The position numbers were made by a program, and so were the translations under genes. A stretch of 64,000 nt of DNA from Rhodocollybia butyracea (Eukaryota > Basidiomycota > Agaricomycetes > Agaricales > Omphalotaceae). Of the stretch, positions 1 to 64,000 are shown piece by piece. Every line of letters starts with the position of its first letter. The first letter of the stretch is position 1. The notes under the pieces are model-generated. The model saw only the letters and a list, made by a program, of their open reading frames with translations, did no database searches and was not told the origin of the DNA. Location of the stretch: contig JADNRY010000081.1 in assembly GCA_015501585.1 (NCBI GenBank), positions 172,007 through 236,006 of the forward strand. Reading direction: 5' to 3'.

Positions 1-594
1 ATCCTCGCCATTGACCTGGACATCTTCTACGACAAATGATCCAACTCATCCAGGTTCGAGTTCCGGAGCCCCATCGAGATCGGCTGTTACTCCCTCTTCC
101 TGGTCTTCTACTTCCACTTTGACTAGTTTCGCCACGACCCCGACACCAAGCAGATGGAATCCAGCAGGTTGTTTCGTGTAAGTTTCTTTGTGTCATGTAA
201 TCCAAGGTTCTCCTGATTTGAAAATTTATGTAGCGAAACTTTCTTGCAAGTATTACTTTTGTGATTGACCAGAAATTTTGTTGACATGTCTACAGCTTTT
301 TGGATTTCCTTGACATTATATATCTCGATGTGAACATTACACCACAAGCCTGCCAAGCAGGGTGTCTTCAGGGTGGTTATAATGTGTGTGGTACATCCAA
401 TGGCAATACATGCTGTGAGTCGACTTGGGACCTTCAACTCGGTGAATTAACTCTCTCCGCTAGACTGTGGATTTCTTGGAATTTTTGAGATTTTGGACCT
501 TGTAATCCCTGGCACATGCATTTCAACTTGTGAAGGGAGTAGCTCCCAGACCTGTGGAGGTAGCGGATCTTGTTTTTTGTGGTATCACGAGTAA
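1..594 (+). CDS. WSC-domain protein, 3' end (partial)
   Basis: Exons 1-177, 296-414 and 464-594; the 5' part lies outside the window. The visible protein starts with a Ser/Thr/Pro-rich linker and then enters a WSC carbohydrate-binding module. The module is recognised from its cysteine pattern: an initial GCF, then CQAGCLQGGYNVCG, CYCG formed across the second splice junction, and a final ISTC...SQTCGGSG. WSC domains occur in fungal wall-stress sensors and in secreted proteins that bind wall glucans. The protein ends shortly after the module (last residues WYHE), so this C-terminus has no membrane anchor or cytoplasmic tail. That argues for a secreted multi-WSC protein rather than a Wsc1-type sensor. 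The family call is firm; the overall architecture is unknown. Confidence 0.8.
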
Positions 595-843
595 TTTTGG
601 ACGAGTTTTTGTAAACAGTGTCAGTAGTCGATAGGTGTAAAGCACCAATTTCAAATGATACCGCCAGCGGCGAGATTCTTAAACCATCGGGAGGGGAGTG
701 ATGGAAAGCTGTTGTTCCGTCCCGATTTGCTCCTTCAACAGCTTTGCGATCTCTGTCTCATCCAAGTCTCATGACGACCGACTTTGATTTAAAAGCGGTT
801 TCGCTCTCACATACTGGGCTCCCAACTCACACACTATCAACCC

Positions 844-2930
844 ATGTCAACCTACGGATCCACCGTCGTCGGCGACGACTTGCGCGAACAACAGGACTTA
901 CTCAAGCCGTTGGGCAAACGTCCCGAATCTTCTGTTTCTCCGAACGGCAGAACAGCCGGAAAGCCTTTTGTGAATGACATCGAAACTGAAATCGAAGAGC
1001 GGCCGTTCTTTGTGCGTATCGGGAAGGGAGGTCTGATTTCTGCTCTGCAGGAACTCGATAAACAGCTCGCGCAGGTATGCAGTTTTTTCAGTAACGCTAC
1101 ATTATTAATATCTAATTATTTGCGTTCAGTCTGGACGGCAGAAGCTATTGTCGAAAAAAGTTCCTACTGACTGGATTGGGTCCGCAAAAGTCTTCTATCA
1201 CCAAACGCAAAGATACACTAACATTGGACGTATAGGTCTGAAATCAGCCCCGGCCAAGTTGGATTAATCAACCACGGAGGCTCTCCAAAGATTTTGACTC
1301 GTCCTGGTCGATATCCCGGCTTTCCGTTGCGTAATTGGTGGGCACGTCGATTTGTAGGGAAGAAAGGACGTCAGTGATGTTTTTCTGGCACATAAATATG
1401 TGTTGAGGTTTTCACCGAATTCTAGTTTCCGACACTTCGATTGAATTCCTGGGTCTAACAGTTGTTCAAGTGTCTCAGAATCAAGCAGCGGTTATTTCTG
1501 ATCCTCAGAACCGTATCTTCGTCATCAAGAATGCTGGTTTCGTTGCATTCGCCATCGAAGGCACCTATGATGTACTCTCCATTGTTGATCAAACTCATCT
1601 TCCGGGAGTTGTAAAGGACAGAACCACTGGCGCTATCCTTGGATGGACTCACGAGGTTAAGATGATGAGCAAAGTCGCTGCAAAGGACCGTGAATATGTA
1701 GTCGCAACATTTCTCAATATTCCTGCCAGCAATTGTGCCATTCTTCAAAGGGGAGACCACTTGGAGCTGCTTAGTGCTGGACAATCGGTGATAACGAATC
1801 CGTCAGTCACATTGAGGGGCTTGTTCACCCTCGGCGAAAACCAAATCGAGATGCCGACAAAGGATATGTAGGTTGTTCTTTATCTCTAGGGAGCTCCCAA
1901 CCTTATTGCGTTACATGGGCAGCTTCACCAGAGACCAAGTCCCCGTACAGTTGACCATTTATCTGAAATGGCAACTTACGGAGCCGCTGAAGCTCACCAC
2001 TCACGGATATAACTCGCCTTACGATGCGCTGAGAGATAAGACACAATCAATCCTTACTCAAATCGTGGCTCACTTAGATTACTCGTCAATGGTAGTGTTC
2101 TCTCTCTCTCGACCTTCTGTGGCTAATCGCCTCGTGCAGGTCAAACAGAGAAATTTGGGTCCTGATAACATGGAAGATGGGAGTGACCCATCTTCGGCCT
2201 TCTTAGATGCTTTAAGAACACGCGCTATGGATGAGATGCATGAAGCCGCTCTTGAGTATGGTATTATCCTCAAAGATTTAGGTAAAGATCGTCTTTTATT
2301 CTCCGTCAAACCCGTAACTAATATAGGTAAATTTAGCTGTTATCGACCGCCAGTTCAAGGGTGATATTGGTAGGCTTCCATAGGTCGCTTCTTGGTCCGA
2401 AGTTAGCTGCTGATCATAGCTTCGTTCAGCTTTGACCATGGACAAGCTTACAACCAGGGCTCTGCAAGCTCAGGTAGAAGCTGCCAACGTCGACAGAGAA
2501 AATAGCAATAAAGTGAAGCAAGAAGAAGGTGCACTTTCAGTGGCTCGAATCAAGGCCCAGGCGCGGAACACCCAAGCGGATGCCGATGCATACTCGGTCA
2601 TAGCTGCAGCAAAAGCTGAGGCTGAGCGTCTGAGAATTACGGCCGAAGCTGAGGCGCAAGCAATCCGAATCAAAAGTAATGCAGGTGAGTAAAGATGTGT
2701 GAACTTTTGGCATTAAAGTTGACTGTTACTTTTTAGCCGCCGAGATTACTGACCAATTTGCTCGTGAACTGGAGCTTAGGCGGATAGAGGTTACCAAAGT
2801 AAAGGCATATGGCTCCAAGGCAGTATTCGTCCCAGCAGAGGGGCCAGGTGCGATGATGGGCCAGGCAATGGCGGTAGGCATGGCTTCAGGTCTCGGCGCG
2901 CAGCAGGCTAATAGTAGTAATTCCAAGTGA
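844..2930 (+). CDS. SPFH/band-7 (prohibitin-like) domain protein, 549 aa
   Basis: Nine exons: 844-1074, 1130-1179, 1236-1369, 1426-1867, 1923-2091, 2140-2281, 2337-2369, 2430-2684, 2737-2930. The summed frame is open and ends in TGA. After a polar N-terminus, the region GQVGLINHGGSPKILTRPG begins an SPFH domain. It is followed by the family segments VVATFLNIPA, YLKWQLTEPLKL and TQSILTQIVAHLDYSSMV. The C-terminal third is Ala/Glu/Lys-rich and probably coiled coil, as in flotillin-like proteins. SPFH proteins scaffold membrane microdomains; this long fungal subfamily is poorly characterised. No clear transmembrane helix or signal peptide is visible. Splice choices follow the family frame: a 22-nt intron at 1868 was rejected in favour of 1868-1922. 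Confidence 0.88.
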
Positions 2931-3179
2931 CACCATTCCTTTCCTTTATTTATTTAACAGCATTATTGTACATTAGTAACTAAGTAATAGGTCATTGAGC
3001 TGAAACGTTGAAACGTCGAAATTTGGCTTGTTGAGGAAAAGTAATCGGACTCCTTTAGAATGACTGGATTTGTTACATAATCAACTCGTGTTGTCTCTTC
3101 GTCTTTGACCACAACCTACAACCACCGTCAACTCGTAAAGCTCTACTTTTCCAGCCAGTTTCTATCTCTTACGACAACA

Positions 3180-3788
<609 letters not shown>

Positions 3789-5059
3789 TTTGGCTAGCAA
3801 ACGAGAATATTCCGATGGACGATTAGACTCGGTGTGATTCATATTATATTCAATCCCCTTCTTACCTTTGGGCTGTTATCTATGACAGAGCTGTGTCTCC
3901 GGTTCATAATGATATCGGCCTACCTTGTATATTAATTTGTTTTCTTTTAACGAACGCAATGTACCAATTGTCGACATGGAATATGACGAGACGCAAACCA
4001 GCCTCTTAGATAATCATCTGGGGATGTCATCAACTTCAAAACGTTCCTTCCTGCTGTACAAGCCCTTTACTATGTCCGGTTGACCAGTGGCTATCGCTCT
4101 GAAAGATCATGATCGCTTTTCTCCCAGTTCTGACTAACTCTCCATATAGCTCGATGTTTTCTCATAGTTCAACTCGAGGGACACTGGCAGGGCGAGAATT
4201 CCAAGCACTGGTCTCTCGTACCATTTGAAGCCTCCTCTGAAGCCCACACATTCGAGCTCCAGGGTTCTTTTTAACTCATTCGAGTACATGCACAGGACCG
4301 TGACATTCCAGCGTGCTCACGATTTCCGTGGTGGCTGCTGAATTCCTTTTGATCGGCTGGAATGATTAAACAAAAAGCTTCATCAAGATCAAGTTCCTAT
4401 CGTGAGAAATGACGACGAATGGGATTTTCAATCTTGGGATCTCGATGGGTTTCGGTTGTTGAAAGATGAAAGCGATGGGATAATGACTGAAGATATATAA
4501 GTCGTACTGAGGACCACGAAGGAATGTATCTTGAGGGAGAGCGGTGGGACAGTGTTGGTGACACGATTGAAGATCGACTGTTTTCGTAGACCCGTGTTGT
4601 GCTATCCAGTAAGCACGAGCTCCTCTGACTCCTCTCTCTGTGATGTTTAATTGCTAAAATATGCCACTTGGAGGGGGGCACATTGCTCGTTGATTGCTCT
4701 TGTAATTTCGAACAATCAATCGGATACCGCGTCTTCAGGAAATTTTAAAATCAAACAATGGAGGTTTACACAACGGAGGTTTTAGGTTTTCGTTATTGTT
4801 TGCCTTCTGCCGGGGTAATTGCTGTCACTACCATTTTTAGGAAGGGTCCTTTGTTAACCCGTGAGATCGACCGTGGTTCAGTTTCAACTAGGTAGTATAA
4901 AGGTCCCTTTTGTGTCATTCTTAGAACCTAGTCCTCGTTCCCCTAGGCTAGTTTTCTACCTTTGAAAAGGTATACAACCGCTTACATTCCCTTGTCGTTC
5001 GTATATCGCAGTTCCTTCATCCTATTCACACCTTCGTTCTATCTGTTTCCTTCTACTTC
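3789..5059. other. Intergenic region, 1.27 kb, no gene found
   Basis: No convincing coding frame on either strand. The longest open frame (minus strand, 4397-4681) has no recognisable domain, no splice context and a shuffled composition. The right end probably holds the promoter of the gene starting at 5060. No repeat was noticed. Confidence 0.5.
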
Positions 5060-6034
5060 ATGATGTATGCCATCGAAATGCAACGTATTCCAAAACTTGG
5101 ACCAAACGACGTTTACACGAATGTTGTTCAAGCAGCAGGGGCCCGAACCGCGAGCAAGATTCAAAGGCCACCGCTAGCATATGTTCCCCTCAGACCGAGG
5201 CGCAAAATCTTCTACAGCTCAGAAGATAAGGTCAAATACTATCGCGAGCGGCTGGAATTGAAAATCCGTACTCGTCGTAACCTCCACCGATTCAGAATCT
5301 GTCGGGCCATTTTATACTGTCAGTTTAGCGATCTACTCTCGAAGTTTTTCTCATTTCTATCACCAGCATTGATCGCGCTCACCAACACGATCATCCTTAT
5401 CCTTCTCCTCGTTTCTCTTGGTTTGGGTTCTGGAACAGGCATGTCATCGCACTGTTATCCTCTTCTCGCTTTCTAATAACTTTCTTAGTCTGGGAATCCC
5501 TTTACCAGATTCCAGCCTGGCTCTCTCTCATCCTTATCGCCTCTTTTCTCCTACATCGTCTCAAGTATCGAATGTTCCAAACAATTAAGCTTCGTAACTT
5601 TGCGGTTTACACGGCTTTGACTCTTCTCGCTCTTAGTGAGTTCGTTTTACTATGTTCTGCTCTCGTTGATTTAGCGATTTTTCAAAGGCACAGCCAGCTG
5701 GTTCACGATCCGCATTCAAAATGGAGTTATGTGTCGGGATTTTTCAGCTCTCGAGCCTACTTCGTGCCATACAGCTCAGTTCTTGGTGGCCATCTCGTGG
5801 TTCACCGTAGCTGTAGCGGCCGCCGGTAATGGGGTCACTTACTGCTTCGGCAAATTCTGTCGGCCAGTAGAACAAGTGCCTCAGCCGCTACACGACCCTG
5901 TCGCCGATCTTAACCTGGCGCAAAAGACTTCAGGTACAGAGAGGCCCTGCTATTACGAGGACATGCCCCCTCCGAGGAGAGTACAGTCTGTGGACCTCCA
6001 GGAGGGATGGGTAGATGTTCCCCTATACGTTTAG
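5060..6034 (+). CDS. Uncharacterised multi-pass membrane protein, 290 aa
   Basis: Proposed exons 5060-5438, 5489-5635 and 5688-6034; phases agree. A basic N-terminal region of about 90 residues is followed by hydrophobic stretches: ALIALTNTIILILLLVSLGL, AWLSLILIASFLL, YTALTLLAL and FLVAISWFTVAVAAA. This suggests three to four transmembrane helices. A polar Pro-rich tail of about 65 residues ends in VPLYV. The layout resembles fungal MARVEL-like proteins, but no signature was recognised, so no function is assigned. The first intron would use a GC donor (gcatgt at 5439). GT donors at 5421 or 5427 would also keep the frame and would only change a loop. The next start, Met2, is adjacent, so the exact start is uncertain by one codon. 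Confidence 0.6.
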
Positions 6035-6181
6035 TATGTTTTTGCAGTTCGGAGGGATGGTCGTGGTCTGTATCTTTAGCAATCCAAATTATAAAGTATG
6101 TATTTCTAGTTGTATCACGTTGGAATCGGTTGGATGTAATTACTCAAATGCTAGCATTCCCCAACACAAAAATGCTACTTG

Positions 6182-7672
6182 TCAGGATAAAGGAATTTGA
6201 AGATACATTTCTTCGGTGATTTTGTCGTTCTCCCAAAACGCATTCCACTCATCTTCATCATCGGGAGCCATCAAGGGTTCGGACGGTAGTCCGTTGCTCG
6301 CAGTTTCACTTTCAACGAACCCGACGTCCATCGGAGCGAGTTGTGTACTTGGTGGGCCCAGTTGATCGACGGTTGGCTGGGCGACAGGGGCTGATTTGCC
6401 CGTAGGTGCATCCTCCGTCCCCTCTAAAGCCGTAATTCCTCCAGCATCTACGATGTAATCGACCGATCCTGGAGCGGAGACTGAGCTAAAAATAATGCTC
6501 AAGCGACGAACTATTTCGAGACGGTCGGTGTCGTCTGCACAAAGATTTTGCGCAATGTACCCAACATCTGCTCTTCGCCGTTTTGTGGGTTCATGTTTGA
6601 TGTCTCTTCTTCGGCCAGTCCTAGACATCATTATTCGAGCATTGATTTGATTCGCCCAGACTAGACCTAAACTTGCTTCTTTACGGTCTTCTCCTGGCAG
6701 ACTATGTGCTCTGCCGAACCATCGTGATTGATTAGCGTAGGAAAGACCTAGCTCGTCTGTGTCAAGGCCACGATCAAAGGCGTCCAAGACTTCGTTCAGA
6801 ACAATAATAATTATACTGTACTTGCTAGCAATGGAATGCAGATGAGAAGAAATTTCTGTGATATTATGAGAACGCTGAACCAAGGTTTGTGACGAAGTTT
6901 TGTCGGATGAATGGAATAGTTCGCCAAGTGCATCTATAATGACTAGTCGGATTGGTTTAATCGTAGAATTAGACTCGTGCTCAATGAGCTTGCGCTGGAC
7001 AAAGTCTGGAAGGAGTTTGGAGAGGCCATGTATCATGAATTCGACATTGGGGACAGGCATGGTATGTATATCATCAAGGCCACACTGCTCAGATGAAGCA
7101 AGTAAGGGATGATTTTCACATATGTCCATAATGCGTGAAGTTGGCAGTTTGCCGGATGTAAGCAAGAAGCATGCGGAGCCTGACAGGCCACCAAATTTAC
7201 TTGATAGCTGGACAAGTAGTGACATTCGCAACGCTAGTTGCGTTTTACCGGCCGCACTGAAAGATGACCTCAGCAACAATCGTTAGAGTAAGCTTTGAAG
7301 TAGTAAAGTAACCTTTCACCGACAACTTCCCAAATCATACCGGTGCGGAATCCGCCTCCGAGAACGGTGTCCAGGATAGAATCCCCAGAAGTACAGATGC
7401 CATATGAGGTTGAAGACGATAGAAGCTCCTCTAGTGTAGAGGATGATACAGGATTGACTTTACATACAGCATCGACAATAGCCAATATTTCCAATGGGGA
7501 GACTTTACATCTCCGGGCAATGTCTTGTGGAGGCAGAAGAATAAGATCTGATAAAGATTTTATGTTTCCTGTTTATAGTCATTAGCACCCGAAGAATCTA
7601 TTTCAGAAGTCAAAGACCTCGTTTCAGTAAAGCCCTTTGAGAGGTTGAGAGTTGAGTGGCGAAATTCGACAT
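6182..7672 (-). CDS. RAD51-paralogue recombinase (RAD57/XRCC3-like), 461 aa
   Basis: Minus-strand exons 7618-7672, 7313-7568 and 6182-7256. RAD51 paralogues assist RAD51 filament assembly in homologous recombination. The N-terminus (LPPQDIARRCKVSPLEI) matches the helix-hairpin region of XRCC3/RAD57. A Walker A motif GESAAGKT (about residues 102-109) is formed exactly across the second splice junction. A Walker B-like segment, LVIIDALGE, follows. The C-terminal 120 residues are acidic and probably disordered. The start ATG at 7672 gives an N-terminus of the expected length. The gene is divergent from POLD2, with only 69 bp between start codons, so the two probably share a promoter. Which paralogue it is cannot be settled without a phylogeny. 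Confidence 0.85.
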
Positions 7673-7741
7673 GATGAGACGCGTCAACAAAGAAAAACAA
7701 CGCGCTTTTTCATTCCAACCACCATTCAGTCCGGTTCAAAA

Positions 7742-9643
7742 ATGGCCAGTGCTGAGCTTGTGTCAGTGAATTTTTTCTTGCAACTACAGCTCTCTTGACG
7801 ATGTCGGCGCCTTAGACCAATTTCAGACTCACAGCTAAAGCGCGCCACGACAACAGTTGTCCCAGTTAGCCAGGAGACACCTTCTTTCATCATCGACTCG
7901 AAGAACAAAAGCTACAAGCACCAATATTCAAACATTTACTTTCTTCGGCTTCTGGCACTGAGAGATTCTGTCATACAGGCAGCGAGTAAACGATGGGATA
8001 ATCTTCCTGGTGCGCTGTTAGTGGCCTGAGGCGCAATTTTCATTAAAACTTAAGATAGGATCTCCCACATTCGTATCCCGCGTCCTCGAGGTTGAACCAT
8101 CTCAATTATGTTATATTGTTGGAACAGTCTACATGGACATGCCTCTGAAACCCAATGTTATGGAAGACATTGCACAGGATGTATGTGTGCCCATTATTTA
8201 CCACTGTCCTAATTTGATCCATACATCGCAGCATTCGATTCCTGCACCTCCCCCGCCTCCATACTACTACTCTGCGGAAGACCAAGTGATGTTAGAAGAT
8301 GAATCAGGAAGAATAGAGCTTGTCGGCGAACGTCTAAAAACGGAAAAGCTGGTTACGGGTCTCATCATCGGAGCATTGGGCATGGAGACAACGGACGGTA
8401 AATTTGAAGTAGCAGATATCTGCTACGCAGGCCTAGCGCCTCAGCCTCAGGCAGTAATCACCCAAGAGTCAGAAGATCAGATGGAGGTTGACAGTAAGAC
8501 TTTGTTCTTATACTGAATGAAATTATTCCATCATACTTGCGTTCCAAGGTCCCAATACCGAGGATTTACCCACGGATGAATGGATCGGGGTTGTGTCTGG
8601 TCTCCAAATTGGCGAAGCGTCGTCCACTGATGGGCAGATACAGCTGTTAGTTGAGTATCTGACAGGTGAAGGGGGAGGTCTGGACGACCAATTATCAGCT
8701 GCTCGAATATCTCGACTGATAATCGTGGGGGACTCTTTGGCTCCGATGATTATAACGGGAAAGGGAGACGCAGACGCAGAAGGAGACATCAAAAAATCGG
8801 TGCGTTCGTTACGCTATGAGAATAAACCATTCTAAAACGTCCCGCAGCGGAAATTCGGATATGACGGCACGACATTCTCAACGCATCCCACAGAATCATT
8901 ATCTGGAGTTCTTCTCGATATTGGGCAAGTCATGCCCATTCACCTTCTCCCAGGCGCGACCGACCCTTCTGGGACCATTCTCCCTCAACAACCATTGCCT
9001 CGAGCCATGTTTGGGGCAATCTCTTCCTTCCCGTCTTTTTCATGTGAAACGAACCCCACCTATCTAAGCTTGTCTTCAAATTCTTCACCCACTCCTCGTG
9101 TTTTCCTACTGCATTCTGGCCAGCCTGTCAATGACATGTTTAAATATCTCCCATCCCCGCCACACACGCGCTTATCCATTGTAGAATCATCACTCAAGTG
9201 GAGACATATTGCTCCAACAGCACCGGATACACTCTGGTGCCACCCATACTCTACTGCGGACCCATTCCTTATAAAAGAAACTCCGGATCTGTATATCGTC
9301 GGCGGACAGAAGAAATTCATGACAAAAATGGTTGAAGATGACGGGAAGGACGACGGTATACAAAAACGATGCCGGCTGCTTTTAGTCCCGGAATTCTACC
9401 GAACGGGAATCTTTGTACTGGTCAACATCAGGACTCTGCGGGTAAAGACCGTAATGTTTCGGGGAGAAGGCATGTCGGGAGGCATGTCCGATTATCTCGA
9501 TAGTAGGCTTTTCTTTCATTCATATTGACGGATCTGCTGACAACAAGGTTTCAGCTGAGGAAGCCTCTGACACAGAACTTAAGAATCTCGCCGAACCCGA
9601 GTCCTCTATACCCCATTCAAGCAATACCTCGATACTTTTATAG
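7742..9643 (+). CDS. POL31: DNA polymerase delta small (B) subunit, 530 aa
   Basis: Exons 7742-7761, 7816-8009, 8059-8180, 8232-8493, 8549-8799, 8848-9502 and 9555-9643. The B subunit bridges the catalytic subunit and accessory subunits of polymerase delta at the replication fork. Family segments are visible in order: YKHQYSNIYFLRLLALRD, the OB-fold region DQVMLEDESGRIELVGERL with GLIIGALGMET and ICYAGLAPQPQ, and the inactive phosphoesterase region SRLIIVGDSLAP, GVLLDIGQVMPIHLLPGATD and RCRLLLVPEFYRTGIFVLVN. It is about 60 residues longer than the human protein because of inserts and an acidic tail. The 20-nt first exon was chosen by phase (GTCAGT donor, 54-nt intron). It shares a 69-bp divergent promoter with the RAD51 paralogue. 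Confidence 0.95.
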
Positions 9644-10789
9644 ACCGTAGGAAATCCGTATGAGAGAAAATATCTTTATTTTGTTCCCTTCTACGTATTT
9701 GTTCATTGTATGTACGATCCGTGATATCTCCGAGAAACTGGCTGTTTCTCAATGGGACCGTATCGGCCAATCTTCCTTCTTCCAAGAGCATAATCACCAA
9801 CTCCGATCATCGGCTCTCGATAACTCTAGCTTTGGCCGGTGGGATTTTTTTTTGCATGTTGGGCTGGTAGAAACTTGAGTAAATCCTTGTATGTAGACTG
9901 GCGATTTCAAGCAAGTACATCCATAAATAGATCCCACCTACATAAGGTATCTATCAGCTATCTTGCTTACTCATAGTGATATACATATTGTTCTCCGTGG
10001 TAACAGGAATACGACACCTTGACTGTGTATTGCCGCGACTTTGGCACAACTTGTTCCATATTTCCGATCTTTGGTATCGACTACCTCTCCGCTTTCCTTC
10101 TTTCGGGCTGTAGGCTGTGGTACATAATTGTAAGCGGTCTCGATCGCTCACCCAAATGGATCTGAGCTGCTACGGCAAGTAATACTGTGCGGCAGTATGG
10201 GCATAAACCACTCATACGCGATTGGGGCTAAATTTGCGATCTATCGTTACCGCTCCTTGGGAATGATAGCACTTAAGAGGAAAGCAGTGATGATGAACAC
10301 GGGATTGGAGAAGGAGTGCAGTCTTGGTTGAAGATTCCCAGCGATGGGAAAATTTGTTGAGATGGAAGCTCCACTTCATAGTAATTCATTTCAATCAGTT
10401 TTATAAGTACTGGTCAGTGGAAGATCTCTCGCCCACCGGAAAGTAATTCGACAGTACCTCTTGAGGTTGATATAGCTGGACACTTTATACGTACATGAGA
10501 TCTAAAGGAGATAGCGAGGGCCTTTCAATCATTCTTGGCACAGTAACTTTGTTCGAGGAGCATTGATCACGCCTGACATTCATTTATAAACTCATGGTAG
10601 TATTCAGTCCCTTGAGAAGAAAACATCAAAAACGGATAAGAAAAGTCATCTATACCCATTTACATAGAAACTAACGGCACTCCGCAGTCTTTCCACGCCA
10701 AAAATGCAACCATTTAACTAGCAGTCACTGGGGGCAGGTTAGTAAAAGTCTCCCACTCTCTATACTACTAAACTAGTCTCAGAGTTATT
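9644..10789. other. Intergenic region, 1.15 kb, no gene found
   Basis: Only short open frames with no recognisable protein. The right end, just upstream of 10790, presumably contains the cupredoxin promoter. No repeat, tRNA or array was noticed. Confidence 0.5.
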
Positions 10790-11860
10790 ATGATTTTCAC
10801 GACTCTCGCCGCTGCACTCGCTCTCCCTGTTGCTCTCGCTCAGTACGGGGGGCCCCCGCCACCCAGCAGCGGAAGTTCCACTGCTGCGGCTCAAGTTGCG
10901 GTACCTTCAGCCCCAGCAAACACAACCGGGCATATCAACATCGATGTTTCTCCCGGCAGTAAATAGAAGTAGCACCTCGTAAACCTAGAGACTGATTTCA
11001 CAATCTTATTGCAGGCGCGTTTACCTTTTCTGTTCCAGATCTCCAAAATGTTTCAGTCAGTAGCCCTTTGAGTTATGCTGAATTACTCTGATGTCAATCC
11101 TGTAGGTTGGGACGCAAATAACATTCTTCTTCCCACAGTCGTTCGTTGGACTTTCCAAGCACTACTCTAGTCGCTGAAGCTGAAGATGTTTTTCAGATCC
11201 GTTGGTCCTCATTCCGTCACTCAATCGTCCTTCGAAGCGCCGTGCACTTACCTTGAAGCCAACGCGACCACGCAAGCGCCCGCTGGTTTCGATTCGGGTT
11301 TAGTGCAGGCTGTTCAATTCACCATCAATGTTACTAGCACCGATCGTATGTCTTTCGTTACACACTTTTATTCAGTGGCTAAACATTCTTCTTCGCTCTT
11401 TAGCGTATGTTCTTGGTTTTAGGTCTTTCCGTTATCTAAACAAGTTTATTTTCGTAGGATCTGGTACCACTGTAAACAGCTTAACCATTGTGGAATGGGA
11501 ATGGTTGGAGCCATAAATGGTAATGATTTTCCAGCTACTACGGCTGTATGCTCATTTAAGCTATCCTTTTAGCCCCCACAACTGGCCCGAATACTTTTGA
11601 TGCTTTCATGGCAGCTGCGGTGAAACAAAATGGCAATGAGACCCCAGTACGTATAGCTGTTTAGGTATGAGCCTTTACTGATATATGGTTAATTGCAGCA
11701 AACTACTGGTGGTCCAGTCCTTGGAGGATTTGGTGCTAGTGCGATCGCTACCCCTGCGGCCACAGCTACAGCTACTGCTGCTGTAAGCTCAGCGACCATG
11801 AATTTTGCGAGCACGTTTGCCGTTCTGTTTGGTGTAGCAGTCAGCGTGATTTTTGTTTGA
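10790..11860 (+). CDS. Secreted GPI-type cupredoxin, 230 aa
   Basis: Exons 10790-10958, 11015-11055, 11106-11140, 11197-11345, 11404 (one base), 11458-11519, 11573-11646 and 11699-11860; phases agree throughout. Residues 1-17 form a signal peptide (MIFTTLAAALALPVALA), followed by a Gly/Pro/Ser-rich linker and a single cupredoxin domain. Type-1 copper ligands can be placed at His87 (VGPHSVTQ), Cys137, His142 and Met147 (WYHCKQLNHCGMGM). The C-x4-H-x4-M spacing is canonical. The C-terminal 20 residues are hydrophobic after an Ala/Thr-rich stretch, as in GPI-anchor signals. Fungal cupredoxins of this type sit at the cell surface; their substrate is unknown. The copper loop is in frame only if the single C at 11404 is an exon between two introns of 58 and 53 nt. 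Confidence 0.88.
11404..11404 (+). other. Putative one-nucleotide exon of the cupredoxin gene
   Basis: The base C11404 lies between an acceptor (ctctttag, branch-like ggctaaac) and a strong donor (gtatgttc). The second intron has its own branch-like atctaaac and the acceptor ttcgtag. Adding exactly this C joins C11345 and G11458 into a CCG Pro codon and gives PIWYHC, the family motif before the copper cysteine. No single GT-AG intron with plausible signals reaches this frame. Confidence 0.75.
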
Positions 11861-12097
11861 AATAATGTTGTCTGAACCTTGGATGATTTATCTACTTTAC
11901 TTGCGCATACAATGTTGTTCATACATCAGCTATAACCCTCCATATGCTTACTTAGATTGCTGTTCGACAAGATTTTGAATGCTTTGTATATGTTTGGCGC
12001 TTATTGAGTCAGTATTGATCAGTATTGAGCGCCCAATGATTAAATTCATCGCATATTTGATGATGGTTATTACTGGTTACTTCTTGATCTTGCTGAA

Positions 12098-15000
12098 ATG
12101 TTTTCCAAAATACCTCAACGATTAACTGCACCTCTTGGCCTTCTTTCCGACTCCGAGAAACTAGCATTTCGTAGTCAACCAGGCGGACTGCAGAAACTGG
12201 CCACAGTCCGTGTACGTGTCACCTGTGTCTATACGCTTTTAGAACTGAGCGATAATTTCAGAACATCCCTGAGACTGACAACTACTGGAACCAAGTACGT
12301 TAATCGTCGTTGGTCTCTGTATCTTGTCCTAACGCTTTCCAGTATGTTATCTTATTTGATTCAGCCTCGGAAGTATTCTCCCTGATAACGCCCAACGACA
12401 GTACGTCTTTAAATAGCGAACAAAACAACAAACTCATATTCCACTAGTTCGTCGTGCTCTTTTGGACGCACCAGAAAATGTCGCGACACTTATTCGCGTT
12501 ATATGTTCACGTCTTTTCAATCTTATTTCCGACCATACGTTCCCAGCACCATCCTCTGCCTCCGTATCTGCTCTTGCCACGTCTTTCATCAAGGCCGGAA
12601 CTGGCTCCACAGAAAGAAGTGCCACAAAAGAGGTTTTAAATTGTCTTCGAGTCCTACAGCGTGTGCTACCCGTGGCGTTTGAGATGGATGGAGAAACGAG
12701 TTCATTCGAGATGGACGTATTTTGGAAGAAGGTAGAAGAAGATGATGTAGAAGAAGAGACCCAACGATCAGAGATCCCCCAATTTGTGATTGAAGATGAC
12801 GAAGACAGCGAAGAGGACGAAAAGCCCTCTGAACCAGAGCCGTCTACAATTCCCAAGTCAAAACCTAAAAAACTTCTCCCATCACTCGGCGAGCGGCTGT
12901 TCAGCTCAATTATAGACCTAATGTTCTGCTGTGGATTTACTCTCCCAATGCAAATTCAGAAAGACCATTACAAGATAAACTATGTTATCTGGTGCGTGTT
13001 CGGTACTCACTCAGATTCACAAATTACTGAATTCAGGCTAGGGAAAAGGGTATCGGTTCGACGGTAGATCCAGGACCTAGCCACCAATATGACAGCAACA
13101 AAACGGAAGTTCTCCGTCTCCTTTTGGTCTTGCTTTCGCGTCAGATATATACCTCTGCATCTTCCCTTTTCACCAGACCATCGATCTACACCCTTCATCT
13201 GGTACAGAAACTACCACGACGCGACGTTCTTACAATATTATGCTCTCTTTTGAATACCGCCATGAACTCGCCCCAAGCCCAACCAATAACTATCAACTCG
13301 ATGGCCGGTAAACTTCCTTACAATCACCTTGTATTCAAGGGCGAAGATCCCCGGGTGAATCTTGTCGCTATTTGTTTCGAAGTACTGGTCGCCCTCCTTG
13401 ACTTTCAGGGTGGAACTGCGCGTGATGTGCTCGGTGGAGGAAATGAGCTGATAGCAGCGCCGACACCACGCACCAATGCATTTAGGTATTTTCTTATGAA
13501 ACTGGTGAGTACATCCTCCGTCTCGGACTGAAATTTATCTAATGACCCTCCAGCATAGGACGCAAGATTTTCAATTTGTGCTCAGTGGAATTCTCGGTAT
13601 CATGGAACAGCAAGTAATGAGCATGAACAATATACTTCCCGGAGCTCGAAAATCGATACCATACATCGCCGAAGACAGTGAGCTCAACACAAAGCTGAGG
13701 GGTTTCTGCATTAACAATTCTTTTCTGTTTAGTTATATTCTTTTGGAAAATGATTGAGCTAAACAAAGTCGAGTGTCTTTAGCTATTCAGTCGCGTTTGT
13801 CTGTCTAATACCCATTGCAGCGTTTCAGAGCCTACGTACTGGACTCAGATCAAGGTATGGATCTCATTGCGTACCTGCTTTGTTACAATCTGGAGATAAA
13901 AGACAAGCCTCGTAAGTTTGTTATCCTGCTGAACGAGATCATGCTTCATTCCAATTTCAGAACAACAACATGGTATATGCCGAGCCCTTTCGTATATCGT
14001 TCAGACATTGTCGGCGGAACCCGCATTCGGACAACGATTGTTGAATCCTATCAAAGCTTCATTACCAGCCAAACTCCCAGCTTCTGGGACAGCCGCCGAT
14101 TTCCTGATAAACGCATGTATTTTTCATTTTTGTTTCATGGAATCCGTTTGCTCATCTAAATTCTTCCAGGCTATCTACTCTATAGTAGCGACCACGTCCG
14201 GACAACTCAATTCGCTGTACCCAGCTCTGATTATTGCACTTTCCAATTGTGCTCCTTACTTCAAGAACCTGAGCATCACATCTTCGACGCGATTGGTCCA
14301 GCTGTTTACCTCTTTTTCAAACCCTACATTCCTCCTTTCCGACGAGGGGCATCCTCGACTTTTGTTCTTCATGTATGTATACCTCTACCCTCTATTGTTT
14401 TGCAGTTCCTCCTCACTGATCAACTACGACCTCTTAGGTTGGAAATGTTCAACACTGTCATCGTCCATCATCTTTCCGAAAACCCCAATCTCATACATGG
14501 AATCCTAGCCGCACACAAAACATTCGAAGATCTTGGGACGTTTACCCTCGCGCGAGGTCTTCGAGAGATTAGACGTGTCCAGCTTGCAAAGGAAGACCAG
14601 GCGCGTAGGCTGAGCACGGATGATAAGCGGAAGAGCCGTACAGTATCGAGAGACGAGGACCATCCTCCTGAGGAGAAGAAGAATCTTATTTCTAATGAAG
14701 CCGAAAATGAGGACGACGAAGTCACGCCCTCTGCTCAGGCAGGACTGGATAGACCTGCAACAACAGTAGAACCTGCTGTTTCTCCTTCAGCCGATTCCCT
14801 TCCAAGTGCCCAATCTACCTCGCAAAAAGCCAAAGGGAAAATGAAAGAGCGAAGGTCGTCGTCTTCAATGGACGCGGGGAGTCTAGAGCGAATAGCAGCT
14901 GCAGGAATTGGTAGAAATGGGTTTATTCCAACGCGCGAATGGGTAGGATCTTTCTATCTTCTGATCATTATATGTTCTAATATCTTTTGCATCAGGTCGC

Positions 15001-15513
15001 TTCATGGCAGCAAGGGTACGACCTCATTTACACAACTTATTACTTGCTCTCGCTGATGTTGCTCGTAGGCTGCCTCTAGATACAGTGATGCTGATGATGT
15101 CCGAATTACTGCCCAAAGTACAAGAAATGCAAACTTCGCAAAAGGCTAGCTCTGCGTCGACAATTCTTGACTTTTTGGGATCAGTTACTCTAACTGATGT
15201 GCTACCCCCTGCACCACCGCTATCCCCCCGACGCTTCGTGGTACGTTTTCAATGCAAAGATGTTAACTTTGTATGTTTACTCTCTTGATAGTGGTCGGAC
15301 GCTTCCATTGTTTGGCTCACCTCACTAATCTGGGGTGAGATCTTTGTTCGGGGTATGACTCCCTTGGGAGTATGGAACTCGACGAACATTCGTCTATTCT
15401 ATGTCAAACACTCTCACAATCAGCAGCGACCGATAACTGATACCGTATCAAATGTTGTGGGCGGACTTTTAGGGCGGACAAACTCAGATACATCAATTTC
15501 GAGACGACCATGA
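12098..15513 (+). CDS. HID1-domain (dauer-formation/Ecm30 family) protein, 911 aa
   Basis: Fourteen exons: 12098-12211, 12262-12294, 12343-12400, 12448-12991, 13042-13504, 13554-13677, 13733-13767, 13821-13911, 13961-14112, 14170-14372, 14438-14942, 14996-15015, 15069-15240, 15292-15513. HID1 is a peripheral Golgi protein in animals needed for secretory granule formation and endosome-to-Golgi traffic; the fungal members are little studied. Family segments include ETDNYWNQYVILFDSASEVF, APENVATLIRVICSRLFN, LGERLFSSIIDLMFCCGFTL, RAYVLDSDQGMDLIAYLLCY and the C-terminal WGEIFVRGMTPLGVWNSTNI. An acidic insert (about residues 150-190) and a charged Ser-rich insert (about 640-740) interrupt it. Intron 14113-14169 uses a GC donor (gcatgt), and one exon is only 20 nt. 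The stop lies 69 bp from that of NUF2 in a convergent arrangement. Confidence 0.9.
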
Positions 15514-15582
15514 AGTGGATATAATTTATCATTCTGTAGCTAATAATAATAGGATTGCGCTGGAAAGACTGCTGTGCACGAT

Positions 15583-17282
15583 TCAACGTTCAACCTTCAT
15601 ATTTAGTTGGTTCGCCAAGGTTTCCATGTAAAAATCTTGAAGAATTGGTATAGGCTTAGTAGAGGATCACAGAATAACAAGATGGACTTACGTGTGGCAT
15701 GTCTCAGCTTCCAATATTCCGCCAGTAAGCTCTTTAGCTCTTCTTCGCCAGCTTTGAGGTGCTCCGACATCTATTTAAGAAGATCATAAACAGCTATTGC
15801 ACAGAAAACGGAACAAGTGCACCTTCTCCTCAACTTCATCTGCTTCATTTCGGACCTCTGCTAACTGCAGCTCGTTTTCTTTCCTTTCCACGTCCATTTC
15901 GTCATATTCCATTTGTAGTTGTTTAATAACCCGGTCATTCGCAGCCTTCTTATCAGCAGCTCGTTGTTGAGTGAGTGTCAGTTTTGCATGTGCGTTATCT
16001 AGTTGTCTGGTGACACGCTACATGGCGAATCAATTTGAAAGGCGCTGTCGAAAACAAGGTTTATTATTACCTCTTGCTTTAACCGTAGCTCATTCCGTTC
16101 TATCTTCTTGTCGTCCAATTGGTCCTTGAGTTCTGCCAAATCTACTTGCAGCTCCTGCAAGGACTTGGTCTCTTTCTCGACTACTTGCAGTTGATCAACA
16201 CAAGAGCAAAGGTCCTAAGAAATAACAACATGAGATGTCCTCGAGCTGTAAAAAAATGTACGCACTTGCTCGACGATGATCAAAGCATTGATTTTGGCTT
16301 GTAAATCCCGCGCTTTCATTTCATTGGCGGCAACCGTTTTTTTGTACTCGAAAGTGCTTGTACTCATAGTGGATATACTACGTTTTACGCGTTCTGGTGA
16401 TTGGACAATACGTCCTCGAATACGCCTATTGGCATCAGAGACCGCGTCAATCTCCATGATGATGCTTTTCTGAGGCGGTCATCAGTGCATATAAGACTGA
16501 AATAGACAGTGCAGACACCTTTCTTTCACTGAGTTCGCGCTTTTCTTCTTTGAGCTTGGCAAATTCTGTTTGCTCTCTCTCCTGTTGTCCCTTTTTTTGC
16601 ATCATTTGAAGCCCTAGTGCATTGTTTTTAGCCCGGAGTTCTTCGCATAAAGGTTCGTCTTCCGCAATCTTAGCTCTGGATCGATAGATATCAACCAGTG
16701 GGATATAATAGAAAGAACAGCTCGCACTTTAGTTGCCGGATTTTTCCCTCCACTTCGTGTAGATCTTTGGCAGCTTGATCGCGTTCGGTTAGGATGGCTT
16801 CTGAATGAGCTGAAAGCTTTCGGACGGCCTCCTCGCATAGCTGTTCAGTGAATTTGACAAAGTTAATAAACGCGGAGAGTAGAAGAATGACGCGGTCCTT
16901 GGTGGGTTTAAGCAGATCAATGGCAGAGAAGTCATCGATCCGAGCCGCATCTGCGAAACGGCAGAGATGATACAGCAAGAGATTGTGAGTTAGCGCAGAA
17001 GTATAGATATCCTTGAGACGGGATTAGGCGGCAATTTCAAAGAAGAACAGGTTATAGACGCACCTTTTCGTCTATCGTCGATACTGAAAGTGCGTCCTGA
17101 GCCGGTTCCACGAGCTGTTCGCGGCTTATACCAGTGACTTGTGTTAAACACCGGCAGAGAACGTTTTCGACAAACTCTGGCGTTGGCCTCAAAAGACGTT
17201 CTTCTTCAACAGGCATACCCCAGGACTCTAGAGAGGCTATGATATCTTGAATGGACATGACGGGGTGTACATGTTTTGTCAT
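15583..17282 (-). CDS. NUF2: Kinetochore protein NUF2, 444 aa
   Basis: Minus-strand exons 17064-17282, 16728-17011, 16519-16675, 16266-16469, 16071-16214, 15823-16017, 15692-15770 and 15583-15635. NUF2 pairs with NDC80 and carries a calponin-homology head that helps bind microtubules at the outer kinetochore. The head is visible in residues 1-150 (IIASLESWGMPV, LRPTPEFVENVL, FADAARIDDFSAIDLLKPTK, LLLSAFINFVKFTEQ). The remainder is a continuous charged coiled coil. The C-terminus FYMETLANQLNMKVER is typical of basidiomycete members. The total length matches the family. The start at 17282 is used; Met9 is an alternative that would lose only eight residues. Confidence 0.93.
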
Positions 17283-17818
17283 TTTGAAGTTGAAGATGAG
17301 ACTCGAGAAAGAACCAACTTGAGGTATGGCTCACTATTCACGATATTCGTGACTGTGAGAGGTATTTACGTAATCTGGCCGCAATGCCGCTGCCCCGTGC
17401 CCGCTACCGATAAGTGAGACATGTTGATCGTTAAAGCGCGGACGCAGGGGTCTACACCTCCGCAAAACATACAGCCATCGGAGCCTGAAGATAATGGCTC
17501 GGAGCTTGACGGCAAAAAGCTACTTTTAGACAAAAAATTCGGCAACTAAACAGCCTGGGCACCGGTCTGAATTGGCCTTAGTGACGAATGGGGTCATACA
17601 ATGGCAAAGATAATGGCCATATCATGCCGACTGATGTTTACAGACACCTGCCTAGGGAACCGATGAAGAGATGATTAATTCGCTAGTTATGTTAGATCAG
17701 GTACAATTGTGCAACTGAAACGCAGCCTCATGATGTTTGTACCTCCGTTCAATCTGCCGATCCTCCATGGCAGGTCCTTGAAAAGGGCTTCTCCTAATTA
17801 TTTTCGTCCCCGACTTAG
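17283..17818. other. Intergenic region between divergent NUF2 and the NRPS-like gene
   Basis: Holds the two divergent promoters. No coding frame, repeat or RNA gene was recognised in these 536 bp. Confidence 0.5.
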
Positions 17819-19843
17819 ATGTCTTCCCCACTCTCTCATTTGTCTGTAAACGACCAAGCTCTCTTCCACCAGTTCAGCTTTGGTTCCACGCGCACTGTCC
17901 ACACGCCAATCATACATCACGCATTCCGAGTGCATGCTATCAACCAACCTGATGTTGTTGCTGTAGAGCACCAATCGTGCAACCAGTCCATCTCCTATCG
18001 CCAATTGGATGTACAGTCAAATCGTCTGGCCCATCGTCTTCGAAAACGTAGCATACATCCAGGTACCCGGGTTTGCATTCTAGCCCGACGTTCAATAGCC
18101 CTGGTGGTCGCAATATTAGCGGTCCTGAAGAGTGGGGCGCAGTATGTACCCCTAGATGCAGTAACAATCACCGACGAAACCCTCCAATTCGTGCTGGAAG
18201 ATTCGAGCCCCGGATTGGTGCTTGTAATGGACGATTATCTTCATCGCTTCTCCGACTGTCCGGTGAATGTGCTTTCCCTTGAACGTACCATCCTCGAGGA
18301 TGAGTTGGCTCAAGCTGACTCCAGTCAAGTCGAAGATCTCTCTTCCCCCGGTGATGGAGCGTACTGCATCTACACCTCAGGGACTACCGGTATGCCATAA
18401 AATGCATCTGCCTTGTCTTTCTTTACTAAGTACATCATCCAGGCAGACCAAAAGGTGTAGACGTTAAACACGAAGGCGTAACAAATGGTGCGTCCCGGTT
18501 CATTAAATCAGAATCAGAACTTTCGCTAAAATTATCTCCCAGTCATCAGCGGTGCTCCTGCTAACGTAGGGATGCGACCTGGCAAGAGGGTAGCTCAGTT
18601 GCTGAACATTGCTTTCGACATGGGAGCATGGGAGATTTTGGGATCCATTTATAACGGTTGTACTCTTTGTCTTCGTGGAAACTCTTCCAAAGACTGGGCT
18701 GCCCTCTTAAAGACGGTGAACATTGTCATCTCAACTCCTAGCATTCTGATGCGCCACAATCCTGAGGATTACCCAACTATTCAGCATGTCATAGTAGGCG
18801 GAGAGCCATGTCCTCAGAGTAAGTGTGTTACCGCATTCGAGTTTGTCTTGCACCTAAAGCGCGCGCTTTTTTTTTATAGCTCTTGCCGACAGATGGGCAG
18901 CCAAAACCTCATTTTCCAACTGTTGTGGGCCAACCGAAATCTCAATCTGTAACACGGTCCAACCACACACCACTGGTTATCCACTTTCCATCGGGAGGCC
19001 AATCCCAAACACAAATGTGTACATCCTTTCGTGTGAGGATGCGGAAGCACTCCCTATTGGACACGTGGGATCTATGTGGGTGGGAGGTATCGGAACGAAC
19101 ACTCGCTACCTCAACCTCCCCGAGAAAACTGCCGAGCGCTGGAGGAAGGATCCGTTTATCGATGGAACAGGAACGATGTTCAACACCGGAGATCTCGGAA
19201 GGTGGAGGGAGGACGGTCAGCTGGAACATATGGGCCGTGCCGATGATCAGGTCAAAGTGAAAGGTTTCCGAGTTGAACTTGACGGTGTATCAGTGGCAAT
19301 GCAGGTAAGCTTCTGTTTTTAATAGTCTGTCTTCGCATAAACATTGAACCCCTATAGGCTTGCAAAGATGTTGATAGAACCACGGTGCTGCTAATCGATT
19401 CGGAATTATGGGGTTTTGTAACTCCATCTTACGTCGATACCGTCCTTCTGCGGCAGGTTGTGGCTAAGATCCAGCCATCCTATGCCGTTCCAACCCACTT
19501 TATCGCTTTGGACGACTTCCCTTCTACCCGAAACGGCAAAGTTGACAAACGAGCTCTCCGGTCCATTATTTTGAGTGAAACCTTACCACGGGAAGTACTG
19601 ACACCGACTTTGTCAGAGTCTTCGAGTCCAGCATCTTCTGACAGTGAAGATATCGCAACCCCTTCCAGCTCTCGTTCCGACTCCCTTCTATCAAAAACTT
19701 CGCTTTCATCTTGGGTTGAAAATGGCGCTGACGCGAAGATCTCTGTGCAGTCGACTGGACTGACAGAAAACAACTTAGATCTTTTCCGAGTGGACATGCA
19801 ACTGACAAAAAGCACGGACAGAAAAAACATTATCTGGGCCTAG
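17819..19843 (+). CDS. Stand-alone NRPS-like adenylation enzyme, 600 aa
   Basis: Exons 17819-18389, 18443-18487, 18543-18818, 18880-19304 and 19358-19843. An adenylating enzyme activates a carboxylic or amino acid with ATP. The A-domain core motifs are present in order: ILAVLKSGAQYVPLD, YTSGTTGRPKGVDVKHEGV (joined across an intron), FDMGAWEILGSIYNG, GGEPCPQ, NCCGPTEIS, FNTGDLGRWREDGQLEHMGR, VKVKGFRVEL and NGKVDKRAL. After the last core motif there is only a Ser/Thr-rich tail of about 95 residues. There is no carrier (thiolation), reductase, thioesterase or membrane domain, although many fungal relatives continue far beyond this point. Substrate cannot be inferred from the sequence alone. No tailoring genes flank it. 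Confidence 0.88.
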
Positions 19844-20183
19844 GGGCAATGACACTGTTTCTTTATTACATACATCCTCGGACAATACATTTCATATTTA
19901 TTTTCCAGTTGTAATCGGATGGTTGTACCCTACATTCCTTTCGTCAGTTTTACTGGGGTAGCATTTACGTCGTTAATATCATGCATGTTTCAGTCTGAAG
20001 TTATTGCTATTCATCTAATCCTGGATACCAGCTACAATCATGGCGTTGTTTAATCTATACTTTCTTCCGAGAGATGTCGAAAGTCACTTCTTCCTAAGTT
20101 ATGTACCCCGTTAGTATACAGTAACGGCAGGACGTGAATTTATCAATTATAACGACGATACAAAAATATTCTAAGGGGGTACA
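19844..20183. other. Short intergenic region between convergent genes
   Basis: 340 bp separating the NRPS-like stop from the transporter stop. It is AT-rich, as expected for 3' UTRs. No other feature seen. Confidence 0.5.
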
Positions 20184-21447
20184 TTACGATTTTTCATCCG
20201 ATTTTTCCGTCTTAAGTTCGATGACAGTCTGGGACTCCAAGTCTTTCTGGGTGCTCGTTACTTCACTCTCCCGAGGGTTGTTGTTCTCTCTGGATTTGAC
20301 GTAAGTGTACAACAGAGTGCCTGAGAGAATGATGAAGGCGGACGCAGCACGCTGGCTGTAGAACGGGGAGATCATATCAGGACGTCGGTCAGTTCTAGGA
20401 GGTACCACTCACGTAGTAACGATATCACCGAATATCTTCACACCGAGAATAATCTGGAGGACGCTTCGTGCGGCCTTAAAAAAAAGAAGCATATCTGATG
20501 TAAGTTTCGTAATGTGCGGCTGATAAGGACATCACTTACACTTGAAAACATATGGGTGACAGGACTAGTGACTTTGACACTCAGAATTCCTGCGATACTA
20601 ATTAGGTTAAGTTAGATTGATTTTGTTACCGGCTTGGGTCCGTGAGCCTACCTGATTAGGAACCCGAAAATTCCAGTGACGATGTTTCCCCAGAAGAAAG
20701 TGGCCCAATCCCACTTTAGTCCTCCAGAATTACTCTTAACCATTGTCCAAAAGTCGTAAACTTCTCCTTTTAGTCCGGCGAGACAACCGAGTAAAACGGC
20801 CGACCCCAAGTTTGACCAAAATGAGAGAATCGTACTGCTTCCATTAACATAAGGCAGCGATGATTTTACCAACACCGCATGTAGAGCAATTGAGAAAGAC
20901 GAAAGGAGTCCATAAAACAGGCCTAGAGGAGTAGGGACCGCTCGCGCTGGAACGCCATCCGAGAAAGAGACTCCGAAGAAGAATCCGGAGGTCACGATGG
21001 CCGCGCATGCCACAACTGACCAAGAGGGCCTTGAACGGCTGGTGATAGCTACCACTGAGATCGTGAGAGGGAGTACTAGGCCTCGAGCAATCTGATAGAA
21101 TGCTGCTTCTATATCGCGAAGGCAGAACGCGTTGAAAGTAAAGCCAGCTGTGTCGACAAGTATCAAAGGGGCGAGTTTTCGTGCGGTTTCATATTCGATA
21201 GTGGGTATTTCCACATAGTTCGTAAATCGTGAGGTTACGATGAGAAGAAGGACGGTCGTCAAGGATTGGAAGAACATGAAAAGCACTGTCAGGTTTGGGG
21301 CGGCATTGAGCACCATTTTGTTGACGAACACCATCTACAATTCAGAATTTATAAACTCATATTTCATTGAGAAGTAAGTATACGGACCACAAGCGCAGCC
21401 ACCATGTAAAAGCTGACCACAGCGACAACATTTCTTGATACAGCCAT
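20184..21447 (-). CDS. Drug/metabolite-superfamily transporter (TPT / nucleotide-sugar type), 344 aa
   Basis: Minus-strand exons 21388-21447, 20652-21334, 20540-20597, 20413-20474 and 20184-20355. About ten hydrophobic helices span residues 5-310, starting with VVAVVSFYMVAALV. The segments MVFVNKMVLN, FNAFCLRDIEAAFYQIARGL and SSFSIALHAVLVKSSLP resemble GDP-fucose / triose-phosphate-type transporters of the Golgi and ER. Near the C-terminus, GILSVKVTSPVTHMFSSAARSVLQIILGVKIFGD is the typical last-helix region (described, split over two junctions). A charged Lys/Glu tail ends in EKS with no obvious KKxx retrieval signal. The substrate cannot be called; placement near a mannosyltransferase gene (21900, divergent) is suggestive only. 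Confidence 0.85.
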
Positions 21448-21899
21448 GATCGCGAAGAGAGAGGAGGGCAAGACCGTGGCGGGAGATGAGCGCCTTTTTG
21501 CCCAAGTAAACATGCGGCTGATGTGCCGGCGAAATGCCGACTGCTATCTCGATTACACCAAGAAATCATCCATCACAAATCCTTCATCCAAAGACTTAAA
21601 CATTTCATCGTTCAACGTTCAACTTTCTGATAAAGTGCTGTGTGTAAGTTTGTACCTATGGCCACAGTATATGTACCTTAAGCCACCGTATTGCTACTAG
21701 GAACACCTCGTAAGCCGTAAGTCACACCGAATTACTTTTGGGACCTTTTGAATTAAAAATGGTCACAATTCCGAAAACGGTACGGCACGGTGATAATAAG
21801 ACGCTGAAACTTGACATGAGCATTGCCTCTGCCAAACTGTAGACGCAAGGCTCGTTCAGACCGGTCGTCTAAACCGGTACTTACGACTTTCATCTGCTC
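21448..21899. other. Divergent promoter region
   Basis: 452 bp between the divergent transporter and mannosyltransferase start codons. No coding frame or repeat was recognised. Confidence 0.5.
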
Positions 21900-23712
21900 A
21901 TGCCTTCCTCTAGAGTCCGCATCTCTCTTTTCCTGGTTTTTATCGCCGTATTTCTTATAGCTCTCTTACCCAGAGACGCCTTAAATCGAACATATCGCTC
22001 CTACTACTATGGCACTCCTGAAATACTGGCTGAGACTGAAGCTGGCGCTCCAACAAGGTCAAAAAATGCAGTCATATTCATGCTGGTAGCTCCTTCGCGT
22101 ATTCATCAAGCAACACTTGCTTTGCTGAACGTTGAAAATCGCTTCAACCGTCGCCTTCAGTACCCCTATGTTCTGCTCACTGCCAACGAGGAAGAAGATG
22201 CGATGATAAGCCACGAGTATAGGCAGAAAATAGACTGGATTACTCAGGGAAGAGCAAAATTTGGTATTCAAGTCCTACCCTCGCTTTGAGTTTGATTTGC
22301 TGATGTTCGGACAACAGCCATCCTCACCGAGGAATCATGGGGTGTTCCAGACTTTTATGACCCTGCTCGTGTAGAAGAGTCCTACCGTACAATCGGGTAG
22401 GCAATTCCATTCTTGTGGTATATCTCTTGCTGATTTCTTGTAAAGGTTTTCGTCCGGGTATCGTTCGATGTGCAGATTGTGAGTCTAGTAATGTTATCTC
22501 GTTACATATCTGATAATTCACCTATCCAGTTACTCTGGTGAGAAATGCTCTCTCAATGTTCGCTCAGAATTCAACCTATCCAACAGGATTCTTTTGGAAA
22601 CACCCCGCCTTCGCGGAGTACGACTGGCTGTGGAGGCTCGATACAGACATTGAATTTCACTGTGATATTGTGAGTGGTTATATTTGCTCTTCTACCGTCC
22701 TAGAGTTTGATATGTATAAATTTCGTACTGTAGCCTTATGACCCTATTGAACGAATGATAAAAGCTGGAGCACTATACGGTATGCTTATCATTCACTTTA
22801 TTCCGCAGATACGTTTATCGTCTCGTAGGTTTCGTCCAAGTTAACGCAGATGCAGTTTGGGTTCAACCAAGTCTTGCAACTAATGTATCAGAGTTTCTAT
22901 TTAATTATTACAACTCCCACTCGTCACCCTCCGATATTGTGGCAAGGGATTCTAGTTCATTTCCAGCCGTTCCCACAGATGTGAACCACGGATTCGTTTG
23001 GGAAGGTGAGGAGGGAATTGAGAAAGCCCTCAGAGGAGAAGCGGGATCGGAAGAGTGGACGAAGATGTGCATGTATGTGAGTACCATTGCTACCACTCGT
23101 GGTGCTCTCCTCGTAATTCTCTCGCCAGAACAACTTTGAAATATCCCATCGTTCGTTATGGGAAAGCGAAATCTATACCTCCTTCTTCCAGCATCTGGAT
23201 CAACAAGGTGCGCATACTTCAAGGCTCTCCTTGAGACCTTTCTTCGTTCTATACGGTCCCGCTTCCTACCCACCCACGTGAATTCATAACTTCATCTGCT
23301 AATTTCACTATTTCTCGTTTCAGGTGGATTTTTTTATGAACGCTGGGTAAGCTAGCAATGTTCCAAGCTCAAAAAAGATTATCAACTTTTCATTCAAGGG
23401 GGACTCTCCAATACATTCATTCGGAGTTGCGATGGCTTTGCGCAAAGACCAAGTGATGCAGTTCCATGACTTGGGGTACCAACACCAAGGATGGGCGTAT
23501 GAATGTGCAACTGAACTGGCTCAGTGTACCTGTTTGAAGGACGGACCCGCTGCTGGTTTGTACTCTTTTGGCGTTTCTACTTTTACACTGACCCACTTCC
23601 TATGTCAGATTTTGACGACCAGGGCTACAGGTGCATATTTTCAAGCTCTGTTTTTCCATTTGTCTTACTCATTCATACTTGAATTAGATGGTTTAATGCA
23701 TCTTCTGTTTAA
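21900..23712 (+). CDS. KRE2/MNT1-type alpha-1,2-mannosyltransferase (GT15), 388 aa
   Basis: Twelve exons: 21900-22263, 22318-22396, 22446-22478, 22530-22537, 22587-22669, 22734-22779, 22829-23076, 23129-23207, 23324-23346, 23399-23555, 23609-23630, 23688-23712. These Golgi type II enzymes extend O- and N-linked mannans from GDP-mannose. Residues 8-24 (ISLFLVFIAVFLIALLP) form the signal anchor. Family segments: VENRFNRRLQYPYVLLT, MCRFYSGFFWKHP, the donor-site-like YDWLWRLDTDIEFHCDIPYD, NNFEISHRSLWES and FYERWGDSPIHSFGV. One exon is only 8 nt (22530-22537); it encodes most of YSG within MCRFYSGFFW and is required for frame. Intron 23208-23323 (116 nt) is about twice the usual length here. Confidence 0.93.
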
Positions 23713-23949
23713 CCATGATGCAAGGATGGATATTAAGATACTGGAATACCTAATAGATTATCGATAATTGAGCATTTGCATTGCGATTAGGTGAACAGCA
23801 CCAAGAACAGCACTAGGAAGGCTAATTTCAAAGTCAACTGAGGAGTCCCGAAACCCCGTCGGAAGACCTTGCAGGGTCGTTCGAGTCATAATATGTATAA
23901 GTACATAAAATAGGCATTTTAAGTTTGCCTCTTCAGACTAGTCGAAAGA

Positions 23950-24724
23950 ATGTCCTCTTTCTCATCTGAAAAAGACACCAATTTCTGTTTCCCAATTCCT
24001 GACGTATTGGAAAACGAGAAAGTAAAACTAGTCCCCTTCATTGTGAGTATGATCTATTTCAGCCTTGGCTTTGCACTACGCTGATATCATTAAGCCCTCA
24101 CAACACGCGAAAGCGCTAGTTGATGGATTCGACGACAATACATGGAACTACCTGTCTTACGGGCCATTCTCCTCCACGGAACAATTCGTCGAAGGGTTCT
24201 GGGATCAGGGCTTGCGAGCGAACCCCGCTGCTACCACGTTCACCATCTTCGATAAGGTGGGCCCACTCACACTTGACGGCCAACCGGTCATTGCGGGAAT
24301 GGTCAGCTACATCAATTCCAGCGATAAAGATGCGTGTACCGAGATCGGATTTGTGGTTATTTTACCGCAGTTTCAACGAACTCATGTAACTTCCTGCATG
24401 GTCGGATTGCTCATGCACTATGCTCTCGACCTTCCCGAAGACGGCGGACTTGGAGTGCGGAGATTGCAATGGGTCTGTAATTCGAACAACGCACCCAGTC
24501 AGAAGGTAGCGGAAAGGATGGGTTTCCGGTTCGAGGGTATTTTTCGATGGGCCAGAGTTCTACCACCTTCGAAAGCTATTGGGTTCAAGGAGGGACCTAT
24601 GCGCAAAGGTGATCCGTGGGCAGGAAACGGAGGAAGAGATTCAACATATTTGTCCTGTTGCTGGGATGACTGGGAAGGCGGGGCGAGGGAGAAGGTAGAC
24701 AAAGTCATGACGCGAACCAAGTGA
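23950..24724 (+). CDS. GNAT-family N-acetyltransferase, 240 aa
   Basis: Exons 23950-24042 and 24095-24724. The protein resembles RimJ/RimL-type GNAT enzymes, which transfer acetyl from acetyl-CoA. The central strand/helix region is visible as TEIGFVVILPQFQRTHVTSCMV. It is followed by LRRLQWVCNSNNAPSQKVAERMGFRFEGIFRW (described across the motif), where the N-x-x-S-x-x-x-A-x-x-x-G-F pattern is typical. The substrate is unknown; the fungal relatives I know of are annotated generically. Its stop is 29 bp from the stop of the convergent MRPL31 gene. Confidence 0.85.
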
Positions 24725-24753
24725 TATTAAACGCCTATAAAATAATCTACATG

Positions 24754-25218
24754 TCAGAAACCTCTTGGATTAGTTCTTTGTGTGATCTTGAATATAATCA
24801 GGCAACATTAAAATGTTCCAAAGCCACATGAACATACCCTAGTCCACTTCGGAACCTTGTGTATCCCTTTACGGTATCCACGAGCATGAGGTGTAAATAC
24901 GGTGTATTTGTCACGCGCAGGCATTTCGTGCTCTTTTGGGAGTTCAAGTGCCTTCACCTAGAGCAAAGTGAGTTTGTATATAAGGGACAAAACTTGAGTT
25001 GCGCACAAGAGCGGCACACTGCACGCCACTTGCTCGAACGGCCTCGATAACAGCGTCAACTTTCTTCAATCTGTGACGAGCATTGGCTTTTCTAGTAGCG
25101 GAAAGTTTCCATGGAATCTTCCTGAAGTCTCTGAGTAGAAGCCACGAAAGAAAAAAAAGAATAACTACCATAGAAGTCCTCCGAAATTTACATTGGAGGC
25201 GCGAAAAGGTCCAAACAT
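24754..25218 (-). CDS. MRPL31: Mitochondrial large-subunit ribosomal protein MRPL31 (mL60), 105 aa
   Basis: Minus-strand exons 25169-25218, 25007-25121, 24838-24957 and 24754-24786; phases agree. Each exon is short, so the gene is easy to miss. The protein starts [20 protein letters not shown] and continues [53 protein letters not shown] and [10 protein letters not shown]. This is the full fungal mL60 pattern. It is a structural component of the mitoribosomal large subunit. It is head-to-head with SF3A1, with only 48 bp between the two start codons, and tail-to-tail with the GNAT gene. Confidence 0.92.
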
Positions 25219-25266
25219 GGAAGTAAAAGAAAACAAAGCGTGGGAATTTAGAAACAACTGTTTGCC

Positions 25267-27862
25267 ATGGACGTCGATGTGCCCAACGGAATGCTCAATG
25301 GGAACCACGAGTTCGCAAGGGAAAGATTTACCAGCGGGCTTATTCTTCCACCTCCAGAGATAAAATGTGCGTCTATCTCATCTGAACTATTATCTATCTA
25401 TTTACCCACTTTCGATACAGCCGTCATTGATAAAACTGCTACATATGTTGCTCAGTCTGCAAACCCACCGCTTTTTGAGGACAAAGTCCGGGAGGGACAG
25501 CGTTCAGACCCAAAATTCTCATTTCTCAATCCAGCTGATCCATACCATGCATACTATCGACATAAAATGGACAAAATATTCCAAGGTGATATGGAAGAGG
25601 AACAAACTCTGGCCAAGGACGACAAAGCAGATGGAGCAGCTGAAGTCAAGATCATTGATGTAGGTCTGGAACCTCCAGCACCAGTGTTCATCATGGACTG
25701 GCCCAACATCAGCTCGATTGACCTGTGCGTAACTTTCTCCATGTTCCATAATCGCTTTCTGATTTTTTAACAGAGATATCATGAAGCTCACTGCACAGTT
25801 TACCGCTCGACAGGGTCGGAATTTCCTTGCTGCGCTCTCCGCTCGGGAAGGTCGCAACTATCAATTTGACTTTCTCCGACCCAGTCACTCTCTTTTTGGC
25901 TACTTCAACCGGTTGGTCGATCAATATATCAAAATTATCAATCCCGACAAAGAGACTTTGGAGATTCTCAAGAGTCGTACTGATGAGGGAGCTGGTTCGC
26001 GAACTTTGGACATTGCACGTAAACATGCCAAATGGGAACGAAGAAAGAGAGAAAAGGAAAAGAGACGTCAGGATGATCAAGAAGCGGAACGAAGTGAGTT
26101 GTCATTCCAAATCGCTTCAAAAATATACTAACATTGAATCAACAGTTGCGTTCGCTGAAATTGACTGGCACGATTATGCCATTGTCCAAACTATCGAGTT
26201 CACCGTTGCAGATGCCACCTCTGAACTTCCTCCTCCGATGAGCGTACAGGAAGTAGAAAACATGACACTCGCACAGAAACGTATGGCCGCCATGATCATG
26301 GAAAATACTGCCGAAGATGTCGAGGCTCATCGTGCTAAACAAGCTGCCGCGGAAGCCGAGGCTGCTGCAGCAGTTGGAAACGCTGGTATTGGAGGTGACG
26401 ATGCTGCCATGGAGGAAAGTGATGACGAGGATGAACAAGAACGAGTTAACCGCGAACAGGAAGAACAAAAGGCGATTGAGCGTGCCAAAGCTATTCAAGC
26501 TAGCTCTGTCAACGCAGCCGCTGGACCCATGAAGATACGAACGGATTATGTTCCAAAGCGTAAGGTCTCGTTAAATCCTTGTTACCATGCTCTCACGTTG
26601 CTTCAGTTGGTTCAAAGAACGCCAGAACTGCAATGACCACCTGCAGTATCTGTGGACAACAAATACCGGTCGATGAGCTCCAAGAACACATGCGCATAGA
26701 GCTGCTTGATCCTCGATGGAAAGAACAACGAGATGCTCTCGAAGCTCGCAAAGCCCAAGCCTCCGAGTTGCAGCGTGGTGCCAACGTCGTTTCCTCGCTT
26801 AAGAATCTTGCCCGGACTCGTGTCGATATATTTGGTGCCGAGGAAGATGAAGAACGGCGGAAGAAAGAGGAAGAAGAAGAACGGGAGAGACGAAAAGAAC
26901 GGGAAAAAGTTGTCTGGGATGGTCACACCGCTTCAAAGGCCAACACCCTCGACAAATTCTCTACAAATGTCAATTTCGACGAGCAGATCGCTGCTATTCA
27001 CCGTGCAAAAGGTCTAGGACCGTGAGTCTGCTGTTTTTGATCCCACTGTCCCAACAAGTTGACCTTTTCATAGACAACAAACAAATGCTATTGGACCTGG
27101 AATTGGTCCCGCAGCCATTCCCGCCCCACTTACTTCCCTACCTCCTCCTCATGCTTCATTACCAGCGCCTCCACAAGCCTCCTCTAATCCTGCATACTCT
27201 ACAGCGACAATATCTTCTGGTCCCCAGCCCGCTTCTGCGTACCAAACACCGCCCGTCATGCTTCCGCCCTTGCATTTCCAAGGCATAGAATCAAACCAGC
27301 CCTTTGGCTATCAACCTTCTACTGCGCCTGGAATGCATCCTTCAAGAGTAGCAGCTTTAGCTGCGGCAAATGGTGTGTTGCAGTCTCAAGCTGGCGTCAT
27401 TCGAACGGCGGACCAAATGGAGGGCGTTGAGGACGACATTCCTCCTGCCAAGCGACAAAGGGTAAACAAAATTCCTGGGAGCCAGATCTACTCAGAGGAC
27501 GACTGGATCACAATGCATCCTGTGGGTCTTTCCTTTGTCAAGAATTTCTTGAGGCCTTTTGCTAAGAAATTTTTTCGTTTCAGCATCCTATCTCTTTACA
27601 AATCCAGCTGCCGATGGATGCCACCAAACCAGAGTGGAAACTGGACGGAAAGGTCGTTACGATCCAGGATATTCCTCTCAATCTTCTTGTTTCAACGTTG
27701 CGTGAGCGTATTCTCCAAAACATTGGGAGCACCGCAAATGTAGGCCGTGTACGGCTATCGTACGCTGGTAAGATGCTCACAAATAAAAGCACTATTGCAA
27801 GTTATAACATGGAAGACGAGGAGCTCGTGGTGATGACTCTGGGAGACGCGAAGAAGAAGTAA
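25267..27862 (+). CDS. SF3A1: Splicing factor 3A subunit 1 (SF3A1/PRP21), 759 aa
   Basis: Exons 25267-25366, 25421-25724, 25774-26093, 26146-26559, 26607-27021, 27074-27521 and 27584-27862. SF3A1 is part of the U2 snRNP and contacts the pre-mRNA branch-site region. Two SURP modules are visible: PKFSFLNPADPYHAYYRHK (about residues 75-95) and LTAQFTARQGRNFLAAL through SLFGYFNRLVDQY (about 140-190). They are followed by a charged PRP21-like region with TMTTCSICGQQIP-type cysteines, a long Lys/Glu/Arg coiled region, a Pro-rich segment and a C-terminal ubiquitin-like domain (VVTIQDIPLNLLVSTLRERI to NMEDEELVVMTLGD). The layout matches metazoan SF3A1. The gene matters here because this genome shows unusual exon and donor use. 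Confidence 0.95.
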
Positions 27863-28189
27863 ATCGTTTATGTATCATTTCGTAGTAGTAGTGGATCGCA
27901 ATACTCCGTTGGCAATCGATGGTAAAAACACTTTTCAAATATGCAATAAAAATAAGACCATCCAGGGTTTGACTCGTCCGGCGGTTGATTTACATGCTTG
28001 CATATAAGGGAATAACCCGAGTCCCAAAGAATATTCGGTAACACAGAAACCAGAATGGGGAACAAAGGGGAGAGCTGAATAAAATATAAAGGGGTATATG
28101 GTTGGTGGTGTGCCGAATGATGTCCTGGTAAGAGCTGTCGTCAGTAATTTAGGACCTGGTACGAGGATGCAAGAGAATTCGACCGACAT
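27863..28189. other. Short intergenic region
   Basis: 327 bp between the SF3A1 stop and the stop of the hypothetical minus-strand gene. AT-rich start typical of a 3' UTR. Nothing else recognised. Confidence 0.45.
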
Positions 28190-28726
28190 TTATACCCTTG
28201 TGTGGGACGGAGAGAGAGTAAAATAATCTTGCTCCACTGGGCTCACAGATGGAGTTTGGACCTGGCTGAAACGGCGTGTCCGCACCAGGGGGGGAGAACT
28301 CGGTGATCCTGATTGACTCACTCGTTGAACTTGAGAACTTCCCTTTTTTGAGTCAGTGTACACCACTCGCGATGAATTGGTGGCCATTGGGACAGTATCC
28401 TGCAGCCACTGTTCATCTTCCTGATTGGGACTAACTGGGTGGAGACTCATCCTTTGGAACGGACTCGATGGTGAGTTTAGATATGGGGATTGGCGGAGAG
28501 AGGGAGGGATAGGAATATTGACTGCCTTTGGACTACAGAGGCGCAATGATGTTGTTCTTCTGGGGGCCTGCTTTGGAGACACAAAACCCAGGGGTGACCC
28601 TGACGGCTGATCCCTGACGGAGGAATTTCGGGACATGTATGGAGGAATTCGAATAAAGCCTCTGGTCTGCAGACACCAGGCTGTGGAAAAAACTTGGACA
28701 ACCTCAAGTGAATCACTGTGGTTCAC
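28190..28726 (-). CDS. Hypothetical Ser/Pro-rich protein, 178 aa
   Basis: A single uninterrupted minus-strand frame from 28726. The composition is Ser/Pro/Arg-rich with repeated SP sites (SPKQAP, SPKAVN, LNSPSSPF, VSPNQ, TPSVSPVEQ), like disordered regulatory tails. This bias is unlike shadow frames nearby. No domain is recognised. A 5' exon is possible: the first residues (VVQVFSTAWCLQ) do not fit the rest, and an acceptor-like ctgcag ends at the codon before TRGFIRIPPY. I could not find a partner exon with a correct phase. Confidence 0.4.
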   Translation of the reverse strand: MNHSDSLEVVQVFSTAWCLQTRGFIRIPPYMSRNSSVRDQPSGSPLGFVSPKQAPRRTTSLRLCSPKAVNIPIPPSLRQSPYLNSPSSPFQRMSLHPVSPNQEDEQWLQDTVPMATNSSRVVYTDSKKGSSQVQRVSQSGSPSSPPLVRTRRFSQVQTPSVSPVEQDYFTLSPSHTRV

Positions 28727-28876
28727 CTGTGAATTTATGCTGGGCCAGGCAGTTACGATCGAGATCGTCTATGTTTGAAGCTTTTGACAGGAACCCCCGT
28801 AGGCAAGAACGGCGGCGAAAATGATTATACAATCGATTCATTTGATAGTACTACACATGCTGAACAATAAATAAAG

Positions 28877-30061
28877 TCAAAGAACTCGCTTGAATAGTAT
28901 AGCAAGAACGAGCGCTAAAATGACACCAATGAGTGCGTCTAATAGCACAGGTGGTCTAGAACGAGATGTAGATTGCGGAGTATGAGATGTATTAACGAGA
29001 ACAGTAGGCTGGTGGGTAGAGGCGCTGGGCAACTCAGAAGAGTCATTACTTGGTGAAGAACTTGTGTCCGTGGCCGTTATCGACGATGGTACAGATGTTG
29101 TAGAAGTCGGGGTAGCCGTAGTGTCCTCCATGGTAACGGAAACGGATTTCGTTTCGGGATTAGCAATACTGCTGGTGGAAGGGTCTGGTAGAAGTTCTAA
29201 ATTAGGTTGCTCGCAGTGTGGGCACACCCATTCACGCGAACTATGTAACAGGGGATTTCAACTCGACAAAAACTAAAATCAAACATAAAAACTTACAGAA
29301 TTGCGAGCCTTTTCCGTTCTGCGGAAGGATACTCAATAGATCCAACGCCGACCGCAGCCTGACCTTTCAGCGGGAAGAAACCCTGGATTCCAAGAATAGC
29401 TGATGGAAAGTCCTATAATAAATACCATGCAAAATGACAAGCACATCGTACTTACCAGTGCGAACACCCCATGCAGGCTGCCAGAGCTCTTCATGATCTA
29501 ACGGATAGATGATTGACTTGATGAACACACGAGATTATCATTAATACTGACAGTTTGTGAAACTGATGCATATCTAGAAAACTTTCAGCTCAGATTGGGA
29601 CAGGGAACAAAGGGTTTATGTACCTTGGTATTCAACTCGAACCTTCCGTTCGGTGTGAGTACCATGAGCGACGGTGGACGGAATGGGTATTCTGCAGGAA
29701 GAAGAATCCGAAGATGATAAAGACCTCCCTCAAATTCGGTCCCGGCTGGTCCTCTAATGGTACAATGCCATTCCTGTTAATGATAAGACTCTCGAATGAA
29801 GAATTAACAGACAAAAGAACACACAAATATGTCATCCTAGTAAGAAATAAATTTATTATGATACCGAATCATGTAAATAGGTTGTTTATACATGCCTCCA
29901 ATGGCGCAGCAGCATAATCAGTCGAAGGATCGTTAGCCAGCTCCCGAGCCTCCTGCAGAATTCGCTTGACAGCTGAAGCCAATGTTCAGCAACAATGTTC
30001 AGCACTAAACGGCAAGAATCTGACCAGAATTGTTGCGATTTGCTGAAGACGTGGTGGCCAT
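28877..30061 (-). CDS. UBC6: Tail-anchored ubiquitin-conjugating enzyme E2 UBC6/UBE2J-like, 268 aa
   Basis: Minus-strand exons 30025-30061, 29896-29972, 29825-29836, 29624-29773, 29552-29573, 29456-29497, 29297-29399 and 28877-29240. UBC6 works at the ER membrane in ER-associated degradation. The E2 fold is visible: NSAVKRILQEARELANDPS, EWHCTIRGPAGTEFEGGLYH, PAEYPFRPPSLMVLTPNGRF, then the catalytic Cys94 in KICISFTNYHEELWQPAWG. WVCPHCEQPN follows, then a Ser/Thr-rich linker and a C-terminal helix (LLDALIGVILALVLAILF) with three trailing residues, as expected for a tail anchor. One exon is 12 nt (29825-29836), and the intron 29837-29895 starts with gcatgt, a GC donor. It is divergent from MRP10, with 177 bp between starts. 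Confidence 0.94.
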
Positions 30062-30175
30062 ATTATTAGAGGGTAAAGAAAGAGTAATGATAATATGAGA
30101 GACGTGGAACAAATGAAATGCGGCCCGAATGTACGCGGTCCATTTCAGTCACGTGAATCCTCATATCTTTTCCAA

Positions 30176-30217
30176 ACTTTATATGCGAACGAGTATCCTC
30201 TTCGCAAAAGACAGCTA
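30176..30217 (+). repeat. 42-bp promoter element, copy 1
   Basis: Matches the reverse complement of 40273-40314 at 39 of 42 positions. It lies 21 bp upstream of the MRP10 start codon, in the UBC6/MRP10 divergent promoter, oriented with MRP10. It contains a TATA-like tttatatg near its 5' end. A CACGTG site lies just upstream, near 30150. Confidence 0.7.
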
Positions 30218-30238
30218 GCAAGGCTAAAACTTTATACC

Positions 30239-30595
30239 ATGGGTATCCATATCAAGAATATTACAGTCAGGCCTCGCAAAAGTCGGCAAACCACTTTTCT
30301 TCTCAGCGACCCTAGTTTTTGACCAAAGGTTTTCCAGATGCCATAAACGTTATGTGCGCACCGCAACTTACAGCGTTACTGGGGTGCTGGGCTGCTTCGA
30401 ACGATCTTCAGTCAGTTAATGCTTGTAGAGACACTGCCCAATCCCTGTTTCACTGTATGAAAACCTCGGTATGTCTTCGCAGGTTCTACCTCATTACTGC
30501 TGAACCTAAGTCTTCGCTTCTAGCCCATGCCCAAAAAGGTTCATAGACCAACAATAAATTACCATTTGGCTAGACTAGGGAAGAAAATTCAATAG
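30239..30595 (+). CDS. MRP10: Mitochondrial small-subunit ribosomal protein MRP10 (mS37, CHCH), 81 aa
   Basis: Exons 30239-30281, 30338-30468 and 30524-30595. It is a small structural protein of the mitoribosome that is oxidised by Mia40 on import. A twin CX9C motif is intact: CAPQLTALLGC and CRDTAQSLFHC. The C-terminus RPTINYHLARLGKK is the conserved MRP10 tail. The first intron uses the weak donor gtcggc, chosen because it is the phase-1 site that joins VRPRK to NAINVMCAPQ. Its promoter contains copy 1 of the 42-bp element. Confidence 0.9.
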
Positions 30596-30774
30596 ATCTT
30601 TGTTCGAAATATACTTAATGCCAGAGGAAAAACGCGAATGAGCTTGCAATTATCGTCAAATGTTTTAACTCCTGCTCTAAAGCGTGATATCGTGTTGCGT
30701 ACGTAAATACAAATTAGCGCCGATCGGGCTTTGTCCTCTTAGTTCCTCTTAGTACTACCTTCAGGTTGTCTGAG

Positions 30775-32264
30775 ATGGCCTCCCGCACAGCTGCAGCTGG
30801 TAACAATGATCAGGTGGCCATTTTCTGGGATTATGTTTGTTAATTTTTTCGCCGCTTTTTCAGAAATCTAATCTTCGCTCTAGGAGAATTGCTCTCCGCC
30901 GTCCAACATGTCAGGCTATGAGCTGGTCAGCCGAATCCGAGACTTAGCTCATCACTACGGAGGGGTCAAATTATTCAAGGCCTATACACAATTTTTTGAG
31001 CAAGTTTCCCCCCGTTCCCTGGCCTTGAGGTCCGAACTTCAGTCGTCTGGGGTGAGCTTGACTGACTGTCCGCATAACGGTCGTAAAAATGTGGCGGATC
31101 AAATGATAATTGGTTTGTAAACTCCACTGTCCATTGAGTTGATAGCCTTTATCGCGATTCTTTGTAGCTGACATTTTGGCATTTGCGATGGATAACCCAT
31201 ATCCCCGCACAACTACAATCATGTTAATCTCGGGCGACCGAGATTTCGCCTACACCCTTTCGATACTGCGGCTTCGTATGTATCAGGTAATTGTGGTGGC
31301 ACCCCCTCTACCAGGAGCACACATTAGCCTCAAAACGCAGGCTTCCTATTTTATCGATTGGAGCACAATCATTGACAGCCAACGAAAGGACAGTAATGTC
31401 ACCTTCGCCTCAAGTAGGACTTTTCAACGTCCTACGGAGTTCCCTGCAAGTTTTCCACCGTATCGTCCAAAACCGTACAATCCCTATCTTAATAATTCTC
31501 CTGATCGCCGTGGTGAGCTTCTTCCAATGATCAAGGTTTTTTCTCCTCAAATATCTGCAGCCCAACAAGCGCATCAATCAGAAACAAGACCACAACCTCC
31601 GCCAAGCAACACTGGCTCAGAAACTGACTCTGCTGCTTCCGTTTCGAAAACTAGCAATCTGTTTGGATCTTTTAAATCCCAACACAACGACACTACAATA
31701 GCAGCAACATCCATGGAATGCCCTGTACCAACCTTTTCACCGGCTAAACACCAATACCACAAGGCTCTGTTAGACGATAGTCCCTCTTTGGATTCGGTCC
31801 CACTCGACCCCTTTTCATTAATCACAATCGACATGGATAGTCGGCAGACTATCCTCTCTGAATCTGAACACCAGCTGTCTCCTGTCTTGACTCGATCTGC
31901 GTCCTCCTTTGTGGCCCCAAACTCCAACGCGGAAAACAAAGCCGCTGGTCAAGGATCTGCGAAATCCCTGTTTCGCAAGGGCACGCCAAAATCGTTAGCC
32001 CCTCCATATATTCCCGAAGAATTCCAGCGGTTGGTCCACCTTCTGGAAGAATATCGACTCCAAGATGACCCCCGGCCTTTGAGGTCGGTCGTTGCTCTCG
32101 AATTAGTTGCCCAGGACAGCGAAGTGTATCGGAAAGCAGGCTTTCCAAAATTTGGTCCTTATGCCGCTCGAGCAGAGGAATTGGGTCTCGTATTTCTGTC
32201 AGGAACCGGTGGAGGTGCTCGTATCACACTACATTACAATTTGTATAACAAAGTAAATGTATAA
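30775..32264 (+). CDS. NYN-domain (PIN-like RNase) protein, 461 aa
   Basis: Exons 30775-30834, 30884-31112 and 31168-32264. The N-terminal 150 residues form a NYN domain of the MARF1/LabA type: VAIFWDYENC, GGVKLFKAYTQF, NVADQMIIADILAFAMDN and TTIMLISGDRDFAYTLS. Acidic residues expected for metal-dependent RNA cleavage are present at DYEN, ADQM and GDRDF. A low-complexity Ser/Pro linker of about 200 residues leads to a C-terminal helical region (PEEFQRLVHLLEEYRLQDDP to FLSGTGGGARITL) that resembles an OST-HTH/LOTUS module. The likely role is RNA silencing or decay, inferred from the fold only. It is convergent with the EST1/SMG6-like PIN gene. Confidence 0.87.
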
Positions 32265-32820
32265 ATGGCTTCTGCTTGTGTTAGTTATGCTAGCAGTTTT
32301 ATGCATCCATTATTCTTCAGCCAACTTCATGGAGTTTTGACACAGGGTTGAAGACTTTAACTAAACAACCAGCTTCCGGTGTTCTGAACTTTGATTCCTA
32401 AAGAAACTCGATAAGGTAAATGATGTTACTTAGATTACAGACAATGCATATACATACTCGTCCGATGCAACGAAACGAAAGACTATACAACGTAACACCC
32501 GTAGAGAAGATAGATAAAAATGAAAGAGATGTGGCGGGATACAATAATTTAAATCGGGTATCTATGCAAATGGTGGTGGCGGGTATCAACATGCAGGAGA
32601 ACATGAAGGGGGAACGGTGGAGGACAGGGCGGGCAGGACGTGCTCGGTGGTCGTCCACGACTACCTCGAAAAGCTGGACTGAGCAGCATAATACTGTTAG
32701 GACTGGGAAGGAAATGCATGAGCGCACGTTAGTCCTAGGGGTCCGTCAACAGATGGGGCATTGTCGCAGTTGCACTCAAATTGAACGAAAGAATTCGAAG
32801 ATGTTTGATTTCGTGCTTTC
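32265..32820. other. Intergenic region between two convergent RNase-fold genes
   Basis: 556 bp between the NYN stop and the EST1/SMG6-like stop. AT-rich UTR-like sequence. The long plus-strand frame that enters here overlaps the conserved minus-strand PIN exons and is a shadow. Confidence 0.5.
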
Positions 32821-35800
32821 TCAGGTTCCTGTGGCAAGCAGAGAGGCCAGATCTCTTTCGCTGGCGGCAGGAAGCGATCGTGAACGAGCTTTTAATCGAA
32901 CTATAGGCAACGGCTCAGTAGGTGTTGAGTTTTGGATAATAGGACTTACGATTACGATCAAGACTCAGCAGGACAACCTTTACAGCGTTGACACCAGTGT
33001 TGGGATTTTCCGTCTTTAGCAAGGCCGAACGATCAACCCAATGCTCTTCATGCCATATTGCAGCCTTTAGGATAAGGTCGTCCATATTGCGCTCGGAATT
33101 TCCAGAGGTGAAGTCTACTTGCTCGATTCGAACATTGAGATTGTTCAGATAGTTGCCTTTCGACGTTTGGATTTTAAGGAATAGTGAATGGGAACGAACG
33201 TGGGATGTGATGTAGTCTAGTGCTGCGTTCGCTGCCGCGGCCAGTTGAGGAGATTGGTTAGACTTCAGTCCATCCAACTCCATGATGACGGGCAGAGGAA
33301 CCATAATCGTCCAGCGATTGCTTTCTACCAGAGAGGCAAACATAGAAAGCGACGATAAAAGAAGGTTAGTATCAATAACCAGCACAGTGTATCCTGGCAC
33401 GATATTGAGGTCGGCATGCTCTTTCCGAGAAGAGCGAGGGGCGCGAGAAGGAGGAGGGGACCTCATGAGACTGTAGAGGTACCGACGCCGCTCCTATGAA
33501 TATGCTTTAAAATAACAGACTACAACAATTGGGAAAATGGCTTACCTTGAGAGCCCTTATTTCCGGGCTATCATTCATATCATCCTCACTGTCATCCGAA
33601 ACGTTCTCGGAATTGTCTTCATCGATATCCATCGAGTCATCAGCCCATCGAGTGCCCATCCTCCTACGCTCTTCCTCTTCTTGTTCAATTCGATCATCTT
33701 GCTTCCACTGCTTGACTTTTTCAGAAAGCATGCCTTCCACTTTCCATTCCTTAGTCTCCTTCGACCAGGTAAAGCCATCGACGACTTCAGAAACTCCGAC
33801 AGCACATCGAATTAACCGAATCCATCGTTTGGTGGTCTCGCTCATATCTTTCGAATCGACGCCACGAGTTTCGTTGTCATCCTCGATGTTACCATCAGTC
33901 ACATCGACGCGCTCAGTTTCACCAAGGACCTCAATCTCAGCTCTACGATCTTCACTGCCCTTGAAGTATCCAGGTTGGAAAACTTTGCGACCTACCCACT
34001 CCATCCCGCGCATACACCAATCTTCTGGCAGAGGAGCACCCCCTGTGTTACTGGTCAACATGGACCATCTCTCTGGAGTAGTACTGCGGGCTGATGGTAT
34101 CAGTCCTTGTGAGACCATGATATTCCTAGGAACCTCAGCGAAAAGGGTCGCAAGTTCATCCCAAGGGAGGCTACGCTCGAGGATTTCCTTCGCCTTTTGA
34201 TGTTTGAGCATAACGAACAGGAATGTGAGAAGGATGGTTAGATAAGGATTGATTCTTGAATGTGCGAAGGGCGAAGGTCTCCGTGTAGGGTGGCTCAGCG
34301 TAAACTTGAGCATAGCGGAGGCAAGTTCTAATGCGAGCTTGAATGCAAGCGGTAGTTCGTTCGAGCTGACATCGTCTGGCTCGGATAGACGGGGCGATGA
34401 GGCATCATCGACATCCATTTTGTTGTCCTCCCGTTGGGCTTCTTTCCGAGCGATGCGAGAGACGACTGGTGCTGACGGAGTTGTGCCAAGCACACCTGTT
34501 TTCTTCAGCACTCCGTTATCTTTGCCGTATTCGAACAAGGAGCCAATATTGACGGCTGCCATCATGATCCATTCTCGCTCTTCAGCGCCCTCCAGCTCAA
34601 GACGCTCCATGAAACGGGAGAATGTAGGCTTGAAGTCATCGAGCTGGATGTTGGTAAAAAGCATGCCATGAAGGAGAACAAACAACTCTGGGACACGAGC
34701 ATCTGGTAACCGACGACGAGCTTGGGACTCGGGAGACCAGATATGCAAGACATTCTCTCGGGAGGTTTTGAATGGATGTAGAGAGACCATGCTGCAAAAA
34801 AAAAAAACAAGCAAACAAAATATGAGACGAGGCCGAAATATAAGATAAAGACAAACCTCTTCACAAAGTGGTATACGGCTCGTAATTCTTCTCCTTCTAC
34901 CTCCCGATATAAGAAACCTAGATGGTGATGGAGCTTGCCCGCCCCAGGTTGGTCGCCTAGCCCAGTTCCGTACCAGTCCCGTGCGATCTGCCTCCACTGT
35001 TCCTTCTCCGGTAAAAGTTCCAATGCTCTCGCCGCAACGACGCCTACACTCGGAGAGGGCGAATCATCAATTCTCGGGGCTGGAGCATCGCTGACAGATT
35101 TAGTGTCGCCATCTACGATGTCCGAACCCATAGCAGAATGCGCAGCAGCTGAAACGTTTGCAGCCGTAAGCGCAGGTCCGTCCGCAGAACCACCTGCGGT
35201 GATAGCAGCGACTGCCATGCGGTACCGAGCCAAATCTCCCAAGGCCTCCAGCCAGTTCTGACGGAAGACAGAGAGAGGCTGTTCTTCATACAGACCTGTG
35301 TAGAAGGTGTAGGCGTAGAAAATAAATTCTTGAAGATGTTCCATGGCGAGGGGTGATTCAAGGCAGGCGCGTTGTAAGGATTGGAGGATTTTATTGAAAC
35401 CAGTTACCCATAATCGCATGATGATGTTGTATTTCGTCGGTATATTTCGAAGGGAGGCGGGAACAGAGGGCGAGAGTGAGATTTGGAGCATATTGTGAAT
35501 GTATTCGACGAGGCTACCAAGGACAATGTAAGCTCAAGAATGGATGATGGTAGAGCGGACATACTGTTTGTGATCCTTGATTCGCTTGCTCCATTTTTTT
35601 TTTCTCTGCTTCCTCATCTTCTCGAGTCAAATCCTTGCCCTTGCGTAGTATCCTCCCATTATATCTGCCATGTTCTTCAGTCTCTGCCTCTTCATCCTTC
35701 TTTATCTCCTTCTCCAGATCGGTGATATTCCAGTATAGCTTTTTGAGCTGAGAGGCGAATACGTTGACAGAACTATCTTCGCTGGGCCGACTGCGATCGA

Positions 35801-36534
35801 AGATGGCAGAGGAACCAGATGAGCCGTCGGTATTGGAAGAGAGAGTAAAAGTAGATGAGATCTGAGATGCAGCATAGGAGGATGTGGACGAGGCAGAAAT
35901 ATACTCTCCGGAAGACTTTGGAGTGGGAACAGGCCGAGGTTTCTGTTGAGGGCGAGCAAGAACAGCAAACCTGACGGGGTCATCTTTTCGATGATCGAAC
36001 AGTTGACGAGAATGCGCATCACGAGGTTCTCGTTCGCGTGTTGGTCTCTGAGCAGGGGAGCTGTCTGTATCTGACATTGCATCTGGCTCTGCTGTACGCA
36101 GCATAGTGGGTATTGGATCACGATCAGGATTATAAAGCTTTGAAGACTGGTTCTGCCTTGGTCCCGAAGGCATGGGCCGAGAGGGAGAAGAAATCTGCAG
36201 TTTTCTTGAGAATTCGTCTGCATCTGCCTCAGGAGCAGGAGACCGATGATCGTGCAGTTTCTTCGGAGACCGTGAACTGCTGCCTTCTGGTCTGGTGTGC
36301 TTGTCAGCGACAGGTGTTGTAGCGACTGGCATTCTTTCTGCTTTATCTCTGGGACGGGTTGCACTGATATAAGAAAGATCAGTAGATATGGCAAAAATAG
36401 GGACAAGGTACTTACACAGCAGTCCGTCTTCTGAAAGCAATGAGTTTTTCAGCAATATCTGTTGCTTGAGGAGGTTCTTCTCGCTGTTTTCCTTTGGAGC
36501 TTACCGGGGGCCTATCAGGAGGCTGCAGCGACAT
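32821..36534 (-). CDS. EST1/SMG6-like protein with TPR and PIN domains, about 1147 aa, one frame break
   Basis: Minus-strand exons 36416-36534, 35565-36363, 34857-35513, 33546-34791, 32950-33493 and 32821-32900. SMG6/EST1A cleaves mRNA in nonsense-mediated decay; EST1 acts at telomeres. Order: a disordered N-terminus of about 200 residues, an EST1 TPR region (EYIHNMLQISLSPSVPASLR, YNIIMRLWVTGFNKIL), the EST1 nucleic-acid-binding signature (HHHLGFLYREVEGEELRAVY), a long helical and acidic middle, then a PIN domain (YTVLVIDTNLLLSSLSMF, RNMDDLILKAAIWHEEH, VKVVLLSLDRNLRLKARSR) with the catalytic acidic residues kept. The frame changes at an A10 run (35594-35603): upstream reads EEAEKKK, downstream reads WSKRIKDHK. 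Exon lengths sum to 3n+1. No intron can bridge it. One A too many would explain this, so it may be a base-calling error. Confidence 0.82.
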
Positions 36535-37389
36535 GGTTGTAAAAAGGCAAGCGATTCTTGACAAAAGTTCACGCCTTCACACTGCGCAGTAATTGAGTGC
36601 TGCGGCGCGGATACTTGCGCTCCGAGAACTGAATTGCTGCGACCTTGGCGCTTAATACTAGCGCTCAGCAGCGCAGCTCAGTCCATCATTACGCATCAAT
36701 CTGACACATAGCTATGCTGTTTAGCTTGTAGTAGAATGCCTAGAGAGCTCAAACTAAGCGAACCAGTAACCCAGTACTCGCAGCTTACTCGCTTCATCCT
36801 CATGACATGGCAGTGCATATTCAAAATGAATGGGTCGTGCCTGGCTTGCCTCCAGGCATTTTTCTCTGTGCTTCTGCAAATATCTCTCTCTCAAGACAAA
36901 GCATACTCTGCGATCCGTGAAAGTTCATACTAATCCCCGACGCCGATGAGAATCTTTAGCCTGTATGACTGCCGCAAAAAAACCCAAGATGTTCTCATGA
37001 TTTAGATCTATCATCTTACCGTGGGTGGAATGAAACGCGGTTGACGATGTAGCTACGGGTCAGGTAGCGGCGCATGTGTTTGTTGTCCGGAGTAAGACGC
37101 AGGCATTAACTTAAGTGACGTTGAATCCGGGTCTGGGGATGTAGAACGGGTTGGCGACAGACGGAATCTAGGAGATTCTGCCGAAGGAAGCAACTCCGAG
37201 TTATAGAAATAGACTCAACTTGAAGGTACTGAGAAGAGCAAGTTCACCTGACATAGCACATATTCAGAGTGGCGACGGTACAACTGTTGCTCCCGCAGCT
37301 GGGGGGCAGGGAACACTCAAACTACTAGATGTCTATTAATGATTATAAGATTCCAATATAAGGATAGCAAAAAAACTGTAATCAAAAAA
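36535..37389. other. Intergenic region, 0.86 kb, no gene found
   Basis: Contains the EST1/SMG6-like promoter on the left and the ERG25 3' flank on the right. A 65-codon plus-strand frame (36736-36933) shows no domain or splice context. A GC-rich patch with repeated gcgc/cagc words lies at about 36600-36690. Confidence 0.45.
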
Positions 37390-38591
37390 CTATTGCACTT
37401 TGGTCTTCTTCCCACTCTGCGCCTCAACTGCATTCTCCGCTTTGAGACCCTCAGCCAGGACCTGATTCATCAGCTCTTGCTCGGCCTTTAGGAACTCTTC
37501 CTTGGAACCAGCCTTTGCCTTAGCAGCCTTGACTTGTTTGCGGTACACGAGGTACTTGTCATCGGTACCAAAGATCCTGTCCCACCACCTAAACGACGTC
37601 GAGTAGTTGTTGGTGAATGCCATATGGTGAAAGTCATGGTGTTCAGCTCCTGACCAGAAAGGAACAATGTGCTGGAGTGACCAAGGGAAATCTGCGAGAT
37701 ACGTCAATATGGATCAGCATTCGAGAGATTGACTCGATACATACCGTAGCCAGAATGGGAATCAATAGCTTGGAATAGCTTGATGATGACCCAAATCCAA
37801 AATGAGATAAAGTGGACTTCGGTGAAGAAACAAAGTACTAAAGCACCAGCAAGGGTGCCCATTCCAAGAATCATGACCTCAGCGGGATGGGCGTATTCAG
37901 CTGCCAGACCGAATGGCGCGGAATACTTGTGGTGTACTTTGTGGATGTATTTGTATAGTATGGGCGTGTGTAAAGCACGATGAGCTATATAACCGTGATA
38001 AGTAGGATCGGAAATGATATAGAAGAAACGACATCACCTGCCCAGTGGAAAAGATCCTCAAAAAACATACAGAAAAAGATCTGCCAGGCCATGGTATACA
38101 GAGTCGGGAACGGGACCTGCCAAGTTTTCATTCCTACGGCTTCAGCCAAGGGTTGGAAGAGCCAAATCTAACATTAAGGTCATTTACATGTTGTTTGTCG
38201 CGACTTGAAATACCTACGGTTGGAAGTTCCACAGTGATATGAGCCCAAAGCACTTGTTTGGTGCACTCCCATTGTTCTTGGGGAGTAGGAATTTTGTTCG
38301 GTTGCAGCTTCCACTTTCGGAAGTAAGGAATAGCATCGATGATAATCCAGGGCAGAGAACGTCCAAAGTAGACCACCTAAGAAGAACTAAGAAGCAGAAT
38401 TGGAGAGAGAGTAGTAGACTATGTACCTCGTGCATAAGGAAACTGAGCATGCCGGTTGCAAGGACTGGACTCCCCCACCAAATATACCACGCAACCCATT
38501 TCTGCTCTGCCCAGTTTAATGATGAAAAGTCAGTGCTCGCATAAAGCGTGTCCATGACGTTGGCCGCCTGTGTTGTCGCGTTGAATGACAT
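37390..38591 (-). CDS. ERG25: C-4 sterol methyl oxidase ERG25, 331 aa
   Basis: Minus-strand exons 38427-38591, 38218-38376, 38038-38167, 37745-37984 and 37390-37691. ERG25 removes C-4 methyl groups in ergosterol synthesis at the ER. All histidine clusters of the fatty-acid-hydroxylase fold are present: HWAAHRALH (HxxxH), [20 protein letters not shown] and [12 protein letters not shown]. Several hydrophobic helices surround them. The C-terminal 60 residues are Lys/Glu-rich and end in KKTKVQ, which may act as an ER-retention-like basic tail. Length and order match the family. Confidence 0.96.
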
Positions 38592-38859
38592 GGCGGAGAG
38601 GAAGAAAGAGTGTTTGGTATCAGCAATTTCGTGGAGCCTTTTCAAGTTCTAAATTTCTAAAATGCTCGTACCATATTTTTTTAAGTTCACGCCACTTGAG
38701 AAATTATCTCGGGCCGATACCACGTGCTTACATTCAAGATAAGATAATTCTCTCAGATCTTACATTGAGAAAAGATTATCATTAGGTACATAAATGGAAG
38801 AGCGCAACAGTGAAGCGACACCAGCTCGCATCTCATATTTCTTATGAGGTTTAGGAAGA

Positions 38860-40105
38860 CTAACTACCGTTCGTCTGACCCTGCCAAAGACCGTACGATT
38901 TTCCAGGCGTGGTTTGCCATAAACGGATAGTGCCTGAAAAATATTTTCAGCTACAAGACTGGGAACACTGCGCAATGGAATGCTTACCATCCTCTTTGTA
39001 CACAGTTGAAAGAAACGTTAAGTAACAAGTAACGGTGATATATTGCAGTGGCTCATAACTCACCACTTCCACTGGCATACATTTCCCCATCTGGACTAAA
39101 CTCGACACAGTGAACCGGGCCATGGTGACCTTTGAGCACTTCGCGTTCCTCGCCATCCATACCATGCACGCGCACCCACTCGTCACCCTGGTTTCCAGTG
39201 ACAAAACGGTCTTGAAGAATAGGATGGATCGAAGCCGAAGAGGGAGAATAAGGAAGAGTTAACGTATGCGACGGGGCTGCACTATTTGACGGTAAAGCAT
39301 GAATAAACGCAACAGTTTTCCCTGAAGTCACGACGAGTCTTCCAGTTTGTCGGGAGAGTTCCATGGACGTGATAGGATTGGGAAACGTGATACTAGTCGC
39401 TAATGACATTGTTCGAAGATCCCACCATCTGAACCCGAGTCAGTACAGATGCAGTTGAAGCGAAGAACAAGAACAACTTTATAAGGCCATCTTCTCCGGC
39501 AGTGACACCTGTATGGTCACCAACCCAAACAACGCTCTTCACAGTTGCTTCATGAGAGGTTCCACCAGTTTCGCTGAGGAAATCTGGGTCCGCATCTGGA
39601 CGATTGAGATCAAAGATCCGTACTTTCTTCTCTTGACCGCCAGTGAGAAGATGGGAGGCTGTTGGCGACAGCGCCACGCTGCGGACAATATGGTTGTGAG
39701 GAAAAGACTGCAAGACGCTTCCTGAGTAAGTGTCCCAGAATTTTCTACAGTTTTTTTGTGAATATTCGGTTCAACCCGATCAAGGGAGAGCGTACGCTGT
39801 AAAATCTGCACTAGCGGAGGCCGCTCGCGAGGCATCCAAAGATAGTTTGGTGCTCCAAACAGCACCTTTGTGGCCCAAAAAAGTTCCTATCCAGTCTCCG
39901 GTCCATTCCCTCAGCATCGGATTTCCATCTTTGCAACTTGAGATCAGCAAATATGTTCCGTCGTCATGTAATGGAGAAAAAGAAAGCTGAAACGCTAGAT
40001 ATTAGAGAGGCCCAAAAGCTGAGCATTAACATGCTCACATACATGAGTCACCGGACGAGTGTGCCCAGGGGCAACAAGTGGTGTAGATTTGGGATGAACA
40101 GACAT
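38860..40105 (-). CDS. STRAP-like WD40-repeat protein, 321 aa
   Basis: Minus-strand exons 40043-40105, 39796-39986, 39478-39744, 39064-39428, 38988-38993 and 38860-38933. STRAP (serine/threonine kinase receptor-associated protein, also a unr-interacting SMN-complex factor) is a seven-blade WD40 propeller. The family start PGHTRPVTHLSFSP, then LLISSCKDGNPMLREWTGDW, IGTFLGHKGAVWSTKL, ADFTAKFWDTYSG and GGQEKKVRIFDL are clear. The last blade (DGTIRLWQT) is reached only through a 6-nt exon (38988-38993, coding the ED of SEDGTIRLWQ). Copy 2 of the 42-bp element lies about 167 bp upstream of its start. Function in fungi is inferred from homology. Confidence 0.9.
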
Positions 40106-42124
40106 TAATCGTGAACAAGATATAAAAGCTGTCGTGATACAAGCGCTCTGCGCCGTGCAAGGTTGAGTAGAAGGTACGAATCAATGTGCAATCGATTTGA
40201 AAATAGCACATGGTGATCACGTGCGATTTGACACGTGATACGCAGCTCAGCGCGCCTATCTAGCTCAGCTAGTAGCTGTCTTTTGTGAAGAGAATACTCG
40301 TTCACATATAAAGTCATGATCCAACCCATCACACAAAACACAAGTGTCAGGGACAAACGCAACGCGATGTCGAGCTTCATACGCGTCTACGTATGAATCT
40401 CGTCATATTACTTTATTTAGTATTTCCAGATATCTACAGTGTAAGCACTTGTTGTGAGACAAAATACACTTCCTTTCTTTCCTACCATCACAATGCTTTG
40501 GAGTTTCTTCCCTGAGACGTGTAGGGACTGACTGCATCTCAGGCAGATCCCCCGTCGAACTCGATATCTGAATCCGAGTACAGACTCGATTGATTTATCA
40601 CAGCAACGATCACAACCTAAACTCCATGGTGGATTCCGAACTCACTGGAAGACTTCTTTTCATTGGGTAAAGTGATCCAAATCTTGATTCCAGTAACTAA
40701 GTACTAGTACACCGCAAAAGACCGCGACGATACTGTATCATTCAATCACCATTAGTTCTTGCAGTGAAAGGAAGGCTGCCATCTGGGTGGCGCGGCAGAA
40801 CACTAATCAACCAGACAATGACAGGACCACGATATATTATGTTGGCGAGACCTAAGGCTACGAGCAGCGATAACAAGACGACACAACGACAACGGTGACA
40901 GGATAGACCTGAGACTAAAGAGAAAGAGACAACGAACAAACAGATGTAAAGTAAATGACCACGAGCGTGTAAGATGGATGACCATACTTACATGCAGCTC
41001 CACTTCGGTCCACTTCTCTGTGGTAAACAAATACCACGCATTACACGTCCATCCGACCCCAGATTACTTTGCGGACCTATCGCGCAAATGCAGAGTTCGT
41101 CAACATGGTCCTATTTTTTGCTAGTACGAACTGTCGTGTTATGGCGTGACGAAGTGTAAAACCAAAAGTCTGAAGGGAGAAAATCGCTATGTGCTATGAG
41201 AATTATTATCAAACCTTGCGAATACACGTCCAATGAATAGATCTGGAACATGTTGGGAATGTAGATAATCGACGATTAACCGAGGTCCCGGCATTGCGTA
41301 GAACACACCGAGCTCCTTCGAATATCATAGTACATGGTCAGAGCGGTGTGATAGAGTAAACCACTCTAGTCCAGTCCGGGTACTAGTATGAAGCCTCTAG
41401 TAATCTGACGAAATTGCGACGAAACATGTTGGCAGATTCACCAAGGTGCCTGTTTGAGGCGACACATGTACATCGACTCGATATCTATAGCTTACAACGC
41501 CACCTACAAAGTTTTTGAAGTCCCTCGCCCACATACAGATAAACCCGTTTTTCTCAACATTGCCGTTGCCGAGTCACATCTGATATTTACGCCTTGGCGT
41601 GATAATAACTTGAAGTAAAGCATTTTGTACAAATTTGGACTGGTGAGTGGCGAACTACTTGTATACTGCTGAAGACTAAGATAGAGCAGGGTGGGCAAAC
41701 CCAAGAAGATGGATGCTATTTTAATCAGGTTACATAAAGTTTCTGAGATAAGTTCAGAGTAACCCAAGTAGACTTAGGTTAATTTCCAAACTACTTAGGT
41801 TGCGAATCACCGGTACTCACTAAGAATCCAGGTAAGTACTTATTGGAACATCACAAAGCTGTCTGAGTCACAGTCTGGGGTCACAAAGGCAAATGTAAGG
41901 CATATAAGCGCCCATGCCCCACATCAGAATTGCGCAATTGAGCCAAAGAATCGCACCAGAAGTAGGAATCAATATGAATGCCATAAAACCATTATTCATG
42001 GTGCTTCTGGTTCCTGTGTGCTACTTGCCTTTTGTGACAGTTGACCCCCACGTCGCACTAGTGGAGTTCGCGGTTCGTCTACTTTATAAACCAAGCAGCA
42101 GACTTGGTTACGACTTTAGCAACC
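40106..42124. other. Gene-poor region, 2.0 kb
   Basis: The largest stretch without a recognised gene. It contains the STRAP promoter at the left, with the 42-bp element and CACGTG sites near 40217 and 40233, and the sulfate permease promoter at the right. Minus-strand frames around 40742-41030 contain a hydrophobic stretch and splice-like signals but no recognisable domain. A small secreted or membrane peptide cannot be excluded. Confidence 0.45.
40273..40314 (-). repeat. 42-bp promoter element, copy 2
   Basis: Reverse complement matches 30176-30217 with three differences, all transitions (element positions 11, 22 and 29). Two of them convert CpG to TpG or CpA. It is oriented with the STRAP gene. 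Homology stops abruptly at both ends. Confidence 0.7.
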
Positions 42125-44881
42125 ATGGTTCCTTCAGCAAAAGATTTTGGCAAGAAGGTCATAGGGTACCCCGAGCATACTGTCCCCGTAGTGACGGTCA
42201 AGGATTGGTTCTCTCAATTTAATTATGACCCAATTCGATTCGTTCGTACTTTTTTTCTTTCCAACTTCCCTTGCATTTTGTGACCATCAAGCAGGTTATC
42301 AACTATGTCACTACTCTTTTTCCCATTACTGGATGGATTTCAAGATACAGTTAGTTTCTCAAGCCTTTGATCTGGTAATTCATCGCTAATGGTTCTCAAG
42401 ACCTGGGATGGCTCACAGGAGATGTCATTGCTGGCCTTACGGTCGGTATTGTTCTCGTCCCACAGGGCATGTCTTACGCTACGGTAAATATTCCATCACT
42501 TGCTAAAAATCGAAGTTGACGAACTCCTTAGATCGCAACGCTCCCCGTGGAGTACGGACTGTATTCGTCTTTTGTTGGAGTCTTACTCTACTGCGTATGC
42601 TATTTCTATCAATGCGCTCGCAGTGGTCTTACCGCATGCCCCACCAGTTCTTCGCTACATCCAAGGATGTTTCCATAGGCCCAGTCGCTGTGATGTCGCT
42701 CGTTGTTTCGCAAATTATCGCTAGTGTAGACAAAGCCCATCCAGGAAAATGGGCAGCTCCCGAGATTGCCACTGCTCTCGCTTTTATCACTGGATTTATT
42801 GCCCTGGGAATTGGTCTCCTGCGACTCGGTTGGATTGTTGAATTTATTCCTGGCCCCGCGGTTAGTGGATTTATGACCGGGTCTGCTATCAACATTGCTG
42901 CTGGTCAAGTTCCTGGATTGATGGGTATTACTGGCTTCAAGTAAGTTTATTTCAGTCTATCGATGATAGCTATCTTACCAGAGTCTAGCACTCGCGGTGC
43001 TACATATCTGGTGATTATTGACACACTCAAGGGGCTTCCTCTTACCACCAAGGATGCAGCCTTTGGACTGACAGGGCTTTTCGCTCTGTATGCTATCCGA
43101 ATAGGATGTGATTATCTGACCAAACGATTTCCCCGTCGAGGTGAGCGGAGATACTGTCCCCTAGAATTCGAGTTCTTATGATTTGTTGAAGCGCGAGTGT
43201 TTTTCTTCATATCTGTATTCAGAAATGCCTTTGTGATTGTTGTGTTGACAATCGCCGCTTGGCTATATACGAGGCACAGGGGAGGCCCAAAGGGAAAATT
43301 TCCTATCAAAATTTTGGGCACCGTTCCTGCTGGCTTTCAGCATGTCGGTCAGCCCGTCATCGATCGAGAGCTCGTGAGTGCCCTGGCCGGACAACTCCCT
43401 ATAGCCACTGTCATTCTAGTCTTGGAGCATATTGCCATTTCCAAATGTCGGTGTAGAAATATCTCGCATGAAAACAAAATTTCCTGATTTTTTTACAGCA
43501 TTTGGACGAATCAACAATTATAAAATCAATCCTAATCAGGAACTCATTGCTATTGGAGTCACGAATACGATTGGAAGCTGCTTTGGCGCATACCCTGCCA
43601 CTGGCTCTTTCTCTCGTTCGGCTCTGAAACACAAATCTGGAGTGCGTACTCCCGCAGCTGGGATCCTGTCTGCGATCATCGTCGTCGTGGCTCTCTATGG
43701 TCTCACCTCCGCATTCTTCTGGATTCCTAATGCTGGACTCTCTGCGATAATCATCCACGCTGTAGCGGATTTGGTGGCCTCTCCGCGACAGGTCAGCATG
43801 AATTCGTGACTGAATTTCAACTCTGCTGAGCTTTTTCTTAGGTTTTCTCCTACTGGAGGGTCTCTCCGCTAGAATTTTTAATATGGGCCACTGGTGTTTT
43901 GGTCACGATCTTCAGCACCATCGAAATTGGTGTTTATGTTTCCACCGCTGTGTCCCTAGTACTTATGTTGGTCCGTGTCGCCCATCCCCGTGGATATTTC
44001 CTAGGCAAAGTTACTCTCCGAAGCGAGACTCCTGGACGCAAAGAAAAACGTGATGTGTTTGTTCCTTTGGCCAAGGATGGAATAATAAATCCCGATGTCA
44101 AAGTCACCCCTCCCACTCCAGGTGTCATCGTTTACCGGTTCGAAGAAAGTTACCTTTACCCCAACTCATCTATCGTCAATTCCGTACTTGTCGACTACGT
44201 TAAAGCGAACATGAGAAGAGGGAAAGACATGAGCGCAGTCAAACTTCGTGACAGACCTTGGAACGATCCTGGACCCCGCCGCGGCGAGGTAGATAACGAA
44301 CGAGAAATGAACAACAGTCTTCCTATCCTTCATGCCATCGTGTTGGATTTTTCTACTGTGTAAGAATCAAGTATCTTCTTACCACTGTCGCTAATATACT
44401 CGGATATCAGATCTCATCTAGATACCACAGCCACCCAAGCTCTTATCGACACTCGCAACGAATTAGAAAGATGGGCAGACCATCCTGTAGAGGTTAGTCT
44501 GCCGTTCTGTATGGTATAGCTGCTGACTGAATTATTTTGTAGTTCCATTTTGCTTCTATATTATCACCATGGATAAGGCGCGCGCTTGTAGCAGGAGGCT
44601 TTGGCGTTGGCACTTCTTCGTCGAGGATACCACATGAAATCGCTGCGGTGGTGCCTTATCGCGACGGTCTGGCTGACCGGCAGCTGACCGACCTTCGAGA
44701 AATTCGCGAAGAAGTTGACGACATTGAGAAAGGGAATTCAACAGATTCCGATATAATAAACTCAACCAGCACGGAATTCGTATTTCCCCTTTCTACTGAC
44801 ACCCCATTTTTCCATCTCGATCTGGAAAGCGCTGTACGGGCGGCAGAAAGTGGGCTAGAAAATAATGATCACCATTATTAG
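42125..44881 (+). CDS. SulP-family sulfate permease, 749 aa
   Basis: Eleven exons: 42125-42241, 42295-42349, 42401-42483, 42532-42594, 42648-42940, 42989-43140, 43192-43446, 43499-43791, 43842-44359, 44411-44492, 44543-44881. It imports sulfate at the plasma membrane for sulfur assimilation. The SulP signature is seen as DVIAGLTVGIVLVPQGMSYA and LPVEYGLYSSFVG, followed by SKDVSIGPVAVMSLVV, NQELIAIGVTNTIGSCFGAY and PATGSFSRSALKHKSGVRTP. Ten or more hydrophobic helices fill residues 80-500. A cytoplasmic STAS domain follows (PGVIVYRFEESYLYPN to IVLDFSTVSHLDTTATQAL). Intron 1 ends in aagcag, a tandem acceptor that could add one Gln. Confidence 0.95.
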
Positions 44882-45016
44882 TATGAATATTATGTACTTA
44901 TCTAAGTTATCTTGGATTTTTGTATTCAGTATGATGAAGCATATACTGTTTGTATATACGAAGCATTGTAAAATACCCACAATGTGAATAATAGATATGA
45001 ACAGGAAACTCCCCAA

Positions 45017-46961
45017 CTACCGCCCGTAAGGATGATAGTTATGGTTATGTTGTCCTCGCTGCGGTCGACTTGGGCCAACACCCGCAGCGCCCATGCCTCC
45101 AGATCCACCTCTGGGACCTCTTGGAACACCTCTACCAGCTCCCATCCCCATTGCGCCTCCACCAGCACCCCCAGGGACGTTTCCACCCATATTCACCATA
45201 GGATTCATTCCTACATTCATACCATTATTCATCATCGCGTTCATCGCGCCTCCGTTTGCCATTTGGAACATCCGCGTGTATAGGGCGGCCAATGCTTGAG
45301 GATCGAATGGCGCTCCACTGGCAGAAACTGCTCCGCCAACTCCACCAACATTGTTGGCAAATCCTGGGCCATTACCGCTGCTACCTGCAACGAAGTTGTT
45401 CAATCCTCTGCCTGCTCCACCAACACGCGGGCTAGTATAGGTTTGTTCATCCTCCTGGAACGTTTCGCGTTGGTATCGGGGCTGTGCGAGCTTAACATCA
45501 ATCTACGCGTAGATATGTTAGCTGCAAGACTAGCAGGTGCGACCCGCACTGTTTCTTACCAATTTGCCATCGATTTCGAGATGCCCAAAACCAAGAAATT
45601 GCTGGACGTTCGCATCTTCTAGGGAAATGAAACCAAAACCTTTACTTCTGCCTGTCTCGCGATCCAACATGACCGTCGAATCGACGACTTTTCCAAATTG
45701 CGAGAAGAACTCTTTCATGGATTCAGAGGTAACGGTTCCAGCAAGTCCTCCGATGAAGAGCTTCGTGGCACGCTGATGCTCCTGGCGGGGTATAGCACGC
45801 TTTGGATCAATCTACCATAAGGTTGATAAGAAGCAGGCGCTACCAAATATACTAAAAATCTACTTGCAATCTTTCCATCTAGGACATGCTCTTTTACCAT
45901 AACTGCATTTACACTTGCAGGGTCTTCGAAAGTCAAGAATGCAAAACACCTTGGATAGAGGTCAGTATACATCAATAATATGCCAGGTAGCACACCTTGA
46001 ACGACCTATAAATTGTAATGAGTAAAAAGAAAGAGATAATTCATGCATAGCACGTACCTTGAGGGTCGCGCATGATAACCGACTGTTCAACTTTTCCGAA
46101 CTGTTCAAAGTAAGCTCTAAGGCCATCATCTGTAGTGTTCCAAGATAATCCTCCTTTAGGATGAGTTTAGTCTTCCTATGGATAAATGGTATGCTAATAG
46201 ATAATTCACCGATGAACATTTTTCTAAAAAGACAAGTCGTTGTTCAGTCCAGAGTTGGAGTTGATTAACGCAATCAGAGATATATGAAAAAGGGTGAAAA
46301 GACTGTTATTAGTACGCGATAGGCTAGAATAGATCGATGTCACAGGTGAAATGATAGAACGAGACTCTACGGTGCTTAGCCTAGCTAGCCTAGCCTAGTT
46401 CGTAGAGAATCTAGGTTATGGTATACGGTGATATGGCGTTCTCGAAGACTACTTTGGTGAAGCCCACAGCTACTAGTCTTACTTCCCCACTCCGCAAAAT
46501 TTAGTGGGACGCCAGACAAGCAGAAAACTCACCCGTCATCTTTCATCTCCGAAGGACGAATGCTCCGGTGATCCTGACCAGAGAAATCCTGATCATACCC
46601 TCCTTGCTGAGCTAAATCTGTGTCCCGGTAGCTGGCTGTTGTTGGATCCTCGTAAGTTGGAATTTGTTGCACAGGTGGGGCCATAGCAGCAGGGGTAGAT
46701 TGCTGCTGAGAGACAGATGCATAGTATGCTGATGTTAGACTAGCAGCAGTGGCGGAAGGCAGCGCTGTTGACGACGTAGTATTTTCTGGTGGTTCTTCAT
46801 TTGTGACCTCAGCTTTTGGTGTTTGTGGGGAGTGCAACGGGTTTTCGTCAGGTCCAGTTATGTCGGTTTCGTAAAGATCTTTAAAGGAAAGTTAAAGGTT
46901 GTGAGGGAGACACAAGCTTGGCAGCAGGCTTACCGCCATATAGATCTGCGTCGAGGTCCAT
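45017..46961 (-). CDS. Two-RRM hnRNP-type RNA-binding protein (HRP1/Musashi-like), 437 aa
   Basis: Minus-strand exons 46934-46961, 46533-46878, 46210-46223, 46058-46153, 45996-46005, 45868-45949, 45560-45811 and 45017-45502. An acidic Gln/Thr/Ser-rich N-terminus of about 120 residues is followed by RRM1 ([20 protein letters not shown], then [16 protein letters not shown]) and RRM2 ([20 protein letters not shown], then [16 protein letters not shown]). The C-terminus is Gly/Asn/Met-rich. RNP1 and RNP2 are intact in both. Such proteins act in 3'-end formation, export or translation. RRM1 is unusually fragmented (exons of 14, 96 and 10 nt). The intron before it (46224-46532) is 309 nt, six times the local norm. 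Intron 45812-45867 uses the GC donor gcaagt. Confidence 0.92.
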
Positions 46962-47364
46962 AGTGAACAGTGGTGAGGGTAAAAAGACAAGCTTAAATTT
47001 AAGCGGCACCCGGTCGGATCCGGTATGTGCTTTATTGAATTCTCACGGTACTTTTGGATTTTCTCTGTTCAGTAACACGTCTCTTTGGGAGTCGTAAACT
47101 TTACTTCAGTAACCAGTTCGAGTGATTAACACGTTCATGGCAAGGATAGACAACGCACATGGTAAATCATCTAGGGCATACTTGATACGAAGCATTATAC
47201 ATTACAACCTACAGCGCACTTTTACTACGTTATATACTTATAAACTTGTTCTTGATTGTATGTAACTATTCCTTCATTTCACTGTTTCATACAGCCTAAA
47301 GATCGATAACCGAATGTAATTTACAAGATGATTTTATCTCTACAGTCCCCAACATCGGACCTAA
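46962..47364. other. Intergenic region
   Basis: 403 bp between the RRM gene start and the NDK stop. It contains the RRM gene promoter. No further coding frame or repeat was recognised. Confidence 0.5.
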
Positions 47365-48038
47365 TCACTCGAAAATCCAGCTCTCCATGGCGTGATTGTA
47401 TTGTGTGAGGCCCTCTGGGAACCATCTGAGGATGAAAAACGCGTCAGATATCTACGACAGCAGGAAAAGAGGTTACGAACAGAGCAATCTCCTTTTGGGC
47501 GCTCTCGACGGCATCGGATCCATGGCAGATGTTACGGCCAACAGCAAGGGCGTAGTCGCCACGGATAGTACCTAAGGATCAATTTGAAAAGCGAACAATC
47601 AAGATGAACGCAAAAATAACATACCAGGAGCAGATGCAAGAGGGTTGGTGGCACCGAGCATGACTCGGCCAGTTTTAACAGCATCGAGACCTTCCCAGAC
47701 CATAGCGACGACGGGGCCAGATGCCATATATTTGATGAGACCAGGGAAGAAAGGCTTGCCCTTAAGGTCAGCGTAGTCTGCAAAATAGAATAAATCGAAA
47801 GAGATAAAACGACACGCGAATAAACACATTACGTTTCTCGAGGTGCTCAGTGGTAGCATGGACGAGCTTCATGGCGACAAGTTTGAAGCCTCGCTTTTCA
47901 AAACGAGAGATAATTTCGCCAACGAGTCCACGCTGGACACCGTCAGGCTAGATGAAATGCATGCTGAGGATATTTTGGCACTTGAACGCGAAGAAATCAT
48001 ACCTTGACCATGATATAAGTCTGTTCTTTTGTAGACAT
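47365..48038 (-). CDS. NDK1: Nucleoside diphosphate kinase, 151 aa
   Basis: Minus-strand exons 48003-48038, 47833-47947, 47625-47777, 47481-47571 and 47365-47425. The enzyme transfers phosphate between nucleoside tri- and diphosphates through a phospho-histidine. The protein starts [20 protein letters not shown]. The active-site region [13 protein letters not shown] places the catalytic His at residue 118, as in the family. [19 protein letters not shown] closes the protein. No signal or transit peptide, so cytosolic. It is head-to-head with QCR7 (146 bp between starts). Confidence 0.97.
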
Positions 48039-48184
48039 AGTTGCGATGGTGATGGATAAGAAGAAATAGCTTTTGGCGCGGTTGCGATTTTATCAAGACG
48101 GAAGACTTGTGGGAATTAATTTCGGCACGCCCGGCTACCAGTCCGGTTCATTCCGTGCACTCCTCAAATAACAACCAATCCATA

Positions 48185-48723
48185 ATGTCTCTTGGACCGT
48201 CTCTTGCTTCCAAAGTTCTTGCTTCAAAAACTCTTTCTTCATGGATTGTTCCTGTTGCGCAATGGTACGCTAACGTTTCAGGGTACAGAAAGTACGGATT
48301 GAGGTACGACGACCTTAGTATGTTGACAATTTTGAGCTTTTTGAGCACCAATCTCATGTGTTTATTCATAGTCATGGAGGAGAATGAAGATGTCCAAAGG
48401 GCGCGTGTAATGTCTCCAACGCAATTCGTAACTCGCATTTACTGTTCCTTAGGCCATTAAACGCTTGACTCCTCGTGAACAATACGACCGTGCTTATCGT
48501 TTTAAACGGGCTTCTCATGCTAGCGTTCTGCATGCCCCTCTTGATAAATCACAATGGACGACTCCTGAACAGGTATGTCGTTTATTGGTCGTCTTGAGCT
48601 TATTCTGATCATCGCGTCAACGAACAGGACGTCCGGTACTTGTCACCTCATATCGTAGAAGTCGAGAAGGAGGAAAAAGAGAGAGTAATGTGGGATACAG
48701 CCCTCATTTCCCGGAGAAAATAG
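48185..48723 (+). CDS. QCR7: Cytochrome bc1 complex subunit 7 (QCR7), 127 aa
   Basis: Exons 48185-48317, 48372-48406, 48453-48572 and 48628-48723. QCR7 is the 14-kDa matrix-side subunit of respiratory complex III. Recognised segments: SGYRKYGLRYDDL, EENEDVQRA, IKRLTPREQYDRAYRFKRA, QWTTPEQDVRYLSPHI and EVEKEEKERVMWD. The end of exon 2 is ambiguous. A GT donor at 48407 inserts Ala-Arg before AIKRL. A rare GC donor at 48401 (gcgcgt) would give the usual QRAIKRL spacing. Either keeps the frame. Confidence 0.93.
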
Positions 48724-48891
48724 ATTCTGCGTTCATACGCGCTTTTGTATTCCACTATTTTAGATCGAAATCGAGGCCGACCGCAATTTTCAGCTTGAAC
48801 CCCACCTGACAATTACATTCGAAATACTCTTGTACAAATCTATAATCCTTACTACTAAAGTATTCTACGTGGCAGAACAAAAATCTAAACT

Positions 48892-51813
48892 CTAGAGGGT
48901 GAAGGCTTTGACAAGAGGGGATACAACAGGTCCACCCTTCTGCTTGTAAAAGTCAACAACCTTCTTGCCAACAATAGCGATGTCTAAGTAACGCATAAAT
49001 CAGTAACGAGGGAAAAGGAAGGGCGCAAAAAGGCGACGTACTTGGACCGGTGATACCAAACTTCTCGTATACCTTTTGGTAAGGAGCAGAGGCTCCGAAT
49101 CCGGGAAGACCATATTGCTGCAAGATTGATATCAGTACATGACCACGAAAAAATGGAAAACACTACAAACCTCGTGGCTGTACTTCGCCCATCCAGCGGT
49201 AGAAAGTGCCTCGAGGGACAGAATGGGAGCACCACTCCTGAGGACACTCATCCTGTACTCCTCAGGCTGCTGGTCAAAGACGAGCCAACAGGGCAAACTA
49301 ACAACACGGGTTTTAATGCCTTGGGCGTTGAGCTTGGTAGCAGCCTCGATAGCAATTGATACTTCACTACCGGCACTGACAATGGTAAGGTCTTCATTCT
49401 CGACCTCGTGAACTACATATCCACCCTTGGCAGCTTTCGCGATCGAGGACGCTTCGAGATTAGGGAGGTTTTGTCGAGATAGGGAGATAATAGAAGGGGT
49501 CTTTTTCAATTTGAGAGCGACCAAGTACGACGCCGAGGTTTCATTTCCGTCCGCTGGACGCCAGAAGGCAACGTTGGGCATGGCACGGAAGTGGATGGCG
49601 GCTTCTGTAGGCTGGTGAGTAGGCCCGTCCTCACCAAGACCAATGGAGTCGTGAGTAGCTGGAAAATAAACATTGAAAACATTGTTCAACTAGCAACTAG
49701 CCGTAAAACAGCACTCACCGACCCAGATGACTTGGTGGCTAAAAGTTTGGAGATGGACTTTCAGTGGCACGATAAACGCGTGTCGAGACAAGGATACTCA
49801 CCCACTGAGAGCAGAAAGACGGACCGCACCAGCGGCATAAGCAACAAAGTTCTAAGGCGAAATTAATATCTCTGTTTCCCAAGAAGATAGAGACTAACCA
49901 AGAACGTAGCAACGTGAGGAATGATACCACCATAAGCATGAATACCATTGGCAATGGCACCCATACCATGCTCACGGACACCATCTAGAGTAAAGGTGTT
50001 AGTGAACGAGTATCAGGTAGCTTGATATGATCGATTTACATCGCATATAGGTGCCCGCGTAACTGCCGAGACCAGTGCTAGGAGGTTGGAAGTCAACCGA
50101 GCCCTTTACCCGACTGAGATTGCTGCCAGTCAAATCAGCGGATCCTCCAAACAGCTCGGGAAGGGCTGGAGTGATAGCGGTAAGGGTGTTCTCAGAATAT
50201 TTGCGCGATCCCTGGGCAGCATCGGAAGGTTTGTAGACAGGTAGGTGCTGCTCCCAGTTGACCGGGAGCTCTCCAGCAATACGCCTGGTAAGCTCTGCGT
50301 GTTCGTTAGGAAATTTCTGAGCATACGATGAGAGTAAAGAGTTCCATTGGGCTTCTAAAACGGCACCACGCTTAGCAATAGCCGCATATGCATCATATGT
50401 TGCGGGTGGGACGTAAAAGGATTGATCAGAGGGGAGTCCAAACTTGGTTTTGAGTGCTTGGATGTCATCCGCCTTCAAAGCTGGACAATTATCAGAGCCT
50501 ATCATGATAAAGAGAGCAGGAGATACCCACGAGAGCCGTGAACTCCATGGGTCCCCTGTTGCTTGGAACCAAAGCCTATGGTAGTCCTGACACAGATGAG
50601 GGTGGGTTTATTCTTTTCCGATCTGGCCTCGGAAATTGCATTGAAAATGGTTGGAAGATCGCTAATCTGTCTGTTAGAAAAACGATGGAATGTACTCAAG
50701 TTCACAACATACGAGTCACCGTTGTCAACACGAAGGACCTGCCAACCATAAGCCAGGAATCGTTGTTCGACGTTCTCAGTGAATGCCACGGCAGTGTCAC
50801 CATCGATGGAGATATCTATGTAATTGCTTCAGAGGTGAGATTGTTAATGAAAGGAGGAAAGCTGTACGGTTATCATCGTAAACCTAGGGTAGGCAGTAAC
50901 CTTAATTGGAGATATTGAAAAAGAGTACGGTATACGTACCACAATGAGGTTGCCCAATTGAAGATGACCGGCAAGAGATGCTGCCTCACTAGCAACGCCT
51001 TCCATGAGGCAACCATCACCAGTGAATACTAGAGATCACGTCAATCGCGATACGATTCACTTGTAGGCAGATAAAGAGCGTACCGTAGGTGAAGTTGTTG
51101 ATTAAATCGAAGCCAGGTTTGTTGAAAGTAGCAGCGAGATGAGCCTGAGCGATAGCCAAACCGACTCCGTTACCAAAACCCTGGCCCAGGGGTCCAGTAG
51201 TGACCTCGATACCTGATATAAAGGTAAGATTAAGATGAAGCCGCAGAATGCCACTTGCCATCAGTGTGTCCAGCCTCGGGATGTCCAGGAGTCAATGAAT
51301 CGAGCTGGCGGAACTGCTTCAGGTCATCCATCGAAAGTTTATAGCCCAGGAGATGTAAAAGGACATATTGCAGCGCGCAACTGAGACGCGATGAGTAAAA
51401 GACACGCAAGTACGTCACAAGAACCTACGCATGACTGCAAAAGAAAGAAGTAAGAGTGAGGACACGGGTAGATTAGCTTATGGGCGTACCCGTTGGAAAG
51501 AACAAATCGATCTCGATTAAACCATTTTGAGTTCTTGGGGTTGAGATTCATGAAACTAGGACGAAGATCAAAATTTGTGGTGGGTTTGAGATTGTTGTCT
51601 GGGAAGCGTACCGAGAGAAAAGAATATGAGCAACGGGAGCCATGCCCAACGGGGCACCAGGATGGCCAGAGTTGGCTTTGGCGACTACATCAGCTGCAAG
51701 GGCACGGATGGTTGCAATAGAAACTGAGATAAGGATTAGAGATAAACTAGAAGCTTGAAGGAATATACAGAGACTTTACCCTCGTCAGATTGAGCAGATG
51801 TAAAGGCAGACAT
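48892..51813 (-). CDS. TKL1: Transketolase, 689 aa
   Basis: Seventeen exons on the minus strand: 51780-51813, 51612-51723, 51490-51555, 51429-51434, 51259-51380, 51084-51212, 50940-51028, 50868-50883, 50713-50815, 50531-50670, 50040-50480, 49899-49984, 49802-49851, 49719-49738, 49171-49658, 49042-49117, 48892-48983. It moves two-carbon units in the pentose phosphate pathway with thiamine diphosphate. Family motifs: [63 protein letters not shown] (cofactor motif), [29 protein letters not shown] and [18 protein letters not shown]. One exon is 6 nt (51429-51434) and codes the centre of GHAC; another is 16 nt. Intron 51213-51258 starts with gcaagt, a GC donor. It is head-to-head with CMC2 (130 bp). 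Confidence 0.96.
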
Positions 51814-51943
51814 GGTTGTTTGGGAAGAAAATTATAAAACTGCCTAATCAAGAAATTTATCTGCCATCAGGTCCGCGGCCTGCGGCCAGAGGTTTTTCCG
51901 ACGTGAAAAGATCACATGATCTTGGCGCTTATCCCTCTTGCTC

Positions 51944-52276
51944 ATGCATCCTCAACTCGCTGACAAGCGATTGGGCAAGTTCTCTCATCCTTTTCCCGAA
52001 CGTGGGGTTAATCTTCACTCTAGTCTGCAAGGATTTTATACAGGCCCTGGAGGACTGTCATCTCAGCACATTTGCCCGATTAACCGGAGGCTGTAACAAA
52101 TACAAGGATGCAATGAATGTCTGTCTTCACAAAGAGGTAGGAGATTTCCGGCTTTCTCCGTATGCCACTAAAACTCGGTCATTCAGAGCGTCGATCGTTC
52201 TGCACGGAATAGAGAGAATGCCAAAGAGCGCAAAGCTAAACGTGAAGAGGCGACAAAGGCATTTTTAGAAGATTGA
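51944..52276 (+). CDS. CMC2: Cytochrome c oxidase assembly factor CMC2, 77 aa
   Basis: Exons 51944-51974, 52024-52136 and 52187-52276. CMC2 is a small intermembrane-space protein needed for cytochrome oxidase biogenesis. The twin CX9C motif is intact: CKDFIQALEDC and CNKYKDAMNVC. The start MHPQLADKRLV and the basic C-terminus (RNRENAKERKAKREEATKAF) match the family. The first intron begins gcaagt, a GC donor; no GT donor nearby gives the LVCKDF junction. The gene is tiny and interrupted twice. Confidence 0.92.
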
Positions 52277-52600
52277 CAAGACAACCTACTCCTCCCGGTG
52301 CCAAATTCTCCACTTGCGCGTGTACTTTAACGCCCGCAGAACTTCCTTCCCGTAGACGTGGCTTTGCCACTGTGAAGATCCATGCAATACTAATAATGAT
52401 ATTCTGGGTCTATAGGTGTTCTTTGGCTGGCTTGGAGTATTCTTCTTCCGAAGAACTCTAACTGCCTGGGAACAGTTATCGGAGAAGATACACTTGTAAT
52501 TTGCCACTGATGAAACTAAAAAATGTTGAAACGGATAATAAGGTTACACTAAACGAGAGGGCGAAGGCACAAATATGATTGGCAAGACTAGTAATACATC
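52277..52600. other. Short intergenic region between convergent genes
   Basis: 324 bp between the CMC2 and GH31 stops. Only short frames without known domains. Nothing else recognised. Confidence 0.45.
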
Positions 52601-55600
52601 TTAAGACAATTCGCATACCACCTCCTTCGCACCGGCATCAACTTTCACCACCCTTTCGGTATTTCCCGCCCCGATCACAAATACGCTGTCAATGTTTGCG
52701 TTACCCTCGATGGTCACTTTAACCTTGCCGTCCTTTCGATCGGCGCGTACAGTGGCACCCCCAGGGACAGTGGCCGACGTCTCACCCTCTGCCAAACTAA
52801 ACAACTCGACACGCAAATCCTTCCCGTAGTCATAGTCAGGACGTCGTGTATTCGGAGGTCCACGTAGTAGCACTGTTCCAGCTCTGACCCAGACTGGAAC
52901 ATCATCCAAACCGACGCGCTCTTTGATCCATGTTGGACCAACGACAGTACGCTTATGATCCCAAAAGTTCGTCCAACGACCCGCGGGAATGTAGTAGTCC
53001 GTTTCTTCTTCCTGCGGGACGAAAACAGGCGCGACAAGGAGAGAAGGCCCTAGCATGAACTGCCTGTCAAGATGATGGGTGTTCTGGTCTTCAGGGAACT
53101 CGAGAAACATTGCCCTTTGGAGTGGATGTCCAGTCTGTGTCGCTTCAATGGCCTATGTGAAAAAGATTAACTTCTGGTCAAAGGTTTAGCCTGTGCAACA
53201 TACTAATTGATACAAGTAAGGCATCAGCGAATGTTTAGCCTCCAACAATGTTGCCATATTTTTGGCAGCCTCCTCTCCATAGTTCCATGGAACACGATAT
53301 GATGATGAACCATGTAGTCGTGAGTGTGAGGAGAACAAGCCAAACGCGACCCATCGCTGGTATATTTCGGGTGGTGGATGACCCTATAGTAGTATTGGTG
53401 GCCGGTCCGCATTAAAAACTTTGTCCACTTGCCTCGAATCCACCGATATCATGAGAAGCAAACGCAAATCCTGAGAGAGTTAAAGAAAGACATCCACGCA
53501 TCGCCTCCGCCATTGCTTCCCAGGTCGACTCACAGTCACCTCCCCAATGAACAGGGAATCTATAACGCAATGAGGAATGAGATACCGTGCCATGTATATG
53601 TCCACTTGCCTCTGGCCTCCTGCGAACGAAGCGCGCGCGAAAACAACTGCCTCGCCTTCTCCCATTCGGTCCCGTATCAGATTGAAAACGAGCTCGTTGT
53701 AGATAATGGAATACATATTGTGCATTCGCATAGGATCGGAGCCATCATGGAATTTCACCGACGTATGTGGGATACGTTCAGCTGTAACGAACATAAGTGG
53801 CCATACCAACTCCCCAGCTTATCGGCTCACCGAAATCTGTCTACGTTTGGACTCTCAGTGGAGTTCATTGCAGCATGGCTCGTAGCTCACCTTGAAACAA
53901 TCAACACCAATGTCGATAAGACTGTTGAGTTTCGCCTTGTACCATTCACAGGCCTGTGGATTCGTAAAGTCGACAACTGCGAGACCGGGTTGCCATAAAT
54001 CCCATCTAAAAACCAAGATTAAACATGAAATGATAGACCGCATGAAGCTGGACCAAACTCACTGCCACGGTGTCCCATCTTTCCTTTGTATGAAATAACC
54101 TCCTTTAACACCCTCTTTGAAAATGGGAGACAGTTGAGAAATATAAGGATTGACTGTAACGAATATTTTTCAGACAAAGCTCCCGTAATCACCAGTTTTG
54201 TTCACTTACTCCAAACACAGATCTTCACACTAAACTTTTGCTTGATTTGCGCGAGATACCCTTTGGGATCGGGGAAGTTATCTGGATCGAAAGTGAAGGA
54301 ACACCTATCCTTCGATATCAGACAGCAAGTCATATCCGCGGGGGTTTACATTTACTTGCCATTCATATTGTTTCATCCAGAAACAATCGAGATGGAAAAC
54401 TCGAACAGGGATGTTACGATCTTGCATTCCTTGCAGGAATCCGGACACAGTATCGCTGGAATATGAGGTCAAAAAAGAGGTTGATAACCAAAGCCCGAAC
54501 GTCCAGCTCGGAAGTATCCTGAATAGGAAAGGAATAAGCATATTGGATGGAAATCAGGTTTCGCTTCTTACGGTGGGCGTCCAGTCATGCGTGTGTATCG
54601 TTCGAGAATCTATCCAAACCCAATTGAATCTCAGAGCGAGCTTTTGCTTCAAAACCGAACAAATTTACCTGAAGCGGAGTCTCTCCGTAGATAATAAAAT
54701 ATTCCAAGCTACTTCCAACAGTAGATACCCCGACCCGGGAGACCTTTTCGCTACCGACTTCGACTTCCACCTCGCCAGGATGGTTTATGAAAACCCCGTA
54801 ACCGCGATTAGTCATGTAGAAGGGAACACATTTGTATGCCTGTTCGCTAGAAGTTCCTCCATCTGGAACAGTGGATGAGAACGGATTGAACCGTTGCTGC
54901 AACGCGACATACCTTGGTTCCATATTTTGATACTTTGACCTGGAACACAATGTCTGAGCAAGAATGCATTGGATAGATATCGACACCCACCATTCTTAAC
55001 AAAGGCCCCGAACTGTTCTCCAAAACCATAAATCAGCTCTCCGGGGGATATATTCAGCTCCGAGTTGATGTATCGCACTAGAGGTGGAGGAGGCTGGGGA
55101 TTGGGGTTAGATCCAGGGTCAGTGGCCATGCACGAGCTTCATGTGAGATGATCAGCGTATGAGAAAGATTGGAGGAGAGGGAAGGAGCACCTATTGGACG
55201 CGCTGGAAAGAGTCCACTGAGAAGGAACGTCGAAAACACCCTGATGTCTTGGCCCTGCAAAAGTCAGGATTCGTTTGGGTGATTTGAAGGTGATGGTATA
55301 GGGATTTTCAGTGATAAGGACCTCCAGGCCGGCGGTACTTAAAGTGTGGTCGGAGCCAACTTTATTGAGCTTGACATTGGGAACAGGCTTGGAATTTGGG
55401 AACAACGGAATGTTCACAAGTGGCTCGGCGTTGCTAAAATGGCAAATATTCACACCCACCTACTTGGAACTAAGCTAGCATAAGGTCAACAATACGAGAC
55501 GAACATACCACGCCTTCGGTGGGAGAATGAACTTTGACCGTCAAGACAGGTCCTGATCAACGATGACTCATCAGATCCAAAGTGATTGGAATCAGCAAAA

Positions 55601-55816
55601 AGTCAAGCGCATACCCCCTAGTGTATCTCCACGATGTCTGATGGGCTTAGTTGAAACCTGGAGCTCGTAGCCGTCGGGCAGCTGGTCAACTTTCACTGCC
55701 TGCAAAGGGTTTAAAAATTCAGTCCATGGATTTTGAATCAATTGAGATCTTACCTGTAAGCCATAATAAGGCTTGACGCCGTTCTTCAGCAGCCAGAATC
55801 CGTCTATAAATTTCAT
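52601..55816 (-). CDS. Glycoside hydrolase family 31 (alpha-xylosidase-like), 788 aa
   Basis: Seventeen minus-strand exons: 55754-55816, 55615-55699, 55509-55552, 55191-55459, 54991-55136, 54913-54939, 54669-54862, 54572-54609, 54360-54518, 54210-54304, 54063-54153, 53891-54005, 53831-53840, 53610-53781, 53433-53559, 53204-53383, 52601-53152. GH31 enzymes hydrolyse alpha-glucosides or alpha-xylosides; this one resembles the YicI group. The N-terminus MKFIDGFWLLKNGVKPYYG has no signal peptide, so it is probably intracellular. Conserved parts: SELNISPGELIYGFGEQFG, LPSWTFGLWLSTSF, the nucleophile Asp444 (FKTDFAERIP), the acid/base Asp511 (HWGGDCESTWEAMAEAM) and GFASHDIGGFE-like residues. A 10-nt exon carries the nucleophile codon. 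Three introns (54305-54359, 53560-53609, 53384-53432) use GC donors. Confidence 0.93.
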
Positions 55817-57605
55817 AGAGGTGCGTGAGTCCGGTTTCAGCTTCAGCGGTTTAAGTATATTCAGATTGCGGTCCGTGAAATCCCGTTCCCGAAATTATTC
55901 CGCTGGTGGTAACTATTTTAGCGGAGTCTGGTGGCCTGACGCCTCCTGACGCTAGTGGTGGAAGTAAAGCACATTCTGGAAAGACTTAGACTTGAGGGTG
56001 ATGGAAGTCAGCAAGACTTGGACCTTGGGAATTGGCTCTAAGCCGTCCCGCCTGTTCCGGTGCATCAACCACTATGCTCAAGCGCTTACTTCGTTACATA
56101 GCTCTTGCTATTTGAAACGGTCGCCGTTTCTCTCGCCTTAACCTCAATGCTTTGGCGACCTATCTCCCTGTTTTCCTTTTTATACCTGCAAACTTCACTT
56201 TGAGAGTAGTCAAAGCAATAATGTAACTCCGCAACTCCAGAGGAACCGGCTAAATCGAAACATCTGGAGGCGTAGAGCTGCCCAGAATCTAGAGGGACGA
56301 GCACTTTTCAATAGCACGAGAGAATGAGGAAAGGGTAGGTGAGTAGAGAAACCTAATTGTTATCCTTGACTCGTTGATTGAGAACGCTCCAGTGGCGCCA
56401 ACCACTGAAACCGATCAAGCTCAAGGCCAGACTCTCTCTCTAGAGTCTTCTATAGTTTGAACATAGACTCTAGTATGAGTAGCTGAGCGATAATATCACC
56501 GCATAACATCCCATTCGAGAAAAAAAATGGCATTGGAAGTCTCCAGAGTTGCAACGATATCAATAGAAAAAGGTATCTTCCAAGCTTGGTGGGATGGGAA
56601 AGGAATCATCATATTTACAAGAATTCGAACGAAAGTTACTTCAGTAACAACTCTTGAAGAGTTATGTAACAATCGAGGTTTCGTGCATGTCGATTATTGC
56701 GTGAGTCTATTATAAGCAGATATCTACAATCTTGCGATGTGAACAGAAAAACAGATTGAGGTCTGATCTCAGTGCTGGGAATCCGCACCCGAGATTCAAA
56801 GCTGCAGCTGAGCCTGAACGGTATCACCAAGTGTACTGCGATATGTTGCTTTGCAGGAGCCCAGACACAAGCGTATCTATGTCCTCGTTGTAGTAACAAG
56901 ACAATGAATGGACAACGAGCGGTGGAGTCATAAGGACGCGCTGTATTTCTCTTGAAATACCGACGAATCGTTTGATGGTTACCACTACTGCAATGATTAC
57001 CGGCCGGATTTCCAGGGGAAGATACACCGACGATCAAAGACGGTAAGTACTGGAAATCTCATACTACGCCTTTGTCTGTACTAGGGGCATTGAAATGTAC
57101 GAAGTCTCTTATGAGGATCAGTGACAAAGTATCCTAATCATTAGCCAGTTGCTGCTAAACAACAACTGGCTAGCTCTAGCTAGCTCGAAAGCCCGATCCA
57201 AGTTCGGGTGTCCGATGGATGTACGGAAACGTACGATGGGCTTGCGGAGACGCGTGCCAGGAGATCCATTAGCTCCTACTTGCCATTTTTTCTCATTGTC
57301 TTCTCACCAAATTTAGTGTCCGATCGAGACCCGGAAACTCTCGCGCCCTAAGAAGGAAACATTGAATTACTTGTCAAAGTTGGGAGATGATAACTATCAA
57401 TGCACATTATTTCATTTTCCGTTGCTTGTTGTTGATGAATTTCTTGAGGTGGCACCGTCTTGCCTCCTACCCTGGGCCACCCAAGGACCACCAGCAGTTT
57501 CACATCCAACCTGGGGCCAGCCAACGTATATTAAGCCATCTGCAAAATTCGGTACAGCAATACGACTCATAGTTTCGTTCGTTACTCCCTCATTCAACAA
57601 CCATA
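55817..57605. other. Gene-poor region between divergent GH31 and halogenase genes, 1.8 kb
   Basis: No coding frame with a recognisable product. The longest frame (minus strand, 56636-57037) is low-confidence. An inverted repeat lies at 57142-57172. The region must contain the GH31 and halogenase promoters. Confidence 0.5.
57142..57172. repeat. Perfect 10-bp inverted repeat with 11-nt loop
   Basis: tagccagttg (57142-57151) is followed by its exact reverse complement at 57163-57172, then by tandem gctctagctagct words. It could be a hairpin, a binding site or a decayed element end. It lies about 430 bp upstream of the halogenase start. Confidence 0.55.
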
Positions 57606-59717
<2,112 letters not shown>

Positions 59718-59860
59718 AATTGAACGAACTATAATGTATTTAAAAGCTAGTCCTGTATGTAGAGTAGAAGCATAACTCATTGAGTTTCAAATGCAGAACG
59801 CATCTGCAGTCATCATAGATGAGATTCCTCATTCAAAGTTACAACATCTATGTATACATT

Positions 59861-62800
59861 TCAAGCAGTCACAGTCAAGTTTGTCTGAGCAAAAGCTATC
59901 TCGCTCGTGCCTACCATCACGTTGAAGACACCCGGCTCGACTGCCCACTGGTTGGCCAAGTTCCACACCGCAAGCTGAGACGACTGGACTTCGATCGAGA
60001 CTGTTTGCGAGGCACCGGCACTGTCCGTCGCAGTCATAGTCAGTGTTTTTATCACAAACAATGAGGCTTGACACTTACGCCAAGTTAATCTTTTGAAATC
60101 CAACAAGTTTTTGCACCGGGGTTACGACGGAGCTCACAAAGGCAGAAAGATACACCTGAAAAAAAATGAAAAACGCTGGATATAACTGGAAGATTCACCA
60201 ACCTGTACAACTTCTTTACCATCTACAGATCCAGTGTTATGCACGGTCACCGTCACATTAAAGTTGTCCGAAGTTCCAATCGACGCAGGACTTAGTGTCA
60301 AGTCCGTGCTGTACAAAATCAAAATCAGTATTATTGATTTCAAATTCCTAGTAAAACCTACTAGTTGAAGGTTGTGTAGCTCAGCCCATGTCCGAAGCTC
60401 CAAATTGGAACCGGACTGTTCAAGACGTACTGCGCGTGAAGTTAGAAGCATCGCTGAATTCATGGTTCCAAAGAAACATACTTGATGGCCAAAGTCCAGA
60501 GTACCATTATCCTCTATAAATCCAGGAGACACAGGACGCATTCCATTTAGGTAGTTGTAGAAAATTGGCGTAGTCCCAACTGAACGAGGGAACGACACCG
60601 GTAGTTTTCCTACGCAAATGGTGATGGACATCAGACTATAGCATTCTACTAGGTTGTTACATACCTGACGGGTTTACCGCCCCAAAAATAATTTCTGGTA
60701 GAGCTAAGCCACCTAGTTCCCCAGGATAGAATTGCTGGATCACAGCGCTTGCATCTACACAGTTGTTAGGTATGAGCCGCAGGGAGGCCAAACCAAGAGC
60801 ACATACGGGCTTGAATCCACGGCTCTGAGACAGGCTTTCCGCTGACAAAAATGACAACAGTGGGCTTTCCGGTATTGACGATAGCTTCGACTAAAGGGAG
60901 TTGAGCTCCAACCAGGTCTAGACTGGATAGATCAACGTGTTCTCCGGTAGTAGCATTAGTCCCGGGGGTCCAGAGCAACGTTTGGTCTTTCCGTCCGTGC
61001 AAATGCGAGAAGATGGTAACGAGATGGAAAAGCAGGGAGGAAATGAAAAAGGTCAACACCTCATCAAAGTCTGCATATATAGAGGAGATTACCTAGAGAC
61101 CATGTACCGACCTCAAACAGTCATCAGCTTCCAGCTCTAGTTAATCATAGAAAAATAGCTCACCATGACAATGGCTACATCCGACGCTTGTGCAGCAGAA
61201 ATTGCTTCTTCGAACCCACTTTGATCATTTGACCATAGTTCGCACCCTTGAGCAAAGTTGATTTTTGTAGAGCTAGAAACGTTGGCTAGGAACTCTTGGA
61301 AGCCAGCTAAAGGCGTAATTCCGTTCAAGGAGGCATTGAAGAACACATAATCCCCAAACTACACGTGAGAAATTTAAGTTGGCGTGGGAAGCATACTTGT
61401 GAAAAACTTACAGTGACACGGTTAGCTTGAGGTCCAATCAGCGCGACACTACCGATATTTGGGCTGAGAGGCAGAAGATTATTGTGATTTTCAAGAAGTA
61501 CGATCGCTTCTTCCTCCATCTGGAGAAGAATTTCACGCGACTGGGGGGTGCGAATGGTACTCAGGTAATCAGGGTATGGATAGGGACCTGTTAAATCATT
61601 GGACGTGAACAGCCGTGTTGTAGAATAAATGTGAATAAGCTTACTTTCGAAAAGGCCTAAGGTGAATTTCGTCCGAAGTAGAAATTTTACTGCTTCGTCT
61701 ATGTAAGACTCGTTCACCGTGCCAGCAGCCACTTGGTCTACTGGATGTCAGGTGCATAGATTAAGTAGTCGTATATCACTACGCACCAGGAAGGGTCAAG
61801 TATGTATAAGATCCTCCCCCCATTTCACCTTGCAGACCGTTTTCCAGAGCCATCTGAGCGGCACATTCCCGCGTGGCACAAGTCTTGTGCTGAGAAATCA
61901 ACAAGTCCACGGAACCTGCATCGCTGGTGACAAAGTATGGGAACTGCCATTCATCTCGTAGCTACATAAATGTGAACTTGACGAAGAGCCCAGTAAGCGG
62001 AAAAACTTACAATGTCAGTCAAGATATCTACATGTAAATTGCCTTCAGCTTCATGAATCTGTATTAGTTGGGCGACCTACGTTTATTTGCCACCAGCTTA
62101 TTTACCAGATAAAAGTGAGATTAGAGAAGATCAAAATATAGATATCACGCGTACAGGAACGGCGTCGTATGCAGAATATGCTGTCATGATAGCCAAGGCT
62201 TCTGAACAAGCTCTTTGAAAGGCTGGTAGATAGATGGTACGCAGATCACGTTCGCTACCAGCCACAGGGGCTACATTTCTGTTTTGGGGTTAGTTCTAAC
62301 TCTTCCAACAAAAAGGATTAACTTACAATCCGGTCATTGGACTCCCATAAGCTACGAAATGCTTGCAAGTGGCGGCCATTCGCTTTCGAATACCACCGCT
62401 GCCACCTGCAGTTACGTTTCTCCGAGTCCCAGTTTGCAAGCCGGTCACGTATGCTAGTCCCATTTCTCCAGTCAAGAATGGGTCTTCACCGTAGTTTTCT
62501 TCTACTCGGCCCATCTTAGTTCCCGGGACATGTCGAGGACAGGAGCAAATAATTCAGAGTACCCCAAACCTCAGCTTCCATGGCAATGATATTGGAGACT
62601 GAAGATAAGAGGGCCGGGTTGAAAGAAGCTGCTAGTCCAATAGGCGAAGGAAATATCGTTCCGTTGTCGGTAAAACCATGCAGGCCTATTTTCATAGATG
62701 GGTCAGAAACTTGAAATGGCTAAGTATGGCAATATTCGTCACCCTCGCTCTGAAACATCGCTGGTATTCCGAGTGTGGTGTTTTCCATCAAATATGTCTG

Positions 62801-63345
62801 GCCTACGGTAAGAGCAAACGTTAACTTCTCGTAGGGCATTTGATAACCTATATACATCAGGTTGTCAGTGCATGTTCGAAACTCTCCGCAATAATAATGG
62901 TAATAACCAGCCCAGACTGCGCCTGCTTTGGCATTAAGCTCCTCGACCTGTAGATACATAAAAAGGATTGAAAAAGTAAATTTGACCAAGTGAGAAAGGA
63001 CATACCAAACCTGATTGGTTGAAGACAAGAGTGTTGTCTAGAGGTTAGCCGTATTCATCCAGCCATCTATATCTCCTTGAATACTGGTATGACGGGTTTG
63101 ACCTCGGTTTATATCAAAAGCTTTGAAGTAAAGACGTACAGCTGAGCTACTTTCTCCTCCAAGGTCATTCGAGGAAGCAGGTCATTTATTCTGTCTTCAA
63201 TAGACGCATTAGGGTTCTTGTAGGTGGGCAAAGATCCATCCAAGTTCGTTCCACGCGCTACCAATGAAAATTTCCTGGGTTCCAAGAGCGAACTGGATCC
63301 CAGAGCTACTTGGAGAAGAGTTAGCACAGAGAGTAAGCGCAGCAT
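59861..63345 (-). CDS. Secreted GH3 beta-glucosidase with apparent frame breaks
   Basis: About 20 short minus-strand exons from the start at 63345 to the stop at 59861. GH3 beta-glucosidases release glucose from cellobiose and beta-glucans. A signal peptide (MLRLLSVLTLLQVALG) is followed by MTLEEKVAQLIQGD, NTTLGIPAMFQSEGLHGFTD, MAATCKHFVAYGSP, the nucleophile region FPYFVTSDAGSVDLL, RTKFTLGLFESPYPYPDYLS, NHNNLLPLSPNIGSVALIGP, and a C-terminal fibronectin-III-like domain. Three places need one extra base to keep the family frame: near 63043 (before LDNTLVF), 62562-62565 (before YSELFAPVLDMSREL) and 62510-62512 (before GRVEENYGEDPF). All are in short G or C runs. Elsewhere splice sites and frame are intact. 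Either a young pseudogene or consensus errors. Convergent with the halogenase (143 bp). Confidence 0.8.
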
Positions 63346-63679
63346 TGGGTGAGCGAGGGCACAAGGTGCTGTAACTTAGGTACTTGCAAGTTACATATAT
63401 TTTTATACGCGAATAAAACACTGACAGAGGTAACCTACAGCTGACCGTCAGATTTCTAGTTGTTAAGAAATAGAAAGTGGGGATTGAATTCCGATAATCT
63501 TCCGTCAAAATAGTGAAGAACATACCATCAAAAAAAGCATATCAAAGAAAGCGAAAGATAAGGAAGTAATCGCCCCAGAAAGTAAAGTAAGGGGAACTCC
63601 TGTACCTCCTTGTGATCATGGGGCTTTGAGTTTCGCAAACATTGACGGCCCGCAAGGTCCGAGCTCCGTCACGATATCG
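63346..63679. other. Divergent promoter region
   Basis: 334 bp between the GH3 and dehydratase start codons. No repeat or coding exon was recognised. Confidence 0.45.
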
Positions 63680-64000
63680 ATGAACCACGACTTTTCTTCG
63701 ATAGCCAGGCTGATGAACACTTCACATCTCTGGCAAGAGACACCTTTGGTGCTATCTGCACCAATTTCCCGCTTGCTTGGTGCCAACGCATTTCTGAAAT
63801 TTGAGGTTCGTATCCATGTCGAGGAGTACACCATATCGAAGCTGATCAAAGAGAACACAACAGAATGTACATCCTTCACAATCGTACAAATTTCGTGGGA
63901 TGTCCTTGTTTGTACATCGATCCATTGAAAAATACGGTAAAAACGCGCATTTTATGATAGCATCTGTGGAAATGCAGGACTTGCTGCAGCATGTGCAGCG
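63680..64000 (+). CDS. L-serine/threonine dehydratase (PLP-dependent), 5' end (partial)
   Basis: Exons 63680-63805 and 63864 onward, cut by the window end. The enzyme deaminates serine or threonine using pyridoxal phosphate. The N-terminus LWQETPLVLSAPISRLLGAN and the PLP-lysine region NVHPSQSYKFRGMSLFV match the family, with the Schiff-base lysine in SYKFRG. Further on, the phosphate-binding loop GNAGLAAACAA is present but one base out of frame with the preceding AHFMIAS (break near 63966, tctgtgga). The ATG at 63680 is the first one in frame; upstream sequence has no in-frame ATG. Confidence 0.75.

What the first reader, a model, noticed from the sequence alone, without database searches (positions are those of the whole stretch)
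11341..11470. One-nucleotide exon in a cupredoxin gene
Seen: two back-to-back introns (11346-11403 and 11405-11457), each with a strong gtatgt donor, a ctaaac-type branch and a tag acceptor, leave exactly one base (C11404) between them. That base completes a Pro codon spread over three exons and restores the frame into WYHCKQLNHC, which holds the Cys137/His142/Met147 copper ligands. Known: type-1 copper sites have C-x4-H-x4-M spacing, and fungal relatives have a PIW/F motif before the cysteine. Inference: the spliceosome must define a 1-nt exon or splice recursively, since skipping it destroys the copper site.
Basis: partly seen in the sequence, partly recalled or inferred. Interest (0 to 1): 0.88.

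Follow-up and report, generated by a model that had tools for sequence, protein, structure and literature searches.

The report
One-nucleotide exon in mushroom copper gene
A mushroom gene for a small copper protein is cut up so finely that one of its exons is a single DNA letter, which must be spliced in to complete the conserved proline codon just before the copper-binding loop.

Summary
Observation confirmed, reading supported. The gene (10790-11860, +) splices into 8 exons; exon 5 is the single base C11404 between introns 11346-11403 and 11405-11457. Protein P0001, an uninterrupted 230-aa ORF on public contigs of at most 1,096 nt (taken as transcripts), equals the spliced gene residue for residue. 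Only one GT-AG solution gives it; no single intron with any splice dinucleotides does. The assembly holds no contiguous copy of the junction, and a second copy of the locus keeps both introns and the C. Among listed NCBI gene models the conserved Pro survives in 0 of 7 from Lentinula and Collybiopsis (Omphalotaceae), 75 of 76 others, and 66 of 67 non-NCBI ORFs. Six of the seven faulty models can be decoded as one base missing here, so the exon is probably shared across that family. Read-through ORFs suggest an older phase-1 intron, with a second intron gained one base downstream. Spliceosomal 1-nt exons are known in plants and Fusarium, so this is a new member of a known kind; ten searches listed none from Basidiomycota. 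Transcript DNA was not seen; splice order is inferred.

The parts
10790..11860 (+). Cupredoxin-like gene, ATG to stop: 8 exons, 693 nt CDS including stop, 230 aa
   Evidence: exact spliced match to P0001
11197..11345 (+). Exon 4 (149 nt); ends with C11345, first base of the Pro132 codon (phase 1)
11346..11403 (+). Intron 4 (58 nt, GTATGT...CTAAAC...TTTAG), phase 1
11404..11404 (+). Exon 5: one nucleotide (C), second base of the Pro132 codon CCG
   Evidence: only exact solution among GT-AG, GC-AG and AT-AC models
11405..11457 (+). Intron 5 (53 nt, GTATGT...CTAAAC...CGTAG), phase 2
11458..11519 (+). Exon 6 (62 nt); G11458 completes Pro132, then IWYHCKQLNHCGMGMVGAIN with copper ligands C137, H142, M147
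10959..11014 (+). Intron 1 (56 nt)
11056..11105 (+). Intron 2 (50 nt)
11141..11196 (+). Intron 3 (56 nt, GTTCGT donor)
11520..11572 (+). Intron 6 (53 nt)
11647..11698 (+). Intron 7 (52 nt)

Best explanation
C11404 is a real, included one-nucleotide exon. Two ordinary short fungal introns, one in phase 1 and one in phase 2 of the same Pro codon, are removed one after the other by intron definition. Once either is out, the other is a normal 53-58 nt intron with full-length exons on both sides. The base supplies the middle C of Pro132 (CCG) and keeps the frame into the type-1 copper loop of a probably secreted, probably GPI-anchored cupredoxin. The arrangement is probably shared across Omphalotaceae and most likely arose when a second intron was gained one base downstream of an older phase-1 intron. 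Shown: the sequence, the unique splicing solution, the matching uninterrupted ORF. Inferred: that this ORF comes from cDNA, the order of removal, conservation (by decoding faulty gene models), the intron gain, secretion and anchoring.
For: P0001: 230-aa ORF, 8 contigs, longest 1,096 nt, sources jgi and lgn; identical to the spliced gene, one GT-AG solution; one solution with GC-AG and AT-AC also allowed, and 0 single-intron solutions with any dinucleotides at 20-200 nt. No contiguous CCGATCTGG.. copy in the 95.6 Mb assembly; the only two hits, each with 2 mismatches, are the genomic exons themselves. Second copy on C198 keeps both introns and the C, with one SNP inside intron 4. Pro intact in 0 of 7 Lentinula/Collybiopsis NCBI models, 75 of 76 other NCBI models, 66 of 67 non-NCBI ORFs. 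P0137 encodes the loop one base out of frame (12 residues jointly encodable) and P0143 likewise (20 residues); 5,000 random windows reached at most 5. The window protein and these models fall in one group, support 90/84.
Against: One of the 7 faulty models (P0005, DDQ-R-IWFHC) is not explained by a single missing base. Tetrapyrgos P0109, outside the group, is also broken for unknown reasons. The P0137 match falls from 12 to 7 residues with one of three loop templates, and P0143 needs Val rather than Ile before the Trp.
Confidence: 0.93

Rival explanations
1. One 108-nt intron, 11350-11457, using the GTCTTT donor four bases downstream; product TDRM-IWYHC, copper loop kept without the proline.
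For: In frame, same acceptor, 231 aa. Two faulty Lentinula models look like this choice (P0009, P0014: DDQRI-IWFHC).
Against: P0001 has TDP, not TDRM; no such product among the 98 hits of the search with the shared N-terminus; Pro is kept in 66 of 67 non-NCBI ORFs; GTCTTT is a poor donor beside GTATGT (general knowledge; no donor statistics were computed).
Confidence: 0.02
2. One 99-nt intron, 11346-11444, using the AAG acceptor; product TDLYFRR-IWYHC.
For: In frame, strong donor, 234 aa.
Against: The acceptor lies directly after intron 5's own CTAAAC box and needs the TAGs at 11403 and 11422 to be passed over (sequence); the product is not P0001 and was not among the 98 hits.
Confidence: 0.01
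3. Assembly artefact: a base was lost or a stretch wrongly inserted, and the true gene has one intron.
For: Single-base indels do occur between the two copies (an extra C in the C198 copy's first coding exon, and three in the upstream flank).
Against: Two contigs agree over 11346-11457 apart from one SNP; a complete second intron with donor, branch box and acceptor cannot come from a one-base indel; models of related species show the same phase conflict.
Confidence: 0.02
4. A stwintron: an internal intron interrupts a splice signal of an external one and no base between them is kept.
For: Known in fungi and also needs consecutive excision (abstract beginnings in the listing).
Against: The base between the introns is needed for the observed product, and both donors are complete on their own.
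Confidence: 0.02

Closest known systems
Fusarium CYP621A one-nucleotide exon (Nelson and Syed 2026, PMC12940212; text parts 1 and 2 of 3 read)
   Same: 1-nt exon supplying the middle base of a codon in a conserved motif, short fungal introns, gene models wrong in nearly all orthologues, RNA reads in support
   Different: Ascomycota, P450 PKG glycine codon, base G; here a basidiomycete cupredoxin, Pro codon, base C
Arabidopsis APC11 single-nucleotide exon (Guo and Liu 2015, PMC4674806; abstract, Results and Discussion read)
   Same: constitutive 1-nt exon restoring frame; sequential intron definition proposed
   Different: plant, longer introns, shown by altered constructs; no such experiment here
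Plant VPS55 and APC11 1-nt microexons (PMC8831610; passages read)
   Same: deeply conserved, missed in annotations
   Different: plants; some VPS55 genes also give a transcript that lacks the microexon through intron retention
Stwintrons (abstract beginnings in search listing)
   Same: two fungal introns back to back needing consecutive splicing
   Different: there an internal intron splits a splice signal of an external one; here the middle base is exonic
Mitochondrial one-nucleotide exons (placozoan cox1, PMC5436844; Ophiostoma mitogenomes, PMC12308204; search listings only)
   Same: exon of one base
   Different: mitochondrial introns, not spliceosomal (recalled)

Membership tests
Single-nucleotide exon | exactly one base between a complete 3' and a complete 5' splice site | tested here: met
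Single-nucleotide exon | the base is in the mature mRNA | tested here: met
   through the protein only: P0001 exact match, unique solution; junction DNA not seen
Single-nucleotide exon | mutating or deleting the base changes the cDNA accordingly (as for APC11) | not testable with these tools
   needs a minigene
Single-nucleotide exon | conserved in orthologues | tested here: inconclusive
   indirect: 0 of 7 Lentinula/Collybiopsis models keep Pro; two of them tested as out-of-frame loop, four decoded by hand, one unexplained; no orthologue genomic DNA apart from read-through ORFs
Type-1 copper cupredoxin | His...Cys-x4-His-x4-Met ligands | tested here: met
   H87, C137, H142, M147 invariant in 24 sequences
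Type-1 copper cupredoxin | cupredoxin fold | tested here: met
   AlphaFold mean pLDDT 80.1; the two Foldseek hits at E<=0.001 are auracyanins 6kol and 1qhq, E 5.8e-4 and 6.5e-4; target-normalised TM only 0.63 and 0.50
Type-1 copper cupredoxin | PF00127 above Pfam cut-off | tested here: not met
   P0001 itself has no Pfam hit at E<=0.01; relatives P0006 and P0005 pass the cut-off. Filed by ligands, fold and relatives instead
Stwintron | internal intron interrupts a splice signal of the external intron, no base kept between | tested here: not met
   C11404 is needed for the observed product

The most novel reading that the evidence does not exclude
The one-nucleotide exon has been kept since the common ancestor of the window species, Lentinula and Collybiopsis. 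It was created by gain of a phase-2 intron one base downstream of an ancestral phase-1 intron in the same Pro codon, so members of the family must splice this copper gene in two ordered steps, and the public gene models of it seen here (that of L. edodes, shiitake, included) are wrong at the copper loop.
Probability: 0.68. Interest if true: 0.66.

Novelty: new member of a known kind. Interest (0 to 1): 0.62.

Why it matters
It adds, as far as my ten searches of open papers show, the first spliceosomal 1-nt exon from Basidiomycota, and it suggests how such an exon is born: an intron inserted one base from an older one. It also suggests a simple genome-wide test for more: a conserved residue that the gene models of one clade lose while transcript-like ORFs keep it.

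Tried and rejected
Similarity of the two introns, to test tandem duplication: core alignment score 19 against shuffled mean 16.5, sd 5.0, 32% of 2,000 shuffles as high; no support for duplication. Paralogues in the genome as intron-position references: in the two-domain cupredoxins read on C761 (L005) and C916 (L014), three of four domains have a phase-0 intron at the Pro of the PIW/PFW/PVW motif or two codons before it, and one has none there (by eye); too distant to polarise the gain. Viral contigs for related DNA: 22 stretches matched a pattern, none was confirmed. PDB sequence search with the alignment: 0 hits. Search for skipped or retained isoforms with the skip product as query: 98 hits, none sharing the P0001 N-terminus except P0001 itself; a weak negative, since the database is clustered at 90% and holds only predicted ORFs. 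Tetrapyrgos as a further case: outside the group, left open. The Q-R-K candidate (CAG|C|GTAAG) in the Lentinula-like read-through P0169 is the only one in its 47-residue tail, but my rough estimate (no call) is that chance gives such a candidate in several per cent of cases, so I do not lean on it.

The contiguous reading of P0017 and P0143 (an intron tail AG|CN before the loop, one intron) is not excluded by those two proteins alone; it is unlikely because a simple correct model would then have been available.

Full report
WHAT IS THERE. The window lies in a 95.6 Mb, 1,381-contig genome, which I take to be an agaric from the protein relatives below. At 11346-11457 two introns of 58 and 53 nt stand back to back with one base, C11404, between TAG and GTATGT. 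Both have GTATGT donors, CTAAAC boxes with the last A 20 and 17 nt from the 3' end, and TAG acceptors. The double pattern occurs once in the window and in 0 of 100 shuffles; YAG-N-GTATGT alone occurs twice against 0.68 expected, so the short motif by itself is not special.

RIVAL SPLICINGS. An enumeration of GT/GC..AG models that keep an open frame through WYHCKQ gave many paper solutions. By my judgement of the signals only three deserve weight: the twin introns with the 1-nt exon; a single intron 11350-11457 with a GTCTTT donor (TDRM-IWYHC); a single intron 11346-11444 with an AAG acceptor (TDLYFRR-IWYHC). Skipping C11404 gives a 150-aa frameshifted product without the copper loop; retaining either or both introns gives products of 156, 168 and 156 aa.

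TRANSCRIPT-LIKE EVIDENCE. Of 262 relatives (120 listed) in the protein search, the best, P0001, is a 230-aa uninterrupted ORF found on 8 contigs, the longest 1,096 nt, from sources labelled jgi and lgn (I take lgn to be Logan, recalled). The gene spans 1,071 nt of genome with seven introns, so contigs this short can hardly carry that ORF uninterrupted unless they are cDNA (inference). P0001 equals the spliced window gene at 230 of 230 residues. Exact spliced matching with GT-AG introns of 40-130 nt yields one solution, with exons of 169, 41, 35, 149, 1, 62, 74 and 162 nt. Around the site, allowing GT-AG, GC-AG and AT-AC introns of 20-400 nt and up to three introns, one solution remains; allowing any dinucleotides with a single intron of 20-200 nt, none. 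Since C11345 and G11458 flank the codon and P0001 has Pro, the middle base must be C (genetic code). No contiguous copy of the junction was found in the assembly: with three mismatches allowed, only the two genomic exons themselves are hit.

SECOND COPY. Contig C198 carries a second copy (probably the other haplotype, inferred) with both introns and the C; between 10790 and 11860 it differs by two intron SNPs (11362, 11551) and one extra C near 10920 that would shift the frame of the first exon, or is an assembly error.

CONSERVATION. Over the 150 proteins listed, sorted by whether an NCBI source is named, the Pro before [IV]W/Y is intact in 0 of 7 Lentinula and Collybiopsis models, 75 of 76 other NCBI models (exception P0109, Tetrapyrgos) and 66 of 67 non-NCBI ORFs (exception P0141, which has Ala) (Fisher p 1.9e-9, but the rows are related, so this overstates). 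Families were looked up for six species only: Collybiopsis luxurians and Lentinula aciculospora are Omphalotaceae; the rest of the sorting is by genus name. The seven models fail in six different ways: R (P0005); RI (P0009, P0014); RA (P0010); 15 residues in place of Pro (P0017); an out-of-frame loop and truncation (P0143); an out-of-frame loop (P0137). Tested: after DDQ, P0137 reads the loop exon one base out of frame (12 residues jointly encodable with IWFHCKQ[VI]LHCG.., but 7 with an LL template), as if C had been joined straight to the loop exon; P0143 reads the loop exon out of frame over 20 of 20 residues, with Val before the Trp (under 8 with Ile); 5,000 random windows reach at most 5. 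Decoded by hand (inference): P0009 and P0014 fit CGT-AT|N, a donor shifted by four bases joined to a phase-2 acceptor; P0010 fits CGT-GC|N; P0017 (..YTA-IW) fits ACAG|C| extended upstream. P0005 is not explained. P0169, a 100-aa ORF on a 20,346-nt contig, agrees by eye with L. edodes P0009 from GDIPHSV up to DDQ and then runs on as RMSS, i.e. C|GTATG, placing the first intron's donor at the same base in a Lentinula-like genome. P0174 and P0176 from other, unnamed sources run on as NDQE-RM and NDQE-RK, i.e. C|GTATG and C|GTAAG (P0176 ends there, so only two residues speak). So the phase-1 intron looks ancestral and the phase-2 intron gained. In a 36-protein tree the window protein, three jgi relatives (P0002-P0004), P0006 and all seven models form one group (support 90/84), compatible with one origin.

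THE PROTEIN. H87, C137, H142 and M147 are invariant in 24 aligned relatives. The predicted fold (mean pLDDT 80.1) best matches auracyanins (E 5.8e-4 and 6.5e-4). P0001 itself misses PF00127, while P0006 and P0005 pass its cut-off. The hydrophobic N-terminus and a C-terminal helix (213-229) suggest a secreted, GPI-anchored protein (inference; no signal or anchor predictor was run); P0066 and P0078 are named GPI-anchored cupredoxin by their source.

HOW IT WORKS. The 3' site of the first intron and the 5' site of the second are one base apart, so they can hardly be occupied at once (inference). Removing either intron first leaves an ordinary intron. This is the combined intron-definition and sequential model that Guo and Liu propose for APC11 (Discussion read). 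Which intron goes first is unknown.

WHAT IS KNOWN. Spliceosomal one-nucleotide exons are published for Arabidopsis APC11, plant VPS55 and APC11 and Fusarium CYP621A; the last paper calls itself the first for a fungal gene. Two mitochondrial cases appear in the listings (placozoan cox1, Ophiostoma; not read). My ten literature searches, limited to open PMC papers and to the best-ranked rows shown, listed none from Basidiomycota nuclear genes. Hence: new member of a known kind.

Noticed in passing
L007:636-650 (contig C198), against window 10920: The second copy has one extra C in the first coding exon, which would shift its frame: a broken allele or an assembly error.
   Followed up: partly
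L007 from about 1688, against window 11968: The two copies stop matching about 108 bases after the stop codon; C198 continues with different sequence, perhaps an insertion or rearrangement in one haplotype.
   Followed up: no
L005 (C761) and L014 (C916): Two-domain cupredoxin paralogues; three of their four domains have a phase-0 intron at, or two codons before, the Pro of the PIW, PFW or PVW motif.
   Followed up: partly
P0109 (Tetrapyrgos nigripes): Gene model outside the Omphalotaceae group lacks the IWFHCKQ part right after DTQ-R: possibly a second, independent case, or another annotation error.
   Followed up: partly
P0005 (Collybiopsis luxurians): Model reads DDQ-R-IWFHC; unlike the other six it is not explained by one missing base.
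   Followed up: partly
P0169 tail (lgn contig of 20,346 nt): Read-through of a Lentinula-like first intron contains Q-R-K, which would fit CAG|C|GTAAG about 80 nt into the intron: a candidate 1-nt exon there.
   Followed up: partly
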